Shown here piece by piece: positions 1 through 64,000 of a stretch of 64,000 bases of DNA (position 1 is the first letter of the stretch; each line of letters opens with the position of its first letter). The position numbers and the translations under genes were made by a program. This DNA comes from an uncultured Schlesneria sp. (GTDB taxonomy: Bacteria; Planctomycetota; Planctomycetia; Planctomycetales; Planctomycetaceae): positions 62,001-126,000 of the forward strand of contig CAIQIR010000132.1 in assembly GCA_903871875.1 (NCBI GenBank), written 5' to 3'. Below the pieces are notes generated by a model, which saw nothing but the letters and a program-made list of their open reading frames with translations, ran no database searches and was not told the DNA's origin.

Positions 1-1
1 C

Positions 2-979
2 CGCCGCGCCTGGCTGGGCGGCAATATCGGAACCAGCCTGTTGCCGCAGGTGGACCAGATTCAATCTCACGATCTGGTCGTCCTGGAACTCAGCAGTTTT
101 CAGCTCGTCGATCTCGATCGATTGCAGGCCAGTCCTCATGTGGCCGTGGTGACCAATTTCGCGCCCAATCATCTCGATTGGCATCCGCATCTCGAACATT
201 ATCGCGAAGCCAAACAGGCCCTGTTGCGGTGGCAGATTGCCGGTGATGTGGCCGTGCTGAATGACGACGATGACGATGTGCGATGCTGGCCTGTGAAAGC
301 AGACCGGCTGGGATTTGGTCTGCAGGACACAGGCGGGCTGGGTGTCTTTTACGCCAACGGCGATGCGGTCGTGCGACGGAAAACGGACGAACAGCGCTGG
401 CCGCTGCGTGATTGGCTGAAGTTGCCCGGCCGACACAATATCGCCAATGCCCTCGCGGCCCTCGCGGCGACGGTGTCTGTCGGAGCGGATGCCGCGTGCG
501 TCCAGGCCGCGATTGAGAATTACCAGCCATTACCACATCGTCTGCAGTTCGTGGGCGAAGTCGCCGGGCGTCGTTTTTATAACGATTCGCTGGCCACGAC
601 TCCCGAATCGACCGAAGTGGCGCTGGCGGCGTTCGAAGCGCCGATCGTGCTGTTGGCCGGTGGCTACGACAAGCACGTCGATCTCGGCCGGATGGCCAAC
701 CAGATTGCGCTCAAGGCCAAGGCCGTCTCGCTCATGGGTCAGACGGCTGCCGCGCTGCGCGAACTGATCACGACCTGCGATCAACAGACCTGCGAGGCGT
801 CGCAGCCACAACCGTCGTTCACGGCTGCCTTCGAATGGGCGTTGGCGCATTCGGCCGCCGGCGATGTGGTCCTGCTCTCGCCCGGCTGTGCCAGCTACGA
901 CTGGTTCCGCAACTTTGCCGATCGTGGCCAGCAGTTCACAGAACTGGTTCTTCGTCAGAGAGAGGCCTCACAAAAATAG
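2..979 (+). CDS. murD: UDP-N-acetylmuramoyl-L-alanine:D-glutamate ligase, C-terminal part (5' end outside window)
   Basis: Cytoplasmic Mur ligase that adds D-glutamate to UDP-MurNAc-L-Ala in peptidoglycan precursor synthesis. The reading frame is open from base 2, so the gene begins left of the window. Visible motifs in order are WLGGNIG, LELSSFQL, the N-F-x-P-N-H-L-D-W segment of the central ATPase domain, GRHNIANALAA, the PHRLQ linker with YNDSLATTPEST, and in the C-terminal domain LLAGGYDKHVDL and LSPGCASYDWF. These are characteristic of MurD rather than MurC, MurE or MurF. About 325 residues remain of a family length near 450. Nothing downstream on the same strand belongs to the division and wall cluster, so murD would be the last gene of any such cluster here. 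The stop is TAG at 977-979. Confidence 0.95.
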   Translation, partial: RRAWLGGNIGTSLLPQVDQIQSHDLVVLELSSFQLVDLDRLQASPHVAVVTNFAPNHLDWHPHLEHYREAKQALLRWQIAGDVAVLNDDDDDVRCWPVKADRLGFGLQDTGGLGVFYANGDAVVRRKTDEQRWPLRDWLKLPGRHNIANALAALAATVSVGADAACVQAAIENYQPLPHRLQFVGEVAGRRFYNDSLATTPESTEVALAAFEAPIVLLAGGYDKHVDLGRMANQIALKAKAVSLMGQTAAALRELITTCDQQTCEASQPQPSFTAAFEWALAHSAAGDVVLLSPGCASYDWFRNFADRGQQFTELVLRQREASQK

Positions 980-1133
980 TTACCCGTATTGTTGCCCTGA
1001 TCGTTGTCAGTGAAGAACAGGAAGCCCTTCGCTGTGACCGCTGGAAGAGATTGCCCGTGCTGCCGTTCATTGTGCTTTGCCCTCAAAGCAGCGGTACACT
1101 AAAGGACCTGCCGAACCCGCCCACAGGAATGCC

Positions 1134-3788
1134 ATGATGCGGTATTGTTTTATTAACCGTCAATTCGCCCGTTCCCCGCTGACGATCATGGTCGTGCTCT
1201 TGTTCGAGATGTTCGCCGGGGCACGCTGCGCGACGGCGGCCGAACCACTGCGGTTCAATCGGGACATTCGACCGATTCTGTCGCAACATTGTTACCAGTG
1301 TCATGGGCCCGACTCACAGGCTCGTCGCGGCGGATTGCGATTGGATCGGCGTGAAGCCGCAATCGTCGCTTTGGAATCGAATGACATTGCCATCGTGCCA
1401 GGCCAGCCTCAGGCCAGTCAGTTGATCAAACGCATCTGGTCAGATGATGCCGATTCCATCATGCCGCCTCCGGCCGCCAACAAACCGTTAACACGCCAAC
1501 AAAAAGAACTGCTGCAGCGGTGGATCGAGGAAGGGGCTCAATATGAATCGCATTGGTCATTGCTGACTCCACAGCGACCCGCCTTGCCGACGGTGAATCG
1601 AACCCCATCGCCGCACAACGAAATCGATCATTTCATTTTGGCTCGGCTGGAACGTGAAGGCTTACCACCTTCGCCGCCCGCCGAATCGACGACGTTGATT
1701 CGTCGCTTGTCCCTGGATTTGACGGGGCTGCCGCCCACGCCGGTCGAGGTCGAAGCGTTCGTCAAAGAATTGAGTGAGGCGACGCAGGTCGATCTCTCGG
1801 GCGAATCGACGACAACATCCGCTGCTGATGCCGCCTATTTGCGCTGGGTCGATCATTATCTCGATTCACCTCACTACGGCGAACGGATGGCCGTTGATTG
1901 GCTGGACGCCGCTCGTTATGCCGACACGAATGGTTATCAGGTGGACCGAGATCGCGAAATGTTCGCCTGGCGCGACTGGGTGATCGGCGCCTTCAATTCC
2001 AATCTGCCGTTTGACCGGTTCACCATCGAACAGATCGCCGGAGATCTGCTGCCCGAGGCCACGCTGTCTCAGAAGATCGCCACTGGATTCCATCGGAATC
2101 ACATGCTGAACGAAGAGGGTGGGATCATTCCGGAAGAATTCCTCGCGGAATATTGTGCGGACCGAGTCGAAACGACGGCGGCCATCTGGTTGGGACTGAC
2201 CTTCAACTGCACCCGTTGCCACGACCACAAATTCGACGCGTTGACCCAGCGCGATTTCTATGGCCTGTACGCCTTCTTCCATAATGTGTCTGAACGAGGT
2301 GTCGGAAACTATGGATCGCACATACGTCGTAATGCACCGCCCTTTGTGAAATTGCCGGCCCCGGAACTCGAAGCGAAGCTTGCGACACTTCGCCCGGAAC
2401 AGGCCGAGGCGCAGCAGGCGCTCTCGGCGATGGATGCGCAATTGCTGGCCGGTCAACCGCTGTGGGAAGAACAGCTACGAAACACGCTGGCCGATCCCGC
2501 CGCCAAAACGTCAGAGACACCCGCGCCGGCTCTCGACGAGGCGATCGTCGCCATTTTGATGAAAGCCGACGCCGATCGATCCGACGCCGAGAAAAAGAAA
2601 CTGCAGGAACACCATCAGTTGACTCATGTCGAACGCAAGATGCTGGCCGATCGACTGGCCGCTTTGACAAAACAGATCGACGAATCCGAAATGCAGATTC
2701 CCACGGCGCTCGTCATGGACGAACTGCCAGAACCGCGGGTGACTCACATTTTGATGCGGGGTGTCTACGACAAACTGGGCGAGGTCGTTCAGGCGAACAC
2801 ACCGGCGGCTCTGCCACCCATGTCGCCTGATCTGCCCCGCAATCGGTTGGGGTTGGCACGCTGGCTGGTGGATCCAGCCAATCCGTTAACGGCTCGCGTC
2901 ACGATGAACCGTCTGTGGCAGTCGCTGTTTGGCGTCGGGCTGGTACGGACCTCGGAAGATTTTGGAACGCAGGGCGAGCCGCCGGTTCATCCGGAATTAC
3001 TGGACTGGCTGGCCGATGAATTTGTCCGTAGTGGCTGGGACATTAAGCACATGCTGCGGATCCTGGTCACGAGTGCCACCTATCGTCAGGATTCGCGGGT
3101 CACGCGGGAACTTCGCGAGCGTGATCCCGACAACCGATTGCTGGCGCGGGGGCCGCGATTCCGCCTGCAGTCCGAATTTCTGCGAGACCAGGCGCTGGCG
3201 GCCAGTGAATTACTCGTCACGAAGATTGGTGGACCGTCGGTCAAGCCGTATCACCCTGCGGGCTTGTATGAGCAGATCACGGCGGGTAGCGGGACGAATT
3301 CCTATGTCGAGGGAACGGGTCAGGATCTGTATCGACGTAGCCTCTATACCTATTGGAAACGGTCTGTTCCGAATCCCGCCATGCTCGCGTTTGACGCGCC
3401 GTTTCGTGAAGCCTGTGCCCTGCGACGACCGCGGACGAATACGCCTCTGCAGGCACTCAACCTGATGAATGATCCCACGTATGTTGAAGCCGCGCGGTTT
3501 CTCGCCGTGCGGATGCTGACTGACGCCGGGACTGATCTGAAATCGCAGTTGGAATATGGCTTCCGTCTGATTCTGGCACGTTCGCCGCAACCCGCGGAGT
3601 TGGCGGTCTTGTCGGCCGCCTTTCAGCGAGCTCAGGCTGATTTTGCCGCCGACACCAAGGCCGCCGCCGAACTACTGCAGGTCGGTGCACGCCGATCGCC
3701 TGAACAACTCGACCCCGTGGCATTGGCCGCGATGAGTCTGGTGGCCAGCACCATTTTGAATGGCGACGAAGCCGTTACGAAAGAATAG
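1134..3788 (+). CDS. Secreted PSCyt1-DUF1549-DUF1553 c-haem protein
   Basis: Predicted exported protein of 884 residues. It has an N-terminal hydrophobic signal, a PSCyt1 cytochrome-like domain with CYQCH near residue 53, a DUF1549 (PSCyt2) domain that contains a second haem motif, CTRCHDHKFD, near residue 359, and a C-terminal DUF1553 (PSD1) domain. These domains are known mainly from planctomycetes and their reaction is not established; periplasmic electron transfer linked to polymer or sulfated-glycan breakdown has been suggested. The ATG at 1134 was chosen because AGGA lies at 1125-1128 and the hydrophobic signal follows; the frame is open upstream to a TTG at 1077. The DUF1501 gene begins 7 bases after the stop, the standard pairing, so the two are almost certainly co-transcribed. 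Confidence 0.93.
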   Translation: MMRYCFINRQFARSPLTIMVVLLFEMFAGARCATAAEPLRFNRDIRPILSQHCYQCHGPDSQARRGGLRLDRREAAIVALESNDIAIVPGQPQASQLIKRIWSDDADSIMPPPAANKPLTRQQKELLQRWIEEGAQYESHWSLLTPQRPALPTVNRTPSPHNEIDHFILARLEREGLPPSPPAESTTLIRRLSLDLTGLPPTPVEVEAFVKELSEATQVDLSGESTTTSAADAAYLRWVDHYLDSPHYGERMAVDWLDAARYADTNGYQVDRDREMFAWRDWVIGAFNSNLPFDRFTIEQIAGDLLPEATLSQKIATGFHRNHMLNEEGGIIPEEFLAEYCADRVETTAAIWLGLTFNCTRCHDHKFDALTQRDFYGLYAFFHNVSERGVGNYGSHIRRNAPPFVKLPAPELEAKLATLRPEQAEAQQALSAMDAQLLAGQPLWEEQLRNTLADPAAKTSETPAPALDEAIVAILMKADADRSDAEKKKLQEHHQLTHVERKMLADRLAALTKQIDESEMQIPTALVMDELPEPRVTHILMRGVYDKLGEVVQANTPAALPPMSPDLPRNRLGLARWLVDPANPLTARVTMNRLWQSLFGVGLVRTSEDFGTQGEPPVHPELLDWLADEFVRSGWDIKHMLRILVTSATYRQDSRVTRELRERDPDNRLLARGPRFRLQSEFLRDQALAASELLVTKIGGPSVKPYHPAGLYEQITAGSGTNSYVEGTGQDLYRRSLYTYWKRSVPNPAMLAFDAPFREACALRRPRTNTPLQALNLMNDPTYVEAARFLAVRMLTDAGTDLKSQLEYGFRLILARSPQPAELAVLSAAFQRAQADFAADTKAAAELLQVGARRSPEQLDPVALAAMSLVASTILNGDEAVTKE

Positions 3789-3795
3789 CACGCAT

Positions 3796-5229
3796 ATGAA
3801 TTCCGAATTTCATTCTCACATTTCGCGCCGGCAGTTTGTGGGTCGTGCGGGGATCGGCATCGGTACCGCGGCACTCGCGACGTTACTCGCTGGCGAGGCA
3901 AGGGCCAGTGGCCGACCGTTGGGTGTGCCGCATCAACGGCCTAAAGCCCGGCGCGTCATCTGGCTGACACAAGCCGGAGCGCCTTCCCAGTTAGAGTTGT
4001 TCGACTACAAGCCGCAATTGGCCGATCAGTTCGACAAGGACCTACCCGACTCGATTCGACAAGGACAGCGGCTGACCGGGATGACCGCTTCGCAGACGCG
4101 GTTTCCGGTTTGTCCCTCCGTCTATCGGTTTGCTCAGCAGGGGCAAGCGGGAATTTGGCTCAGTGAAATTCTGCCGCATACGTCGCGGATCGCCGATCGC
4201 CTGTGCGTGATTCGCTCGTTACACACCGAGGCGATCAATCACGATCCGGCCATGACGTTATTGCAGACGGGACACCAGATTGCCGGGCGTCCGTCAGTGG
4301 GGGCTTGGCTTTCGTATGGTCTCGGTTCCGAGAACGAAAATCTGCCGGCGTTTGTGGTGATGATTTCGCGGCCCAGCGGACCCACGAATGCGCAGCCGCT
4401 GCACGAACGGATGTGGGGTGCCGGATTTTTGCCGCCTCGCTATCAAGGAGTTCGATTTAGCCCGGGCAAAGACCCGGTGTTGTATTTGTCGAATCCCCCA
4501 GGTGTCACTTCGCCGCGTCGTCGGGCAATGATCGACGACGTCGCGGCGCTGAACCAGTTGAAGCTGGCGGAAAATCACGACTCCGAAATCCAGGCGCGCA
4601 TTGATCAATACGAGATGGCGTTTCGGATGCAGCAATCGGTACCGGAATTGACCGATCTGGCGAGCGAGCCGAAATCGGTGTTCGAGGCCTACGGACCTGA
4701 ATCACAAAAGCCGGGAACGTTTGCCGCCAACTGCATTCTCGCGCGGCGACTGGCCGAACGGGGTGTGCGTTTTGTGCAACTCTATCATCGCGGCTGGGAC
4801 CAGCACGCGAGTCTTCCCAGCGGCATCAAGAGTCAATGTTACGACACCGATCAACCTTCGGCCGCACTGATCGAAGATCTGGAACAACGAGGATTGCTCG
4901 ACGACACGCTGGTGGTGTGGGGCGGAGAATTTGGCCGTACGGTTTATTCACAAGGGAAAATGACCGCGGCGGAATATGGTCGCGACCATCACCCGCGTTG
5001 TTTTTCGATGTGGATGGCCGGTGCCGGTGTCAAAGGGGGGATGACCTATGGAGAGACCGACGACTATTCCTACAACATCGTGCAAGACCCCGTGCATATT
5101 CACGATTTAAATGCGACTGTCCTGCATCTACTGGGAATCAATCACAAAGAGTTGACTCATTCGTTTCAGGGACGCGATTACCGTTTGACGGACGTGCACG
5201 GCAACGTCATTCAGCCAATCCTGGCTTAG
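3796..5229 (+). CDS. DUF1501 protein with Tat signal (sulfatase-like fold)
   Basis: 477-residue protein with a twin-arginine signal (SRRQFVGRAG followed by a hydrophobic stretch and a small-residue cleavage region), so predicted to be exported folded. The rest is a DUF1501 domain, which belongs to the alkaline phosphatase/sulfatase-like superfamily. Typical blocks are IWLTQAGAPSQLELFDYKP, FVQLYHRGWDQHASLP and VVWGGEFGRTVYSQG, and RDHHPRCFSMWMAG. The biochemical activity of this family is not established. The start at 3796 places the RR motif about 13 residues in; the frame also opens at 3760 inside the preceding gene, which is less likely. It forms a two-gene unit with the upstream PSCyt/PSD protein. 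This member resembles the one at 21064-22512 more in layout than in detailed sequence. Confidence 0.93.
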   Translation: MNSEFHSHISRRQFVGRAGIGIGTAALATLLAGEARASGRPLGVPHQRPKARRVIWLTQAGAPSQLELFDYKPQLADQFDKDLPDSIRQGQRLTGMTASQTRFPVCPSVYRFAQQGQAGIWLSEILPHTSRIADRLCVIRSLHTEAINHDPAMTLLQTGHQIAGRPSVGAWLSYGLGSENENLPAFVVMISRPSGPTNAQPLHERMWGAGFLPPRYQGVRFSPGKDPVLYLSNPPGVTSPRRRAMIDDVAALNQLKLAENHDSEIQARIDQYEMAFRMQQSVPELTDLASEPKSVFEAYGPESQKPGTFAANCILARRLAERGVRFVQLYHRGWDQHASLPSGIKSQCYDTDQPSAALIEDLEQRGLLDDTLVVWGGEFGRTVYSQGKMTAAEYGRDHHPRCFSMWMAGAGVKGGMTYGETDDYSYNIVQDPVHIHDLNATVLHLLGINHKELTHSFQGRDYRLTDVHGNVIQPILA

Positions 5230-5264
5230 CGTCTCTGGCCGTTTGACCGTCAACCGGAAAGTCT

Positions 5265-5348
5265 GTGTCGCCACGACACGGCCTCTCGGGTTGATTCAGG
5301 AATGATCTACAGGCCGATTTTCAGCGGTAAAGGAGCATGTGACATGCT
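5265..5348. terminator. Two short hairpins between convergent genes
   Basis: In the 158-base gap between the DUF1501 gene (plus) and the lipoprotein gene (minus) there are two short perfect inverted repeats. One is GTGTCG/CGACAC at 5265-5270 and 5274-5279. The other is AGCATG/CATGCT at 5334-5339 and 5343-5348. Neither has a clear T tract, so a role in termination is a position-based guess. Confidence 0.3.
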
Positions 5349-5387
5349 GCGACAATCTCGATCGGATTGGTCAGTCGTCCGGGGCGC

Positions 5388-5852
5388 TCATTTGGTTTTC
5401 AAATCAATCTCTTCGAGTTCGAGGGGCTTGCCTTTTTCGACAGTGAATTTCAGCGGCGACTTTTCCACTTCGCCGTATTTGCCGTTCAATCGATCGTTGG
5501 ACAGAGTGCCTTTTCCCGAAGACTTTGTCAGGCTGACCGGTGGTGGCCAATTGAAGGTGAGTGCATATTCGCCTGGGGGAAGGCCGTCGCCCGCCTCGTA
5601 GGTACTGAGTTTGAATTTTCCGGCTTCATCAGTTCTGCCACCGAGAGATTTTTCATATTCCTTCACTTCAAAGGACCCCTGCGGAATGCACCGTACGACA
5701 ACACCCATTTCTGGATTTCCGTCGATGGTGACTGTTCCTTGCACGGGAACCACGGGGACTTTTTTGATTTTCGGTCCGGACGGTTCGCTGCAAGACGTCA
5801 AACAGCAGAGGACACCCGCGAAAGCAAAACAACAGAAACTTTGCAGCCGCAT
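5388..5852 (-). CDS. Small lipoprotein with transthyretin/carboxypeptidase-regulatory-like domain
   Basis: 154-residue predicted lipoprotein. The signal ends in a lipobox LTSC with the lipidated cysteine at residue 21. The mature part resembles the short beta-sandwich proteins common in planctomycetes: PVQGTVTIDGNPEMGVVV is a typical opening strand pair, and GRTDEAGKFKLSTYEAGDGLPPGEY is a typical carboxypeptidase-regulatory turn. No enzymatic function is implied; such proteins usually sit on the envelope. The ATG at 5852 was chosen because it directly precedes the signal and has AAGGA about 8 bases upstream; the frame is open further out but codes for no signal there. It lies immediately downstream of the DUF1559 gene on the same strand, a pairing often seen in this phylum, but the hairpin at 5936-5967 separates them. 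Confidence 0.85.
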   Translation of the reverse strand: MRLQSFCCFAFAGVLCCLTSCSEPSGPKIKKVPVVPVQGTVTIDGNPEMGVVVRCIPQGSFEVKEYEKSLGGRTDEAGKFKLSTYEAGDGLPPGEYALTFNWPPPVSLTKSSGKGTLSNDRLNGKYGEVEKSPLKFTVEKGKPLELEEIDLKTK

Positions 5853-5935
5853 AAAACGATTCCTTTCGCAGGACGAACTTGTTTCTCGAAATCCGCGACC
5901 AGCGGCGGAACGATTCTGCTGTAACAAACAGATAA

Positions 5936-5967
5936 CTCCGGCATGCCGCACAAGGGGCATGCCGGAG
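5936..5967 (-). terminator. 12-bp perfect stem-loop after the DUF1559 gene
   Basis: Perfect inverted repeat CTCCGGCATGCC (5936-5947) and GGCATGCCGGAG (5956-5967) with an 8-base loop. Read on the minus strand it stands about 60 bases after the DUF1559 stop codon and is followed by a moderately T-rich stretch (5920-5935). It is the strongest hairpin seen in the window and fits a Rho-independent terminator or an attenuator before the lipoprotein gene. Confidence 0.7.
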
Positions 5968-6030
5968 CATTCTTGTCAGATCAGGCCGTACGGGGTAATC
6001 CGCAGAATTCACCCCAGATCGAATCCGCTG

Positions 6031-7224
6031 TTAGAAGTTCAGGTTAGCTGATTCGCCGCCCGCTTCGGTGCAGGCCGCACCAAAAGTAATGGCATCCACA
6101 TTGCTACTAATGAAATGCACTGTTCCGTCGGCAAACAGAGCGTGTCCACCACCGGCATGGAAGGCATAGATGCCCGATTCCGAAGTATTCGAGCAGTTGA
6201 CGACGCAGGGGCCGCCGGCGTTGGTACCAAGATCAACCCCATTGGGAGGAACTCCACCCAACCATTCGAAATTCAAGAAATCACCCCAACCACCTCCGGC
6301 GGTCATCGAGTCAACGAACACAGATCCTCCGATGCCACCTACGCCGGGCAAGGTACTCGATGCTTGCTGAATTTGACCCAGAATCCAGACGTTGTTGCGA
6401 CCGGCCTTTTCATAAAGTGCGATCGTGTTGGACAGACCGTCCGTGACTCTGGCAATCGTAGCGTCGATTTGGACGGGCCCGAACGCGGCGAGCAGGGCCG
6501 CTGCTGTAATCGGGTCGGCTCCCGATGCGTTAACATCGTAAAAAATTCCGCCGTTGCTGCCATTGTACCCTATTTTACTATTGGACAACCCGTTTTCCAA
6601 ATAGTCCTGACGTGTACCGTCGACCCAGATGTAATCTGCAATTCCCCCATTCCAAGCGATGTTGCTGGTTGCCGGTGGCAGACCTGGTTGAATCGAAATG
6701 CTGTTAGGAATTACGATGTTATTGTAGTCGGCACTCGTGCTTGCCACGGGAGTACCACCAGCCAACATCACGGGCGCGGCACACGTGGGATTTCCCCCGG
6801 TCGCGGAAGGGCAGCGCCAGGCAGCAATGTTCTTTTGCATCAGCGAGGCATTATTAATGGGGGTGGTCGACGTGTCCCACTGAGGAAGATTGAAATTCCA
6901 TTGATTGTAAATGTTCCCCTGATCGATGTAGGGCAGCAGTGCACATCCCCCCGAAGTGGTTGTAAAGACTTGAGTCGACCCGGAGGCGATCGAAATCTTG
7001 ACGAACGAATTCACTGGGAATTGACCATAAGTGCTTTCGTAGTTGTAAAGACCCAGTCCGATTTGTTTCAGGTTGTTTTTGCACTGCGTACGACGTGCTG
7101 CCTCACGAGCTTGTTGGACCGCGGGTAACAGCAAAGCGATCAAGACGGCAATGATCGCAATTACGACCAGCAGCTCAATTAGTGTGAATCCTCGTTGTCG
7201 GACCGAACGACATTGTCTCTGCAT
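6031..7224 (-). CDS. DUF1559 protein with prepilin-type N-terminus
   Basis: 397-residue protein of the planctomycete DUF1559 family. The N-terminus is a type IV prepilin/pseudopilin signal: short basic leader QRG, then [11 protein letters not shown] and a hydrophobic helix, with the conserved glutamate at +5 of the mature protein. Next comes the usual [21 protein letters not shown] segment, then a long beta-rich region with GGNP and DGLSNTI motifs, and the family's terminal motif [18 protein letters not shown]. Processing by prepilin peptidase and assembly into a pseudopilus or surface structure is expected from family knowledge, but no role is proven. GGAG precedes the ATG on the minus strand. 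Dozens of paralogues usually occur per genome. The GspE-type ATPase at 26394 is a possible but unproven functional partner. Confidence 0.93.
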
Positions 7225-7774
7225 TGTCAGTACTCCAGAAAAGGAATCTCATAACTTAAAGGCCAAAGCAACTATTCGGAGCGAAGCATGAAATCGGAGC
7301 GGTGAAAAATAATGCGGCAACGATCACGAATGTGTCGCAGAAGCCTTCAATCATGATGGCAGGTGATTTGGTCGGCGCCAAGAATCGAATTAAGACATAA
7401 CATGAAATGTAGATGAAATGTTGAGCCGCAAGTTATTGATCAGATAGTCAGTTATGGCCAGTAAAGAAGATAAATTGATATTAGGCGGTCGTTGTTGCGA
7501 TGATTCCGCTGATTAAGTTGCACCGATTGCCTGATCGTGACTGTATTTTTTCGTTCTTCGAAATGGTGAATTGAGGTGTGTCGTCTCGCCGTTATTGGCA
7601 GCGAAAGAGTGAAGTAGGGGCCTGATTTCGATGGCCAGGTTCGGTCGACAAACTTTCGTTTTGCCGAAGGTTTGCCAACGGGTTAAAAAGATCCCGTTTC
7701 ACCCCAACGGCAGCCGGCCGAGCGGTTGAATGGAGTGTGGATGATCGTGGCGTGTAGAGCGGAACAATCGAAAT
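7225..7774. other. 550-base intergenic region, no gene seen
   Basis: Lies upstream of the DUF1559 gene and downstream of the glycerophosphodiesterase gene, both on the minus strand. It is visibly more AT-rich than its surroundings between about 7290 and 7560. It should carry the DUF1559 promoter near its left end. The only repeat noticed is ATGAAATGT at 7402-7410 and again at 7413-7421, spaced 11 bases start to start. No open frame with a plausible start and ribosome binding site was found. Confidence 0.5.
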
Positions 7775-7794
7775 CTATCGGTTGAGTTCCGCTC
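7757..7794 (-). terminator. 9-bp inverted repeat spanning the 3' end of the glycerophosphodiesterase gene
   Basis: GAGCGGAAC (7757-7765) and GTTCCGCTC (7786-7794) form a perfect 9-bp stem with a 20-base loop that contains the stop codon (7775-7777 on the minus strand). It could be a transcript-end hairpin. There is no T tract, so the call is weak. Confidence 0.35.
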
Positions 7795-8593
7795 GCAGAA
7801 AGGCGGGGCGGTCTGTGGTAATCGAATCGACACCCAGTTGTTGAAAGTGGCGGGCATCGGCGGGATCGTTCACTGTCCAGATATGAAATTCGAGCTGGAC
7901 GTCACGGAGTCGTTTGACGAAATCGGCAGTCACGATTTCTCGATGGGCCTGGACGTCCAGCCCTTGAGCGTGAGTTTCGCGGAGTGTCTGGAACAGTGAA
8001 TCGACGGTCGGTTCGTAGGCCTTTGTGTCCTTGTTTTGGTTAAAACCACTTAGCCAAAACGCCTTGATATGAGGAAGTTTTTCACGCGTGGCGGCAATCA
8101 CTTGAGCATTGAAGCTGATCACGATCGTCTGCTCGGGACGAAGGCCAGATCCTTTGAGGACCGGTACCAGGTGAGGCACGATTTCGGGGCCGCTTTTGAT
8201 TTCGATGTAGATCTGTTTTCCGTCAGGAACGACCTGTAGGACTTCGGCGAGTGTAGGAATTTTTTCCCCTTTGAAACGAGGGGCTTTCCACACACCCACA
8301 TCCAGGCCGCGGAGTTCTTCCAAAGTGGACGCAGCAACGAGATGCTCCTCGCCGGAAGTTCGTTTCGTCTTGGCATCGTGAATGCAAACGATTTGTTCAT
8401 CCTTAGTCAGAAAGAAATCCCCTTCGATGGCATCGGCATGTTGTTCGAAGGCGAGCCGGAAGGAGGCCAGCGTGTTTTCCGGAGCGTCGAGCGAAGCGCC
8501 GCGGTGGGCTACGATTTTTTGAGCTGAAGCCAATGAGGGAGAAAGCATGACAACGCCAACTGTCATTAAAGTGATGAAAGAGAATCGTTGCAT
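7775..8593 (-). CDS. Exported glycerophosphodiester phosphodiesterase
   Basis: 272-residue protein with a cleavable signal (hydrophobic core ending SLASAQ). The mature part is a GDPD TIM-barrel domain: IVAHRGAS, then PENTLASF, the acidic EGDFF, and IHDAKTKRTS carry the catalytic His pair and metal-binding Glu/Asp; IYIEIK is the next metal site and ITTDRP closes the barrel. It hydrolyses glycerophosphodiesters to glycerol-3-phosphate and an alcohol, here in the periplasm or at the outer face of the membrane. The start at 8593 puts the signal at the N-terminus; the longer frame from 8638 adds 15 residues without sense. It is a single gene divergent from the aldo/keto reductase at 9008. Confidence 0.92.
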   Translation of the reverse strand: MQRFSFITLMTVGVVMLSPSLASAQKIVAHRGASLDAPENTLASFRLAFEQHADAIEGDFFLTKDEQIVCIHDAKTKRTSGEEHLVAASTLEELRGLDVGVWKAPRFKGEKIPTLAEVLQVVPDGKQIYIEIKSGPEIVPHLVPVLKGSGLRPEQTIVISFNAQVIAATREKLPHIKAFWLSGFNQNKDTKAYEPTVDSLFQTLRETHAQGLDVQAHREIVTADFVKRLRDVQLEFHIWTVNDPADARHFQQLGVDSITTDRPAFLRAELNR

Positions 8594-9007
8594 CGAGGAT
8601 CGTTCCGATACCGTCAGTGATAGTAAATCGCAATACAAGCGGACCCAAGGATCGCACCTGGGTAGATCGATCTTACGGATTTCTTCGATGAACCCAAATC
8701 ATCACCGATGGCACAAAAAAGTCCACCAATCGTTGCTGTCGTTTTATCGTCAGGCGTTGATCACAACTCGATTACGAGACGTGCGGAATCACCGACAGCT
8801 GAAGTTTGATCTACCGCTTCATCAGGGGGTCCCAACAGCTTGCATTTGTATTCATTGTCGTGATCGGCGCCAGTTCTCGCCATGTCGTTTCACGCCAGAT
8901 TCTGCAAGAATGGGAACGGTACGATTGAATTAAATAATGTTCAACACGCACAACAGCATCATACCCGCTTGCTTGTACCAAGTGGCTGATAGGAGCAGAG
9001 TCGATCC
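8594..9007. other. 414-base divergent intergenic region, no gene seen
   Basis: Separates the minus-strand glycerophosphodiesterase gene from the plus-strand aldo/keto reductase gene and must hold both promoters. I see no clear promoter pair, no strong inverted repeat and no RNA gene. A 128-codon open frame crosses it (8547-8933) but overlaps the start of the phosphodiesterase gene and has no recognisable protein character. Confidence 0.45.
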
Positions 9008-9979
9008 ATGAAATATCGCCGGTTGGGACGCACGAATTGGCTGGTCAGCGAAGTCGGATACGGGATGTGGGGGATGGCCGGCTGGACCGGTTCTGACCTG
9101 GACGAAGTGAATCGAGCCTTGCGGCGTGCCGTCGCGCTGGGCTGCAACTTCTTCGACACGGCCTGGGGTTATGGAGCCGGTAAAAGTGAAGCCCTGCTTG
9201 GTGATTTGATTCGTGATTGCCCCCGTCAAAAGCTTTATACGGCAACCAAGATCCCCCCCAAGAATTGGAAGTGGCCCAGCCGGCGAGAATTCACACTCGG
9301 CGACTGTTTCCCCCCCGATCACATCGAAGAATATGTCACGGCCAGTCTGCACAATGCGGGCTTGTCATCATTCGACCTGATGCAGTTTCACACGTGGGAA
9401 GACTCGTGGTTAAAGGACGATCGGTGGTTTCACAAGATGTCCGACCTCAAGTCACAGGGGTTATTTACCGCCATTGGCATCAGTCAAAATCGCTGGGAAC
9501 CGTGGAATGGGATGGGAGCGGTCAAAAGCGGACTGATTGATTGCGTGCAGGTTATCTACAATATCTTTGATCAGAACCCGGAAGACGAATTGTTTCCGGC
9601 CTGTCGGAAACATGATGTGGGCGTCATCGCGCGAGTGCCTTTCGATGAAGGAACGTTGACGGGGACGTTAACAAAATCATCGACGTGGCCTGAAGGCGAT
9701 TGGCGTAACAGTTATTTCGTGCCAGAGAATTTGAACGCCAGCGTCGATCGGGCGGAAGCACTTCGACCGCTGGTCCCTGCCGGGATGACAATGGCCGAGA
9801 TGGCCTTGCGGTTCACGTTATCTGAATCGACTGTCGGCACGGTGATTCCTGGGATGAGATCGATACGAAATGTTGACGCCAACATGAATGCCAGTGAGGC
9901 AGGGCCACTGTCTGCTGACTTGCTGCGACAACTGGCAGGTCATCGCTGGATCCGTCAGCCCACGGAATGGTCGCAGTAG
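9008..9979 (+). CDS. Aldo/keto reductase
   Basis: 323-residue NADPH-dependent oxidoreductase of the aldo/keto reductase superfamily, cytoplasmic (no signal). The N-terminal MKYRRLGRTNWLVSEVGYGMWG is the typical opening. The catalytic Asp50 and Tyr55 lie in FFDTAWGYG, the lysine in LYTATK and the histidine region in MQFHTWED. The C-terminal cofactor part shows VIARVPFDEGTLTG and TVIPGMRSIRNVDAN. Substrate cannot be predicted; sugar or reactive aldehydes are usual. AGGAG about 11 bases before the ATG supports the start. Neighbours give no pathway hint: it stands alone between a divergent gene and the next PSD module. Confidence 0.92.
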   Translation: MKYRRLGRTNWLVSEVGYGMWGMAGWTGSDLDEVNRALRRAVALGCNFFDTAWGYGAGKSEALLGDLIRDCPRQKLYTATKIPPKNWKWPSRREFTLGDCFPPDHIEEYVTASLHNAGLSSFDLMQFHTWEDSWLKDDRWFHKMSDLKSQGLFTAIGISQNRWEPWNGMGAVKSGLIDCVQVIYNIFDQNPEDELFPACRKHDVGVIARVPFDEGTLTGTLTKSSTWPEGDWRNSYFVPENLNASVDRAEALRPLVPAGMTMAEMALRFTLSESTVGTVIPGMRSIRNVDANMNASEAGPLSADLLRQLAGHRWIRQPTEWSQ

Positions 9980-10214
9980 TCAATCGGGAATGCCCATTGG
10001 CGTTTGGTGAGTGGCGTTGCCGGGTAGAAATGTGGACCGCTGCGTCGGTCTGGATGAATGGCCGAAAGCCTGAATTCCTCTGCACGGAATTTCCGAACTT
10101 TGCAACAACGCGCTGGCACGCAGTCGGAATTCTCGATACAACGAAAGAGGTTGATCCCTCCGTGATTTAGTGCTGTTGGCACTCCCTCCTGAACTACCTC
10201 GGTCTGACAAACGT

Positions 10215-12578
10215 ATGTTCCCACCGCGCTTCCTGCTGGTGTCTCTGGTTCCAACGGTGCTTGTGTTCGCCGGGATGGGGTGGCGACCGGAGTCGGCCGA
10301 AGCGCAGGATTCATCGCCGCTCGCGAAGCGGTTCGCGGAAGAGGGCGTGACGTTCGTCAACACGCACTGCGTCGCCTGCCACGGCGTGACCGAGCCAAAA
10401 GCCGATCTCAATCTTCTCTCTGACAAAAATCCGGCTGCGGTGACCAAGCATCGCGTGACGTGGGAAAACGTGATCGAGATGGTTTCGAGCGGCCAGATGC
10501 CACCTGAGGATAAGCCTCGTCCCGAGCAAGTCGAGATCGACAAGTTTGTCGCGATCATTAATGAGCTTTTCGATGAAGCGGATCTGCACGCGAAGCCGGA
10601 CCCCGGACGAGTGACCGTTCGGCGGTTGAATCGCACCGAGTACAACAACACCGTGCGTGATTTGATGTATATCGATTTCAATGCGGCGGAAGATTTCCCC
10701 TCGGACGACATCGGTCACGGTTTTGACAACATTGGCGATGTGCTAACGATGTCGCCCGTGTTGATGGAACGCTATCTGGCAGCGGCCGAGACGATTGTGC
10801 AAAAAGCCATCCTGGTCGGCCCTCCACCTCCACCGCCTCAAAGACGTGTGGTCGCGACATTCCTTCGCACCACCAACAAGGACGAAGCGTTCGAGGTTCC
10901 GGTCCGGTGTCTCAAGGCCAACGGTAAATTGACGACAACTCACAAGCTAGTCGTCGATGGTGACTACAAGTTTCGCTTTCATGGCTGGGGCTGTCAGGTG
11001 GGTGACGAACCGGTGAAGGTGGCGCTGCAGATTGACGACAACCCGCCGGAGACTGTTGAGTTCAAAGCCACGAGCCAAGCCAAATTGATGCACGAGTTGC
11101 AGCCGGTCCATCTGGGACCCGGTGAACACCGTCTGTCCGTTTCGTTCCTTAACGAATTCACTGACCCGGCAGCTGAAAAGCCCGAGGAGGCTCAACGAGC
11201 CCTGTATGTCGAATTCTTCGAATTGGAAGGGCCACTCGACATGGTGCCGCCGTCGCACAAGCGACTCTTGGCCTGTCGAGCAGAACATTCGAAGTCAGAT
11301 CAGGCCCGCGAAATTTTCAGCCGTTTCTTGGCTCGAGCGTATCGCCGGCCGGCGACGACGGAAGAAGTTGAGCGACTGGTGGCCCTGACAACGCGGGTTC
11401 AGGAAGAGGGGCAGAGTTGGGAGGCGGCGATGCAGCGGGCGATGCTCGTCACGCTGGTTTCACCGAAGTTTCTCTTTCGACTCGAACTTGATGATCGCCC
11501 CGAGAGTTCCGAATCGCGTGTCCTGAATGATTTCCAACTCGCCTCCCGGATGTCGTATTTCCTATGGAGTACGATGCCGGACGAAGAACTCTTTACTCTC
11601 GCCAGCAACGGGGAATTGACGAAGAATCTCGAGGTGCAGGTGCGCCGCATGCTGACCGACCCCAAATCGAATTCGCTGGTCGAAAACTTTGCCCTGCAAT
11701 GGCTGCAGTTGAAACGACTGAAGGTGGTCTCGCCCGACGCGGGGGCTTTTCCTTCATTCAACGAATCGTTACGCACGGCGATGCTCAAAGAAACGGAGCT
11801 CTTCTTCCAGGCCATCATTCATGAAGATCGCAGCATCCTGGATTTGATCGACGCCGATTTTACGTTCGTGAATAAGCCGCTTGCCCAGCACTATGGTCTC
11901 GAAGCGGAACTGTCCAAGGCGACCAAGAATGAGCATCAAGACAAGCAGTCGGATCCCAACCAAGTCTTTGTGCGTGTGGCGTTGCCTGACAAATTGCGCG
12001 GCGGATTGCTGACTCAAGCGAGCATCCTCACGGTCACGTCGAATCCCACGCGTACGTCACCGGTCAAGCGAGGGCGCTGGATCCTCGAGCAGATTCTGGG
12101 TGCTCCACCGCCTCCCCCACCTCCCAATGTTCCTGAACTGGCCGAGGGAGAGAAGGCTCAATTGACCGGTTCGTTGCGGCAGCGAATGGAACAGCATCGC
12201 GCCAATCCCGCCTGTGCGAATTGTCATGCCAAGATGGACCCCTTGGGATTCGCCTTCGAAAATTACAATGCGATCGGCGGATTCCGGCAGAAGGACGGGG
12301 ATTTTTCGATTGAAACGGGGGGCGTGTTGCCGGGTGGCAGGACTTTTCAAGGTCCGGTTGAGTTAAAGTCGATCTTGATGGAGCAGCGTGCGAAAATTGG
12401 TCGCAATCTGACCCAGAAGCTGATGACCTTCGGTTTGGGCCGAGGTCTAGAGTACTATGACCGGCGTTCGATCATGAAAATTCAAGAAGCACTCGAAAAG
12501 GACGATTTCAAATTCTCGACCCTGGCGATCGAGATTGTGAAGAGCGATCCATTCCGAATGCGTCGAGGAAGCGAATAG
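10215..12578 (+). CDS. Secreted DUF1587-DUF1595-DUF1592-DUF1588-DUF1585 c-haem protein
   Basis: 787-residue exported protein. After the signal (ending ESAEAQ) comes a cytochrome-like segment with CVACH near residue 52, then DUF1587 (VRRLNRTEYNNTVRDL), a beta-rich linker of about 200 residues that resembles a carbohydrate-binding module in position only, DUF1595 (FLARAYRRPATTEEVERL), DUF1592 (ASRMSYFLWSTMPDEELF), DUF1588 with a second haem motif CANCHAKMDPLGF near residue 667, and DUF1585 at the C-terminus (LTQKLMTFGLGRGLEYYD). The reaction is unknown. A proline run follows the DUF1588 opening. The ATG at 10215 was preferred to the GTG at 10170 because it leads straight into the signal, although no strong ribosome binding site is visible. 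It pairs with the DUF1552 gene 145 bases downstream. Confidence 0.92.
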   Translation: MFPPRFLLVSLVPTVLVFAGMGWRPESAEAQDSSPLAKRFAEEGVTFVNTHCVACHGVTEPKADLNLLSDKNPAAVTKHRVTWENVIEMVSSGQMPPEDKPRPEQVEIDKFVAIINELFDEADLHAKPDPGRVTVRRLNRTEYNNTVRDLMYIDFNAAEDFPSDDIGHGFDNIGDVLTMSPVLMERYLAAAETIVQKAILVGPPPPPPQRRVVATFLRTTNKDEAFEVPVRCLKANGKLTTTHKLVVDGDYKFRFHGWGCQVGDEPVKVALQIDDNPPETVEFKATSQAKLMHELQPVHLGPGEHRLSVSFLNEFTDPAAEKPEEAQRALYVEFFELEGPLDMVPPSHKRLLACRAEHSKSDQAREIFSRFLARAYRRPATTEEVERLVALTTRVQEEGQSWEAAMQRAMLVTLVSPKFLFRLELDDRPESSESRVLNDFQLASRMSYFLWSTMPDEELFTLASNGELTKNLEVQVRRMLTDPKSNSLVENFALQWLQLKRLKVVSPDAGAFPSFNESLRTAMLKETELFFQAIIHEDRSILDLIDADFTFVNKPLAQHYGLEAELSKATKNEHQDKQSDPNQVFVRVALPDKLRGGLLTQASILTVTSNPTRTSPVKRGRWILEQILGAPPPPPPPNVPELAEGEKAQLTGSLRQRMEQHRANPACANCHAKMDPLGFAFENYNAIGGFRQKDGDFSIETGGVLPGGRTFQGPVELKSILMEQRAKIGRNLTQKLMTFGLGRGLEYYDRRSIMKIQEALEKDDFKFSTLAIEIVKSDPFRMRRGSE

Positions 12579-12723
12579 AGGTTTGACAGGACGAGTTAGC
12601 GGGATCGTTTTCGATTTGACTGGTACATAATAAGGTGAGGATACGGTCTTCACGGGTCGCTATCGGCAGTGAGGACAGACTGGATTTTCCCGCGATTGTG
12701 GAATCTGACAAAGGGCAGACGAG

Positions 12724-14064
12724 ATGAAGCGAGACCACATTTCCCGACGGACCGTATTGAAGGGGTTGAGCACGGCCATCGCGTTGCCCTGGCTGGAAGC
12801 AATGGGGCCAGTGGCCTCGTGGGCGGCTGACGTTTCGCCAACGAAAACTGCTCCGAACCGGATGGCATTTCTGTACGTGCCCAACGGCAAAAACATGGCT
12901 GACTGGACGCCGACGACAGAGGGATCTGGGTTCGAACTGACGCCGATTCTGGAACCGCTTGCTCCTGTCAAAGATCAGGTTCTTGTCTTGTCGGGACTGA
13001 CTGCGGATGGTGCTCGACCGCACGGTGACGGCGGGGGCGATCATGCGCGAGCCCTGGCGTCGTTCCTGACCGGTGCCCATCCGGTCAAGACCGACGGGAC
13101 AGATATTCGTAACGGGATTTCGGTCGATCAGGTGGCAGCCGCTCGTGTCGGTGATCAAACTCGGCTGCCATCGCTCGAAATCGGTTGCGAATCGGGAGCG
13201 ATGGCGGGCAACTGTGACTCGGGTTATAGCTGCGTCTATTCGTCAACCATGTCTTGGCGCTCGGCGACACAGCCGTTGCCCAAAGAAGTAAATCCCAAGC
13301 TGGTCTTTGAACGACTGTTCGGTGCGGGCTCTGGCGGTGATCGAGCTCGGCGTGACCAGCTTCGTCAAAGCGTGCTCGATTTTGTCCGAGAAGACACTCG
13401 TGATCTGACCGGACGACTCGGCAAGAACGACCAGCACAAGCTGGACGAGTATTTCAGTTCGATCCGTGACATTGAACATCGCATCGCACGCGCCGCGGCG
13501 CTGCCCGAGGTGAAGGTGCCCGATTACCCTGTTCCGGCAGGAGTCCCGACCGATTTTCAAGAGCATATTCGCCTGATGTGCGACTTGATGGTGCTGGCGT
13601 TTCAAACGGATATGACTCGCGTCTGCTCGTTCGTGTTGACGAATGAAGGCAGCAATCGATCGTATCCCATCATTGGTGTGTCCGAAGGACATCATGAACT
13701 TTCGCATCACGGCAATGATGCGAAGAAGAAAGAAAAGATTCGCGACATTAACAAGTTCCATGTCACGCAGCTGTCCTATCTGGCTCAGAAGTTGAAGGCC
13801 ATTCCGGAAGGGGAGGGCACGCTACTGGATAACTGCATGATTGCGTATGGCAGCGCGAACTCGGACGGCAACGCTCATAACCACGATGATTTGCCCGTAC
13901 TGCTCTTGGGACAGGGTGGTGGCACGATCCAATCGGGGCGTCATCTTCGCTATGCCAAAGAAACACCGATCAGCAATCTGTGGATGTCGATGCTGGAACG
14001 AATGGACGTGAAGATTCCGTTCCTGGGCGACAGCACGGGGGCGTTGGCCGGTTTAGTGGGCTGA
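12724..14064 (+). CDS. DUF1552 protein with Tat signal
   Basis: 446-residue protein of the DUF1552 family, related to DUF1501 and usually encoded next to DUF1592 proteins. The N-terminus is a twin-arginine signal, HISRRTVLKGLSTAIALPWLEAM, ending near SWAAD. The body has the family blocks AFLYVPNGKNM, LSGLTADGARPHGDGGGDHARA, SVDQVAA, LEIGCESG, LMCDLMVLAFQTDMTRV, SHHGND and LLGQGGGTIQSGRHL. Export in folded form to the periplasm is expected. Activity is not established. Together with 10215-12578 it forms the second of three haem-protein plus Tat-protein modules in the first third of the window. Confidence 0.92.
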   Translation: MKRDHISRRTVLKGLSTAIALPWLEAMGPVASWAADVSPTKTAPNRMAFLYVPNGKNMADWTPTTEGSGFELTPILEPLAPVKDQVLVLSGLTADGARPHGDGGGDHARALASFLTGAHPVKTDGTDIRNGISVDQVAAARVGDQTRLPSLEIGCESGAMAGNCDSGYSCVYSSTMSWRSATQPLPKEVNPKLVFERLFGAGSGGDRARRDQLRQSVLDFVREDTRDLTGRLGKNDQHKLDEYFSSIRDIEHRIARAAALPEVKVPDYPVPAGVPTDFQEHIRLMCDLMVLAFQTDMTRVCSFVLTNEGSNRSYPIIGVSEGHHELSHHGNDAKKKEKIRDINKFHVTQLSYLAQKLKAIPEGEGTLLDNCMIAYGSANSDGNAHNHDDLPVLLLGQGGGTIQSGRHLRYAKETPISNLWMSMLERMDVKIPFLGDSTGALAGLVG

Positions 14065-14070
14065 GAACGT

Positions 14071-14097
14071 GACCCGACGGCGAGCAGGCTGTCGGTC
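14071..14097. terminator. Bulged hairpin between convergent genes
   Basis: GACC-C-GAC (14071-14078) pairs with GTCGGTC (14091-14097) with one bulged base and a 12-base loop. It lies exactly between the DUF1552 stop and the end of the minus-strand gene, so a bidirectional terminator is plausible. No T tract is present. Confidence 0.35.
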
Positions 14098-15904
14098 AGG
14101 GTGCGGCGACGATCGGAACGTTCTCGAATTTGAACGGGACAAGCACTGTCTTCATATTCGTATAGACGGTGAATTCGACGGTCAGCTTGTCGGGAAGCTT
14201 GCCATCGGCGAGCGAGATTGCCTGATAGGGCGAGCCGTTCTGATCGCCATACGAGTAGACCAGACCGGGGATCAATTGCCCTTCAGTATCGAACGCACGC
14301 AACTTGCCCAATTGAAACTTGGCGTGCGTGAAGAACGCCACTTCTTTTCCCTGCTTGAGCGTCTTCACGCGGAATCCCGCATTCCACAGATCGTTGTCGG
14401 AAGTGGGCATGTCGATCAGCGACCGCACGTCTTCCAGTTTCCGCTGAATCGAGACTTCGGAAGTTCGCAGCTGCACTGTTCCCTCTAACGTTCGAAGGTT
14501 ATCCAGCGGCAATGTCGGGCGTTCCAGGAAACCATGCAGTCGAAGTCCACCGGCGGGCTGATCGCCAACGGCCACGTCACGATCAATGGGGATTACCTGC
14601 TGTGTCAGGTTGTGCCGTTGCCGGCCGGGGCGTGGCGGAGGAGTCACAACACGTAAGTTGTGTCCTTTGTGATTGGTCCCCGCCGAAATTTCGCCGACCG
14701 CCTGCGTGATTTTAAACATCCCATACGAGACGGCATTCGTCGCGACGCCGGTCACGTCCAAACGAATCTCCAGCGGGTTTGGGTCCTTCTTTTTTTCCTC
14801 GGCATTGGGGGCTGGCGGGGGAAGCAAAGCTTGAGCCCGCAGGACCAGTCCCTCCGGGATTCCGGTGGTGGTCGAAGGGGGCGTACCCTGATCGACTGAG
14901 GGCTCAGCAGGAGTTGTGACTGCCGGGACCGTAACCATGGCGGTCTGTTCGGGATTTGGAGAATGAAACTGTTGCATGGCGGCTTTGACCATGGCCAGAT
15001 CGCCAACCATCACAAGGTGCCGGAACGAATACTCACCGGGTGCGATTCCCCGTTCGTGATCGGTGATCCGAAAGACGCTATTCCATTTCACGACCTTCGC
15101 ATCGGGAAAGGCGAAGCGGCCGTAACCGACCGGCCCCGCACCATGAGCGGTCTGCGGAGGACAATAAATGCCCATGGCGTGCGAGCCATCTTCGGTGGCC
15201 AGGACAACCGGAAACGATTGTTCTCCGGGGCCCGGCGACAGCGGCTCCAGATCTTGTGTGGCGGGATTGAAGGCCCAGAACTTCTGGAAGTCTTGTGGCA
15301 TATAGCCGGTGAGAGATTCAAAGACGGCCTCTTTAAGTGGTTCGCCGATCGGCAAGGAAAAGGTGACGTCATAGCGTACGACATGGGTTAGTCCAGGAAT
15401 TCCGATCTCCACCCGTTTGGTCAGCAAGTGATCGGACAGCACCTTGGTATTCTTCGCCGGATGTCCACCTGATTTTTGACCGGGTTCAAGCCAGAAGGCC
15501 ATTTGCGATGTTGTCTGCAGCGCCGTTTCCGTCGCCACCAAATGGAGCAAACGACTGCTTGAAGTGGGGCCGCTGGCGTCCTTCGAAGAACCGGCTTCGG
15601 TCGGATTATAGGTCTCGTCGGTCTTCGGAGATCCGGCATCGAAGTTGGACGCGGATTGCAGTTGTCGGCCGTGATCAAAACTATCGATGAATTCTTTGCC
15701 ATCCCAAGTCAGCGAATGAATTGCACCGGCCAGGCGAGGTGTGGTCGTGATCACAATTTCGGATTTACCGGCCGGACCACGGATCACGGCCTGGCCATCG
15801 GGAAGAGGTCCCTCGGCCAGTAGGCTCACTGCGGAATGGCTGCAGACACCAAAGACAAGGATGAGCACAGCAAGACATCGACGCGGGGGAATGAGGTAGA
15901 GCAT
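14096..15904 (-). CDS. Large exported protein of unknown function
   Basis: 602-residue protein with a signal peptide (CLAVLILVFGVCSHSAVSLLAEG) and no other membrane segment. I do not recognise the family. The segment IHSLTWDGKEFIDSFDHGRQLQ resembles the substrate-facing opening seen in galactose-mutarotase-like beta-sandwich proteins, which would fit a sugar-binding protein, but this is weak. The centre (about residues 60-330) is beta-rich, with FRHLVMVGDLAMVKAAM near its end. A Pro/Thr-rich linker (about residues 335-375) leads to a C-terminal domain of about 230 residues ending in TVYTNMKTVLVPFKFENVP. It stands alone on the minus strand, convergent with the DUF1552 gene. Confidence is high that it is a real gene and low for any function. 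Confidence 0.8.
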   Translation of the reverse strand: MLYLIPPRRCLAVLILVFGVCSHSAVSLLAEGPLPDGQAVIRGPAGKSEIVITTTPRLAGAIHSLTWDGKEFIDSFDHGRQLQSASNFDAGSPKTDETYNPTEAGSSKDASGPTSSSRLLHLVATETALQTTSQMAFWLEPGQKSGGHPAKNTKVLSDHLLTKRVEIGIPGLTHVVRYDVTFSLPIGEPLKEAVFESLTGYMPQDFQKFWAFNPATQDLEPLSPGPGEQSFPVVLATEDGSHAMGIYCPPQTAHGAGPVGYGRFAFPDAKVVKWNSVFRITDHERGIAPGEYSFRHLVMVGDLAMVKAAMQQFHSPNPEQTAMVTVPAVTTPAEPSVDQGTPPSTTTGIPEGLVLRAQALLPPPAPNAEEKKKDPNPLEIRLDVTGVATNAVSYGMFKITQAVGEISAGTNHKGHNLRVVTPPPRPGRQRHNLTQQVIPIDRDVAVGDQPAGGLRLHGFLERPTLPLDNLRTLEGTVQLRTSEVSIQRKLEDVRSLIDMPTSDNDLWNAGFRVKTLKQGKEVAFFTHAKFQLGKLRAFDTEGQLIPGLVYSYGDQNGSPYQAISLADGKLPDKLTVEFTVYTNMKTVLVPFKFENVPIVAAP

Positions 15905-16152
15905 GCGAGGATCTCGGCAGGCAGCACATCGGACGGCAGGAATCGCGAAGCGACGGATTCGGCTGCAATCAATCGCGCTTCATCATGGCAGGAACCAAGA
16001 TCATGCGCGTTCCGAGAATTTTTTTCCACCGCATCCGTGTCCGGCAGGGGTGGGAGATCATGGCGGTCGTCTGTTAACGGTGCGCGATTTCCTGCCCGGC
16101 GCGACGGTGACGTGCTGTCCTTCGGTTGAGCGAAATCTGCGTCCGTGTGGGT

Positions 16153-17364
16153 CTATTCCGTCGGGACTTCGCCGTGGACCGGACGGGAGGGGAATAGCTG
16201 CTTGAAGAGCAGTCCGATGATCCAGTTCATGATGCCGTTGCTGCCACGAACGTAAATTGACCGTCGTGATTGCAGCGCGCCAAACTTGATGCGTTTGACT
16301 TCTTCCGAGTTCTGGCCGATCTCGACATGCGTGGCACTGTGACGAGCAGCGTCCTCGATCCCTCGCAATGACAAGTTGAAGTAAAGATGGGTGTCTGAAT
16401 TAATGGATTCGTCAAACCCCATATACAGCCCGCAGTAGTCGTGTCCGCTATGCAGGGCGATGGAAAATCCCCGGACGCGTTCCGCCTCCATTGCAAAGGT
16501 CAATTCGCAGCAGTCGGGTAGCTGACGTGGCATCTCTGTGAAGAAAGACAGCGGCAGGTGTTCAAACTTGGTCTTTGAGCGAAGAAAGACCGATTCGTAA
16601 AGTTCATAGACCTCGGGCGTCATCAACCGTTCGATTGTTTCGATGTCCGACGTCGTCATGAACTGCAGACCGCTGGCGGCAAATTTCTTCATCGACCGTT
16701 TGATGCTGTGGCGACTGTTCTGCCCCAGGCTGCGCAGGTATTCGTCGAACGAGTCGCTACGAAGATGAACGATGTGCGTCGGCAAGCTGTCGGCCTTCCG
16801 ATAGCCCAGGTTCTCGAGCGTTTTCAGCGGCGGCATTTCGTGATCAGCGAATTCTTTCAAGACGATAATCTTGGACTTGTCTTGCCGAGCCACTCGACGC
16901 AGCGTTTGATCGAGCAAGTTCATCACGCCGGCAGTATCGGCCTCGGGCGTAAAACGCAAACTGCTTTGCCCGGCGGACAGGGGCAGACCGCAAAAGAGGA
17001 TGCGATAATCGACCAATTGACGCGAGATTTTGCCCAGACGACTGAGAGCCCATTGCGACCATGCGTCCTCGGCCAGGATGCCGATATCGATCGTGAAGGT
17101 GCAAAGAACGGCAATCGCAACCGGTTTTGTTGATGCATCACGATAGATCACAAAGCGAAACCGACAACTGTCGGCCATGCTGATTTCGAGCGCCTTCAAT
17201 AATCGAAGGTCCATGAAGTAATCAGAACTGGGACGAACCTGTTCCCATGCGTCCAGATCCACGTCAGCGACTGCGCGTTGAATCTCTTCGGTCAACCCGC
17301 GTCTCGGCGACTGCGTCGCGGACCGAGGTCTTTCCGAGACCATGGTCCCATTGTCATTGTTCAT
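16153..17364 (-). CDS. GNAT-superfamily acyltransferase (BioF2-like/FemAB-like)
   Basis: 403-residue cytoplasmic protein of the double-GNAT type found in FemAB-like and CelD/BcsL-like families. The segment LGQNSRHSIKRSMKKF, followed by FAMEAERVRGFSIALHSGHDYCGLYMGFDES and a THLYFNLSLRGIEDAARH helix, is the typical acceptor-binding and fold signature of such acyltransferases. The substrate is unknown; peptidoglycan cross-bridge or exopolysaccharide modification are the usual roles. The N-terminal 30 residues are polar and may be disordered. A hydrophobic patch near residue 380 (GIMNWIIGLLFKQLF) could touch the membrane. Neighbouring genes do not suggest a pathway. Confidence 0.8.
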   Translation of the reverse strand: MNNDNGTMVSERPRSATQSPRRGLTEEIQRAVADVDLDAWEQVRPSSDYFMDLRLLKALEISMADSCRFRFVIYRDASTKPVAIAVLCTFTIDIGILAEDAWSQWALSRLGKISRQLVDYRILFCGLPLSAGQSSLRFTPEADTAGVMNLLDQTLRRVARQDKSKIIVLKEFADHEMPPLKTLENLGYRKADSLPTHIVHLRSDSFDEYLRSLGQNSRHSIKRSMKKFAASGLQFMTTSDIETIERLMTPEVYELYESVFLRSKTKFEHLPLSFFTEMPRQLPDCCELTFAMEAERVRGFSIALHSGHDYCGLYMGFDESINSDTHLYFNLSLRGIEDAARHSATHVEIGQNSEEVKRIKFGALQSRRSIYVRGSNGIMNWIIGLLFKQLFPSRPVHGEVPTE

Positions 17365-17657
17365 ATCGGTGTCAAACTCCGTTTAAACATCTGGTTCGAC
17401 CGCCAGTGCCGAGACCTCTTTATCGAAGCGTACGGGCATCTGCCTTGAGTGTGGTTCGGCGGGCGTGATTTCACCGGCGTGACAACTTCTCGGGGGACCG
17501 CAGTGTAGACGTGGCTGGAACGATGGCAAATACCAGCTCTGGATAGCAAATCAGGGAATCAGCGGAATCTGCAAGATTTCGGTACGAAAGATCGCGCTGG
17601 TCATGCCGAAGTCATGAGTCGCGGCAGCCTTTGCCGATTCCTCTTTTCCGAGTGGAA

Positions 17658-18110
17658 TCACGATTTGGCCGCGGCCGGAGTAGAACGAAAGCTGATGGCT
17701 AGGCGGTTGTAGGCATTCATCAGACTGATGGCGATGGTCAGATCTGCCAGTTCCTTTTCCGTGAAATGCGCTGCCACGATTTGAAAATCGGTATCGGGGA
17801 CGTTGGTCTGGGCCACGCGTGTGACCGTTTCCGCCCAGGCCAGTGCTGCTTTTTCCTGTTCCGAAAATAGATCGCCGGCTTCGTGCCAGACTGGCACCAG
17901 GACCAGCTTCTCAATCGCCAATCCTCCCTTGATCAGATCGCGCGAATGCAGGTCGATGCAGTAGGCACAGCCGTTGATTTGGGACACGCGGAGATAAACC
18001 AGATCGATCAGGGATTTGGACAGTCCGCATTGATTGAGATAGACATGAACTCCACCAAGTGCCTTCATACCGCCCGCAGCAATTTGAGAATAATCGAGAC
18101 GTTGAGTCAT
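17658..18110 (-). CDS. Carboxymuconolactone decarboxylase/AhpD-family protein
   Basis: 150-residue all-helical protein of the AhpD-like family. The redox motif C48-A-Y-C51-I-D-L-H55 (CxxCxxxH) is intact, as in the alkylhydroperoxidase AhpD subfamily, which reduces peroxides or peroxidase partners. The family core LVYLRVSQINGCAYCIDLHS followed by AWAETVTRV and FTEKELADLTIAISLMNAYNRLA is the usual arrangement. GAGGG about 7 bases before the ATG on the minus strand supports the start. It is divergent from the PSCyt/DUF1549 gene at 18289, with both promoters in the intervening 178 bases. It is probably a stress protein; no neighbour indicates a specific substrate. Confidence 0.9.
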   Translation of the reverse strand: MTQRLDYSQIAAGGMKALGGVHVYLNQCGLSKSLIDLVYLRVSQINGCAYCIDLHSRDLIKGGLAIEKLVLVPVWHEAGDLFSEQEKAALAWAETVTRVAQTNVPDTDFQIVAAHFTEKELADLTIAISLMNAYNRLAISFRSTPAAAKS

Positions 18111-18288
18111 GGTTTGCCCTCAGCTGATTTTCGAAGTCCTGGTGACCACGACGTGGTGGCCGCCTGCTATTTGACCAACATCTCAATTCGAGATCGATCG
18201 TTTTAGCGGCTATTTCCGCATTGCGACTATTGGAAACATCCAACATAATTGATGCGTGGTGACTGATTCCTTCCGCATGCGGCCCGCC

Positions 18289-20913
18289 ATGAAATTGTCT
18301 GTACTTCAATCTCTTGCATTTAGCCTGGCCCTGTTCGGCGCCGTTGCTGCTCACGCGGCCGACGTGAACGGCGAACTTTTGTTTGAGACGCATGTCCGGC
18401 CGATTCTCAAAGCGAATTGTTTCCACTGTCATGGCGAAGAGGAAAAGGTCGAAGGCAAGCTCGACTTGCGGTTGGCTCGATTGATGATCCGCGGTGGAGA
18501 CAATGGTCCGTCGATCGTTGCGAACGAGCCGGATCAAAGTCAGTTGATCCAGCGGATCGTGACGGGCGAAATGCCGCCGGGTGAGAAGAAACTGACAGCC
18601 GCGCAGATCGATATCATTCGCCGTTGGGTGGCAAGTGGCGCGAAGACGATCAGGTCCGAACCCGAGACTCCGCCCGCCGGTAATTTTACGGATGAAGAGC
18701 GGGCGTTCTGGTCGTTTCAGCCGGTTCGCAATCCTGATGTTCCGGGCGTCACCCAAGTCGACCAGGTTCGTTCGCCCGTCGATCAATTCCTGTTAGCGAA
18801 GCTGGAAGATCGGCAAGTCAATTTCTCGGCCGAGGCCGATCGCATCACGTTGATTCGCCGTCTGACATTTGATTTGCATGGTCTTCCTCCGACACCAGAT
18901 GCCATTGAACAGTTCGTTCGTGATCCGGCTCCTGATGCTTATGAACGGTTGCTCGATGAACTGTTGGCCTCGCCGCACTATGGCGAGCGGTGGGGGCGAC
19001 ATTGGCTGGATGTCGCGGGATATGCCGACAGCGATGGCTATACCGAGACCGATCCGGTGCGAACTTATGCTTACAAGTTTCGCGACTATGTGATTCGCGC
19101 GTTCAATGCGGACATGCCATTTGATCATTTCATCGTGGAGCAATTGGCGGGCGATGAACTGGTGCCGTTGCCGTATGAGAACCTTTCCGCGGATGCGGCA
19201 GACAAGCTGGCGGCGACGGGCTTTTTGCGGATGGTTCCTGACGGCTCTGGCAGCGGCGGTGTCGATGCGAATATCGCTCGCAACGATGTCCTGACCGAAA
19301 CAATCAAGGTGGTTTCGACTTCGCTATTGGGTCTCACCGTCGGATGTGCTCAATGTCACAATCACCGCTACGATCCGATTGCACAGACCGATTACTACAG
19401 CTTTCGTGCGCTGTTCGAACCCGCTTACGATTGGAAAAACTGGCGGGCTCCTCAAGCCCGATTGATTTCGTTGTGGTCTGCCGAACAGCTCAATCGGGCG
19501 CAGCAGGTGGATGCGCAGATCAAAGAACAAACGGAAGTGCGAAACAAAGAGCTGGACGTCATCGTTCAAGAGATCTTTGATCGCGAAGTGGAAAAACTTC
19601 CGGAAGACCAACGCGAGTTGGCTCGGATGGCTCGTGTCACGGCGGCCGATCAGCGGACCGCCGAGCAGGCCCAGATTCTTAAAGACCATCCCAGTCTGAA
19701 CGTGGATCGCGGTAGTGCCTATCTATACGACGGGGCCAAGGTCAACCAATTCAACCAAAGCTGGGACAAGCGAATTGCCGAGATCCGGGCGACGCGCCCC
19801 AAGGACGATTACGTGCCTTGCTTGACTGAGATGCCGGGACAAATTCCTCCGACACATGTTTTCTATCGCGGTGAGATCACCCAACCGAAGCAGACCGTGG
19901 GTCCCAGTGAATTATCCGTGCTGAAATTGTCGCAGGTAGTGGAGATCTCCGCAGACGATCCACAATTGCCCACGAGCGGTCGACGTCTGGCTTATGCACG
20001 GCATTTGACCGATGGACATCATCCGCTGCTTGGTCGAGTTTTGGTCAATCGATTCTGGCTGCATCATTTCGGTAAGGGCCTTGTGGCGACACCCGGCGAT
20101 TTTGGATTCCTGGGAGAAAAGCCCAGTCATCCCGAACTACTGGACTGGTTAGCGACTCGATTTGTCGTGGACGGTTGGCAGTTGAAACGCTTCCACCGGT
20201 TACTGGTCGGATCGACTGCTTATCGCCAGCAATCGGTTCGTCGGTCGGAAGTCGATACGATCGATCCCGAGAACCGCCTCTTGGGGCGGATGACAGTTCG
20301 GCGGTTAGAAGCTGAGGCGATTCGCGATGCCGTGCTCGCGTGTTCTGGAGCGATCAGCGACAAGATGCTGGGTGAGCCGGCGCCGGTCACTGTGGATGAT
20401 GTTGGCCAGGTCGTCGTGGGGATCGATACTCGCGATTCTGCCGGAAGACCGACAGACAAATCAATTTCGATTGGCGAAGACGAATTCCGGCGCAGCGTCT
20501 ATGTGCAGGTTCGACGATCGTTGCCGCTGGGGATGTTGGAACCGTTCGATATGGCCACGCTGTCGCCGAATTGCGAACTGCGCGCGGTCTCGACGGTTGC
20601 TCCGCAATCGCTGTTGATGATGAACAACGAATTGGTCATTCGCGAGGCCGCGCGGTTTGCCGATCGGATTCAATTAATGGTGGGTGACGATCCGGGGGCG
20701 CAAGTCACCAGGGCGTGGTGGACGGCATTTGGGCGAGCACCCACGGCGACTCAATTGGCGGCGGGCGTGGCGTTCCTGGCCGATCAGACCCAGCAGATCG
20801 CCGCGAGGATCCCGCAAGACCAGATCACCAAACAACGACCCGCGACTCAACAGGCTCTGGCCAGTTTTTGTCAGGCGTTATTCAGTGCGAATGCGTTTTT
20901 GTACGTCGATTGA
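18289..20913 (+). CDS. Secreted PSCyt1-DUF1549-DUF1553 c-haem protein
   Basis: 874-residue exported protein with the same architecture as 1134-3788. A signal peptide (ending AAHAAD) precedes the PSCyt1 domain with CFHCH near residue 44, then DUF1549 with CAQCHNHRYDP near residue 353, and a C-terminal DUF1553 domain (HPELLDWLATRFVVDGW, the RRLEAEAIRDAVL region, and FDMATLSPNCE). Each haem motif is CxxCH, so two c-type haems are predicted. The start at 18289 gives the cleanest signal; in-frame ATGs at 18256 and 18277 add only a short leader. A putative coiled-coil stretch lies around residues 390-430. The gene is followed by a DUF1501 gene after 150 bases, forming the third module of this kind here. 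Confidence 0.92.
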   Translation: MKLSVLQSLAFSLALFGAVAAHAADVNGELLFETHVRPILKANCFHCHGEEEKVEGKLDLRLARLMIRGGDNGPSIVANEPDQSQLIQRIVTGEMPPGEKKLTAAQIDIIRRWVASGAKTIRSEPETPPAGNFTDEERAFWSFQPVRNPDVPGVTQVDQVRSPVDQFLLAKLEDRQVNFSAEADRITLIRRLTFDLHGLPPTPDAIEQFVRDPAPDAYERLLDELLASPHYGERWGRHWLDVAGYADSDGYTETDPVRTYAYKFRDYVIRAFNADMPFDHFIVEQLAGDELVPLPYENLSADAADKLAATGFLRMVPDGSGSGGVDANIARNDVLTETIKVVSTSLLGLTVGCAQCHNHRYDPIAQTDYYSFRALFEPAYDWKNWRAPQARLISLWSAEQLNRAQQVDAQIKEQTEVRNKELDVIVQEIFDREVEKLPEDQRELARMARVTAADQRTAEQAQILKDHPSLNVDRGSAYLYDGAKVNQFNQSWDKRIAEIRATRPKDDYVPCLTEMPGQIPPTHVFYRGEITQPKQTVGPSELSVLKLSQVVEISADDPQLPTSGRRLAYARHLTDGHHPLLGRVLVNRFWLHHFGKGLVATPGDFGFLGEKPSHPELLDWLATRFVVDGWQLKRFHRLLVGSTAYRQQSVRRSEVDTIDPENRLLGRMTVRRLEAEAIRDAVLACSGAISDKMLGEPAPVTVDDVGQVVVGIDTRDSAGRPTDKSISIGEDEFRRSVYVQVRRSLPLGMLEPFDMATLSPNCELRAVSTVAPQSLLMMNNELVIREAARFADRIQLMVGDDPGAQVTRAWWTAFGRAPTATQLAAGVAFLADQTQQIAARIPQDQITKQRPATQQALASFCQALFSANAFLYVD

Positions 20914-21063
20914 AAGGAACTGTGGTGAAAGTTTCTGGCGAAGAAATGATCACCGCTTGCGATACCGAGTGGCTCGTCCAGGCCAATGGCCGCGCCTTCG
21001 ATTAAACGCTTTGTGAATGTTCGAAAGCTCTTCGCCGCATTGAACCCAAGAGATGGCTATCCG

Positions 21064-22512
21064 ATGTTTGCCTACGATCACACTCGTCGTCACTTTTTCG
21101 CCCGATCGGGATTTGGGCTTTCGGGACTGGCACTGACTTACTTGCTGCAAGCCGAGGCGAAGGCAGCGCCGGCCAAACCGAATCTCGAACGGCCCACATT
21201 TGATTTGCTGCCCAAGCCGACCGTGCAGGAACCGCAGGCGACGGCGATGATTTCGCTGTTCATGCAAGGCGGGCCAAGCCACATCGACTTGTTCGAACCG
21301 AAGCCGGAACTCGACAAGCGGCATCTGCAGAATTTCTCGGGAAAAATTCAGTACGACAACGCGGCGGAAGCGAGCGCCAAATTGTTCGCCTCGCCCTGGA
21401 CGTTTTCGAAGCACGGTGAATGCGGTACAGAACTGAGCGAATTGCTGCCGCATCTGGGCGACGTGGTCGATGACATCTGCCTGATTCGTTCGATGAAAAC
21501 GGGAGTCAACAATCATGGTCAGTCGATCAATGCGTTGAACAACGGCCGCGTGCTGGGAGGACGACCGGCACTAGGGTCGTGGCTGGCCTATGGCCTGGGT
21601 ACGGAAAATCGCAATCTGCCCGCGTTCGTCATTCTGACCGATCCCAAGGGGTTGCCGGTTTTGGGAGTTGAAAACTGGAACAACGGTTGGTTGCCGTCGC
21701 TCTATCAGGGAACAGTGATTCGGCCCAAAGAACCACGCATTCTGAATCTCGATCCTCCGCCCCAATTTCAGGGAGACGTACAGCAGCGGTTTCTGGGATA
21801 TCTGCAACAGCTCAACCAGGATCATTTGTCACAGCATCCCGGCGAGCATGATCTGGCGGCGAGAATCTCGAGCTATGAACTGGCGGCCCGGATGCAGACG
21901 GCCGCGAAAGAAGCGTTGGATCTCTCGCAGGAAACGGCGGAAACACAGCAACTGTATGGGCTGGACAATCCGAAGTGTGCTGAATACGGCACGCGCTGTC
22001 TGATTGCTCGGCGGCTGATCGAACGAGGGGTTCGCTTCGTACAGATCCACACCGGCAATCAGCATTGGGACCATCACGGTGGCATCTTGACGGGGTTACC
22101 CAACATGTGTCAGGCGACGGATCAGCCGTCGGCTGCGCTGGTGAAAGATTTAAAACGTCGCGGGTTGCTTGAGACAACGCTCGTCCATTGGGGCGGAGAA
22201 ATGGGACGCTTGCCCGTCATCCAGAACGAAAAAAATATCGGTCGTGATCACAACACCCACGGCTTCAGCATGTGGCTGGCCGGCGGTGGCGTCAAAGGCG
22301 GACTGGCTTACGGCGCGACCGATGAGTTCGGTCATCAGGCGGTCGAAAAGATCGTCAATCATTTCGACTATCATGCGACACTAATGCATTTGTTCGGTCT
22401 CGATCCGCAGAAGTTGACATTCCCACGACCCGGCGGCGTGGGGTCACTGCTGGACGGTCAAGACGGCAAGGTCGTTTGGGACATTTTGCAGCGAGGTCCG
22501 GCGGTCGCGTAA
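21064..22512 (+). CDS. DUF1501 protein with Tat signal (sulfatase-like fold)
   Basis: 482-residue Tat-exported protein. The N-terminus MFAYDHTRRHFFARSGFGLSGL carries the twin-arginine motif and is followed by a hydrophobic stretch ending in EAKAAPA. The DUF1501 domain shows MISLFMQGGPSHIDLFEPKP, LGSWLAYGLGTENRNLPAF, RFVQIHTGNQHWDHHGG and LVHWGGEMGRLP, then GRDHNTHGFSMWLAGGGVKGG. These His/Asp-rich blocks match the metal site region of the sulfatase/phosphatase superfamily, but enzymatic activity is unproven for the family. The frame is open to an ATG at 20986; 21064 is preferred because it puts the RR motif 9 residues in. Partner of the haem protein at 18289. Confidence 0.92.
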   Translation: MFAYDHTRRHFFARSGFGLSGLALTYLLQAEAKAAPAKPNLERPTFDLLPKPTVQEPQATAMISLFMQGGPSHIDLFEPKPELDKRHLQNFSGKIQYDNAAEASAKLFASPWTFSKHGECGTELSELLPHLGDVVDDICLIRSMKTGVNNHGQSINALNNGRVLGGRPALGSWLAYGLGTENRNLPAFVILTDPKGLPVLGVENWNNGWLPSLYQGTVIRPKEPRILNLDPPPQFQGDVQQRFLGYLQQLNQDHLSQHPGEHDLAARISSYELAARMQTAAKEALDLSQETAETQQLYGLDNPKCAEYGTRCLIARRLIERGVRFVQIHTGNQHWDHHGGILTGLPNMCQATDQPSAALVKDLKRRGLLETTLVHWGGEMGRLPVIQNEKNIGRDHNTHGFSMWLAGGGVKGGLAYGATDEFGHQAVEKIVNHFDYHATLMHLFGLDPQKLTFPRPGGVGSLLDGQDGKVVWDILQRGPAVA

Positions 22513-22554
22513 CGCGGCTGGAAAACCGTGACGTTGCTGCCGAGAGATCATTGA

Positions 22555-22606
22555 GCAAGGACGCGTGTGTTTGTCCTTGCGCTGGTGGTCGAAAAGATTT
22601 CGACCA
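22555..22606. terminator. Two tandem perfect hairpins between convergent genes
   Basis: GCAAGGAC (22555-22562) pairs with GTCCTTGC (22573-22580). Directly after it TGGTCGAAA (22586-22594) pairs with TTTCGACCA (22598-22606) with a 3-base loop. They fill the 111-base gap between the DUF1501 gene (plus) and the epimerase gene (minus). The second has an A3/T3 stem top and could stop transcription from either side. Confidence 0.6.
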
Positions 22607-22623
22607 TCCCGGCTGCGTCGACG

Positions 22624-23619
22624 CTATCGTTCTTTCGAACTCAACCATTCGGCAAGGCGTTTGAGTCCCTCTTCAACCGTGACTTGTGGCGTGTAGCAGA
22701 AGTCTCGTCGAGCGGCATCCAGTCGGAACCAGTGGGCCGTCGACAATTGCCTGGCAACGAAGCGAGTCATGGGTGGTTCGTCGGTGCGCCTCGTTAAGCT
22801 GTAGGCAAATTCTAATCCGGCTCCAATCAGGTAAGCAGTTCTTGCCGAGATCCCGCGGGAGACCGGTGGTATTTGGGCGCAAGCCAGCATTCGATCGATC
22901 AGGTTCCACAGCGGAACGGGTTCGCCATTGGAAATGAAATACACCTTGCCGGCCACCGCCGAGCCGGGGACGAGCAGTTTGGCGGCGAGCAGATGAGCGT
23001 CGGCCGCGTTGTCGATGTAGGTGGTATCGACCAGATTGTTACCGCTGCCAACGCGTCGTAGTTTCCCTGCGCGAGCCCGCTGGATCAGCCGAGGCACGAG
23101 ATGGTTGTCTCCCGGTCCCCAGATTAGATGCGGGCGAAGCGAGACTGTGGTCAATGAGGGACCGTTCGCGGCCCGCACCAATTGTTCGGCCAGTGCCTTC
23201 GTGCGCGGATAAGGGGTTAAATACCGATCTGGGTAGGGGGCAGATTCATCAATCCCCGCTTCATCTTGGCCATTGAAGACCACGCTCGGCGAACTGGTGT
23301 AGACCAGTTTGCTGATCCCCTGGGACCGGCAGGCCGTCAAAACGTTTTCGGTACCGACGACATTGGCGCGATGAAACGATTCGTAGGGACCCCAGACACC
23401 CGCCTTGGCGGCGACGTGATAGATCAAATCGCAGCCCGTCGCGGCGCGCTGGATAGTATCCGTGTCGGCAATGTCGCCTTGAATGCATTCGACACCCATT
23501 GCGGCCAGTTTGGGCGTTGGGCTGCGTTGTACGCTCCGCACCAGATCACCCTGGGAGATTAACCGTCGGACGATGGCTGTTCCAAGAAATCCACCACCGC
23601 CCGTGACCAGTACTCGCAT
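22624..23619 (-). CDS. NAD-dependent epimerase/dehydratase (3-beta-hydroxysteroid dehydrogenase-like)
   Basis: 331-residue extended short-chain dehydrogenase. MRVLVTGGGGFLGTAIVRRL is the Rossmann GxxGxxG nucleotide loop, QGDIADTDTIQRA carries the acidic ribose contact region, and LVYTSSPSVVF with YPRTKALAEQ supplies the catalytic Ser and the YxxxK pair. The overall pattern (DESAPYPDRYLTPYPRTKA, then SLRPHLIWGPGD) is closest to the 3-beta-HSD/sterol-4-carboxylate dehydrogenase group, which in bacteria also includes hopanoid- and lipid-associated members, so the substrate cannot be fixed. The ATG at 23619 was chosen over an upstream TTG at 23625 because it opens directly with the Rossmann strand. 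The small zinc-ribbon gene 36 bases upstream on the same strand may be co-transcribed. Confidence 0.88.
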   Translation of the reverse strand: MRVLVTGGGGFLGTAIVRRLISQGDLVRSVQRSPTPKLAAMGVECIQGDIADTDTIQRAATGCDLIYHVAAKAGVWGPYESFHRANVVGTENVLTACRSQGISKLVYTSSPSVVFNGQDEAGIDESAPYPDRYLTPYPRTKALAEQLVRAANGPSLTTVSLRPHLIWGPGDNHLVPRLIQRARAGKLRRVGSGNNLVDTTYIDNAADAHLLAAKLLVPGSAVAGKVYFISNGEPVPLWNLIDRMLACAQIPPVSRGISARTAYLIGAGLEFAYSLTRRTDEPPMTRFVARQLSTAHWFRLDAARRDFCYTPQVTVEEGLKRLAEWLSSKER

Positions 23620-23655
23620 TTGCAATTTCTTTCAGAGGATCGCGTGTCTCGTCTT

Positions 23656-23892
23656 TCAGAAACGCACGACTGACAAAACTATGGTCGCGATCAAAACCAG
23701 AATGATGACGACGACCCACCAGGGATAGCGTTTGGCAGGAGTGTCTTCGCTGGTGATCCAGCGCTCGCAGGCCGGACAATAATCAGCCGCTTCCAGCATC
23801 GTCCCGCCGCAGTACGGGCAGGGGATGTAGCCGTCGTCATCCTCTTCATCGTCCCACGGTTCGTCCTCATCGTCATCGCGTGATGCGGGCAT
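23656..23892 (-). CDS. Acidic zinc-ribbon single-pass membrane protein
   Basis: 78-residue protein. The first 20 residues are almost entirely acidic (repeated D and E). Two CxxC pairs, C25/C28 and C39/C42 (CPYCGG and CPACERW), form a zinc ribbon. A single transmembrane helix covers about residues 57-76 (WWVVVIILVLIATIVLSVV). The zinc ribbon is expected on the cytoplasmic side, but topology is inferred. The family is common in planctomycetes as a small hypothetical protein; function unknown. It is followed on the same strand, after 36 bases, by the epimerase gene. Confidence 0.8.
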   Translation of the reverse strand: MPASRDDDEDEPWDDEEDDDGYIPCPYCGGTMLEAADYCPACERWITSEDTPAKRYPWWVVVIILVLIATIVLSVVRF

Positions 23893-24239
23893 TTGATTCC
23901 TCTCGCGATTGTGGACGAGGTTTGTTCGTCTCTTTGTCTGTCATCCTCATTCCGTGGCTGTGCCGTTTATGAATTTCTGCTGACGAGGTGTCTGGGTTTT
24001 CAGGAGGTCGCGAATTTCCCTTGGAACAACCCACACAATCGGTCCATTTCTCGTGATCGTTTGTCGCAGGGCGATAACTCTTCGTCAATCGGCAAAGATT
24101 GCCGAGTCGATTGGGCGATAGAAAGGGGGCGTGAGATCAACAACTGGCGCTCCGCTGACACGCGAGGGATGAATTTCTGGTCCAGGATGACTCGTTCATA
24201 TGAATTTCCCCGTGAAACACGGGATGAGGAGACTTAGAC
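23893..24239. other. 347-base divergent intergenic region with two small hairpins
   Basis: Between the zinc-ribbon gene (minus) and the repeat protein gene (plus). TCGGCAA (24090-24096) pairs with TTGCCGA (24100-24106), and CCCGTG (24209-24214) pairs with CACGGG (24218-24223). An open frame of 114 codons at 23893-24237 was considered but shows no protein-like character. Both promoters must be here; none could be assigned by eye. Confidence 0.45.
24209..24232 (+). promoter_or_regulatory. Hairpin abutting a strong ribosome binding site
   Basis: A 6-bp perfect hairpin with loop AAA (24209-24223) ends 2 bases before GAGGAGA (24226-24232), the ribosome binding site of the gene starting at 24240. 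The stretch after the loop contains GGGATG and GAGGAG. A GGA next to a stem is the general type of site bound by CsrA proteins, so post-transcriptional control is possible but unproven. Confidence 0.3.
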
Positions 24240-25577
24240 ATGTTTACATCCGAACCCTCCAGAACGCGAACGATCGAAAATCAATTGGCCGAGCAGCTTA
24301 AGCAAGCCTGGCTGATGTTATTTATGGGTGTGATGATCGGGTTTGTCGGGCTCTATTTGCTCGTGACTCGTCCGATGGTGGGTGAGATTTCCCTGCTGAA
24401 ACAATCGTTGACGACCGTCGAAGAACGGATGCAGGAACTGGTGGCCGCTCGTGACAACGTCTGGGAAGCGAATAGCCTGCTGTCCAGCCTGCGAGCTCAG
24501 CAGGGCCAGGTGGCCGACGCCCGCATCGCTCTGCAAGCGATGCGCGAGCTTCGTGGTGAGTTGCTGGAAGTGGCTTCACAAAATGCCGCCATTTCCCACG
24601 CGATCACTGGCGTGAACGAGCTGCAGGCCCGGTTAATTGACCAGGGGGCAGCGACAGAAGATGCCGTTAAGGCCTTCGATCAAATGCAGTTGCTGGAAAG
24701 CACGATCGTGGCTCAGCAAGAGAATCACGAAACGGCGGAAACGTCGCTGGAACAGCTGATTGGATTGAAAAATGCCGCCCGATCGGAAGCCAAGGATCTG
24801 GACCAGGCTCAATCGTCTCTCCAGCAGTTGGTCGAGCTGAGTCGCGATTTGCAAAAACAACTGGAAAGCCTGGACACGGCGCGTAACGGCCTGGCGGGTT
24901 TGAGCTCGCTGAAGCAGGGATTGAACGCCGCCGCTCAAAATCTGGAAGTGGCTCAATCGGTTTCGGATCAATTGGTTGGCTTGCAGCGTCGTCTGGCCGA
25001 AGGGGGACAGCAGGCTGATGTCGCCACCGAGTCCGCGGAACGATTAATCGGACTGAACGGCAAACTTGTCAACGGCGGTCTCGATTTGGCGACGTCGGAA
25101 AAGAATTTGGACAATCTGCTCAAGATTCAGGACAAGTTGGACAGCGATCAATTGAATCTGACCTCGTCCGAGCAAAACCTGGATGGCATGCTCCGGATGC
25201 AAAGCACGCTGGCCGGACAGTCGAAGTCCATGGCTGATGCGATCCAAACCCTGGAGTTGCTGAGCAGTTTCCGCGAAGAATTCTCGGCACAGATTCGTTC
25301 GCTGGGTGATTTTCGACGTGATCTGATTGAGATCAGCCTGATGGAAACGTCGATCGCGAAGGTCGCCCGCATGATGAAACCGCTGGTGGAGCTGGGCAAT
25401 CTTCGTCGGTTGAGCGATGAAGAATTGCGGTTCGCGGCCCGCAACATTCTGGAAGGCCGCACCGCGACGCGGGTCTCCAAGAATACCAGCGATCATCGTC
25501 CCGCTCCCATCAGTGGAGTGTCGGCCGAGACCTCACCGGAAGAATTTGGCAGCGTCCCCATGCCGACCGACGAATAA
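24240..25577 (+). CDS. Single-pass membrane protein made of about fourteen 24-residue coiled-coil repeats
   Basis: 445-residue protein I do not recognise. A short polar N-terminus is followed by one transmembrane helix (about residues 24-42). From residue 47 to about 382 the sequence can be cut, without any gap, into consecutive 24-residue units with hydrophobic residues at unit positions 4, 7, 10 or 11, 14, 18 and 21 and often Ala at 24; the clearest run is residues 191-334 (for example QSSLQQLVELSRDL at 191, EKNLDNLLKIQDKL at 287, EQNLDGMLRMQSTL at 311). This implies a long helical rod on one side of the membrane, three heptads plus three extra residues per unit. The last 40 residues are polar and Pro/Ser-rich. 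GAGGAGA stands 7 bases before the ATG. It is monocistronic as far as can be seen. Confidence 0.85.
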   Translation: MFTSEPSRTRTIENQLAEQLKQAWLMLFMGVMIGFVGLYLLVTRPMVGEISLLKQSLTTVEERMQELVAARDNVWEANSLLSSLRAQQGQVADARIALQAMRELRGELLEVASQNAAISHAITGVNELQARLIDQGAATEDAVKAFDQMQLLESTIVAQQENHETAETSLEQLIGLKNAARSEAKDLDQAQSSLQQLVELSRDLQKQLESLDTARNGLAGLSSLKQGLNAAAQNLEVAQSVSDQLVGLQRRLAEGGQQADVATESAERLIGLNGKLVNGGLDLATSEKNLDNLLKIQDKLDSDQLNLTSSEQNLDGMLRMQSTLAGQSKSMADAIQTLELLSSFREEFSAQIRSLGDFRRDLIEISLMETSIAKVARMMKPLVELGNLRRLSDEELRFAARNILEGRTATRVSKNTSDHRPAPISGVSAETSPEEFGSVPMPTDE

Positions 25578-25608
25578 CACAAATATCCAAGACGGATGTT
25601 TCTTGCGG

Positions 25609-25631
25609 CCTGGGTCGGCGGTCGACCCAGG
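25609..25631 (+). terminator. 9-bp perfect stem-loop after the repeat-protein gene
   Basis: CCTGGGTCG (25609-25617) and CGACCCAGG (25623-25631) with a 5-base loop, 31 bases after the stop at 25577. The stem is strong and GC-rich; a T tract does not follow. Position favours a transcription terminator or 3'-end stabiliser. Confidence 0.55.
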
Positions 25632-25828
25632 TCGCTGATTGATTCGGTCCCTTCTCGATTCCTCTGCCGGTCAAATGTGAGGCAGGTCGAGACGAGTGTG
25701 ATGGTTGGCAGGGGGAAAAGAGGTCGATGACCAATCTCCCGCCGAATTCCGCCGTTAATTGATTTGTTCTGGTCGAGCGATCTGGTATTTTCAAGGGCTA
25801 GTTGCCACCGAAATTACAGGATCGCGTC

Positions 25829-26215
25829 ATGTCCACATTTGCCAACGAGACCGCCAATCTGGCGACTCGTATTCTGGATCGTATCGAAGAATTGATCCTT
25901 CTTGCTGAGCGTGAAACCAAGCCGCTGGAAGTTGATCCGCTACGAAGTGAATTGTTCGAGCTGTTCGTGACCGCCAACGGGGCTGGTTACACCAGCGACG
26001 ATTCCGATCCCGACTTGTCGGCCGATGGCTTGTGTCGTACCCTCGGCTTGCGTTGGGGATTGGCGACGGCGGCCAAGAGTGCCGTGGAATCCTCGGGACG
26101 TTTGCCGGCCGAACACCTCTCCAAAATGCGTTTGTTGTGGTCGGTTATGCGAATGTGGATGGAATGGTCCTATGCCTGGGATCGGTGGCCCGAATTTCAT
26201 CGGGAAGAAGCATAG
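25829..26215 (+). CDS. Small cytoplasmic protein of unknown function
   Basis: 128-residue protein without signal or membrane helix. It is predicted to be mostly helical: N-terminal ETANLATRILDRIEELILLAERETKPLEV, an acidic loop (TSDDSDPDLSADG), then LGLRWGLATAAKSAVESSGRL and a C-terminal Trp-rich helix (LWSVMRMWMEWSYAWDRWPEF). I do not recognise a domain. AGGA about 8 bases before the ATG at 25829 supports this start over the TTG at 25802. It precedes the GspE-type ATPase gene by 178 bases on the same strand, which may hint at a shared unit, but an AT-rich stretch with TTGACG and TATAAA (26316-26347, spacing 20, long) could give the ATPase its own promoter. Confidence 0.75.
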   Translation: MSTFANETANLATRILDRIEELILLAERETKPLEVDPLRSELFELFVTANGAGYTSDDSDPDLSADGLCRTLGLRWGLATAAKSAVESSGRLPAEHLSKMRLLWSVMRMWMEWSYAWDRWPEFHREEA

Positions 26216-26393
26216 TCAAGAGGACATGAACGGGGAAAAATCGACGAAATCGCGGCGGCCAATTCGATTAATTTACTGAGAAAATCGGCGCACTTTTTTC
26301 GACCGGGTTGCATCTTTGACGTAACTCCCGTATTCGACTCCTATAAATACCTTTTGTCTTATTTTCGCGAATGCTGTTCGAGCGGCCATCCTC

Positions 26394-28199
26394 ATGAGAA
26401 TTCCTCTCGTATTCCGCCGGCTATTCTTCATTCTGGTCCTGCTGGGCATCGGACTGACGGAAACCAGCTGGTTGCACGCTCAGGCTCCCGCGGCGAATGC
26501 TTCGACAACAGCTCGCGACGGAAATCACTATCCTCCGTTTCCCGGTCCGTTCTATCGCGGTAACAGCCCGACCGACCGGCGATTCACAGGTTTTTATTGT
26601 GACACGCTGAAGCTGGTTTATCTGGTGGCCTTGTTCATGCTGTGGGTTTGGACGTCGGAATGGATCGACACCGACTCAAGGGAGCTCAAAGTTCGGCCCA
26701 AAGTCTGGAATTCGATCGTTCTGTTCTCGGGTGTTTTTGGGTTTGTATGCTCGCTGTGCTCGCCAGGGGCATTTCTGAGTTTCCTTTCGATGACATCGGG
26801 GTATGCCATTCCGTTGGGGATTTACGTTGCTGAACGCAACAAGCGGGTTCCCGATTCGTCCAAGGTCTTGACGCCTCGACATCTGAAATCGGTCGGGATG
26901 CGATTGCTGTCTCGCGTGGGTGTGCGTTTTCACTCGAAGGAAACACGTAGCCACGCCGGTGGGCCTCCGATTCGCCTGATCGGCAAATCGGGCAAGGGAG
27001 CTGGTGAAATCGACCGTTCACGCCAAGTCGAAAGTTCCAGCGGTTATGTCTCCGCCCGCGAATTGATCTACGACGCCATTTTGCGACGAACCACGGATAT
27101 TCACCTGGAACCCAAAGAAGAGGAAATGTCGGTTCGCCTGCGCGTCGACGGTGTGATGTACCCCGCCGAACCATTCGATCGCAGCACCGGTGACGCGTTG
27201 GTCAATATCTTCAAAGTCCTATCGGCAATGGATATTACCGAACGTCGTAAAGCTCAGGACGGCAGCTTCCGCGCCGAAATGGAGAATCGCCAGATCGATT
27301 TCCGTGTGGCGACGCAGGGGCTGCAAGGCGGCGAAAAAATGGTGATTCGTATTCTCGATCAGGGGTCGAGCGTGCGGAGACTGGCCGACCTGGGCATGCG
27401 AAAGCAATTGGTCGAGCAGATGCAAGCGATTGTCAGTCAACCGCACGGCATGTTCCTCACCTGCGGACCAACGGGTGCCGGTAAATCAACGACGCTTTAT
27501 GCCGCTCTGCAAGAAATCAATGCGTTCGAGAACAACATCATCACTGTAGAAGACCCCATCGAATATAAGATGGCCAACGTCACACAGATCGAAATCAACA
27601 CCAAGGCCGGGCAGACGTTTTCGACGGCGCTCCGCAGTATTCTGCGGCAGGATCCGGATGTCGTCCTGATCGGTGAAATTCGCGATGGTGATACGGCGAA
27701 GATCTCGTGTCAGGCGGCCAATACGGGGCATATGGTGTTCTCGACCGTGCACGCGAACGACACCATCGCCGCGTTGTTCCGTCTGATTGACCTTGAGGTC
27801 GAACCGTTCCTGTTGGCCAGTTCCATCTCGGCCATTCTTGGGCAACGATTGGTGCGCAAGTTGTGCGTCGACTGTAAAGAGGCATACAAGCCGTCGGCGG
27901 ATCTGCTGCAAAAGATCGGACTTCCGGCCGACAAAGTCGACAAGTTTTATCGACCGCCCAAACAGACCGAAGGCGTCTGTCCGACTTGCAACGGACTGGG
28001 CTACGTCGGCCGCGTCGGTGTCTTCGAATTGTTGGTAATCAATGACCGGCTTCGCGATTTGATTCGCGAAACCCCCAATATGACTGCGATCAAAGCCGAG
28101 GCTCGCAAGAACGGCATGCTTTATATGAAGGAAGAGGGGTTACGATTGGTCGTCAAGGGCACGACCTCGATTGAAGAACTGTTGCGCGTTGTGAAGTAG
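26394..28199 (+). CDS. GspE/PilB-type secretion ATPase with N-terminal signal and membrane segments
   Basis: 601-residue protein. The C-terminal ~370 residues are a complete T2SSE/PilB ATPase: N2-like part (ARELIYDAILRRTTDIHLEP), Walker A GPTGAGKST near residue 358, aspartate box VEDPIEY near 385, Walker B VVLIGEIRD near 423, histidine box STVHAND near 449 and the zinc tetracysteine C491xxC494...C529xxC532. The N-terminus is abnormal: instead of the usual cytoplasmic N1 domain it has a signal-like segment (FFILVLLGIGLTETSWLHAQ), a polar stretch and hydrophobic segments near residues 74-92, 106-123 and 127-143. The ATPase domain must be cytoplasmic, so this N-terminus probably anchors it. A CvpA-like gene follows after 46 bases. 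It may power pseudopilus assembly for DUF1559-type proteins; this is inference. Confidence 0.9.
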   Translation: MRIPLVFRRLFFILVLLGIGLTETSWLHAQAPAANASTTARDGNHYPPFPGPFYRGNSPTDRRFTGFYCDTLKLVYLVALFMLWVWTSEWIDTDSRELKVRPKVWNSIVLFSGVFGFVCSLCSPGAFLSFLSMTSGYAIPLGIYVAERNKRVPDSSKVLTPRHLKSVGMRLLSRVGVRFHSKETRSHAGGPPIRLIGKSGKGAGEIDRSRQVESSSGYVSARELIYDAILRRTTDIHLEPKEEEMSVRLRVDGVMYPAEPFDRSTGDALVNIFKVLSAMDITERRKAQDGSFRAEMENRQIDFRVATQGLQGGEKMVIRILDQGSSVRRLADLGMRKQLVEQMQAIVSQPHGMFLTCGPTGAGKSTTLYAALQEINAFENNIITVEDPIEYKMANVTQIEINTKAGQTFSTALRSILRQDPDVVLIGEIRDGDTAKISCQAANTGHMVFSTVHANDTIAALFRLIDLEVEPFLLASSISAILGQRLVRKLCVDCKEAYKPSADLLQKIGLPADKVDKFYRPPKQTEGVCPTCNGLGYVGRVGVFELLVINDRLRDLIRETPNMTAIKAEARKNGMLYMKEEGLRLVVKGTTSIEELLRVVK

Positions 28200-28245
28200 T
28201 GCTTCGTGTCCCTCGATCTCCGGAATTCGTCGAGTTTGAATCATT

Positions 28246-29010
28246 ATGATTGAAATCGCTTGTTTGATTGTCGTTGGCGTTGTCACCTGGATGGTGGCCA
28301 GTGAAGGAATCTGGGGTGCGGCTCAGGTCTTCCTTTGCACACTGATTTCCGGATTGCTGGCGATGAATTTTTTTGAGCCGCTGGCCAATCAGCTGAATGC
28401 TTTCCTGCCGGACAACTATTGCGACATTGTTGCCTTGCTGGGGCTCTTTATTGTCTTTGTGTGCGCTCTGCGAATGGGTGGCGAACAAATCGCACCCAGT
28501 TACATTCAGGTTGTTCCGGCGATCGATACGGTCGGCCGGTGGCTATTCGGTGCGGTGACCGGTTATTTGACGATGGCCATTTTGTTGACATCGCTGCATA
28601 CGGCTCCGCTTCCCCGCGAATTCATGGGGTTTACTCCCGAACGATCGAATTTCTTCGGCGCTGCCCCCGACCGACAATGGCTGGGTTTTGTTCAATACAT
28701 TTCCGAAAGACCGCTCGGCACCGTGAAGCCCCATATCAGCGGAACCAAAAGAATTTACGTCGCCAATGCCTTTGATGGTCACTACGAAAAAGTCGGAGAC
28801 CCGGAGAAGCCCTATGCGGTTCGTGATTTGTCGGGACGTGAAACACCTCAAGTGATTTGGCCGTCGTTTCCGATCCGATACGCGTCACGTCGAGATCGAA
28901 TCGCGTTGAATCTCTCCAATGCGCCTCCATTGCCGACCACAATGACCCCGACAGCGCCGGTCAACAGTGCTCCTGCAGGCGGTCAAGGTTCGGCGAATCC
29001 GGGATTCTGA
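28246..29010 (+). CDS. CvpA-family membrane protein
   Basis: 254-residue inner-membrane protein. The first ~125 residues contain four hydrophobic segments (residues about 3-20, 24-45, 60-77 and 97-118) in the order and spacing of CvpA/colicin V production proteins, including the VVGVVTWMVASEGIWGAAQ opening and the GRWLFGAVTGYLTMAILLTS helix. The remaining ~130 residues are soluble, with a Pro/Ala-rich tail, and likely lie outside the cytoplasm or as a periplasmic tail. The molecular role of CvpA proteins is not settled; they influence envelope integrity and biofilm. It follows the GspE-type ATPase by 46 bases and is likely co-transcribed with it. Confidence 0.78.
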   Translation: MIEIACLIVVGVVTWMVASEGIWGAAQVFLCTLISGLLAMNFFEPLANQLNAFLPDNYCDIVALLGLFIVFVCALRMGGEQIAPSYIQVVPAIDTVGRWLFGAVTGYLTMAILLTSLHTAPLPREFMGFTPERSNFFGAAPDRQWLGFVQYISERPLGTVKPHISGTKRIYVANAFDGHYEKVGDPEKPYAVRDLSGRETPQVIWPSFPIRYASRRDRIALNLSNAPPLPTTMTPTAPVNSAPAGGQGSANPGF

Positions 29011-29041
29011 GTGCCTGTCTGCGGGGTTGTGGCCCACTCAG
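29007..29041. terminator. 7-bp hairpin between convergent genes
   Basis: CTGAGTG (29007-29013) pairs with CACTCAG (29035-29041) around a 21-base loop. It overlaps the stop of the CvpA-like gene and ends just before the convergent GlsB-type gene's stop. A bidirectional 3'-end structure is possible; the long loop lowers confidence. Confidence 0.35.
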
Positions 29042-29045
29042 GCTG

Positions 29046-29297
29046 CTAGCGGTTCTGTCCTTGGACGACTCGGATGGCGAAGATCAAAACGACGGCGCCC
29101 ACTGTTGCGGCGATCAGGCTGCCAATCAGTCCATAGGCGTGCAAACCGATCGCCTCAAACAAAATCCCACCGATGACGGCTCCCACCACGCCGACGACCA
29201 GATTTCCCAATAGGCCGAATCCGTGTCCCTTCATGATCTTACCGCTGAGCCATCCGGCGACGATGCCGATTAACATGGTCCAGATGATTTGTCCCAC
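29046..29297 (-). CDS. GlsB/YeaQ/YmgE-family membrane protein
   Basis: 83-residue protein of the 'transglycosylase-associated' GlsB/YeaQ/YmgE family. It is glycine-rich with three predicted transmembrane helices: IIWTMLIGIVAGWLSGK, then GLLGNLVVGVVGAVIGGILFEA, and LIGSLIAATVGAVVLIFAIR. These are stress-induced small membrane proteins; the name transglycosylase-associated is historical and no enzymatic role is implied. The start is GTG at 29295-29297, with GGAGAG about 5 bases upstream on the minus strand. It is convergent with the CvpA-like gene and divergent from the respiratory block. Confidence 0.9.
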   Translation of the reverse strand: MGQIIWTMLIGIVAGWLSGKIMKGHGFGLLGNLVVGVVGAVIGGILFEAIGLHAYGLIGSLIAATVGAVVLIFAIRVVQGQNR

Positions 29298-29764
29298 AAG
29301 ATCTCTCCTGGCAAGAAGTTTGTACTAACTGAACTGGGTTGATCGGCCCCCCAGGTTCCGCACGAATTCAGTGAATTCAAATTACGTTACTCGGCGCGCC
29401 ACGAAAAAACGAGTTGTTGTGGATCAAGTTTGTTCTCAAGGCGTCGTCATGGAAGGGCAATTCGTACGAGAAGACGGTCGTGAAAAAGACGACTCGATTG
29501 CCAAGTGGCTCTTGAGGCCTGGCGTTACCATTCGTGCTGGGTCAGGGAATCGATGGTGAAACAGAACTGAAAAGCGGCTGTGGTTCCGTGAAGCGAGAAT
29601 CCACAACTCTTCCAGAGGTAAATGTTTCTTGCTTCTGAGAAATTCCGGACGGTTCGTTAATCGTTGGTTGTCAGTCTGTGGGGATATTGCCAGAATCCCG
29701 CTTCGCCTTATCGCGAGTCCCGTCTTTTCTGCGCCATGTTCACTCGTTTCGGGTCTAAAGCATC
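29298..29764. other. 467-base region upstream of the respiratory block
   Basis: Divergent spacer between the GlsB-type gene (minus) and the Rieske gene (plus). It should contain the main promoter of the 20-kb respiratory block. A GAATTC pair separated by 3 bases occurs at 29364-29378. The short open frame at 29371-29559 has no ribosome binding site or protein-like features. No RNA gene or strong inverted repeat was seen. Confidence 0.45.
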
Positions 29765-30841
29765 ATGGAAGAGAAAAAACCTTCCACTGCGGATATCCTC
29801 GCGAAAATCCGAGCTCAAAAAGCGGCAGCCGCCGCTGCAGCGGGAGATGTTCCTGCGGCTCCGGCTGAAACGCCAGCACCTGCGACAACGCCAGCTCCGG
29901 CTGCCGAGACGGTTGCTCCGGCGCCAGCCACGTCAGGTGCCAAGCCGACGTCGACCAAGGATATTATGGCTGCAATTCGCGGTGGTGGTGCGAAGCCCGC
30001 AGCCGCGGCTCCGCCTGCTGCTGTCGCTCCGCCTGCCGGTGATGCACCGAAGCCCGCTGTCGCTGCTGCTGGTCCGCGTCCTTCCGTTCAAGACATGTTG
30101 AAAGCGGTTCGCGAAGGGAAAGTCGGTGCAGCCGCCGCAGCGCCGTCGGCCACCGCGAAAGTGGGTACGCCTGTTGCCGCACCTCCCATGCCGGCCAAGC
30201 CAGTGGTGGCGTCGAAGGCGGCCAAGCCCGCTTCAGCACGACGAAGCCTGGCTGTCGTCGCGACCGTCGCGAGTATCAGTGCGGCGAGTTTCGTGCTCGG
30301 GTTTGCCGTCGGCAGTAATTTGCTGATCGCCTTGGGTGCGTGTGTCTGGGGTGTCTTGATGACGCCGTTCGCCGCGGCCTGGTTCTCGGTCGCGAGTATT
30401 GGCGGGATCTGGACGTTAGGGACGGCTCGCTTCATGTTCCCTAATGTGCTGGTCGAGCCTCCGTCGAAATTCAAGGTTGGTCCGCTCTCTGACTATCCCA
30501 TCAATACGGTCTCCAATAAGTGGAAAGATCAGTTTGGTGTCTGGATCGTGCATACGGATCAATATGAGGGGCGGAATATGATTTTCGCTCTGACGTCGGT
30601 TTGTACACATCTGGGTTGTACGCCGAACTGGCTGGATGGTGAGCAGAAATTCAAATGTCCTTGCCACGGTTCGGGGTTCTACATTACGGGCGTCAACTTT
30701 GAAGGCCCTGCCCCTCGTCCGCTGGAGCGGGCTGGATTGCGCATCGCCGAGGATGGCATGCTCGAAGTCAATAAGAGTGTGAAGTACCAGGAAGAGATGG
30801 GGCAGTGGTCGGATCCGACGTCGTTCGTGTCCGTCGTCTGA
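29765..30841 (+). CDS. Rieske 2Fe-2S protein with long Ala/Pro-rich N-terminal tail
   Basis: 358-residue iron-sulfur subunit of a bc/b6f-type quinol-cytochrome c reductase. The C-terminal Rieske domain has C280-T-H-L-G-C285 and C298-P-C-H301, the four [2Fe-2S] ligands plus disulfide cysteines. Two hydrophobic stretches lie near residues 166-220 and anchor it. The first ~160 residues are unusual: an Ala/Pro-rich, low-complexity tail in which a 10-residue peptide recurs three times, STADILAKIR (7-16), STKDIMAAIR (63-72) and SVQDMLKAVR (107-116). If the first helix is the Rieske anchor, this tail is cytoplasmic. Typical Rieske proteins are under 200 residues. It is the first gene of the respiratory block, followed after 65 bases by cytochrome b. 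Confidence 0.93.
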   Translation: MEEKKPSTADILAKIRAQKAAAAAAAGDVPAAPAETPAPATTPAPAAETVAPAPATSGAKPTSTKDIMAAIRGGGAKPAAAAPPAAVAPPAGDAPKPAVAAAGPRPSVQDMLKAVREGKVGAAAAAPSATAKVGTPVAAPPMPAKPVVASKAAKPASARRSLAVVATVASISAASFVLGFAVGSNLLIALGACVWGVLMTPFAAAWFSVASIGGIWTLGTARFMFPNVLVEPPSKFKVGPLSDYPINTVSNKWKDQFGVWIVHTDQYEGRNMIFALTSVCTHLGCTPNWLDGEQKFKCPCHGSGFYITGVNFEGPAPRPLERAGLRIAEDGMLEVNKSVKYQEEMGQWSDPTSFVSVV

Positions 30842-30906
30842 GATTATCGCCGGATTGTTGGGCGGATGTTGTTGGTGTTTGGTGAGATTTAGTCGGGGAT
30901 TGTTCG

Positions 30907-31680
30907 ATGTCTGTTGGTGACTACATTCGAGGCTCGCAGGTCTGGAAGAGTATCTTTCGGCATCCGGCGCCGGTGGATCGCCGCAATCGCGTCGTGGTGA
31001 TGCTCACCAATTTCTTTTTGCATCTGCATCCGGTGTCGATCAAGCAGCAAGGGATCGCCCTGTCATACACTTGGTGTATGGGTGGGATCACATTCTTTCT
31101 GTTTCTGGTCGAAACGATCACCGGCGTGTTGCTGATGTTCTATTACCGGCCGACGCTGGAATTCGCCTTCAACGACATTTTGGCGCTGCGCGATGTGACC
31201 ACGCTGGGGATCATGCGCGAGGTGCATCGTTGGTCGGCGCATGCCATGGTGATCACTGTCTGGTTGCATATGTACCGCGTGTTCCTCACGGGCAGCTATA
31301 AGCCGCCGCGAGAATTCAACTGGGTGATCGGCGTGCTGCTGCTGGTGCTGACGCTGCTGTTGTCATTCACCGGTTATTTGCTGCCTTGGGATCAATTGGC
31401 GATCTGGGCGATCACCGTCGGTTCCAACATGGCACGTGCCACGCCATTCCTGGGCTATGAAGGTCCGGGGGCGCAGTTGCTGAATATCGGCGGTTATGAC
31501 CTCATTACCAACGGCAGCGACGCTCGCTTTTTGCTCCTGGGCAGTCGGTTCGTCGGTGAAGCGACATTGAATCGATTTTATATTCTGCACTGCGTCGCCA
31601 TTCCGCTGGTGGTGTCGCTGCTGATTGCGATTCACTTCTGGCGCGTCCGTAAGGACGGGGGCATCAGTCAGCCGTTGTGA
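30907..31680 (+). CDS. Cytochrome b, b6-like N-terminal subunit
   Basis: 257-residue integral membrane subunit with the four-helix haem-binding core of cytochrome b. Ligand pairs are H107/H121 (VHRWSAHAMVITVWLH) and H228/H243 (LHCVAIPLVVSLLIAIH, 14 residues between, as in cytochrome b6). GYLLPWDQLAIWA and RFYILH are further family blocks. Cys57, in YTWCMGGITFF, sits where cytochrome b6 has the cysteine that covalently holds haem c(i), so a third, covalently bound haem is predicted. The split from the C-terminal part also follows the b6f/b6c pattern. It oxidises quinol with the Rieske protein; menaquinone is likely but not shown. Confidence 0.93.
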   Translation: MSVGDYIRGSQVWKSIFRHPAPVDRRNRVVVMLTNFFLHLHPVSIKQQGIALSYTWCMGGITFFLFLVETITGVLLMFYYRPTLEFAFNDILALRDVTTLGIMREVHRWSAHAMVITVWLHMYRVFLTGSYKPPREFNWVIGVLLLVLTLLLSFTGYLLPWDQLAIWAITVGSNMARATPFLGYEGPGAQLLNIGGYDLITNGSDARFLLLGSRFVGEATLNRFYILHCVAIPLVVSLLIAIHFWRVRKDGGISQPL

Positions 31681-31760
31681 TTGACAATGGCTGAACGGTG
31701 TGGCTTATGGCAAATCATGAGTAGTCTACTGATACAGTTAGGTGGCTGGCGACAAGCACT

Positions 31761-33122
31761 ATGACTCACTTGACACATAATCCCGATCTCACCGGCTCCG
31801 TCATTTTTGGATTGGGGTGGGTTTATCTGCTGCTGTTCTTCATGAACATCGCTTGGACCAAGCGCAGTCTGGCCTTGGACGGGATTTGTCACACCGGTTT
31901 GGGGGTGCCCTATGCCGCTCTGTGGGCTGTTTACGCCGCCATGTTGTTGATGATTTCGATTACGCATTTGACGGGCTGGGACACGCCACAGCAGTTCAGT
32001 CTCGTGATGCCAGAATTTCTCAAATATCCGATCAACAAAGCCTCGAATCCGGTGGCATTCTTCGTTGGTTCCACGACGATTTACATTCTGATGATCGTCT
32101 TGCGGAAATGGTGGACGACGCCAACCGCCGGCTGGATTTTGCTGAATTTGTCCATTCTGTTTCTGGCACTCAGCATCACCGACTACGACTTCCGCCAGAT
32201 CGTGGGCAAGCCTGACAATGTTCCCATTGTTGCGATGCTTTACATCGTCGGTTTCTTCACCTGGTTGTACTTCAAGAAGTCGGTCGATAACGACGCTCGT
32301 AAGGCGGCCGGTCGACCGTTGCTGGAGCAGGAAAACGCCGAAAAAGTGCTGACTTGGCCGGATCTGGTCTACACCGAATTGGTTTGCATGGTGCTGGTAA
32401 CGGCTGTGTTGATCGCCTGGGGTATCGTCTTGCAGGCTCCGCTCGAAGAGCCTGCTTCGGCCGCGAAGACACCGAACCCGTCAAAGGCTCCTTGGTACTT
32501 CCTGGGTCTGCAAGAGATGTTGGTGTACTTCGATCCCTGGATGGCCGGTGTCGTGTTGCCCAGCGTGATTCTGGTGGGATTGATGGCCGTTCCGTACATC
32601 GATTTCAACAAACTCGGCAACGGTTACTACACCTTCAATGAGCGAAAGTTCGCGGTGTCGACCTTCTTGTTCGGGTTTCTGCCGCTGTGGGTGGCGATGA
32701 TTGTGTTGGGGACATTCCTGCGAGGGCCGAACTGGAACTTCTTCAGTCCCTATGAATTCTGGGACGTCCACAAACTGGAGCTGTTGAACAATATCAATCT
32801 GTCCGAGCTGTTCTGGATCAAGGGGCTCGGTCAGCCGTTGCCGGTGGTTCCGCAAAATGCCAGCTTCCCTGTGCAGGCTTGGTACATTGTCTGCCGAGAA
32901 GGGGTAGGTTTGCTGGCGGTGGCGTTCTATTTACTGGCGCTTCCGAACCTGATGGCCGCGACGGTCTTCAAGGGTTTTTACATCAAGATGGGTTTTTTGC
33001 GGTACATGGTGTTGGCCAACTTGATGCTGATGATGATGTCACTGCCAATCAAGATGGTGCTTCGCTGGGCCGTCAACCTGAAGTACATCGTTGCGATCCC
33101 CGAGTGGTTCTTCAATATTTAA
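31761..33122 (+). CDS. Cytochrome b subunit-IV-like protein with about five additional N-terminal helices
   Basis: 453-residue polytopic membrane protein with roughly ten hydrophobic segments. The second half corresponds to subunit IV of b6f/b6c complexes: PDLVYTELVCMVLV, then NPSKAPWYFLGLQEML, where APWY replaces the PEWY quinol-site motif, much as in Gram-positive b6c complexes, and a helix leading to VPYIDFN. The first ~190 residues (helices near 12-31, 46-68, 90-113, 117-137 and 148-166) have no counterpart in the ordinary ~160-residue subunit IV and are not recognised. Helices near 367-397 and 404-428 also extend the C-terminus. It probably completes the quinol site with the b6-like subunit and provides extra contacts. 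Confidence 0.85.
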   Translation: MTHLTHNPDLTGSVIFGLGWVYLLLFFMNIAWTKRSLALDGICHTGLGVPYAALWAVYAAMLLMISITHLTGWDTPQQFSLVMPEFLKYPINKASNPVAFFVGSTTIYILMIVLRKWWTTPTAGWILLNLSILFLALSITDYDFRQIVGKPDNVPIVAMLYIVGFFTWLYFKKSVDNDARKAAGRPLLEQENAEKVLTWPDLVYTELVCMVLVTAVLIAWGIVLQAPLEEPASAAKTPNPSKAPWYFLGLQEMLVYFDPWMAGVVLPSVILVGLMAVPYIDFNKLGNGYYTFNERKFAVSTFLFGFLPLWVAMIVLGTFLRGPNWNFFSPYEFWDVHKLELLNNINLSELFWIKGLGQPLPVVPQNASFPVQAWYIVCREGVGLLAVAFYLLALPNLMAATVFKGFYIKMGFLRYMVLANLMLMMMSLPIKMVLRWAVNLKYIVAIPEWFFNI

Positions 33123-33199
33123 TGAGGGTGTGAGCGTCGTCGCCACTTGGGGCGGCGTGCTCTTTTGTCGAAGACGACACATAAGGATGGTTCGGTAAC

Positions 33200-36100
33200 A
33201 TGCCGGCGACCGACGATTATCTCCGTAGCCCCAAATCAATGCACCAGGTCTTCTGCGCAAGCGCGGTCCTGTTGCTGGCCGTCACCATTTGGATGATGTG
33301 GGCCGATTACAATGACGAATGGCGCCCCATCCAGCGCAAGGCTTTTGCGTACCAGGCGCTGCGGGACAAAACCCGCGAAGCCAGGATTAAGGATGATCCC
33401 ACTTTTCAGAAGAATGTGGCAGAGCTGAAAGCCAAGGTTGATGAATCCACGAAGGACCTGAGCGAACACAAAGCGAATCTGAGCGAGCTGGAAAAGCAGG
33501 CGAAAGCGGCTAAAGAAAAGGTCGACAACCATCTGCGCGATTTGAAGATTCGTCGGGCCGAACGCGATGTGGCTCGTGCCGATTACAATCTGGGTGTGCG
33601 CGATAGCGTGCCCAATCTGGCCGCTCTGCAACAGAAATTCACCGACAAAGAGAACGAAGTCAAAGGTAAGGAAGCGAAATTCGTCGAGCTGTCGTACGAA
33701 TCCGAGCAAGCGAAGGCTGCCGTGGCCAGCGTCACTGCGAAACGCGATGCGGCGGAAGCGGCTCTGAAGAAATCCGAAGCCGAAATTACGGTGATCCATG
33801 CCTCGATCCAGAAGATTGCCCCCGAACAAACGAACTGGGATGGCACACCGACCCGGCTGGATGGCACGCTGCGAAGTTTGAAGTTGCAGTTGATGCAATT
33901 GCCGATCGTCGACGGCTTCAACGGTCGCGAGCGAATCACACAGGACTGGATGCCGAAACTGGAAATCGATCTGGGTGGCATGGGTAAGGTTTCCCGGTTC
34001 GATCGTTGCCGTACTTGTCATGCGATGATCGATGCGGTGGACGTCGGTACGTCACCCGCGTATCCGGTTGGCACCGAAAAAGAAGGTAAATACCCTCAAC
34101 CGTATGCTTCGCACCCGCGACTGGATCTGTACCTGACTTCGTCCAGTCCGCATCCGCTGCCAAAGTTTGGTTGCACGGTCTGCCACGAAGGGCAGGGGTC
34201 GGGGACATCGTTTACGAACGCGTCGCACACTCCGAATGACCCCGTGGAAATGGAGAAATGGCAGGGCGACCATAAGTGGTTTGACAATCACTTCTGGGAG
34301 CATCCCATGTATCCACAACGATTCCAGGAATCGGGCTGTATCAAGTGCCATGTGAACGTGGTGGAATTGGGTGTCAACGACAAATTCGGCGCCACGGCAC
34401 CGAAGGTGTTCCGTGGTTATCAGTTGGTCAAAACCTATGGTTGCTTCGGTTGCCACGAGATCTCGGGCTTCGATGGGACAAAGGTTGTCGGACCCGATCT
34501 GCGGCTTGAGCCGGCCACGTCAGAAGAGGCCGAAAAGATCGCCAAGGATCCGCTGCAAGTCGCGGGAAAGATGCGGAAGGTAGGGCCTTCGCTGCGTCAC
34601 TCAGCATCGAAGTCGGATCCCGGTTTCATTTCCTATTGGACAGAAGAACCGAAGCGGTTCCGTCCGACGACCCGCATGCCACAGTTCTTCAAGTTGGATA
34701 ACCAGCAAGATGAGATGGCACACACGAACAATCCGATCGAACTCGCTGCGATCGCCCATTATCTGCAGTCCAAGTCATTGCCCTTTGAGACACTGTCGCC
34801 GGCGCCTGGTTACAAGCCCGATGCCGCTCGGGGTCAAAACCTGTTCGCCACGCGCGGATGTGTCGCCTGCCATTCGCACAGCTCGGTGTCGGCCGTGGAC
34901 GCGACCTTCGGACCTGAACTGTCGAAGATCAATGCCAAGCTGAAATCGGGTAAGGCCGGATTTGACTGGCTGTATACCTGGATTCGTGAACCCGAACGAT
35001 ATCATCCCCGGACCAAGATGCCGCATCTGTTTCTGGAAGCGGAAGGAACGGGCGATAGCGCGATTGATCCGGCCGCCGACATCGCAGCATTCCTGTTGAA
35101 GCTCGAAGGTGATCCGGCCAGCTTCAAGTCGACGGCGACCTACGAAACGGCGCAAGTTGACGAAGCGTCTTTGGACAATCTGATTTCGTCGATGCTCAGT
35201 AAATCATTGACGGCCGATCAGATTACGGAACTGCTGAAGACGGGCAAGTACCCGATTCCCGCCGAGAAGATCAAGACGGACGAAATCGAATTGATCGGTG
35301 GTGGCGCCGAGTTTTCTGCGGAAGAATGGAAGCAACGAAAACTGACCTACGTCGGTCGCAAGACCATTACGAAATACGGCTGTTACGGTTGCCATGATAT
35401 TCCGAACTTCGAATACGGTCGTCCGATCGGAACGGCCCTGCAGGATTGGGGCAAGAAGGACCGGTCGCGGCTGGCATTTGAGCACATCCATGAATACCTG
35501 CATCATCACGGTAATCAGGATTTGGGAGTGGAGTTCGAATCAGTCGACGCCAAGCAAGCGGCGCGGTTGAAGTTGGAATCCGCCGTGGGTGTTCGCGTTT
35601 CGAAAGTGAAACCAGGCCATCACGCTGGCGGTGAAACACTGAAGTTGGACGATGTCATCGTCAAGGTCGATGGAATTCCCACTCAGAACGACGCTGAATT
35701 GCGAACGCAGTTGGGACGCGGTGTGGTCGGGTCGGAAATGGCCGTGACGGTCGTGCGTGCTGGCCAGGAAGAGACGGTGAAGGTCATCGCCGACGGTTCG
35801 CTGTTTGACCGTGTGGAAGAAGGCGTTGGTCGAGGTGAACGTGGTGAGTTCAAGACGGATCAGGAAAAAGATCGGGAGTTGTCTGCGGCCTTCTACTACG
35901 AGAGTTTGACCCATCACGGGCGTCCCGGATTCCTCTGGCAGAAGTTGCGACAGCCGCGCAGTTATGACTACAAGACGGTGGAAACGAAATCATCCTACGA
36001 CGATCGTTTGCGGATGCCGAAGTTCCCCTTCTCGGAAGACGAAATCGACGCGATTGCGACGTTCATTCTGGGTCTGACGGCCGAACCACCGATGGTCGAT

Positions 36101-37276
36101 TACATGTATAATCCGTCGGGTGCCGCAGGGGCGAAGATTCGCGGCGAACAATTGATTGACCAATACAACTGTTCTGGCTGCCATGTGCTGGAGATGCCAA
36201 AGATTCGCTATGGTGCGGATCTGGACAGTTTGACCGGATCGGATACATCGGGTGAATATCCCGAAGCCGTGAAGTTGTTGATGGCACTTCGTCCGCCGCG
36301 AAACGGTTTGACCGGTGGCAAGAAGTTCGTCAAGGGCGAAGAGGGTCCCAAGACCTTGTCGTTGCTCGAACTTCATGGTCTGGTCACAAGTGCTCCCAAT
36401 CCGGAAGACGCTCCGGAAGATCAAGAATACGTGGTGGAACTGTGGGAGAACCTGAAGGCGGCTGGTAAGAACTTCCTGCCGACTTACAAGTTCATCTTCC
36501 CGGCGGCGAATCTGGACGCGATCGAACCCGCTCGCGGCGGACGTTTCGCGGAATGGTTGGTCGATCGGCTGGTCGACTCCAAGCAAGCCAAAGAGCGATC
36601 ATTGGCTTGGCAAATGTCGCCACCTCCGCTTTACAAAGAAGGAACCAAGGTCCAGACACCCTGGTTGTTCAACTTCCTGCGGAATCCGGGGAAGATTCGT
36701 CATACGACCGTATTGCGAATGCCGCGGTTCAACATGAGTGATGACGAAGCTCAATCGCTGGCGAATTATTTTGCGGCCGTCGACGGAACTCCTTATCCCT
36801 ATCAATTAATCGCCGAACGCGAGCCCGGTTATCTGCACGAACACGAGGCAGAGTTCCACGCCGATTTCCCGGCCAAGAAAGACGACTATCTGAGTGAGTC
36901 GTGGAAAATGCTGAACGCCCCGTTGTGCATCAAATGCCACTCGGTGGGTGGACAACAAGTGAAGATTTCGAATCCGGCGACAGATATTCGTGGGCCGAAC
37001 CTCGATTTGGCGGGTGACCGATTACGACCCGATTGGACGCTGTTGTGGTTGTACAGACCGCAGTGGGTTACGCCCTATACGTCGATGCCGGTTCCGTTGC
37101 CGCCTTTGCAACCGGGTGCTCAACCTCGCTTCCCGGACATTTTTGGTGACAATGGGTTGAAACAAACGATTTCTCTACGTGATGCACTGATGAATTACCA
37201 CAAGTTGTTGGAGCGAGAAGGCAAATCGGGATCTCAGCCAACTCCGGCGGCGACGCCTGTGGGAGGTGATGACTAA
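33200..37276 (+). CDS. Giant membrane-anchored octahaem c-type cytochrome with coiled coil and PDZ domain
   Basis: 1358-residue protein. An N-terminal helix (about residues 16-34) anchors it; residues about 40-200 are a charged coiled coil. Eight CxxCH motifs follow near residues 270 (CRTCH), 325 (CTVCH), 379 (CIKCH), 415 (CFGCH), 554 (CVACH), 728 (CYGCH), 991 (CSGCH) and 1243 (CIKCH), so eight c-type haems are predicted. Between the sixth and seventh, about residues 785-860, is a PDZ-like domain (GVRVSKVKPGHHAGGETL, then DVIVKVDGIPTQND). Surrounding segments look like repeated cytochrome c folds with axial Met candidates in repeated R/K-M-P or TRMPQF motifs. It sits in the bc operon where cytochrome c1 or f would be expected, so it likely accepts electrons from Rieske. 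Its stop TAA overlaps the next ATG by one base. Confidence 0.93.
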   Translation: MPATDDYLRSPKSMHQVFCASAVLLLAVTIWMMWADYNDEWRPIQRKAFAYQALRDKTREARIKDDPTFQKNVAELKAKVDESTKDLSEHKANLSELEKQAKAAKEKVDNHLRDLKIRRAERDVARADYNLGVRDSVPNLAALQQKFTDKENEVKGKEAKFVELSYESEQAKAAVASVTAKRDAAEAALKKSEAEITVIHASIQKIAPEQTNWDGTPTRLDGTLRSLKLQLMQLPIVDGFNGRERITQDWMPKLEIDLGGMGKVSRFDRCRTCHAMIDAVDVGTSPAYPVGTEKEGKYPQPYASHPRLDLYLTSSSPHPLPKFGCTVCHEGQGSGTSFTNASHTPNDPVEMEKWQGDHKWFDNHFWEHPMYPQRFQESGCIKCHVNVVELGVNDKFGATAPKVFRGYQLVKTYGCFGCHEISGFDGTKVVGPDLRLEPATSEEAEKIAKDPLQVAGKMRKVGPSLRHSASKSDPGFISYWTEEPKRFRPTTRMPQFFKLDNQQDEMAHTNNPIELAAIAHYLQSKSLPFETLSPAPGYKPDAARGQNLFATRGCVACHSHSSVSAVDATFGPELSKINAKLKSGKAGFDWLYTWIREPERYHPRTKMPHLFLEAEGTGDSAIDPAADIAAFLLKLEGDPASFKSTATYETAQVDEASLDNLISSMLSKSLTADQITELLKTGKYPIPAEKIKTDEIELIGGGAEFSAEEWKQRKLTYVGRKTITKYGCYGCHDIPNFEYGRPIGTALQDWGKKDRSRLAFEHIHEYLHHHGNQDLGVEFESVDAKQAARLKLESAVGVRVSKVKPGHHAGGETLKLDDVIVKVDGIPTQNDAELRTQLGRGVVGSEMAVTVVRAGQEETVKVIADGSLFDRVEEGVGRGERGEFKTDQEKDRELSAAFYYESLTHHGRPGFLWQKLRQPRSYDYKTVETKSSYDDRLRMPKFPFSEDEIDAIATFILGLTAEPPMVDYMYNPSGAAGAKIRGEQLIDQYNCSGCHVLEMPKIRYGADLDSLTGSDTSGEYPEAVKLLMALRPPRNGLTGGKKFVKGEEGPKTLSLLELHGLVTSAPNPEDAPEDQEYVVELWENLKAAGKNFLPTYKFIFPAANLDAIEPARGGRFAEWLVDRLVDSKQAKERSLAWQMSPPPLYKEGTKVQTPWLFNFLRNPGKIRHTTVLRMPRFNMSDDEAQSLANYFAAVDGTPYPYQLIAEREPGYLHEHEAEFHADFPAKKDDYLSESWKMLNAPLCIKCHSVGGQQVKISNPATDIRGPNLDLAGDRLRPDWTLLWLYRPQWVTPYTSMPVPLPPLQPGAQPRFPDIFGDNGLKQTISLRDALMNYHKLLEREGKSGSQPTPAATPVGGDD

Positions 37277-38139
37277 TGTTGAATTCTGGATACTTGCTGC
37301 GAGCCATCGCTGGTTTGTTATTGGCCTCATTCGCCATCACGCTGACAGGCTGTGGTAAGCTGGTTTCGGGTGCGAATCTTCAGGCCACGGTGAAGTACAA
37401 GCCAAGTACGACCGCCGGCGCGACGACGGAAGCCGCAGCGACATCAGACGCAGGGGCTACAGCCGCCACCAGCGAAGGTGTGGGAACGGTTAAGGGGAAA
37501 GTTGAATTGGTCGGGGCGTTCACTCCGCTGGCTCCTCTGCACGTCAAAGGAGCCGATGTGAAGGATGCAGCGGTCTGTTCGGCTGTCGAAGTCCCGGATG
37601 AAACCATCCTGGTCAAAGATGGCGGTCTGGCGAATGTGTTCATTTATTTGAAGAAGGCCCCGAAAGTTTCCGCGGCCGCCCCCGAGGGCAATCTGATTTT
37701 TGACCAGAAGAACTGCATGTTCAAACCGCACGCGATGACGATGCGGGTGGGTCAGGTGGTCAAGGTTTTGAACAGTGATGCGGTGGCTCATAACACCCAC
37801 ACTTACGGCAAAAAGACCACGCCATTCAACTCGATCGTCTCGCCGAATGATGCGGTAGGTGCGCCACTGGTTTACAAACAGGCGGAACAAGAACCGATCT
37901 CGGTGGGTTGCGATATCCATCCCTGGATGAAAGCATATCATCTGCCGATTGATCATCCGTTCGTGGCATTGAGTGCGGAAGATGGTACGTTTGAGATCAA
38001 GGATTTGCCGGCCGGGAAGCATGAGTTCAAGGTTTGGCATGAAGCGGGTGGGTTGCTGGAAAAGTCGCTCGTCGTGACGGTCAAACCGGGCGATAACGAG
38101 CTGCCGATCAAGGTGACGCCTTCGCAGTTAGGGAAATAG
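37276..38139 (+). CDS. Cupredoxin-like lipoprotein
   Basis: 287-residue lipoprotein with lipobox LTGC (Cys26). A low-complexity Thr/Ala linker (about residues 38-68) leads to a beta-sandwich with type 1 copper ligands: H172 (in DAVAHNTH; H175 is an alternative), then C212, H215 and M218 in VGCDIHPWMKAY. The order His-Cys-His-Met is that of plastocyanin-like proteins. The last ~60 residues (DGTFEIKDLPAGKHEFKVWH) resemble a carboxypeptidase-regulatory or transthyretin-like extension. It overlaps the octahaem gene by one base (TAATG), indicating translational coupling. It probably carries electrons as a tethered copper protein between the cytochromes and the oxidase, but this is inference from position. 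Confidence 0.85.
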   Translation: MLNSGYLLRAIAGLLLASFAITLTGCGKLVSGANLQATVKYKPSTTAGATTEAAATSDAGATAATSEGVGTVKGKVELVGAFTPLAPLHVKGADVKDAAVCSAVEVPDETILVKDGGLANVFIYLKKAPKVSAAAPEGNLIFDQKNCMFKPHAMTMRVGQVVKVLNSDAVAHNTHTYGKKTTPFNSIVSPNDAVGAPLVYKQAEQEPISVGCDIHPWMKAYHLPIDHPFVALSAEDGTFEIKDLPAGKHEFKVWHEAGGLLEKSLVVTVKPGDNELPIKVTPSQLGK

Positions 38140-38197
38140 GCCTGCCATAGGGGCCCTGTGTTTTGCAGAGTTCGACGTTTTAGCACTGACGGTGCAG

Positions 38198-39697
38198 ATG
38201 ATGTTTCGTGTGATTTGTCCGAATTCAACCTCGCGTACGACCCGTCTGAGTTTTCAGGGGGTAATCGTGTGTGGGTGGGCGTTGCTCAGCTTGGGTTGTG
38301 GCGCTGGTCCGCAGGCCGAGTTCAAGTACCGCGAGGCGACCGACGATTTGATTTCTGACGCCGAAAGGTCCGTCAAATCAACTCTCAAGGATTCGTTTGG
38401 CACTCCCAACGAACTTGTCGCCTGGGAGCGGTTTCCGATCAATTACGGCGGGATCAAGGGGGCGGTCGCGTCAGCGGCCGGAGATAAAGCCGTCATCGTC
38501 ACCCTGGAAGGTGAATCAGAAAAGATTCGTAACAAAACGCCGATTCTCTGGTTAACAGGTTCCGTGGCGGGTGACAAAACGCCGCTTGTGACGGTCGCGG
38601 GCTTCAATGCCGAAACGAAACAATTGACCTTGGCTGGTGTCTCGGAACTGCCGAACGCCGGTGACCGATTTGTCGTGGGATTCGGCGAAGACCTGCAGCT
38701 CGGTCGTCACGTCTACATGAAGAACTGCATGCATTGCCACGGAGTCAGTGGCGATGGTGATGGGCCGACCGGTCAGTTCCTGAATCCCCGTCCTCGCGAT
38801 TATCGGAACGGTCAGTTCAAGTTCACTGCGACCAAGTCTGGCGAAAAAGCCACTCGCGACGATCTTCATCGGATCGTGAAATACGGGATTCCCGGCACCT
38901 ACATGCCGTCATTCCTGTTACTGGGTGAACGTGAAACGAAAGTCGTGGTGGAATATGTGCGATGGCTGGCGATTCGCGGTGAGTTCGAGAAACGCCTGGT
39001 GGCCGAACTTTCCTCTGATTATTCCGAGACCTCGATTGCTGACTCGGTGAGAAAGGCCGAAGCGGCTTATGCCGAGAAGAAGAAGAACAAGGAAGAGGCA
39101 GAGAAGCCGCTGTCAGCTAATAAAGTGGCTAAGGCCGCGGCGTCCGAGTTTGCCAAGTATTCGAAAGAAGACCTGCCAGCCGCCATTGAAGAAACGGCCA
39201 ATCTGCTGACGGACGCCTGGACGCGGGCGGAAGAGCCCGACACTGTTATTGTGCCCAGCATTCATCGAGTGGACGACACGGCTGAATCACGTGAACGTGG
39301 GCGGCTGCTGTATATGTCAGACAAAACCAAGTGTTACACCTGTCACGGGATGACGGGTCGTGGCGATGGTGCGGCAACGGAAGATTTCTGGCCCAAGCCG
39401 GGAACGACCGAAAAATTTGCCAACCGAGGTCTGCATGACGAATGGGGCAATCAATTGAAGCCACGTAATCTGACGTTGGGTCAGTACCGCGGTGGACGTC
39501 GTCCCATCGATCTGTTCCGCCGTATGTACGCGGGGATCAAAGGCACGCCGATGCCGGCGTTCGGTGGTACGGCACTCAAAGATAACGAGATCTGGGATCT
39601 CGTGAATTTTGTGATGAGTCTTCCTTATTCATCGCGTCAGCCGTCACCGGCTGCGGGAGGAAATATGGCAAAGCTCGACGAAAAACCGGCACATTGA
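38198..39697 (+). CDS. Dihaem c-type cytochrome lipoprotein
   Basis: 499-residue predicted lipoprotein (lipobox LSLGC, Cys34 from this start). The first ~170 residues are beta-rich and unrecognised. Two cytochrome c domains follow, with CMHCHG near residue 177 and CYTCHG near 379, each followed by GDGDG or GRGDGA and by a Met candidate in YMPSF and TPMPAF. A Lys/Glu/Ala-rich helical linker (about 270-330) joins them. This fits a flexible periplasmic carrier between reductase and oxidase. The start is uncertain: GTG 38192, ATG 38198 and ATG 38201 are all in frame and no clear ribosome binding site is visible; 38198 was used. Oxidase subunit II follows after about 190 bases. Confidence 0.88.
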   Translation: MMFRVICPNSTSRTTRLSFQGVIVCGWALLSLGCGAGPQAEFKYREATDDLISDAERSVKSTLKDSFGTPNELVAWERFPINYGGIKGAVASAAGDKAVIVTLEGESEKIRNKTPILWLTGSVAGDKTPLVTVAGFNAETKQLTLAGVSELPNAGDRFVVGFGEDLQLGRHVYMKNCMHCHGVSGDGDGPTGQFLNPRPRDYRNGQFKFTATKSGEKATRDDLHRIVKYGIPGTYMPSFLLLGERETKVVVEYVRWLAIRGEFEKRLVAELSSDYSETSIADSVRKAEAAYAEKKKNKEEAEKPLSANKVAKAAASEFAKYSKEDLPAAIEETANLLTDAWTRAEEPDTVIVPSIHRVDDTAESRERGRLLYMSDKTKCYTCHGMTGRGDGAATEDFWPKPGTTEKFANRGLHDEWGNQLKPRNLTLGQYRGGRRPIDLFRRMYAGIKGTPMPAFGGTALKDNEIWDLVNFVMSLPYSSRQPSPAAGGNMAKLDEKPAH

Positions 39698-39889
39698 AAA
39701 AGCGGGACATCGAAAAAAGGCACCGTGAAATTCGTTGTTGCGGTTCGACGAAGAGTGTGGGGCGAACCAGATGTTGAACTGGGCAAATCGAATCGGTCAG
39801 CGGTGAAAGCCGTGAATCAAAGACGATTGTCGGAACGCATCCCGAGGTGAAACACGCCGCAGCAGGCGAAGTAACAAAGGCGACTTATC

Positions 39890-40717
39890 GTGGGCAGGTT
39901 TTGGGCACTATTTTTCATTGTGACTGCGGTCATCACGTTCGTGGTGTCGTGGATTTCTCCGAGCATGGGGTGGTGGTTCCCCACGGATGGCGTGGCCGTT
40001 TTTGGAATGGCCCAATCGACGCTGGGTCGCAAGATCGATGATTTGTTTTATCTGATCCTGTGGATCGTTTCCGTGACGTTCGTGGCGACGAATGTCGCGT
40101 TGGGTTACGCCTTGTGGCGCGGGGCGACGATCAAGCCTGAAGAGAAGGTCTGGTTCTCGCACGGCAGTCACAGCCTGGAAGTCATTTGGACGATCGTTCC
40201 GTCGGTCATCCTGTTGTTCATCGCCCTATATCAGTTGGACGTCTGGGCGGCCTACCGCGTCAGAGGTTTCATCAAAGATAGCGATGGAAAGCCGAAGCAG
40301 ATCGTGGCTGTGGCCGAAGTCACCGCTCGTCAGTTTGAATGGCGGATCCGTTATCCCGCTCGAGGCAAGACTCTGAAGCCCATCCCCCAAGCCGACGACA
40401 TTTACACCGTGAATGAATTGCACGTTCCGACGGGAGATCTGGTTTCGATCACTCTGCGAACCGACGATGTCCAGCATGCTTTCTTCGTGCCGGAGCTTCG
40501 GGTGAAGCAAGACGCCGTTCCGGGCAAGTTGATTCCCGTCTGGTTTGATACGCTGGTCACCAAGGATTACGAAATGTTGTGTGCCGAGCTATGCGGTTGG
40601 GGACACTACAAAATGAAAGCCAAACTGGTCGCGCAGTCGACGGAAGATTTCGAAGCGTGGAAGGACAAGGTCTCCGAAGAGCAATTTGATGATGGCTATC
40701 GCAAGCCAGCCGAATAG
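39890..40717 (+). CDS. coxB: Cytochrome c oxidase subunit II
   Basis: 275-residue subunit II of a haem-copper oxidase. A hydrophobic N-terminus and two further transmembrane helices (WIVSVTFVATNVALGYALW region, and VIWTIVPSVILLFIALYQL) precede the periplasmic cupredoxin domain. The binuclear CuA site is complete: H196 (DVQHAFFVPEL), then C231, E233, C235, H239 and M242 in CAELCGWGHYKM. There is no fused cytochrome c domain, so an external donor (copper or dihaem lipoprotein upstream) is required. ARQFEWRIRYP carries the conserved aromatic Trp region. The start is GTG at 39890, the only start before the first helix. It opens the oxidase part of the block. Confidence 0.95.
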   Translation: MGRFWALFFIVTAVITFVVSWISPSMGWWFPTDGVAVFGMAQSTLGRKIDDLFYLILWIVSVTFVATNVALGYALWRGATIKPEEKVWFSHGSHSLEVIWTIVPSVILLFIALYQLDVWAAYRVRGFIKDSDGKPKQIVAVAEVTARQFEWRIRYPARGKTLKPIPQADDIYTVNELHVPTGDLVSITLRTDDVQHAFFVPELRVKQDAVPGKLIPVWFDTLVTKDYEMLCAELCGWGHYKMKAKLVAQSTEDFEAWKDKVSEEQFDDGYRKPAE

Positions 40718-40846
40718 GAACGCGACGGGCGGTGAAGCCGAAAGCGATTCTAGAAGGCCGATTGACAGCGTTTTGAGTTGGTTTTCTCGTGTACGAAAAA
40801 TGGCCTGGACGAGTTTTCGTTAGGGTTCAACAGAAGCAGATCGATT

Positions 40847-42655
40847 ATGAGCACTCTTCATCCCACCATCGACCATGCCGGGCACGCCGATCACGGTGGA
40901 CACGGTCATGCACCGAGCTTCTTCTTCACGTATATCTGGTCCACCGATCATAAGATGATCGGTAAACAGTTTTTGATCACGACGCTGCTCATGATGATGG
41001 TCGGCGGCGGGCTGGCCTTGGGCGTGCGCTGGCAGCTGGCGCGTCCCTGGGAGCGGATGCCGCTGTTCGGTGACGCCGTGTTTGCGTCTGAAGGCGGACA
41101 GATTTCGCCCGAAGCCTACACCATGTTGTTTACGATGCACGCCACCGTGATGATCTTTCTTGTGATCATCCCCGTTCTGGCGGGTGCTTTCGGAAACTTC
41201 CTGATTCCGCTGATGATCGGTGCGGACGACATGGCGTTCCCCACGCTGAATGCACTGAGTTATTGGTTCATGTGGCCAGCCATCGCTTTCTTCGGCGCTA
41301 GCTTCTTCATGCATGGTGGGGGGCCGGCTGCAGGTTGGACCGGTTATCCGCTGCTGTCGTTGTTGCGCGAGGCGGCTCCGGGATCGCGTGACGCCCAGAC
41401 CTGCTGGCTGCTGGGACTGACGTTCGTCGGTGTGTCGTCGATGATGGGGTCAGTCAATTACATGACGACGATCATCAATATGCGAGCTCCCGGGATGACA
41501 CTGTTCCGGATGCCACTGACGATTTGGTCGATGTTCATTACCGCGATTTTGCAGGCGTTCGCCTTGCCCGTGTTGACGGCAGCCGGATTCATGATGGTGG
41601 CTGATCGTCTGCTCGGCACGTGTTTCTTCGTTCCGGCTGGAATTGTCGTCAACAACGCTCCTCCCACGGTTGGTGGCGGGCAGACCTTGTTGTGGCAGCA
41701 CCTGTTCTGGTTCTATTCGCATCCGGCCGTGTACATCATGTTGCTGCCCGCGATGGGCATGGTCTCGGACATGTTGGCCTGCATGTGCCGGAAGCCGATT
41801 TTCGGTTACAAGCCGATGGTTTACTCGATGGCCGCAATCGCCGGTCTCGGATTCATCGTGTGGGGACACCATATGTTCCTGAGTGGTATGAATCCGGCGC
41901 TGGGCATGACGTTCATGGTGAGTACGATCATGATCGCGTTGCCTTCCGCAATTAAGACCTTCAACTGGATCGGGACGATCTGGGGTGGTCGAATTCAATT
42001 CAATACAGTCATGCTCAATTGCACGGCCTTCGTGTCGATGTTCGTCATCGGGGGATTGAGTGGCATCTTCATGGCGGCCGTTCCAGTCGACATTTACATC
42101 CACGACACTTATTTCATCGTGGCGCACTTTCACTATGTGATCTTCGGAGCCACGTTGTTCGGCGTGTTTGGCGGCATTCAGTTCTGGTTCCCGAAGATGT
42201 TCGGCCGGATGATGAATGAGACCGTCGGGAAAGTCCACTTTGTGCTAACCTTTATCGGTTTCAACTGCACCTTCTATCCGATGCACATGCTGGGGATCGC
42301 GGGGATGCCTCGCCGGTATGCCGATCCCTATCACTTCCCTTACCTCGAACACCTGCTGCCGATGAACCAGTTCATGACGACCGCGGCGTTCCTGATGGGT
42401 TTTGCCCAGTTTCTGCTGCTGGGAAATTTCTTCCTGAGTATCTTCTTCGGACCTAAGTGCGGTCGAAATCCCTGGCATGCGAATGGTTTGGAATGGTCGG
42501 CACCATCGCCACCAGGACATGGAAACTTTGATATCCCGCCCGTCGTTTATCATGGGCCGTACGAGTATGGTTCTCCGGTCAGCGGCGAAAAGGATTACCT
42601 GATGCAGACCGAATATGTCCCGCTGGCGCAGCGTGTAGCGCTGGAAGACCATTAA
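40847..42655 (+). CDS. coxA: Cytochrome c oxidase subunit I, A2 type
   Basis: 602-residue catalytic subunit with twelve or more helices. Conserved sites: GGGPAAGWTGYPLL, D-channel aspartate in IGADDMAFP, CuB ligand H292 with cross-linked Tyr296 in YSHPAVY, CuB pair WGHHMF, K-channel lysine near 370 in SAIKTFNW, and haem ligands in HDTYFIVAHFHYV. The Glu of the usual HPEVY motif is Ala here and Y290-S291 precede it, which is the signature of A2-type oxidases. The His-rich N-terminus (HAGHADHGGHGH) may bind metal. ATG 40847 was chosen over 40778 because it starts the natural polar leader. It pumps protons and reduces O2 to water; haem type a is implied by ctaA and ctaB downstream. Confidence 0.96.
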   Translation: MSTLHPTIDHAGHADHGGHGHAPSFFFTYIWSTDHKMIGKQFLITTLLMMMVGGGLALGVRWQLARPWERMPLFGDAVFASEGGQISPEAYTMLFTMHATVMIFLVIIPVLAGAFGNFLIPLMIGADDMAFPTLNALSYWFMWPAIAFFGASFFMHGGGPAAGWTGYPLLSLLREAAPGSRDAQTCWLLGLTFVGVSSMMGSVNYMTTIINMRAPGMTLFRMPLTIWSMFITAILQAFALPVLTAAGFMMVADRLLGTCFFVPAGIVVNNAPPTVGGGQTLLWQHLFWFYSHPAVYIMLLPAMGMVSDMLACMCRKPIFGYKPMVYSMAAIAGLGFIVWGHHMFLSGMNPALGMTFMVSTIMIALPSAIKTFNWIGTIWGGRIQFNTVMLNCTAFVSMFVIGGLSGIFMAAVPVDIYIHDTYFIVAHFHYVIFGATLFGVFGGIQFWFPKMFGRMMNETVGKVHFVLTFIGFNCTFYPMHMLGIAGMPRRYADPYHFPYLEHLLPMNQFMTTAAFLMGFAQFLLLGNFFLSIFFGPKCGRNPWHANGLEWSAPSPPGHGNFDIPPVVYHGPYEYGSPVSGEKDYLMQTEYVPLAQRVALEDH

Positions 42656-42705
42656 CCAGCGTAATCGTGAATCCAACCCTCTTTCAGTAAACGTCGATTC
42701 GTCCG

Positions 42706-43674
42706 ATGAACCCACCGGCTAACTCTGTCTGGCTGCACCGCTTTGCGTGGTTTACCGCTGCGCTGACGTTGATGTTGCCTGTGACGACAGGGGCAATCGT
42801 CACCACACTGAAGGCGGGAATGATTTTTTCCGATTGGCCGTCGTCGAATGGCTACAACATGTTGGCCTATCCCTGGCTGAATGCGGCTCGCGATGAATTC
42901 GTCGAGCATGGTCACCGTCTGTCGGGCATGACGATTGGCCTGTTGAGTCTTTCGCTGGCCATTGCGGCGTGGTGTTTCGACCGTCGACCGCTAGTTCGAC
43001 TGATGGCGTCCGCGATCTTTCTGGCTGTCTTCGCGCAAGGCATGCTGGGTGGGGCTCGCGTCCTGATGGATGAACAATTGCTGGCGTTGTTGCATGGCGA
43101 CTTTGCCGCGTTGGTCTTTAGCCTGATGGCCGTTTTGATTCTGATTACCAGCAAGGGTTGGGAAACGCGGCCTCGACTGACTTCGGTAGAAGACAGTCAA
43201 AGTGTGGGGAACAGCGCCAAAGTTCTACTGGCCACATTGGTCGCGCAGTACGTGATGGGTGGATTTCTGAGGCATTTGCGGGAACGTGGCGAGTTTGCTT
43301 GGGCCTGGATGGTTCATCCCTGGTTTGCGCTGGTCGTGTTATTTGCAACTGTGATGTTTGTCTTTACCGTGAGGGGAACGGAGTCGCCTCACATTCGTCG
43401 CTGTGTGACGGCGTTAATCGGTTTCACGATCGCGCAATCGCTCATCGGACTGGCCACGTGGTACGTGAAATATGGCGTGCCGTCGTGGGGCGTAGTCGCG
43501 CAGCAAGATTCTCCGGCTCAGATTGTGATTTGTTCGATGCATAAAGTTGTCGGACTGCTGACACTGATGTCCAGTGTGGTGGCGGTCTTCTGTTGTTGGG
43601 CGGTCAAGCCGCTGCGACTGGACCGTACTTCGACGTCCTCTATCGGAAATTCTGTTGCGGGGGTGGCCACATGA
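42706..43674 (+). CDS. ctaA: Haem A synthase (COX15/CtaA family)
   Basis: 322-residue polytopic membrane protein. It hydroxylates the C8 methyl of haem O to give haem A. Histidine motifs of the family are present: EHGHRLSG (first haem-ligand pair), LLHGDFAAL, MVHPWFALVV and ICSMHKVVGLL. Eight hydrophobic segments are visible, the usual number. The gene ends in an ATGA overlap with the ctaB start (43671-43674), showing translational coupling of the two haem-modifying steps, although ctaB acts first in the pathway. It sits 50 bases after the oxidase subunit I gene, confirming the a-type oxidase assignment. Confidence 0.93.
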   Translation: MNPPANSVWLHRFAWFTAALTLMLPVTTGAIVTTLKAGMIFSDWPSSNGYNMLAYPWLNAARDEFVEHGHRLSGMTIGLLSLSLAIAAWCFDRRPLVRLMASAIFLAVFAQGMLGGARVLMDEQLLALLHGDFAALVFSLMAVLILITSKGWETRPRLTSVEDSQSVGNSAKVLLATLVAQYVMGGFLRHLRERGEFAWAWMVHPWFALVVLFATVMFVFTVRGTESPHIRRCVTALIGFTIAQSLIGLATWYVKYGVPSWGVVAQQDSPAQIVICSMHKVVGLLTLMSSVVAVFCCWAVKPLRLDRTSTSSIGNSVAGVAT

Positions 43675-44609
43675 GTGCCATGTCACCCTTGCCGGTCTGC
43701 CCCGATGTGGCGAAATCCGCAGTCTTTCCGCGGTCTCTCAATCGGCTGGCCGATTACAAAGAGATCGTGAAGCCCCGTATCTCGTTGATGGTGCTGCTGA
43801 CGGTGTCGTGTGGTTATGTGTTGGGCATGGAATCGCCGGCGGTTTCGATTTCTCTGCTGCACGCATGCTTGGGCATCGCCGTGGTGGCTGTCGGTTCATC
43901 CGCCGTTAATCAGTGGATCGAGCGTGAGACCGACGGACGGATGCGCCGGACGATGAATCGTCCGTTGCCTGCAGGGCGACTCGCTCCGTCAGAAGTGCTG
44001 CTGTTTGGCATTACGGCGGCTGTGCTGGGTTGTACATATCTTACCGTGATGGTGAATGTCGAAACCGCCGTGATGACGGGTCTGACGTTCGTGATGTATG
44101 CGTGCCTTTACACGCCACTGAAGCGAGTCACGTCGTTGTGCACGATTGTCGGCGCTGTTCCGGGAGCGTTGCCGCCCGTCTTGGGTTGGCTGGCAGCGGG
44201 AGGACACTTCGACGAGGGGGCATTTGCCCTGTTTGCCGTGCTGTTCTTGTGGCAGTTTCCTCACTTCTTCGCTATCGCCTGGCTCTACCGTGATGACTAT
44301 TGCCAGGCTGGGTTGCGAATGTTGCCCGCCGGTAAGTCGCTGCCGCATGTGACAGGCTTGTTGGCCGTGGTCTATGCCTTGGGATTGATTCCTGTCAGTT
44401 TACTGCCCAGTCAATGTGGACTCGCGGGCGGGACGTATACGATTGTGGCGATCGGACTTGGGACTGCCTACCTGATCGCATCCATGCTTTTCGCCTGGCA
44501 GGAAACTCGCACAAGTGCTCGGCGGTTGTTGTGGACTTCGCTGGTTTATCTGCCTGTGCTGCTGCTGACACTGGTCTGGGACCATCAGCGGTTACTCGAT
44601 CGATTTTAA
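43671..44609 (+). CDS. ctaB: Protoheme IX farnesyltransferase (haem O synthase)
   Basis: 312-residue UbiA-family prenyltransferase that farnesylates protohaem IX to haem O. The first Asp-rich prenyl-diphosphate site is NQWIERETDGRMRRTMNRPLP and the second is around IAWLYRDDYCQAG; LKPRISL-like text appears as KPRISLMVLLT at the N-terminus. About nine membrane segments are present. The start at 43671 overlaps the ctaA stop by four bases (ATGA) and has GGGGG about 8 bases upstream; the open frame runs back to 43593 inside ctaA, which is not credible. Oxidase subunit III follows after 66 bases. Confidence 0.94.
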   Translation: MSAMSPLPVCPDVAKSAVFPRSLNRLADYKEIVKPRISLMVLLTVSCGYVLGMESPAVSISLLHACLGIAVVAVGSSAVNQWIERETDGRMRRTMNRPLPAGRLAPSEVLLFGITAAVLGCTYLTVMVNVETAVMTGLTFVMYACLYTPLKRVTSLCTIVGAVPGALPPVLGWLAAGGHFDEGAFALFAVLFLWQFPHFFAIAWLYRDDYCQAGLRMLPAGKSLPHVTGLLAVVYALGLIPVSLLPSQCGLAGGTYTIVAIGLGTAYLIASMLFAWQETRTSARRLLWTSLVYLPVLLLTLVWDHQRLLDRF

Positions 44610-44675
44610 GATTGTTTGTTGTATGAACCGTCTCTGTCTGGGGGCGGACTGACTTTCGTTGCGAATGAGACTGAC

Positions 44676-45698
44676 ATGACACACGCCGTTGCTGCTCCGA
44701 CCCTGAAGATGGGTATCCCGATTCCGAACGCAAAGCTCGGGATGTGGTTGTTTCTTGGCACCGAAATCATGTTCTTCACGGCCTTCATTGGCACCTATAT
44801 CGTGATGCGCATGGGCTCGCTGGGCTGGCCCACGGATACACATGTCACGCACATCAATATCGCGCTAGGGGGCACGAACACGTTCGTGCTGATTCTTTCC
44901 AGTTACTTCGTGGTGGTCTCGCACGATGCCTTGCTGACCAATCAATACTCCAAAGCCTGGAAGTTCATGTTAGCCACACTGGTACTGGGCTTCGTATTCC
45001 TGGGTATCAAGGGCGTGGAGTATGCAGGCAAGATTCAACATGACATCCTGCCGGGGCATATTCCCGAGAACAACCGCCAGGCCATGGACAAGGTCATTAA
45101 TCAGTTTGGCGTGCTGGTCGATCAACGTCTGGCGGCAAGTTACCCCAAAGAAACGAAACGCGAAGATCAAAAGGCGGCACTTGACGCCCGAATCAAAACG
45201 TTGACCGAAAAATCGGGCAAGTCCGCCGCGGAAGACAAGGAACTGGCCGAAGCCAGCGCACTGTCGAAGTTGAATTCGGAATACGTCAGCCTGAAAGAGC
45301 ACGTGCGAGCCGATCTCTCGCTGGCCGTTCCTTTCGCCAAGTTTGACGACATCCGCAAAGAAGAAAACGCGCGGAGCAAATACGCCCCGGTCACGCTCGA
45401 CGAAGTGAATGGCGAAGTCGAGAAACTGGTGAAGGATCCGGAAATGGGTCCGTTGGCCAGTGGGCTGACTCCAGCTCATCCGATTCTGTATGGAAACCTG
45501 TTTGCTTCGAATTATTTTCTCATGACCGGTTTTCATGCCATCCACGTGATTATCGGCCTGTTCATGTTCATTCTGGTGTTGATGAAGGGAAGTCGCCTGT
45601 GTGTCGACGACGCGATCCTGGTAGAGAACATCGGTCTCTACTGGCATTTTGTGGATCTCGTCTGGATCTTCCTGTTCCCGTTGCTATACATCATTTAA
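44676..45698 (+). CDS. coxC: Cytochrome c oxidase subunit III with large soluble insertion
   Basis: 340-residue subunit III. The helices at residues 22-44, 63-82 and 97-113 match the family ([17 protein letters not shown], then [13 protein letters not shown] with the conserved Glu115). After residue about 121 the protein leaves the membrane for about 145 residues, a hydrophilic, Lys/Glu/Ala-rich, helical insertion ending near 268, before the standard final helices ([14 protein letters not shown] and [20 protein letters not shown]). Ordinary subunit III proteins are near 200 residues and have only a short loop there. The start at 44676 was chosen over 44616. The insertion is probably on the side facing the other chain components, but topology is inferred. 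Confidence 0.93.
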
Positions 45699-45746
45699 TC
45701 GAAATCTGACGGCTGTTGTTGGAATCGACTTTGAAAGACAAATCTC

Positions 45747-46118
45747 ATGTCTGACCACGAACACCACGAATCGCACGGCGCCGCGTACTTCAGAGTGTTT
45801 ATCGCCCTCTGTGTCTTCACGGCCATTTCCGTTGCTGCCGACCTGGTTCATTTGCCGAACAAAATCATGCTGGGCGCCATTGTGCTGGCCGTGGCTGTCG
45901 CCAAGGCGCTTTGCGTGATGATGTTTTTCATGCATCTGAAGTTCGAACGGGCCTGGAAGTATTTGCTGTTGGCCCCGACGATCATCATTGCCGCGGCGTT
46001 GCCAGTCGCTCTCAGGCCAGATATCGGCGAGACCTATTACACGCCGGACGTCCAGCAATTGCGTGATTATCCCGAGCATGAAGCCAGCCTGCACGACAGC
46101 AGTGCTGCCCATCACTGA
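45747..46118 (+). CDS. Cytochrome c oxidase subunit IV (prokaryotic type)
   Basis: 123-residue small membrane subunit of the haem-copper oxidase. The His-rich N-terminus (SDHEHHESHG) precedes three transmembrane segments: RVFIALCVFTAISVAADLV, IMLGAIVLAVAVAKALCVMMFFMHL and YLLLAPTIIIAAALPVAL. The helix 2 motif AKALCVMMFFMHLKFE matches the subunit IV family, where K-x4-MMFFMHL-type sequences recur. A polar tail with further histidines (SLHDSSAAHH) closes it. It lies 48 bases after subunit III and 12 bases before the ABC transporter gene, in the same transcription unit. Confidence 0.9.
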   Translation: MSDHEHHESHGAAYFRVFIALCVFTAISVAADLVHLPNKIMLGAIVLAVAVAKALCVMMFFMHLKFERAWKYLLLAPTIIIAAALPVALRPDIGETYYTPDVQQLRDYPEHEASLHDSSAAHH

Positions 46119-46130
46119 ACTGAGGATGGG

Positions 46131-47069
46131 ATGTCAGACAGCATCGCGGTGAGTGTTTCAGGTCTACGTCATCGGTACGCAGACCGCGAAGCTCTCTGCG
46201 GGATCGATTTCACGGTCTCTACCGGAGAGATCTTCGGGCTGCTCGGCCCTAACGGCGGCGGTAAGACGACGCTGTTTCGTTTGTTGACCACGCTCCTTCC
46301 ACTGCGTTCCGGTGTGGCGACGCTGATGGGTGTTGATCTGGCCAGCCAGCCTCAGATCGTTCGCCAATTGATCGGCGTCACCTTCCAATCGCCGAGCGTC
46401 GATGGCAAGTTGACAGTCGCGGAAAATTTGCGGCATCAAGCCTATTTATATGGCTTGTCAGGATCTGTGGTTGCGTCGCGGATTGATGAACTGCTCAGTC
46501 GATTAGGGCTGACCGATCGCCGTCACGACCGCGTCGATTCTCTGTCTGGCGGTTTGAAACGGCGTGTTGAAGTCGCCAAAAGCCTATTGCACCATCCGCG
46601 CGTGCTGCTGTTGGATGAACCGAGTACCGGCCTTGATCCCGGTGCTCGACATGACTTGTGGGAATATCTCACGCGGCTGCGGCGCGAGGAAGGGACGACG
46701 ATCCTCGTCACGACGCACTTGATGGAAGAGGCCGAACGTTGCGACCGGCTGGGCATTCTGGATCGTGGTCAGATCGTGGCTCTCGGATCGCCTGATGAAT
46801 TGCGTCTGTCTGTCGGCGGTGATTGCCTTACAATTCAGACATTGGCTCCGGCATCACTGTCAGAGCAAATCGCTTCGCGATTTCAGATCACGCCGCGGCG
46901 TCTGGGTGACGCGTTGAGAATTGAACACGAAGCCGGGCATGAGTTATTGCGGGATATCGTGGCGGCCTTTCCGAATGAGATCACGGCGATCTCGCTCGCC
47001 AAGCCGACGCTGGAGGATGTCTTTATCGCTCGGACAGGGCATCGGTTTTGGGAGTCGGAACCGAGTTGA
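46131..47069 (+). CDS. ABC transporter ATP-binding protein
   Basis: 312-residue ATPase subunit of an ABC-2 type exporter. Walker A is GPNGGGKTT, Q-loop near VTFQSPSV, signature LSGGLKRRVEVA, Walker B LLLDEPSTGLD and the H-loop VTTHLMEEAERC. A C-terminal extension of about 90 residues follows, as in DrrA/CcmA-like exporters. GAGGAT precedes the ATG. It is placed between oxidase subunit IV and its permease, inside a block of oxidase genes, so a role in cofactor export or oxidase maturation (copper, haem or thiol handling) is likely but the substrate is not shown by the sequence. Confidence 0.92.
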   Translation: MSDSIAVSVSGLRHRYADREALCGIDFTVSTGEIFGLLGPNGGGKTTLFRLLTTLLPLRSGVATLMGVDLASQPQIVRQLIGVTFQSPSVDGKLTVAENLRHQAYLYGLSGSVVASRIDELLSRLGLTDRRHDRVDSLSGGLKRRVEVAKSLLHHPRVLLLDEPSTGLDPGARHDLWEYLTRLRREEGTTILVTTHLMEEAERCDRLGILDRGQIVALGSPDELRLSVGGDCLTIQTLAPASLSEQIASRFQITPRRLGDALRIEHEAGHELLRDIVAAFPNEITAISLAKPTLEDVFIARTGHRFWESEPS

Positions 47070-47160
47070 ATTTGTGGCGGGATGGATTTGCCCGAACGGT
47101 TGAGTGAATCTATTGACCTTGCGTGCGGCTCGGTGGCAGCCGCGCCTTCCCGAGATGGGT

Positions 47161-47164
47161 AGGA
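47161..47164 (+). promoter_or_regulatory. Ribosome binding site that decides the permease start
   Basis: AGGA at 47161-47164 lies directly against the ATG at 47165 (no spacing) but 9 bases before the ATG at 47174. The second start is therefore preferred for the ABC permease. Confidence 0.5.
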
Positions 47165-47173
47165 ATGCTTTCG

Positions 47174-48043
47174 ATGTCTCAAGTGATTGATCCCGTTGTT
47201 GCCAATCGGCATTTGCACGATGTCGCGGTGATGCCTCGTCCCACCATGGGATTGGCCGTCTATTCCCTGGCCTTGCGCGAGCTGATGCGATTTTTCCGGC
47301 AGCGGACGCGAATCGTCGGTGCCTTCGGCCAACCCATTATCTTCTGGGTTCTGTTTGGAGCGGGTCTGCATGGTTCGTTTCAGGGACCAGCGGGGATTTC
47401 CTATCAAGAGTATTTCTTTCCCGGTGTCGCGGTGATGATCGTGATGTTCACCGCGATTTTTTCTACGATCTCGATTATCGAAGATCGACGCGAAGGTTTT
47501 TTGCAGGGCGTGCTTGTCGCGCCGATTCCTCGCACCTCGCTAGTGCTGGGTAAAGTCATTGGAGGAACGATTCTGGCCGTGTTACAGGCGGTCGTGTTCC
47601 TGGCCATTGGTCCGGCGCTGGCCTTCGTTGGACTCTCGCCCAGCATCTCGACGGGGTTGACCTGGTTCAATCTGCCGGGTGTGATCGCCTACCTGTCGCT
47701 GGTTGCGTTTGCGCTCACCTCACTCGGTTATTTGATCGCCTGGCCAATGGATTCGACGCATGGCTTCCATGCCATCATGAGTGTCTTTCTGATGCCGATG
47801 TGGTTGTTATCGGGATCATTTTTCCCTGCACCAGCGACGGGTTGGCTGTCTTGGGTCATTCGCTTGAATCCGTTGACCTATGGAACCGCCGGATTGCGAA
47901 GGCTGGTTACGCCCAATGCCGAGGCCCTCACCGGGCTGCCGTCGTTGTCGTTGAGCGTGGCGATGACCAGTTTGTCGGCCATCGTTTACGTGGCGATTGC
48001 GATTTGGATGACAAATCGCCAAACGGCTCACAATGCACGCTAG
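47174..48043 (+). CDS. ABC-2 type transporter permease
   Basis: 289-residue membrane subunit paired with the ATPase at 46131. Six hydrophobic segments are visible, with the typical long cytosolic N-terminus (SLALRELMRFFRQRTRIVGAF), the first helix at QPIIFWVLFGAGL, and the ABC-2 signature region IIEDRREGFLQGVLVAPIPR followed by LVLGKVIGGTI and the terminal WLLSGSFFPAPATGW and LNPLTYGTAGLR. These segments are characteristic of the DrrB/ABC-2 family. Start 47174 is supported by AGGA 9 bases upstream. Substrate unknown. The pair most likely belongs to oxidase biogenesis, given that SCO and DUF420 follow, and oxidase subunits precede. Confidence 0.92.
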   Translation: MSQVIDPVVANRHLHDVAVMPRPTMGLAVYSLALRELMRFFRQRTRIVGAFGQPIIFWVLFGAGLHGSFQGPAGISYQEYFFPGVAVMIVMFTAIFSTISIIEDRREGFLQGVLVAPIPRTSLVLGKVIGGTILAVLQAVVFLAIGPALAFVGLSPSISTGLTWFNLPGVIAYLSLVAFALTSLGYLIAWPMDSTHGFHAIMSVFLMPMWLLSGSFFPAPATGWLSWVIRLNPLTYGTAGLRRLVTPNAEALTGLPSLSLSVAMTSLSAIVYVAIAIWMTNRQTAHNAR

Positions 48044-48127
48044 AATAATGAACAGGCAGGACGGCCAGTCCAATTCTCGATCAAAGGGCAGGAAGGTCGA
48101 GTACCACAAGACAAACCACGGCACTTC

Positions 48128-48146
48128 AAGATCACAAATTGATCTT
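48128..48146 (+). terminator. 7-bp hairpin between permease and SCO genes
   Basis: AAGATCA (48128-48134) pairs with TGATCTT (48140-48146) around a 5-base loop in the 142-base gap before the SCO gene. The stem is AT-rich and weak. It may be a minor attenuator or mRNA processing site; nothing further supports it. Confidence 0.25.
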
Positions 48147-48185
48147 CCCAATTGAATTCACGCAGCGAATAGACCGAGAATCGCC

Positions 48186-49013
48186 ATGACGAATGACAAT
48201 AGCACCAATCAGTTGAAAGCCGAAGACACTGCCGCGAGACCCCGGCTATTGTTGATGATTGGTAGCGTTCTTTGGGTTTTGTGTCTGTTGGGGATCGTCT
48301 ATGGCTGGTATCAGTGGCGCCAGAAAGTTCTGGCTGCCAAAGCCGAATCAGCGATCGTCAAGGCCGATGAAGATCTTGGACAAAGCCCAAAACAGATGAA
48401 ACTGGTTCTGCAGAAGGACGGCAGTTTTATCGCTCAGGAAGTCACGCTAGAACAGCAGGCGAGCCCTTGGGATGCCGAAGGGATCGAAGATTTCTCCTTC
48501 ACCGACACCAATCATCAGCCACTGACCAAGCAGGATTTGATCGGAAAGCCGTTCATCATTTCGTTTGTGTTCACGCGTTGCCTGGGGCCTTGTCCGAACG
48601 TCACGCGACAAATGCGTGAGTTGCAAGACCGGCTGCAGGACTACGACTTCAATCTCGTCACGTTGACTGTCGACCCCGAACGCGACACGATCGAAACGTT
48701 GCAGAGATACGGCAAAGATCAAGGCGCGAACTTCGACCGCTGGAAGTTCCTGACGGGCAACCAAGCCGACATTTACGGCCTGATTCAACGAAGCTTTAAA
48801 ATGCCCGTTGAAGAGGCGACCGGCCCTGCTCGACAGCCTGGCTTCGAAATTATCCACTCGACGAATATCATGCTGGTTGATGCCACAGGGCGAGTGGTTG
48901 GCAAGTTTGATGCGCAGAATGACGAGCAAATGGCTCGGCTTCGCAGAGAACTGAAGAATCTCGCGAAACAGCAAAGCAACGACAAATCCATCAATGAGGA
49001 AGGTCAACGCTAA
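48186..49013 (+). CDS. SCO1/SenC-family copper chaperone
   Basis: 275-residue membrane-anchored thioredoxin-fold protein that delivers copper to the CuA centre of oxidase subunit II. One transmembrane helix (about residues 22-42) precedes a linker of about 60 residues and the SCO domain. Copper ligands are C132 and C136 (FTRCLGPCP, the CxxxC motif) and H224 (IIHSTNIMLVD). Other family blocks are FVFTRC, VTLTVDPERDTIETL and FLTGNQADIY. Immediately following, without spacing, is the DUF420 gene (stop 49011-49013, next ATG 49014). Position after oxidase genes and CuA-bearing subunit II supports the assignment. Confidence 0.94.
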   Translation: MTNDNSTNQLKAEDTAARPRLLLMIGSVLWVLCLLGIVYGWYQWRQKVLAAKAESAIVKADEDLGQSPKQMKLVLQKDGSFIAQEVTLEQQASPWDAEGIEDFSFTDTNHQPLTKQDLIGKPFIISFVFTRCLGPCPNVTRQMRELQDRLQDYDFNLVTLTVDPERDTIETLQRYGKDQGANFDRWKFLTGNQADIYGLIQRSFKMPVEEATGPARQPGFEIIHSTNIMLVDATGRVVGKFDAQNDEQMARLRRELKNLAKQQSNDKSINEEGQR

Positions 49014-49478
49014 ATGGATGGACTTCCCGATTGGGCGGCGGCACTTCCGGCGGTGAATGCCGGACTAAATGGTCTCGCCGGAATCATGCTTGTCGTTGGT
49101 TTTGTTTTGATCAAACGAAAACGCCGTGCCTTGCATGCCTGGACGATGATTTCCGCATTTGTGACATCCATCGTGTTCCTGGGGTGCTATCTGACGTATC
49201 ACTACGCCCTGCACGTTTACACGGGGGAAGCGGGAAAGAGGTTCGGCCACAGCGGGACGTTGCTTGGCACCAGTTATCGGCTGATTCTGTTGACGCATGT
49301 CATTCTGGCTGCGGTCGTTCCGATCCTCGCGTCGATAACTCTCTATCGAGCCTGGCGGCAGGATTGGCCCCGACATCGTCGAATCGCGGTGATCACCTTT
49401 CCAATTTGGGTTTACGTATCTGTGACAGGCGTTATCATCTACGTGATGCTTTACCACTGGCCCGGCGCGGCTCTTTGA
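49014..49478 (+). CDS. DUF420 membrane protein (oxidase assembly, CtaM-like)
   Basis: 154-residue membrane protein of the DUF420 family. Four hydrophobic segments are visible, with the conserved family blocks LPAVNAGLNGLAGIMLVVGF, IKRKRRALHAWTMISAF, LTYHYALHVYTG and ILLTHVILAAVVPILASITLYRA, and HRRIAVITFPIWVYVSVTG. Conserved histidines in these blocks suggest a haem or metal site. Some members (CtaM) are required for assembly of haem A-copper oxidases in Gram-positive bacteria. The ATG directly abuts the SCO stop, so the two are translationally coupled. Role in oxidase maturation is inferred from family and position. Confidence 0.92.
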   Translation: MDGLPDWAAALPAVNAGLNGLAGIMLVVGFVLIKRKRRALHAWTMISAFVTSIVFLGCYLTYHYALHVYTGEAGKRFGHSGTLLGTSYRLILLTHVILAAVVPILASITLYRAWRQDWPRHRRIAVITFPIWVYVSVTGVIIYVMLYHWPGAAL

Positions 49479-49487
49479 GGTTTGTTC

Positions 49488-49787
49488 ATGAAACGAACTC
49501 TGAAAACGATGGCTCTGGGGGCCTTGGTGATTATGGCCCAGGCTTCGACGGCTTGGGCATGTCCCATGTGCAAGTACGCCCTCGAGACCGACGAGAACGA
49601 GCCACGGGCCTATATGATCAGCATTCTGTTCATGATGGGCATGATCTCGGCATTGTTCTCGGGCATGGCCGGATTTCTGTGGTGGATCTCGAAGCAGGAA
49701 AAGAAGAATCTCACGGCTGCGGGCTACCAGCATTTATTTGAAAATGCCGGCAGTCAGCCCTATCTGGCGAAAGTCCAGGCCGAATAG
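49488..49787 (+). CDS. Small CPMC-containing membrane protein
   Basis: 99-residue protein, last gene of the respiratory block. A signal-like N-terminus (MALGALVIMAQASTAWA) is followed at once by C-P-M-C-K-Y, a possible metal or thiol-disulfide site at the start of the mature chain. A second hydrophobic helix (YMISILFMMGMISALFSGMAGFLWWIS) is Met-rich. The tail is polar. I do not recognise a named family, though similar short proteins occur beside planctomycete oxidase genes. Met/Cys content and location suggest copper handling or disulfide exchange during oxidase assembly; this is inference. ATG 49488 was chosen over TTG 49482 because GAGG lies about 8 bases upstream. Confidence 0.75.
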   Translation: MKRTLKTMALGALVIMAQASTAWACPMCKYALETDENEPRAYMISILFMMGMISALFSGMAGFLWWISKQEKKNLTAAGYQHLFENAGSQPYLAKVQAE

Positions 49788-49864
49788 TTCGGCGGTCTAT
49801 CTGCTTTGCGACATGGTGTTCTGGTTGCTGTGCGACCATTAGGCGGAATCTCGTCTTTGTTTTG

Positions 49865-49891
49865 GGCCAGCGTGCATCGAGCACAGAGGCC
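49865..49891. terminator. Interrupted hairpin at the end of the respiratory block
   Basis: GGCC (49865-49868) pairs with GGCC (49888-49891) and, after 3-base internal loops, GTGC (49872-49875) pairs with GCAC (49881-49884). It lies between the last respiratory gene (plus) and the convergent phosphotransacylase gene, the expected place for a bidirectional terminator. Confidence 0.35.
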
Positions 49892-49910
49892 ACTTTGCAT
49901 CCAACCATCG

Positions 49911-50858
49911 TCACTCGTTGTCGTCGGATTTGTGTGTCACATCATCTTTGGCGGTCAGCATCCGCAAGGTGAGAGCTAACGAGTTGAGCCGAGTCTCCGT
50001 TGAGTCGGCGCGCGACATGAACACGACAGGGCAGGCCGCGCCGCACAGGACTCCGCCAAATCGGCAATCGGCCGTGTACATGATCGCTTTCACGGTCAGG
50101 TTCGCCGCGAGCAGGTTGGGGAAGAGCATGCCATCGGCTGCACCGACGACAGACCCTTCAATGCGTTTCTTCTCGCCAGCGTCTGAGGCATAGGCGAGGT
50201 CAAACGACAGCGGGCCTTGCACCAGGCAACCCGTCAACTGTCCGATGCTGTTCAGTCGCGCCAGTTCCACCGCTTCCAAGGTGTCCGGCATCGCCTCGCT
50301 GGCTTTCTCGGTCGCTGACATGACGCCAATTCGTGGTGGTTCGTCCGTCGATCCGTCACGCAGCGCGTGGGCCACATCGACCATGCTTTTGAGAATGTCG
50401 ACCTTTTGATCGAACGTCGGCTGAATGGTGATCCCGGTATCTGTGAGCAGGAATCGACGGGAATCGCGTGGAATCTCCATCAACACCACCTGGCAGATAC
50501 AGCGATCCGTGCGCAACCCGATGTCACGATTGAGTAACGCTTTCATCAGAGATGGCGTGGCGATCTGTCCCTTCATCAGCATTTTCGCACGACCGGCTTT
50601 CACCTCGGCGACGGCCGCTGCCGCAGGATCTTCGGCATCGATCAAGCGAAAATCGGACAGGTCAATATCGAGATCTTTGGCCAGTGATTGCATCTGTGTC
50701 ATTGAGCCGGTCAACACGGGAGCAACCCATCCCCGCCGCTGGGCGAGAGACAGCGCTTCGAGCACTGTTCGGTCCGCACCGCCCGCGGCGACAACGGGCA
50801 ACGGTCGGGGAAGCTGATCCGCCAATTGATAGAGAGAGCCAAATCCAACCAGAGACAT
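49911..50858 (-). CDS. Phosphate acetyl/butyryltransferase-family enzyme
   Basis: 315-residue cytoplasmic enzyme of the PTA/PTB family, which transfers acyl groups between CoA and phosphate. Family blocks are PVVAAGGADRTVLEAL, LMKGQIATPSLMKALLN, RFLLTDTGITIQPT (with the RxxxxTD element), RIGVMSATEKASEAMPDT, VQGPLSFDLAY and NLLAANLTVKAI. The length and lack of an N-terminal regulatory domain favour the butyryltransferase type, but substrate cannot be fixed. ATG 50858 was chosen because GGAG lies about 9 bases upstream on the minus strand. The 2-hydroxyacid dehydrogenase gene is 147 bases upstream on the same strand; no kinase gene is adjacent. Confidence 0.85.
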   Translation of the reverse strand: MSLVGFGSLYQLADQLPRPLPVVAAGGADRTVLEALSLAQRRGWVAPVLTGSMTQMQSLAKDLDIDLSDFRLIDAEDPAAAAVAEVKAGRAKMLMKGQIATPSLMKALLNRDIGLRTDRCICQVVLMEIPRDSRRFLLTDTGITIQPTFDQKVDILKSMVDVAHALRDGSTDEPPRIGVMSATEKASEAMPDTLEAVELARLNSIGQLTGCLVQGPLSFDLAYASDAGEKKRIEGSVVGAADGMLFPNLLAANLTVKAIMYTADCRFGGVLCGAACPVVFMSRADSTETRLNSLALTLRMLTAKDDVTHKSDDNE

Positions 50859-51005
50859 CTCAATCACTCCGAAAAAATGCAAATCACTTTCCCGCCAGCT
50901 TATCCGCGTCGATTCGGCTCTCCAAGTCGCATCGAGTTTGTCGAGGGAGTCGTGGCCGATGAAAAAAGCGATTCGAAATCGACGGTCGGTCGATCGGTAT
51001 GACTC

Positions 51006-52007
51006 TCAATACCACAGTTGCTTGTCGACGAGTGTGAGCGGTGGTTCACCCCGAACAAACCGCCGGATGTTCTCGAGTAACGTCTCCAGGTGTCGTTCGG
51101 CGATGCGTGGGGACGCCGCAGCCACGTGCGGCGTGACGATGACATTCGGCATCGTCCAGAGCGGATCATTGGAAGGAAGCGGTTCGGGGTCGCAGACGTC
51201 GAGCGCCGCGCCTCCGATCTCGCCCGCTCGCAAAGCCTCTGTCAGGTCGAAAAGATCGACGATCGCACCTCTACCGACATTGATCAGGATGCCCGTCTGT
51301 TTCATCATTCGTAGCAGGGGACGACGAAAGAGCTTTGTGGTTTCCGGTGTTTGTGGAGCGGCGATGACGACGTAGTCGGATTCTTGCAAAAGGTCTGGCA
51401 GCTTTTCCAGAGGGCCAACATCGCCGAGAATGCCAGGGATATTACGGACTTTGGGATCGACGCCTTTCAGCGTCATTCCGAAGGCGGCGGCCCGACGAAG
51501 CACTTCCGCCCCGATCTGGCCGACGCCAACGACTCCCAAGGTGCAATCGGACAAGTGTTGATGCGTCCGGTCAGTCGGCAAGACCGTGCCCGGTCCTTTC
51601 GAAAAATCGGCGGCGTAGCTCTGGTCGCCCACTGGTGACCATTTTCCGGTTTGTTGCTGCCGCAAATAGATGTGCAGATTTCTCGCGAAACAGAGCACGA
51701 AACCCATGACATGATCGGCGACAACGTCCGAGAACAGTCCGCGCATGTTACTCAATAAGCACGGGTGTTCGATTAGCTCGGGGAACAGAAAATGTTCGAG
51801 GCTGGCGGTGGGCGACTGGACCCAACGCAGCCGTTGCGAACGGGCCAGCAAATCGGGTGTGAGCTTTCCGAAGAACGCATCGGTGTCTTCAATCTCGTGT
51901 CGGGCTTGTTCGATGTTGCTGGCGTTGATCACGATCATTGGTTGTGCGGCATTTTGAATGCGAGCGAGACGCTCGTCATCAACCGCAGGGAAGAGAACGA
52001 GCTTCAT
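51006..52007 (-). CDS. D-isomer specific 2-hydroxyacid dehydrogenase
   Basis: 333-residue NAD-dependent dehydrogenase. The cofactor domain shows LGVVGVGQIGAEVLRRA (GxGxxG), YVVIAAPQTPETTKLF, INVGRGAIVDLFDLTEALR with the catalytic Arg region, and VIVTPHVAAAS carrying the catalytic His. The N-terminal substrate domain contains LRWVQSPTASLEHFLFPEL and SNMRGLFSDVVADHVMGFVL, typical of the broad phosphoglycerate/hydroxyisocaproate dehydrogenase group. Substrate is not predictable. The ATG at 52007 begins a typical beta strand (KLVLFPA); the frame is open further upstream to 52118 with no sense. No ribosome binding site is obvious. It is divergent from the csrA-like gene at 52230. Confidence 0.9.
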   Translation of the reverse strand: MKLVLFPAVDDERLARIQNAAQPMIVINASNIEQARHEIEDTDAFFGKLTPDLLARSQRLRWVQSPTASLEHFLFPELIEHPCLLSNMRGLFSDVVADHVMGFVLCFARNLHIYLRQQQTGKWSPVGDQSYAADFSKGPGTVLPTDRTHQHLSDCTLGVVGVGQIGAEVLRRAAAFGMTLKGVDPKVRNIPGILGDVGPLEKLPDLLQESDYVVIAAPQTPETTKLFRRPLLRMMKQTGILINVGRGAIVDLFDLTEALRAGEIGGAALDVCDPEPLPSNDPLWTMPNVIVTPHVAAASPRIAERHLETLLENIRRFVRGEPPLTLVDKQLWY

Positions 52008-52229
52008 GATCGTGCACAATTCTTTTTTTAAGCAGTCGAACGTGTTCATCTTGGTTGAACAAGTTTTGCTCTTCGTTGTCAAGCATTCTTGCCGGCACAA
52101 TTTTAGTTTGAAAAACATCGCCTTTTCGACTTGCTCTCGTGATGTCGTGACGGCAGAATACCGCCCCGTGTTGGTTCCCCTCGGAACCTTCTGGCATCTC
52201 TCGATTCATGCCCCTCATGAGGTCGCTCG

Positions 52230-52475
52230 ATGCAGTGCTTGCTGAGTTTGAATGATTGTTTGACGGTTGGTTCGATCCAAATCAATGTGCTTGAAGTCGG
52301 TCGTGATTCGGTCAAGTTGGGTATTAATGATCCCAATGCGTCACCGTCCTATCGCGTCGAAATTCTTTATCTCCACTCGGAAAATGATGACACGGACGAC
52401 GGTGACGAAGCCGATGCGGTATTCGAACCGTTCGGAATTGAATCGCTGAGTCCTTTCGCAATTCAGGTTCTCTGA
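52230..52475 (+). CDS. Divergent CsrA-like RNA-binding regulator with acidic C-terminal extension
   Basis: 81-residue protein. The middle matches CsrA strand for strand: INVLEVGRDSVKLGINDPNASPSYRVEILY corresponds to the canonical beta2-beta5 region with the LGI-x-x-P and (H)R-x-E-I motifs; Arg42 corresponds to the RNA-binding Arg44. The N-terminal strand is changed: the usual MLVLTR/SR is replaced by MQCLLSLNDCL, so the key Arg4 is absent and the segment is a few residues shorter. A short acidic tail (residues 51-62) and a hydrophobic terminus follow, which CsrA lacks. GAGG precedes the ATG. It could bind RNA in altered fashion or act as an antagonist. It lies upstream of uppS on the same strand. 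Confidence 0.75.
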   Translation: MQCLLSLNDCLTVGSIQINVLEVGRDSVKLGINDPNASPSYRVEILYLHSENDDTDDGDEADAVFEPFGIESLSPFAIQVL

Positions 52476-52520
52476 GGTCGTAGACTTGCCCTTTGCCTGA
52501 CCGCGCGGACACAATCCAGC

Positions 52521-52525
52521 GGAGG
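52521..52525 (+). promoter_or_regulatory. Ribosome binding site of uppS
   Basis: GGAGG at 52521-52525 lies 10 bases before the ATG at 52536 and 4 before a TTG at 52530. The ATG was taken as the start. Confidence 0.55.
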
Positions 52526-52535
52526 TATCTTGCGA

Positions 52536-53360
52536 ATGGCATCGACGACAGTCTCTTCCAGCTTGTCTGGATCCAATTCGATAGCGTGTGGTCCGCGACG
52601 ATCGGCCGATGAACCTTATTCATCCGAGCAAATCGCCAGCTTCGGATTATGCGCGGAGCATTTGCCGCGACACTTGGCCGTCATCATGGACGGTAACGGT
52701 CGTTGGGCGCAGGCTCGTGGTCTGCCCCGCATCGAAGGGCACCGCCGTGGCGTGGCCACGGTGCGAAACATTATCGAGTGTTGCTCGCGACTCTGCATGC
52801 AGCAATTGACTCTGTATTGCTTCAGCAGCGAGAACTGGAAGCGACCGGTGCTTGAGCAACGGTTGCTGATGCAGCTGCTGGAACAGTATCTGGTCGAAGA
52901 ACGAGCCGAGATCATGCGGCAGAACCTGCAGTTCGCCGTGATCGGGCGGCGCGAGGCTTTGGGCGAAGGCGTGAATCGGGAAATCGATCGCACTTATGCC
53001 GCCGCCAGCGAAAATACCGGCATGCGACTGTGCCTGGCTATCAACTACGGCAGTCGAAGCGAAATTGCCGACGCCGTGCAATCGATTGCACGCGAAGTGG
53101 CGGCCGGACGACTCGATCCGGAATCAATCAATGAATCCACCATCGAAGCTCATCTTTACACGGCGGGCATGCCCGATCCGGATTTGGTGATTCGAACGGC
53201 GGGCGAGATGCGAATCAGTAACTATCTGTTATGGCAGATCAGCTACGCCGAACTTTGGGTGACCGATAAGTGCTGGCCCGATTTTGGCAAGGAAGAACTG
53301 TTTGCCGCGCTGAACAATTTCGCGCAGCGGGACCGGCGGTTCGGAGGCCTGTCAAACTGA
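52536..53360 (+). CDS. uppS: Isoprenyl diphosphate synthase, undecaprenyl type (UppS)
   Basis: 274-residue cis-prenyltransferase that condenses isopentenyl diphosphates onto farnesyl diphosphate to make the C55 wall carrier. The pyrophosphate/Mg site M51-D52-G53-N54-G55-R56-W57 is complete, followed by GHRRGV, TLYCFSSENWKRP and the C-terminal dimer blocks RTAGEMRISNYLLWQISYAELW. The catalytic Asp52 is present. A non-conserved N-terminal stretch of about 45 residues precedes the domain. CdsA follows 7 bases after the stop, the common uppS-cdsA order, so both belong to one envelope-lipid operon. Length is normal for the family apart from the extension. Confidence 0.95.
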   Translation: MASTTVSSSLSGSNSIACGPRRSADEPYSSEQIASFGLCAEHLPRHLAVIMDGNGRWAQARGLPRIEGHRRGVATVRNIIECCSRLCMQQLTLYCFSSENWKRPVLEQRLLMQLLEQYLVEERAEIMRQNLQFAVIGRREALGEGVNREIDRTYAAASENTGMRLCLAINYGSRSEIADAVQSIAREVAAGRLDPESINESTIEAHLYTAGMPDPDLVIRTAGEMRISNYLLWQISYAELWVTDKCWPDFGKEELFAALNNFAQRDRRFGGLSN

Positions 53361-53367
53361 GGCAAGC

Positions 53368-54288
53368 ATGCTGCTTTGGCGTCTTCTCGTTTCGGCAATT
53401 TTGATTCCCGCCTTCTTCGGGTGTTTTTACCTCGATGCGCGGCTGGGGGCTCACGCTCCGATTCTGTTGATCATCGTGCTGTTCCTGGCCGTTTGCGGCG
53501 CGGGAGAGATGGTCGATCTGCTGTGGACCCGCTCGTTCACACCCAACCGTTTGATTGTTTCCGCTTGTTGCACATTGGTTGCTGCAGCGGCCTGGTGGGG
53601 ACGGTTTGGGCATATGCCGATCAAGATTCCGTCTGACGACAACACGCTGGCGCAAGTCATGCTGGCCTACGCCATGACGATTCTGGTGTTGTTTTTGCTT
53701 GCGACCTATCGGTATCGCGAACCGGGCGCCAGTATGGAAACGCTGGGAGCTGAACTGCTGATCGTCAGTTATATCGGAGTTTTATTGGGTGTCGTGGCTC
53801 AATTGCGTTGGGTCGCAGGTAGTGATGCCGGATATCTGGTGATCGGCTCACTGTTGATCGTGACGAAAGGCGGTGATGTCGGCGCGTACTTTTTCGGCCG
53901 ACTGTTTGGCCGGCGCAAATTAGTCCCGTTACTCTCGCCGGGGAAGACCTGGGCGGGAGCGGTTGGGGCGCTGGTGGGTTCCGCAGGCAGCGCGGTGGCC
54001 TGGCTGTATTATTCGACACCCATGTTTACTCCGACAGGCGAGGCGACCTGGGAACCGCCGGTGTGGTATGCCTCGGCCGTCTACGGTTTGATTCTGGGTG
54101 TGACCGGGCTGGTCGGTGATTTGTGCGAGTCATTAATTAAGCGTGATGTCGGCAAAAAGGATTCGTCGAGTCTCCTGCCTGGTTTCGGAGGACTGCTCGA
54201 CCTGATGGACAGTGTCCTTTACGCCGGTCCGGTGGCTTATGTGCTTTGGAAAGCGCTGCCACTGGCAACTTGGAATCATTCGACCTGA
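53368..54288 (+). CDS. cdsA: Phosphatidate cytidylyltransferase with altered signature
   Basis: 306-residue polytopic membrane enzyme converting phosphatidic acid and CTP to CDP-diacylglycerol. About eight hydrophobic segments precede the CDS region, with the conserved TKGGDVGAYFFGRLFGRRKL and LSPGKTWAGAVGAL blocks. The terminal signature (S255-L-I-K-R then KKDSS, then P-G-F-G-G-L-L-D-L-M-D at 271-281) differs from the family pattern, in which H-G-G precedes D-R-x-D: His is Phe273 and Arg is Leu279 here, while the Lys-Asp pair and the final Asp are kept. It is encoded 7 bases after uppS, the usual context, so the assignment stands in spite of these changes. Confidence 0.88.
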   Translation: MLLWRLLVSAILIPAFFGCFYLDARLGAHAPILLIIVLFLAVCGAGEMVDLLWTRSFTPNRLIVSACCTLVAAAAWWGRFGHMPIKIPSDDNTLAQVMLAYAMTILVLFLLATYRYREPGASMETLGAELLIVSYIGVLLGVVAQLRWVAGSDAGYLVIGSLLIVTKGGDVGAYFFGRLFGRRKLVPLLSPGKTWAGAVGALVGSAGSAVAWLYYSTPMFTPTGEATWEPPVWYASAVYGLILGVTGLVGDLCESLIKRDVGKKDSSSLLPGFGGLLDLMDSVLYAGPVAYVLWKALPLATWNHST

Positions 54289-54486
54289 CCCGTTATCTGT
54301 CCCTTTCGACGTCCAGCCGCTTACCGCGCAGGTGGCGGAAGCAACCCTCATGCATTGGCTAGGGGACACACCTGGGATGGTCCGGTATAATCTCTTCGAG
54401 TCCGCTACGGACAAATCCGAGCATGCGGAACCGCAACGGAGTGTGGAAGTGAATTGCCAGGGTAGGGAAACTCTCTTTTTCAGCGA

Positions 54487-55563
54487 ATGATGGCAGACTC
54501 GGAGATGCAGGTGACGGAATCTCTTGTTGACACGTTTCGGATCCTGGACGCGGCGGCCAATCGAACGCGCGAAGGGTTACGTGTCATCGAGGATTTTGTG
54601 CGGTTCGGGTTGAACGGCGGATATCTTTCTCAAGTTCTGAAAGTATGCCGTCACGAACTGGCGTCAATCATCGGGCAACTGCCGCAAGGGCGCTTGTTGG
54701 CGGCGCGAGACACTCTGAACGACGTTGGAACCACAAATTCTACTCCGGCGGAATATCAACGGACGTCGCCCCTCGATGTCGTTTGTGCCGCGTTTAAGCG
54801 AGTGCAAGAAGCGCTACGGACGCTGGAAGAATACAGCAAGCTGGTCGATCCCAGCCTGTCCCCGCGACTCGAGCAACTGCGTTATCGACTTTACACGGCC
54901 GAGAAGGCCGTGTTGCGTACGGAGTCTGCGCGGCAGTGCTTGCGAGACCAGCGATTGTACGTGCTGATCGAAGCCAGCCAGTGTGAGTTGGGTTTCGAAG
55001 CGGTTGTCCAAGCGGCACTTGATGGTGGCGTGCGGCTGTTTCAATTGCGAGAGAAATCTCTCAACGATCGAGAATTGGTGTGCCAGGCTCGGCGACTTCG
55101 CGAATGGACGCTGGCGAAGGGGGCGCTGTTGATTATCAATGATCGTCCTGACATCGCCGTTCTTGCTGCGGCAGACGGTGTTCATGTTGGTCAGGACGAA
55201 TTGACCGTGCAAGACGCGCGACGAATTGTGGGACCGGATCGACTGGTGGGCGTTTCGACACATTCGATTGAGCAAGCACGGCAGGCGGTGCTTGACGGGG
55301 CCGACTATCTGGGAGTGGGGCCCACGTTCCCGAGTCACACCAAAACGTTTGCCGAGTTTCCGAGTTTGCCATACGTCCGTGACGTGGCAGCCGAAATTCA
55401 ATTGCCGTGGTTTGCAATCGGCGGTATCGATCTTCATAACGTGACGGACGTCGCGCGAGCGGGTGCTGCGCGAGTCGCCGTCAGTAGTGTGGTTTGCCGC
55501 AGTTCTTCGCCCGCCGTTGCTGCCCGTGATTTGATCGCCGCGCTGACCCGTTCGACTCCTTAA
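54487..55563 (+). CDS. thiE: ThiD2-ThiE fusion, thiamine phosphate synthase
   Basis: 358-residue cytoplasmic enzyme. The C-terminal half (from about residue 155) is a ThiE TIM barrel: RLYVLIEASQ, LFQLREKSL, LLIINDRPDIAV, GVHVGQDELTV, VGVSTHS, YLGVGPTFPSHTK and FAIGGIDLHNV are the substrate and phosphate motifs. It joins hydroxymethylpyrimidine diphosphate to thiazole phosphate. The N-terminal ~140 residues (RILDAAANRTREGLRVIEDF and AAFKRVQEALRTLEEY) match the ThiD2 domain, a second type of HMP-phosphate kinase found fused to ThiE in several phyla. The two steps of pyrimidine activation and coupling are thus on one chain. No other thiamine gene is nearby and no riboswitch was recognised in the 198-base upstream gap. 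Confidence 0.9.
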   Translation: MMADSEMQVTESLVDTFRILDAAANRTREGLRVIEDFVRFGLNGGYLSQVLKVCRHELASIIGQLPQGRLLAARDTLNDVGTTNSTPAEYQRTSPLDVVCAAFKRVQEALRTLEEYSKLVDPSLSPRLEQLRYRLYTAEKAVLRTESARQCLRDQRLYVLIEASQCELGFEAVVQAALDGGVRLFQLREKSLNDRELVCQARRLREWTLAKGALLIINDRPDIAVLAAADGVHVGQDELTVQDARRIVGPDRLVGVSTHSIEQARQAVLDGADYLGVGPTFPSHTKTFAEFPSLPYVRDVAAEIQLPWFAIGGIDLHNVTDVARAGAARVAVSSVVCRSSSPAVAARDLIAALTRSTP

Positions 55564-55575
55564 GGCCGTTTTCCG

Positions 55576-56754
55576 ATGACCTGCGATTTGCATCGATGGA
55601 CGTGCCGCATGATCGGATCGTCCTGTTTTCGGTGGCTGCTCTTTGTCCCGGTGTTTGTGGTCGTCCTTACAGTACCGGCAAGGGCCCAATCGGAATGGGA
55701 GATCGTTCCCGAAAGCGAACAGGCTCTCGAACGGGGTTTGGCTTGGATGGCAAAAACTCAGGGAGCACAGGGGAACTGGGATTCCAATGATTTGGGGCTG
55801 GTCAGTCTAGGGGCCCTGTCGTTTCTCGCCGCGGGACATATGCCCGGTCGAGGAAAGTATGGCGACACGGTCGATCGCGCCTTGAAATATGTCGTCAAGA
55901 ACGCGAAGCCCTCGGGGTTATTGAACATCGCCGATGCGCAGCGCGATCTCTACAACCATGGCCTGGCGGCCTTTGTGTTGGGGCAGGCATATGGAATGAC
56001 GGATGATTCTGAAATCGGCAAGACACTGGAACGCTCGCTGAAGCTAATTGCCAACACACAGTGCGATGACGGCAGTTGGGATTACCGAGCCAAACGGCAG
56101 GCGCATGGACACGATCTGAGCTTGTCGGTGATGCAGGCGAAAGCGCTACGAAGCGCGGTGGACAGTGGGTTTGAAGTGCGCAACGATGTGATCAAGCTCG
56201 CACTTCAATCGGTGCGTGATCATTACAAGGCGGACAATGGCGCGCGCGGACAGGAAGAACGCGCGAAGGAAGGCGGGGGACAATTTACTTACGATGGCCA
56301 GCGTGCCACGGTGGCCATGGCCGCATGTGGTGTTGTTTGTCTGCAGGAGTTTGGTCAGTACGACGACTGGCGCATCCCCAAGAACTTGGATTACATTTCG
56401 AAAGAAGTGGCGAGATTGAATCCGGTCAAAGGGAATGGTGAGGTTCCTTTCGATGCCTATACGCTTTATTACGTTGGTCAGGCTTTGTACCAATCAGGCG
56501 GTAGCCATTGGCGGACGAACTATCCCGTGATCCGAAATTATCTGGTCACTTCGCAAGTGCGTAAATCCGAGAATCTGTCCGAAGATGGATCATGGCGCGA
56601 CACGCGCTGGGTGCACGGCAAGCCGGGCCAACTATATGGGACAGCGGTGGGCTGTTTTATTCTGGCGATTCCCAACCGCTACCTGCCGATCCTGCAAGAA
56701 GGAAAAATTGAAGGACTGCGAGAAAAACTGGGTCACGAAAAACGGCAGGAATGA
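55576..56754 (+). CDS. Exported prenyltransferase/squalene-cyclase-fold protein
   Basis: 392-residue protein with a signal (LLFVPVFVVVLTVPARAQ) and an alpha/alpha-barrel made of repeated helical pairs, as in terpene cyclases and prenyltransferases. Repeat motifs are LAWMAKTQGAQGNWDS, LIANTQCDDGSWDYR and SLSVMQAKALRSA, but a catalytic DxDD motif is not present, so cyclase activity is unlikely; such exported proteins are common in planctomycetes and their role is unknown. AAGG about 10 bases before the ATG at 55576 supports this start, although 55609 would give a shorter n-region. It is 12 bases upstream of the BatA-type gene and probably in one operon with the three large proteins that follow. 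Confidence 0.85.
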   Translation: MTCDLHRWTCRMIGSSCFRWLLFVPVFVVVLTVPARAQSEWEIVPESEQALERGLAWMAKTQGAQGNWDSNDLGLVSLGALSFLAAGHMPGRGKYGDTVDRALKYVVKNAKPSGLLNIADAQRDLYNHGLAAFVLGQAYGMTDDSEIGKTLERSLKLIANTQCDDGSWDYRAKRQAHGHDLSLSVMQAKALRSAVDSGFEVRNDVIKLALQSVRDHYKADNGARGQEERAKEGGGQFTYDGQRATVAMAACGVVCLQEFGQYDDWRIPKNLDYISKEVARLNPVKGNGEVPFDAYTLYYVGQALYQSGGSHWRTNYPVIRNYLVTSQVRKSENLSEDGSWRDTRWVHGKPGQLYGTAVGCFILAIPNRYLPILQEGKIEGLREKLGHEKRQE

Positions 56755-56766
56755 GGACGTCTGGCT

Positions 56767-59553
56767 ATGCTTCGTTTTGACGCCAGTTCGTTCGCCCTGA
56801 TCGGCGTCATTGCCTCGGCAGTTCCCATTGTCATTCATTTGTGGAATCGTCATCGCTTCAAGACCGTCTCATGGGCGGCGATGGATTTTATTCGGGAAGC
56901 CCTTGAACATCAGCGAAAGCGATTGCACATTCGCGATGTATTGTTACTGGCCTGTCGCATGCTGGCGGTCATTCTGCTGGGGCTGGTGTTGTCGCAACCC
57001 CGTCTCGAGGGGCTATCGAGAGGAACGATCTGGCCCATTGTCCTGTTGATCCTGAGCGTGCTGTTGGTCGTGGGACTGGCTGTCGCCTGGGCCACAAGCC
57101 CCAGCAAACGTGGCAGAGGGATGCTCGTCGGATTCTGTGGTGCGATGTTGGCTTTGGTTTTCCAGCTGTCGTGCGTCGTGCGTCATGATTCGGATGCGGG
57201 TGAAACCGCAGCGAATTCGAGGACTCCGCTGCATGCCGTGATCGTCGTCGATAACAGTCGCAGTATGGGCGTCGAATCGTTCGGAGGCATGCTGCTCGAT
57301 CGTGCAAAAATGAAAGCTGCCGAATTTATCGACAAACTGCCACTCGAAAGCCGGGTCACCGTGATCCCTTTGGCCGGCTCCGAAGATCCTGTGACACTCG
57401 ATGCTTATCGAAATAAAGAGGATAGCCTGCGAGCCGTTGATCGAGTGAAATTGGTCGATGTGGAAGCGGGCATTCGTAGTGGACTTGAGCTGGTCGAACT
57501 CGCTTGCCAACAAACCGTCGATCCCCCGTCAAAGCGAATCGTTCTGTTAACCGATGGCCAAGCCAACGCCTGGCGGGGGCTGATTCCCGATTCGTCTCGC
57601 GGTCAGCGGAATCACGAAAATGGGAATTCCGCTCTCGTGGAATCGAAGTTGATTCCGGATGCTGCAGCGTCGTTGCCCAGCACTCGACCACCAATTCCAC
57701 GTCTGCAGGGAATGCAAGTCGTGAACGTCACTCGCAGTCCTGCTCGCAATGTCTGGGTGTCGGGCTTCCATGTGGAAGACGGTTTGACGAGTTCCGATGT
57801 TCCCTGTCGTTTTCAGGTGCGTATCCATTCGGCCGTCGCCGATCGAGCGAAAAATGCCTCCTCAGTGGAAGACGCGGTCGATGTGCAGGCGAAACTTCTC
57901 GTTGATGAGGTCGAAGTCGCAGGTCAAACCATTTCATTGATGCCGGGGCAAGAACGTGAAGTCGAATTGAGTCATCAGTTCACGGTTCGAGTTGATCCAC
58001 TCAAGCCGAGTTCTGTTGTGGCGACTTTGCTAGTTCAGGCCGATTTGCCATCGGCGGATCAATTGTCTGGCGACAATCGGCAACAGATCGTCGTTCCTGT
58101 CGTCGCCTCTTTACCCGTGATCTTTGTGGACCAGTACGGTGATGACGAGAATCTGGAACAAAATCGGATTGGAGAGACCTATGCCTTGCGGCATCTGATG
58201 GTTCCTCGTTCCGTTACTGATCAATCTCCTCGTCGATTGATCGACATCAAACACCTACGGTCCGAACAGCTGACGCAAGAGTTGCTGGAGACGGCCCGGT
58301 TGGTCGTCGTGGCGGGAGTTGAGAAGCCGCCAAGCGACGCTGTGACGCTGCTAAGGGAATTTGTTCGACAGGGTGGTCCGCTGGTCATTCTAGCCGGAGG
58401 CCATTTTGATGCGATGGCGTGGACTGAACAGGCCTGGCGTTCCGGACAAGGAATTCTGCCCGCGCCGCTTGGTCCAACTCCGCTGGGACACACCCCCGAG
58501 GAAACAACTCAACCTTTGCAGCCGTTCTTTGCCGCGTTTTCGTCGATGCAGCACGACTTCTTTCTGATTGACGGCGAAGATCCACAAGTATTGGCATCGT
58601 TGTTCGAGTCGACGCCGTTTTTTAAAGCCGTCCAAATCGACTTCAACGAGACATTTCTCGCGGCGCTGCGGAAAGAGGATGCGAATCGGCTCAGCGAAGA
58701 GAAGCGCTTTCTCGACGACTACGCGGCTCAACATGTGCCGCGCTATCAGAAAATGACAGCGGGACTCGCATCCGACGAAGCCGAACGGATCTATCGCGAG
58801 ATCGAACCCGCCTGGTGGAATTGGCGGTCGCCGTTGCCGTTAGTGGATCGTGCGTTGGATCCCGAGACGCTGGCCAAACAGAGTCAACCGCGAGTCCTCG
58901 CCTCATTCGACGCACATCACCGACCGTTTGTCATCGAACGTCGCGTGGGCGCAGGCCGTGTCGTGTTCTTAACCAGCGGAGTGACCTCCAACTGGAATCT
59001 GCTGCGTAGTTCGGGCGCGATGTATCTGTTCCATCGGATGTTTTGCCAGTTGATGGAACAGACGTTTCCAAATCGAAATTTCGTGGCTGGCCAGAAGATA
59101 GCGCTGCCGGTTGAAGGGCGCGACGACAGGCGTTACGCCGCGACCCGTCCGTCGGGTATCACGGAGCCACTTCGTGTGGATGTGATGAGTGCCACGGTCT
59201 CGGGCGTCGCGATTCGGCGTCCGGTGATGGCGGGGACATATACTGTTGTGATCGAGCAGACCGATGCGTCATCGCCGGATCCCAGTCCGACGAAAATCGA
59301 TGAAATCGTTCTGGCTGTGAACGGCGCCGAAAGTGAATCCGATTTAACGGCGTATTCTGTTCAAGAATTGCAAAGCCGTTTGGAAGATCAGGGTGTCCGC
59401 GTCTTGGGGGCGGACGAAGCTCTTCGGATCGACGGTGTGGCGCGATCAGGTGGGGAATTATGGCAGCGGTTGGGTTGGTGCCTCTTAGGTTCTCTTTTGC
59501 TCGAGCAACTGATTCTGGCGTGGCCGAGGTTAAGAATCTGGCGGCAGGTCTGA
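56767..59553 (+). CDS. BatA/vWA-domain membrane protein
   Basis: 928-residue membrane protein of the BatA-containing type typical of planctomycete Bat clusters. An N-terminal BatA domain (residues about 1-80: FALIGVIASAVPIVIHLWNRHRFK, then HQRKRLHIRDVLLLACRMLAVILLGL) and a second helix pair precede a von Willebrand A domain with an intact MIDAS opening, D162-N-S-R-S (VVDNSRSMG), and LLTDGQANAW. A long extracytoplasmic region of mixed strands follows, and a terminal hydrophobic helix (LGWCLLGSLLLEQLILAWP) ends the chain. GAGGA precedes the ATG. Probable cell-envelope or protease-linked sensor in complex with MoxR-type AAA ATPases, which are not in the window. It is followed by 59577-62063 after 23 bases. 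Confidence 0.9.
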   Translation: MLRFDASSFALIGVIASAVPIVIHLWNRHRFKTVSWAAMDFIREALEHQRKRLHIRDVLLLACRMLAVILLGLVLSQPRLEGLSRGTIWPIVLLILSVLLVVGLAVAWATSPSKRGRGMLVGFCGAMLALVFQLSCVVRHDSDAGETAANSRTPLHAVIVVDNSRSMGVESFGGMLLDRAKMKAAEFIDKLPLESRVTVIPLAGSEDPVTLDAYRNKEDSLRAVDRVKLVDVEAGIRSGLELVELACQQTVDPPSKRIVLLTDGQANAWRGLIPDSSRGQRNHENGNSALVESKLIPDAAASLPSTRPPIPRLQGMQVVNVTRSPARNVWVSGFHVEDGLTSSDVPCRFQVRIHSAVADRAKNASSVEDAVDVQAKLLVDEVEVAGQTISLMPGQEREVELSHQFTVRVDPLKPSSVVATLLVQADLPSADQLSGDNRQQIVVPVVASLPVIFVDQYGDDENLEQNRIGETYALRHLMVPRSVTDQSPRRLIDIKHLRSEQLTQELLETARLVVVAGVEKPPSDAVTLLREFVRQGGPLVILAGGHFDAMAWTEQAWRSGQGILPAPLGPTPLGHTPEETTQPLQPFFAAFSSMQHDFFLIDGEDPQVLASLFESTPFFKAVQIDFNETFLAALRKEDANRLSEEKRFLDDYAAQHVPRYQKMTAGLASDEAERIYREIEPAWWNWRSPLPLVDRALDPETLAKQSQPRVLASFDAHHRPFVIERRVGAGRVVFLTSGVTSNWNLLRSSGAMYLFHRMFCQLMEQTFPNRNFVAGQKIALPVEGRDDRRYAATRPSGITEPLRVDVMSATVSGVAIRRPVMAGTYTVVIEQTDASSPDPSPTKIDEIVLAVNGAESESDLTAYSVQELQSRLEDQGVRVLGADEALRIDGVARSGGELWQRLGWCLLGSLLLEQLILAWPRLRIWRQV

Positions 59554-59576
59554 GGTAACGGGCAGGAGACGCGACG

Positions 59577-62063
59577 ATGAATGGGATGGCGACAATCGGA
59601 TGGCTGCTGCATCGTGGTGATGCGTGGAAGATCACATCAGCTCGAGCGTCGTTTGGTTCCGCGTGGGCCCAATCGTTTCCCCTGTTGGTGTTCCTGGGTT
59701 GTCTGGGTTTGGCGGCTTCGAGCTTTTGGTTTTATTTTCGCTGGCAGTCTCGCGGACGTCGGATGATCTGGATCACGCTAAGCTCGTTACGGGCAACGGT
59801 CCTGTGCTTGGTGTTGCTGATCCTGGCCGATCCGGCGCTCGAACTGACATTAACCAGTCTTCCCAAACCGATGTTGTGGATTCTGTTGGACAGCAGCGAC
59901 AGCATGTCGATCCCAGACGAACTCCCCGAAGGCGAACGGAGATCTCTGGCGAACGCCGTGAATCTGAGCGGCTATTTGGAGGCCCAGTCCGCGGAGGCGC
60001 GTTCACCAAAGATGTCTGACAATCAGCAGCCATTGGCGGCGGCGCAGACGCTCGTGCGGGCGGAATATGTCCGAGCGATGCTTGCCAAAAAGCCGGACAA
60101 TCTGGTGGAACGATTGTCAGAGAGTTTCCAGCTTCGCTTCTTCACATTTGCCGAAACCGAGACTGTTCGTGCACTCCATCCTGCGGATTTGAATACGGGA
60201 GCAAATTTGGCGTACGAGTGGCAAACGGCCGGAACGGCAACCGCGCTGGGAGATGCTCTGGAAGACCTGGCTCGCGCACACGCCACAGACAATCTCGCAG
60301 CTGTCTTGATCATCAGTGATTTTGATCAGAACACCGGAACGGCACCCTTGGCGGCAGCGAAGCGGTTGGGTGTCCCGGTGTTCACGGTGGGAGTCGGGCC
60401 GCTTTCCGCCGTTGACGTCAGTCTCGAGTTACTGGTTCCACCCACGATGAAGAAAGCGGAAAGATCGTCGATCAGCGTGACGGTCAGACAACGAGAACTC
60501 GATCATACGACCGTTCAAGTTCGAATTTATTCGCATCAATCAGGCGAGCCTCAAGAGTCCGAAAAAGGACGAGCGTTGATCGGTGAGAAGACGCTGACTA
60601 TTGAGGGGGAGAGTTCTCAAGTGGAATTCGCCTACACGCCCGAGGTCGCTGGTCGATTTGTTTTCAGCGCCGAAATTGATCCGGTTGCGGGTGAGGTTGT
60701 CGTCCAAAACAATCGAGCAGAACGCGAAGCCAAAATCATCGATGACTTCGTCCGAGTCATGTTCGTCGAATACGAACCGACTTGGGAATGGCGGTTCATG
60801 AAGGAAGTCTTTCATCGAGACAAGCTCGTCGGGACGCGTGGTTTTCGGACCTTTATCCGATCCGCTGATCCGGTGGTGCGCGAGACGAACGAACTGTTCC
60901 TGCCCACCCTGACGTTGCCTCGCAGTCAGTTTTTTGAAAATGACGTGATCTTTCTGGGCGATATGCCCGCCAGTTCGCTCAGCACTCGATTTTGCGAGAT
61001 GACCAAAGAGTTCGTCAGTCAATTCGGAGGCGGATTGGTGGTGATGGCGGGGCCTCGATTTGGGCCAGGGCAACTCGCCGATACCCCGCTCGCTGATATG
61101 CTGCCGGTGGTCTTCGATGCGGAATCCAACCGACGTGATGAGAAAGAGTTTCGGTTGTCGTTGACGCCCGCCGCCGGGCAATATGATTTCATGCGTCTGG
61201 GCCAATCCGATGCCGAGAACGTCAAAGCTTGGGACAATTTGGGAAAGCTGCCCTGGTATCAGCCAGCACGGCGTGTCGAAGCGCGGGGAACTCGGGTGTT
61301 GGCGGAACATCCGCATGAGACCTGTGCCGATGGCCAAACCCCGCAGCCATTGCTTGCCGTTCGTCAGTATGGACGAGGCGAAGTCGTCTATCTGGCCTTC
61401 AATGAGATGTGGCGACTGCGACGGCTGCACGGTGAAGAATTCTATCGCCAGTTTTGGGGGCAGCTTATTCATCGGTTGGGGCTAAGTCATGCTCTCGGCA
61501 GCCACAAACGATTTGTCATTCGTACTGATAAGGCGAGATACCGATCGAACGATCAGGTTCTGGTCACGGCCGAAGTCTACAACAACGAATTTCATCCACT
61601 GGACGAATCAGAAATCCCTCACCGTCGACTGATGGCCGACATCATTCGTCCTGATCAGGACGTTGAGGGAGACCGTTCGCAAGCGTTCAGCATGCCGCAA
61701 TTGAAGCTTGGTCAATTCGAGACGCGAGTTCAGGTGTTTGGTGCTGGTGAATATCGTATTCAAGTCACCGACCCGGTCACGAACGAAAAGACCGAGCTGG
61801 TTTTTGATGTCGACAATGTCTCAATCGAGCGACGCAATCCGGTAAGAAACGCATTGTTGCAAAAGAACCTGGCTGCAGAGACGGGTGGTAAAGCGTACGA
61901 TCTGACCGATGTCGACCAGTTTCCCAACGACTTTCGACCAATTCGACACCCAGAAACCAGTATCGAAATTGTTTCCATCTGGAGTAACTGGCTGACCTTC
62001 GGCACGATGCTCTTATTACTGATCGCCGAATGGTCGTTGAGAAAAGTGGTGAACCTGACTTAG
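59577..62063 (+). CDS. vWA-like large membrane protein of the Bat cluster
   Basis: 828-residue protein with hydrophobic segments near residues 34-54 and 63-83 and a final helix near 800-820. A von Willebrand A-like domain follows the second helix with D105-S-S-D-S (LLDSSDSMS) as the MIDAS DxSxS, and VLIISDFDQNTGT as the second metal-region strand. Beyond it are beta-sandwich segments and a glutamine amidotransferase-like block (FVSQFGGGLVVMAGPRFGPG), as in many planctomycete Bat proteins. The metal site of the vWA domain looks intact. It is the second of three large products transcribed in series; GGAG stands before its ATG. Function unknown; surface sensing and complex assembly are the usual suggestions. 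Confidence 0.88.
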   Translation: MNGMATIGWLLHRGDAWKITSARASFGSAWAQSFPLLVFLGCLGLAASSFWFYFRWQSRGRRMIWITLSSLRATVLCLVLLILADPALELTLTSLPKPMLWILLDSSDSMSIPDELPEGERRSLANAVNLSGYLEAQSAEARSPKMSDNQQPLAAAQTLVRAEYVRAMLAKKPDNLVERLSESFQLRFFTFAETETVRALHPADLNTGANLAYEWQTAGTATALGDALEDLARAHATDNLAAVLIISDFDQNTGTAPLAAAKRLGVPVFTVGVGPLSAVDVSLELLVPPTMKKAERSSISVTVRQRELDHTTVQVRIYSHQSGEPQESEKGRALIGEKTLTIEGESSQVEFAYTPEVAGRFVFSAEIDPVAGEVVVQNNRAEREAKIIDDFVRVMFVEYEPTWEWRFMKEVFHRDKLVGTRGFRTFIRSADPVVRETNELFLPTLTLPRSQFFENDVIFLGDMPASSLSTRFCEMTKEFVSQFGGGLVVMAGPRFGPGQLADTPLADMLPVVFDAESNRRDEKEFRLSLTPAAGQYDFMRLGQSDAENVKAWDNLGKLPWYQPARRVEARGTRVLAEHPHETCADGQTPQPLLAVRQYGRGEVVYLAFNEMWRLRRLHGEEFYRQFWGQLIHRLGLSHALGSHKRFVIRTDKARYRSNDQVLVTAEVYNNEFHPLDESEIPHRRLMADIIRPDQDVEGDRSQAFSMPQLKLGQFETRVQVFGAGEYRIQVTDPVTNEKTELVFDVDNVSIERRNPVRNALLQKNLAAETGGKAYDLTDVDQFPNDFRPIRHPETSIEIVSIWSNWLTFGTMLLLLIAEWSLRKVVNLT

Positions 62064-62114
62064 ACGGTCTGGCAGGAGACTGTTTCCCAAACGGTTAAGG
62101 CAAATTCTTCTTCG

Positions 62115-63833
62115 GTGACAGATCACTTATTGTTCATGCAAACAAAGCTTGCCATCGTTCGCTCGCATTTGACCCGCCTGCAGTGGATGCGTGCGGCTGT
62201 GCGGCAGGGAAGCGCTTTGTGTGCCACGTTGGCCATGATGATCTGGCTGTTGATGGTGTCGTTTTTGATAGACTGGTGTTTTGATTTGCCACCGGAATTC
62301 CGGTGGGGCATATTGCCGGTTTGGGCCGTTTGCAGTCTGTTGGCTTGCCGGAAATGGGTCTGGCCGCTGGTTGCGGACGGCGAATCGATAGAAGATGTTG
62401 CTTTGATGGTAGAGCGGCAGCACGGCATCGATAGCGATCTTGTCGCGGCGATTCAATTTGATGAACCCCAAGCGAAGATTTGGGGTTCGCCGCGGTTGGC
62501 AAATGCCGTGATCGATGACGTGGCCGCATTCAGTCCGTCAATGAATGTCTTTGAAGGATTTTCGTACCAGCCGTTATTCCAATGGACGATGCTCTTGGGG
62601 CTCACGGTGATGACCACGGTCGCTGGTGCAATTACTTGGCCCGGGCATTCGATTGCCTTCGGAAATCGGTTCCTGTGGGGATCCGCTCACTATCCGACGA
62701 AGACATCGATTGAAGCGATCGTGATCGATGGACAAGAGATCTCGTTCTCGTCTGAATCGGTAAGACCTCGGATTCGCGTTCCCTATGGTCGGTTCATCCC
62801 GATCGAAATCCGCTGTGGCGGTGAGCTTCCCGCTTCGGGGTTCGCACAATTGCTGGCCGTCAACAACGACAACGACGTCACCAATCGCGTGGGCCTGCAT
62901 CGGCAATCGACCAATTCAGAAGTCTACACGGGCGAGCTGACTCATTTGATCGGTTCGTTTCGCGTGAAATTCTGTCTCGGCGATGCGACGTCGTTGCCGA
63001 TCGAAGTGATCGTAGTGCCCTTGCCACTGGTTGATATTCATTGGGACGTCACGCCGCCCGAATATGCGAAGGCTTCATTGAAGACCAACGAGAATGAAGG
63101 AAGTTCACATCAACCCTCAATGTTGGAAGGATCGACGGCACGATTGAGGTTGATCTGTGCGAATAAACGGCTCAAGTCCGCACGGCTGATCTTAGGCGAG
63201 ATGTCGTTCGAACTGCATTCGTCCCGTTCGGGTCCACCTGCGCCTGTGATCTGGTCGCTATCGGGTTCTACACCTTTTGAAACGGTGCGTGAAGCATTGA
63301 AGTACGAGATTCAGGTTATCGACGAAGATGATCTGGTCTTGGAGAAGCCGATCGTGGGGCAAGTTCGTCTGCTGGCCGATCGGCCGCCCCGCATTGCGGC
63401 AACTGCGGTCACACAACAGGTGTTGCCAACGGCGGTCCCCAAGCTGGACTACTTGGCCGGCGACGATTTCGGTATCGCCAGGATTGTGGCCGTGGTACAG
63501 ATTTCCCGCGAAGACGGCCGCGTATCCCGACAGGAAATTCTTGTGAAAGAGATCGCGAAAGGGGAACAGCCGCTAGCCGCAGTTCGTGGCCAAATTGCCA
63601 TCCCATTTTTGCCGTATGACTTGGTGAAAGGGGACGAAGTCAAAGTGGTTCTGGAAGCCGTTGATTGGCGGGGCGATGACGCCGGACAATCGCGAGCGAG
63701 TGAAGGGAACACGTTTCTCGTGACTGACCTGATCGGCATTCTGGCGCAGACCGCTGAAGAGGATAAAAAAACGGCCAAACAGTTGGACGAAATCCTGCGA
63801 CGCGAATTGGCGATTGAGGGCGTGGGCAAGTGA
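62115..63833 (+). CDS. Large membrane protein of the Bat cluster, DUF4175-like
   Basis: 572-residue protein. Two N-terminal hydrophobic segments (LCATLAMMIWLLMVSFLIDWCFDLP, then WGILPVWAVCSLLA) and a third near residues 154-174 (LFQWTMLLGLTVMTTVAGAI) are followed by a long extracytoplasmic part with beta-sandwich repeats, including ADRPPRIAATAVTQQVLPTAV and LDYLAGDDFGIARIVAVVQI. This layout, and the DDxG-A motif, recall DUF4175-type planctomycete proteins found after BatA genes. A helical C-terminus ends near 572. The start is uncertain: GTG 62115 and ATG 62136 are both possible and neither has a strong ribosome binding site. It is the last complete gene in the window. Confidence 0.78.
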   Translation: MTDHLLFMQTKLAIVRSHLTRLQWMRAAVRQGSALCATLAMMIWLLMVSFLIDWCFDLPPEFRWGILPVWAVCSLLACRKWVWPLVADGESIEDVALMVERQHGIDSDLVAAIQFDEPQAKIWGSPRLANAVIDDVAAFSPSMNVFEGFSYQPLFQWTMLLGLTVMTTVAGAITWPGHSIAFGNRFLWGSAHYPTKTSIEAIVIDGQEISFSSESVRPRIRVPYGRFIPIEIRCGGELPASGFAQLLAVNNDNDVTNRVGLHRQSTNSEVYTGELTHLIGSFRVKFCLGDATSLPIEVIVVPLPLVDIHWDVTPPEYAKASLKTNENEGSSHQPSMLEGSTARLRLICANKRLKSARLILGEMSFELHSSRSGPPAPVIWSLSGSTPFETVREALKYEIQVIDEDDLVLEKPIVGQVRLLADRPPRIAATAVTQQVLPTAVPKLDYLAGDDFGIARIVAVVQISREDGRVSRQEILVKEIAKGEQPLAAVRGQIAIPFLPYDLVKGDEVKVVLEAVDWRGDDAGQSRASEGNTFLVTDLIGILAQTAEEDKKTAKQLDEILRRELAIEGVGK

Positions 63834-64000
63834 CCAGAAAGGATCTGGCGATCACGGATCTCGCTGGTCCATTTGTCTGCGGACAGCTAGAGCTTTCCAC
63901 AACAATTGTGGCGCCCCGCGGGCCTCAATTCGTGACGTTTAACCCAGGTTTCAACACTAACCGGAGGTGCGACCAGCACTAGGCGAGTCGTTTAGGGCCT
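63834..64000. other. Right-edge spacer with a 6-bp hairpin
   Basis: CCACAA (63897-63902) pairs with TTGTGG (63906-63911), a short hairpin 64 bases after the last stop. No gene start could be assigned before the window ends. Confidence 0.35.

Follow-up and report, generated by a model that had tools for sequence, protein, structure and literature searches.

The unusually large octahaem cytochrome c encoded in the window (the whole 64,000-nucleotide stretch of DNA analysed here) probably replaces cytochrome f in a planctomycete form of the b6f-type quinol:acceptor oxidoreductase, with its PDZ domain acting as an accessory docking module. By sequence comparison, PDZ domains appear to have been added at three places of this one respiratory cytochrome, through repeated capture or relocation, which suggests that the wiring of a respiratory chain has been adjusted through domain insertion.

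An octahaem chain in the probable place of cytochrome f

The octahaem gene lies 77 bases after the second of two split, adjacent genes for b6 and subunit IV, identified by PF00033 and PF00032 (Table 1), which confirms the position after two cytochrome b genes given by an earlier reading of the DNA (the sequence-only reading). Both cluster motifs are present in the Rieske protein, CTHLGC at residue 280 and CPCHGS at residue 298. We take Cys57 of the b6-type protein (in YTWCMGGIT) to be the equivalent of b6 Cys35, the site of covalent haem c_i/c_n. The Qo-motif position of subunit IV is occupied by APWY (APWYFLGLQE). None of the seven operon proteins scanned gave a Pfam match to cytochrome f or c1 up to an E value of 1. 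This result and the b6-like nature of the cytochrome b support the suggestion that the octahaem chain stands in for cytochrome c1/f. Since cytochrome f is missing and an octahaem chain is found instead, the complex is b6f-like and not a standard b6f. It is not the only such complex of the genome, which elsewhere encodes an NrfD-like protein and has two further ORFs for cytochrome b.

Table 1. Features of the octahaem operon, with positions in the window
Feature	Positions	Strand	Evidence
Rieske iron-sulphur protein, long Ala/Pro-rich N-terminal extension	29765..30841	+	PF00355 E 1.2e-7
b6-type cytochrome b, Cys57	30907..31680	+	PF00033 E 3.5e-41, YTWCMGGIT, His positions
Enlarged (453 aa) C-terminal cytochrome b resembling subunit IV	31761..33122	+	PF00032 E 1.7e-4, over cut-off
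Octahaem cytochrome c gene	33200..37276	+	8 CxxCH, 1358 aa, ATG start
N-terminal membrane anchor, residues 13-36	33236..33307	+	Kyte-Doolittle
Coiled coil, about residues 45-215	33332..33844	+	Heptad score, SMC-type matches
Probable trihaem bis-His module, CxxCH 270, 325, 380	33983..34399	+	Cytochrome_C7 PF14522 E 4e-8, His conservation
Haem motifs of five predicted class-I (His/Met) domains, CxxCH 415, 554, 728, 991, 1243	34442..36940	+	PF00034 E 6e-19
Cytochrome domain 6, bounds approximate, split by PDZ	35342..36079	+	CxxCH 728 and Met939 flank 774-862
PDZ domain (site C), residues 774-862	35519..35785	+	PF13180, Foldseek
Cupredoxin-like secreted protein	37276..38139	+	By-eye H/C/H/M pattern, nothing above Pfam cut-offs
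Dihaem cytochrome c, candidate for the next electron carrier	38192..39697	+	PF00034 E 1.7e-20, 2 stretches
Cytochrome c oxidase subunit II, with further oxidase genes after it	39890..40717	+	COX2 PF00116 E 1.6e-10

The membrane anchor and coiled coil that had been read from the sequence are both present. There is one hydrophobic anchor. The heptad score of the coiled coil was reached by 0 of 1000 shuffles, and its 171 residues include 3 Pro and 3 Gly; residues 68-219 matched SMC-type coiled-coil profiles, all far below their cut-offs.

Conservation of the octahaem architecture and gene order

Homologues were collected from Planctomycetota genomes, and a single-sequence scan of genome contigs gave 9 near relatives. 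The 165 proteins that were aligned represent 32 family codes of the phylum and share the octahaem architecture. This alignment excludes L010 and L061, which are cut by contig ends, and the identical copies L057, L137 and L141; L169 and L203 reach a contig end with all eight motifs present and were retained. A first alignment of 60 rows also lacked L106, L107, L108, L112, L113, L114 and L115; the 165-row alignment includes these seven. No octahaem match at E <= 1e-40 was found in 171 of the 397 genomes of the class. As one architecture is conserved across these proteins and families, the octahaem outlet is likely to be a solution shared within this phylum, though not a universal one, for the last step of the Q cycle, and no oddity of anammox bacteria.

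Rieske, b6 and subunit IV genes lie upstream on the same strand in 144 of 167 loci; the 23 loci without the full set comprise 13 that end within 2.3 kb upstream and 10 with enough flank that deviate in gene order. Four of these ten have both cytochrome b genes and no Rieske match; in L114 all three genes are downstream of the octahaem gene, in L115 and L225 a Rieske match alone adjoins it, and in L106, L113 and L222 none of the three is beside it. The cupredoxin-like homologue follows the octahaem gene on the same strand in 149 of the 167 loci and is placed elsewhere in 2, with no match in the other 16, some of them through the end of the locus.

The eight CxxCH motifs noticed originally compare with a mean of 0.0035 in residue shuffles of the same protein, and they are conserved, being present in 165/165 homologues (163 as extracted, L066 and L108 from the whole open frame). 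The L066 row was over-trimmed at its start, so that it shows 6 motifs in the alignment and 8 in the open frame; it accounts for the gaps at haems 1 and 2 and at three His, and L108 for one at a single cysteine. His 305, 318 and 343 were each found in 164/165 aligned homologues, the gap being the trimmed row L066, and are probably the distal ligands in the trihaem module. Met 493, 607, 939, 1174 and 1296, all five present in 165/165, would be those of the class-I domains. The conserved motifs, three His and five Met together point to a haem chain made of one trihaem module and five class-I cytochrome domains.

A PDZ domain nested in the sixth cytochrome domain

A PDZ domain had been proposed at about residues 785-860, and both profile and structure agree with it. 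The PDZ_2 profile matched with an E value of 3e-10 and 40.7 bits (cut-off 27), and the closest PDZ by sequence was DegP PDZ1 (E about 5e-6). An AlphaFold2 model of 311 residues had a mean pLDDT of 53.5, and its PDZ part alone (ten-residue blocks at about 60-88, mostly >=70) was used; Foldseek matched this part to DegQ/DegP PDZ1 with an E value of 3.5e-6. A model of 1129 residues, with a mean pLDDT of 37.6, was discarded; the alignments behind both models held 9 sequences each. With profile, fold and homologues in agreement, a chance motif is rejected. The wider suspicion of an artefact, whether by frameshift, misassembly or a chance PDZ-like sequence, has next to no probability: the same fusion occurs in independent species, which refutes it, and the purifying selection described below is also against it.

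The domain had further been placed between haems six and seven. It does lie after CxxCH728, but inside cytochrome domain 6 and before Met939. Since CxxCH728 and Met939 flank the PDZ domain, a location in a spacer separating domain 6 from domain 7 is rejected.

Distribution of the PDZ domain over three sites

A PDZ HMM matched 84 of 167 proteins, its 16 seeds counted among them, with one PDZ each; reversed sequences used as control gave 1 match at E 0.66. The weakest matches were L112 (E 4e-4), L199, L212 and L174. The domain occupies one of three sites, namely the haem-1 loop (site A), the linker before haem 6 (site B) or the stretch between CxxCH728 and Met939 (site C). In the 165 aligned proteins it is at site A in 54, B in 14 and C in 16, with none by HMM in 81 and no case of two in one protein. 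Among enlarged loops, the HMM finds PDZ in 54/57 at A, 14/19 at B and 16/22 at C, and the remainder (3/57, 5/19 and 6/22) hold other inserts. Large unnamed inserts occur at two further loops; these are enlarged in 61 rows and in 19, and gave no PDZ match with the HMM. Site C is confined to the clade of the window protein, where PDZ is kept in 16/16 members; in the site-A clade it is kept in 52/52.

Because 81 of the 165 proteins have no PDZ and site C occurs only in a clade of 16, a general scaffold role cannot rest on this domain, and its place in the general design of the subunit is rejected. The impression that PDZ domains are rare in respiratory cytochromes likewise fails within the octahaem family, where 84 of 165 carry one.

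Origin of the PDZ copies

PDZ_2 was found at 26 places in the window's own genome. A tree built from 44 PDZ sequences of the octahaem family and 25 of this genome (one of the latter being the window copy again), 69 in all, rejected neither a single origin of all three sites (p-AU 0.351) nor one of B and C together (p-AU 0.484). These values are compatible with one ancestral PDZ relocated within the gene; the tree is equally compatible with several origins. Against relocation, site-A domains stand apart from site-B/C domains in the same tree, though by a weak split. A tree of the cytochrome core, for which 106 of the 165 rows were used (under 72% identity), requires no fewer than 8 changes for the sites, and 4 for site B on its own. 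The core tree carries a warning of long branches meeting, for example L112 with L219, which bears on the two deep site-A rows. On balance we consider relocation rather doubtful. The ancestor of the window protein's clade would have acquired its PDZ by insertion into cytochrome domain 6, in the loop that leads from CxxCH to Met.

Possible function of the PDZ domain

A peptide-binding-loop pattern, searched permissively in a 60-residue stretch, was retained in 53/54 domains at site A, 14/14 at B and 15/16 at C (82/84 in all). Of 10 pairs compared for PDZ, 8 gave a finite dS, though dS was often saturated; their dN/dS of 0.03-0.25 indicates purifying selection. From the retained loop and this selection we infer that the PDZ domain docks a partner.

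It could be argued that the loops simply tolerate inserts and that PDZ is a ligand-free passive spacer or shield, recurring only because it is common in these genomes. Its many places in the window's genome and the non-PDZ inserts at the same sites and in two further loops fit such a reading, as does the PDZ dN, which in 9 of 10 pairs exceeds that of either haem-core stretch. The two further loops nevertheless hold no PDZ by HMM, the binding loop is kept under purifying selection, the domain persists throughout the site-A and site-C clades, and it never exceeds one per protein; we find a passive insert improbable.

A comparison by eye of the C-terminal 8 residues in each site class (<=60 each) covered four proteins: Rieske, b6, subunit IV and cupredoxin-like. 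The ends of the first three were alike with and without PDZ, and those of the cupredoxin-like protein varied in every class. As the C-termini do not separate PDZ-bearing from PDZ-less loci, none of these four proteins emerged as a candidate C-terminal ligand.

Rieske/cytochrome b complexes are dimers, and the PDZ domain might instead associate with itself, joining two complexes, or pack on its own cytochrome domain. There is a precedent in the MamP dimer, described as held mainly via PDZ-PDZ contacts (PMC3971196). The PDZ site varies between lineages, however, and such a contact would fall at different positions if the loops are not spatially close; we hold self-association to be unlikely, though worth keeping in mind.

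We favour docking, as part of the following scheme. The N-terminal helix and coiled coil would anchor the octahaem chain to the complex. Electrons would pass from the Rieske cluster into the eight-haem chain, made up of a compact trihaem module with bis-His ligation and five His/Met domains of class I. They would then reach the next carrier, for which the dihaem cytochrome and oxidase subunit II, both encoded directly downstream, are the likeliest candidates. PDZ likely holds a partner, which may be a soluble electron acceptor, an oxidase or an envelope protein, beside the haem chain. A bolder and more tentative version is that exactly one PDZ, captured independently at no fewer than three loops of an eight-haem chassis, rewires the electron exit, each copy tethering a lineage-specific acceptor or supercomplex partner. 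The same haem chain with PDZ at loop A, B, C or at none amounts to a natural experiment, and comparing the site classes could show whether PDZ recruits electron acceptors or builds bacterial respiratory supercomplexes.

Comparison with known systems

The window complex shares with cytochrome b6f the split b6 and subunit IV, the Rieske protein and Cys57 at the haem c_i site. It differs by the octahaem chain for cytochrome f, an enlarged subunit IV and APWY instead of PEWY, the b6f motif at the Qo position. HtrA/DegP PDZ1 is the nearest relative of the window PDZ in sequence and fold, but HtrA/DegP has a protease domain and the octahaem chain has none.

An octahaem subunit as such is already known. 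The Rieske/cytochrome b complex Kustd1480-1485 of Kuenenia stuttgartiensis is described as having a multihaem protein (Kustd1485), of the hexa- or octahaem c kind, where b6f has cytochrome f; a b6-like cytochrome b, a subunit-IV-like protein and an NAD(P) oxidoreductase are its other parts (PMC12954380). In the model of that paper, Kustd1485 has long helices that run half-way around the complex (PMC12954380), and by analogy a scaffold role for the coiled coil of the window protein is plausible. The L220 operon (Rieske, b6, FAD/NAD oxidoreductase, subunit IV and a 948-aa octahaem protein) matches the described make-up; its octahaem protein has 8 haem motifs, aligns with the window protein and has no PDZ by HMM. 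The window operon likewise has an octahaem gene beside Rieske, b6 and subunit IV, but no ORF for an NAD(P) oxidoreductase between its Rieske and octahaem genes; oxidase genes follow, and a PDZ is added. The word PDZ is absent from the main text of PMC12954380.

The combination of PDZ and haem c is also known, from MamP/MamE (PMC3971196), in which, as in the window protein, c-type haem domains and PDZ are described on one membrane-anchored chain. The NCBIfam MamE match on the window protein covers PDZ only, at 22.7 bits against a cut-off of 800, and for its haem domains Pfam gives Cytochrom_C and Cytochrome_C7 and not the MCR haem domain. The magnetochrome of MamP/MamE is another haem fold, whereas the window protein has class-I and c7-like domains with its PDZ nested in a cytochrome domain.

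Domain architecture of the octahaem chain

The octahaem gene encodes a chain with a single hydrophobic helix (residues 13-36) and a coiled coil at about residues 45-215, the heptad score of which was matched by none of 1000 shuffled sequences. Residues 774-862 were assigned to PDZ_2 by Pfam, above the cut-off (E 3e-10), and a sequence search against solved structures matched this segment with PDZ1 of DegP. An AlphaFold2 model of 311 residues was poor overall (mean pLDDT 53.5), the PDZ region being its reasonable portion (blocks of about 60-88, mostly at least 70), and Foldseek matched the modelled PDZ with DegQ/DegP PDZ1 at E 3.5e-6. The membrane helix, coiled coil, eight CxxCH motifs and PDZ domain described by the sequence-only reading were thus correctly observed. 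That reading had placed the PDZ between haems six and seven; it does follow CxxCH728, but it precedes Met939 and is nested inside cytochrome domain 6. The closest named relatives are mainly Schlesneria records.

Coordinates of the genes and reading frames discussed
Feature	Position	Strand	Product
Rieske protein	29765-30841		
Cytochrome b genes	30907-33122		
Subunit-IV-like protein	31761-33122		453 residues
Octahaem cytochrome c	33200-37276	+	1358 residues, eight CxxCH motifs
NrfD-like protein and two cytochrome b ORFs (window's own genome)	G000:C70:57053-58027, G000:C137:77264-77764, G000:C104:98244-98729		

Conservation of the haem ligands

The set of homologues was drawn from the family, class and phylum to which the window's genome belongs; in the class, the gene was found in 226 of 397 genomes at E <= 1e-40, using a profile of 15 members. 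From 170 sources, including the window, 167 distinct proteins were extracted, and 165 of these (32 family codes) were aligned after excluding two truncated ahead of the last haems. Haems 3-8 are present in every row, and gaps at haems 1 and 2 occur only in L066 and L108, two rows that were trimmed too far and carry all eight in the open frame; counting these frames, the eight motifs are conserved in 165/165. Met 493, 607, 939, 1174 and 1296 are likewise invariant, and His 305, 318 and 343 are conserved in 164/165, the exception being the trimmed L066. Following the established ligation rules of c-type cytochromes, haems 1-3 would form a trihaem bis-His module and haems 4-8 the five class-I His/Met domains that follow it, the putative distal ligands being assigned from residue invariance and position.

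A single PDZ domain at shifting sites

The family survey gave many alignments that broke at about residue 774 and restarted near 867, separated by few bases; the PDZ is therefore missing from many relatives. Where loops are enlarged, Pfam PDZ families were observed in 6 of 8 cases in the haem-1 loop (site A) and in 12 of 15 in the linker leading to haem 6 (site B), five of these 18 matches lying below curated cut-offs (L095, L099, L100, L101 and L102). A PDZ HMM built from 16 segments and run on the 167 proteins detected a single PDZ in 84 and two in none, while reversed sequences gave one match, at E 0.66. The domain lies at site A in 54 proteins, at site B in 14 and in the domain-6 loop used by the window (site C) in 16, thereby filling 54/57, 14/19 and 16/22 of the enlarged loops, respectively.

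Site A is spread over 15 family codes, and all cases of sites B and C fall within the window's family. In core-column trees, site C forms one clade including the window (support 1.00 and, in the 106-row tree, SH-aLRT 100), site A a clade of 52/52 plus two deep rows of unsure position, and site B is scattered as a clade of eight, one pair and three early-branching rows. To explain the labels, the 106-row tree needs no fewer than 8 changes between sites, compared with a mean of 43.4 for shuffled labels. The new finding is one PDZ domain inserted at shifting sites of a widespread planctomycete octahaem respiratory subunit; the shifts may reflect either capture or relocation of the domain. The suggestion that the chain serves as a general scaffold holds only in part, as the HMM finds no PDZ in 81 of the 165 homologues and the site shifts in the others.

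Non-PDZ inserts of about 65-185 residues were also seen, at site C in L059, L060 and L136, at site B in L083, L079 and L097, and at site A in L094. Five were scanned with Pfam, giving weak matches in L059 (Rotamase_2, E 0.019), L083 (EF-hand_12, E 0.015) and L079 (RibLong, E 0.04) and none in L094 and L097. Further insertion hot spots are the loops CxxCH415-Met493 (enlarged in 61/165) and CxxCH991-Met1174 (19/165, inserts reaching about 290 residues). The HMM placed no PDZ in either, and the two inserts of the latter loop scanned with Pfam (L094 and L066) gave no match above the cut-off.

Carboxylate-binding PDZ domains carry a hydrophobic-Gly-hydrophobic loop, and a permissive search found this pattern in 53/54, 14/14 and 15/16 domains at sites A, B and C. 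PDZ dN/dS was 0.03-0.25 in those 8 of the 10 site-C gene pairs that have finite dS (dS often being saturated), which speaks for purifying selection rather than decay; PDZ dN exceeded that of both haem-core stretches in every pair except L132-L135. Loci with and without a PDZ showed no clear difference in the C-termini of their Rieske, b6 and subunit-IV proteins, and those of the cupredoxin-like protein were variable in every site class, so these tails pointed to no ligand. The window's own genome holds 26 PDZ_2 places; at 22 of them an open frame spans the centre of the locus, and four gave none; among these partly seen frames, only that of the octahaem gene contains CxxCH motifs.

Gene neighbourhood

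Genes for a Rieske protein, a b6-type cytochrome b and a subunit-IV-like protein lie 5' of the octahaem gene; 3' of it are those for a cupredoxin-like protein, a dihaem cytochrome c and cytochrome oxidase subunit II, with subunit I, judged by eye from the ORF sequence, also downstream. All three upstream genes were found in 144/167 octahaem loci. Of the remaining 23, 13 end within 2.3 kb upstream of the octahaem gene, L079, L107, L175 and L219 have both cytochrome b genes with no Rieske match, L114 carries the trio downstream, L115 and L225 have the Rieske match alone, and L106, L113 and L222 show none of the three within the 3.9-5.2 kb covered.

Ahead of its membrane segment, the window's Rieske protein is extended at the N-terminus by about 160 residues rich in Ala and Pro, which include three similar motifs of the form [KR]P[ST]xxxD[IM][LM]. 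The subunit-IV-like protein has about ten hydrophobic segments, more than plant subunit IV, and APWY where PEWY is expected. The top NCBIfam matches of the cytochrome b genes, both below cut-off, are ExtP (E 3.3e-77) and ExtQ (E 2.7e-15), families of selenite/tellurite operons. The genome also encodes two other cytochrome b ORFs (650 and 634 residues) and one NrfD-like protein, a possible alternative complex III, so the window's complex is one of several.

Proposed function and relation to known complexes

From what is known of the family, quinol would most likely be oxidised at the b6/Rieske site, and electrons would most likely pass from the Rieske head through the octahaem chain to either a dihaem cytochrome or the oxidase. 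One of these, or another partner, would probably be kept close to the chain by the PDZ. In the literature collection searched, which is thin in subscription journals, we found no description of a PDZ in this subunit and none pairing a PDZ domain with 'multiheme cytochrome'. Judged by their listing, records combining PDZ domain, c-type cytochrome and Planctomycetes concerned magnetochrome and magnetotactic bacteria only, and those combining PDZ domain, Rieske and cytochrome c were unrelated.

The replacement of cytochrome f is already known in kind, since the published description of Kuenenia stuttgartiensis reports two Rieske/cytochrome b complexes with a five-helix subunit IV and, where cytochrome f would be, a hexa- or octahaem cytochrome c (PMC12954380). 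In L220, whose octahaem chain is among the 165 aligned, the order is Rieske, b6, FAD/NAD oxidoreductase-like (named by eye), subunit IV and an octahaem protein of 948 residues, a make-up agreeing with that described there for the Kuenenia complex Kustd1480-1485 (PMC12954380). Long helices of its multihaem subunit, Kustd1485, encircle half of the complex in that account (PMC12954380), and by analogy the coiled coil of the window's chain probably embraces its complex. Compared with the Kustd1480-1485 make-up so described, the window's operon lacks the oxidoreductase gene and has oxidase genes downstream, and respiratory quinol oxidation is therefore a more likely role for its complex than NAD(P)H formation.
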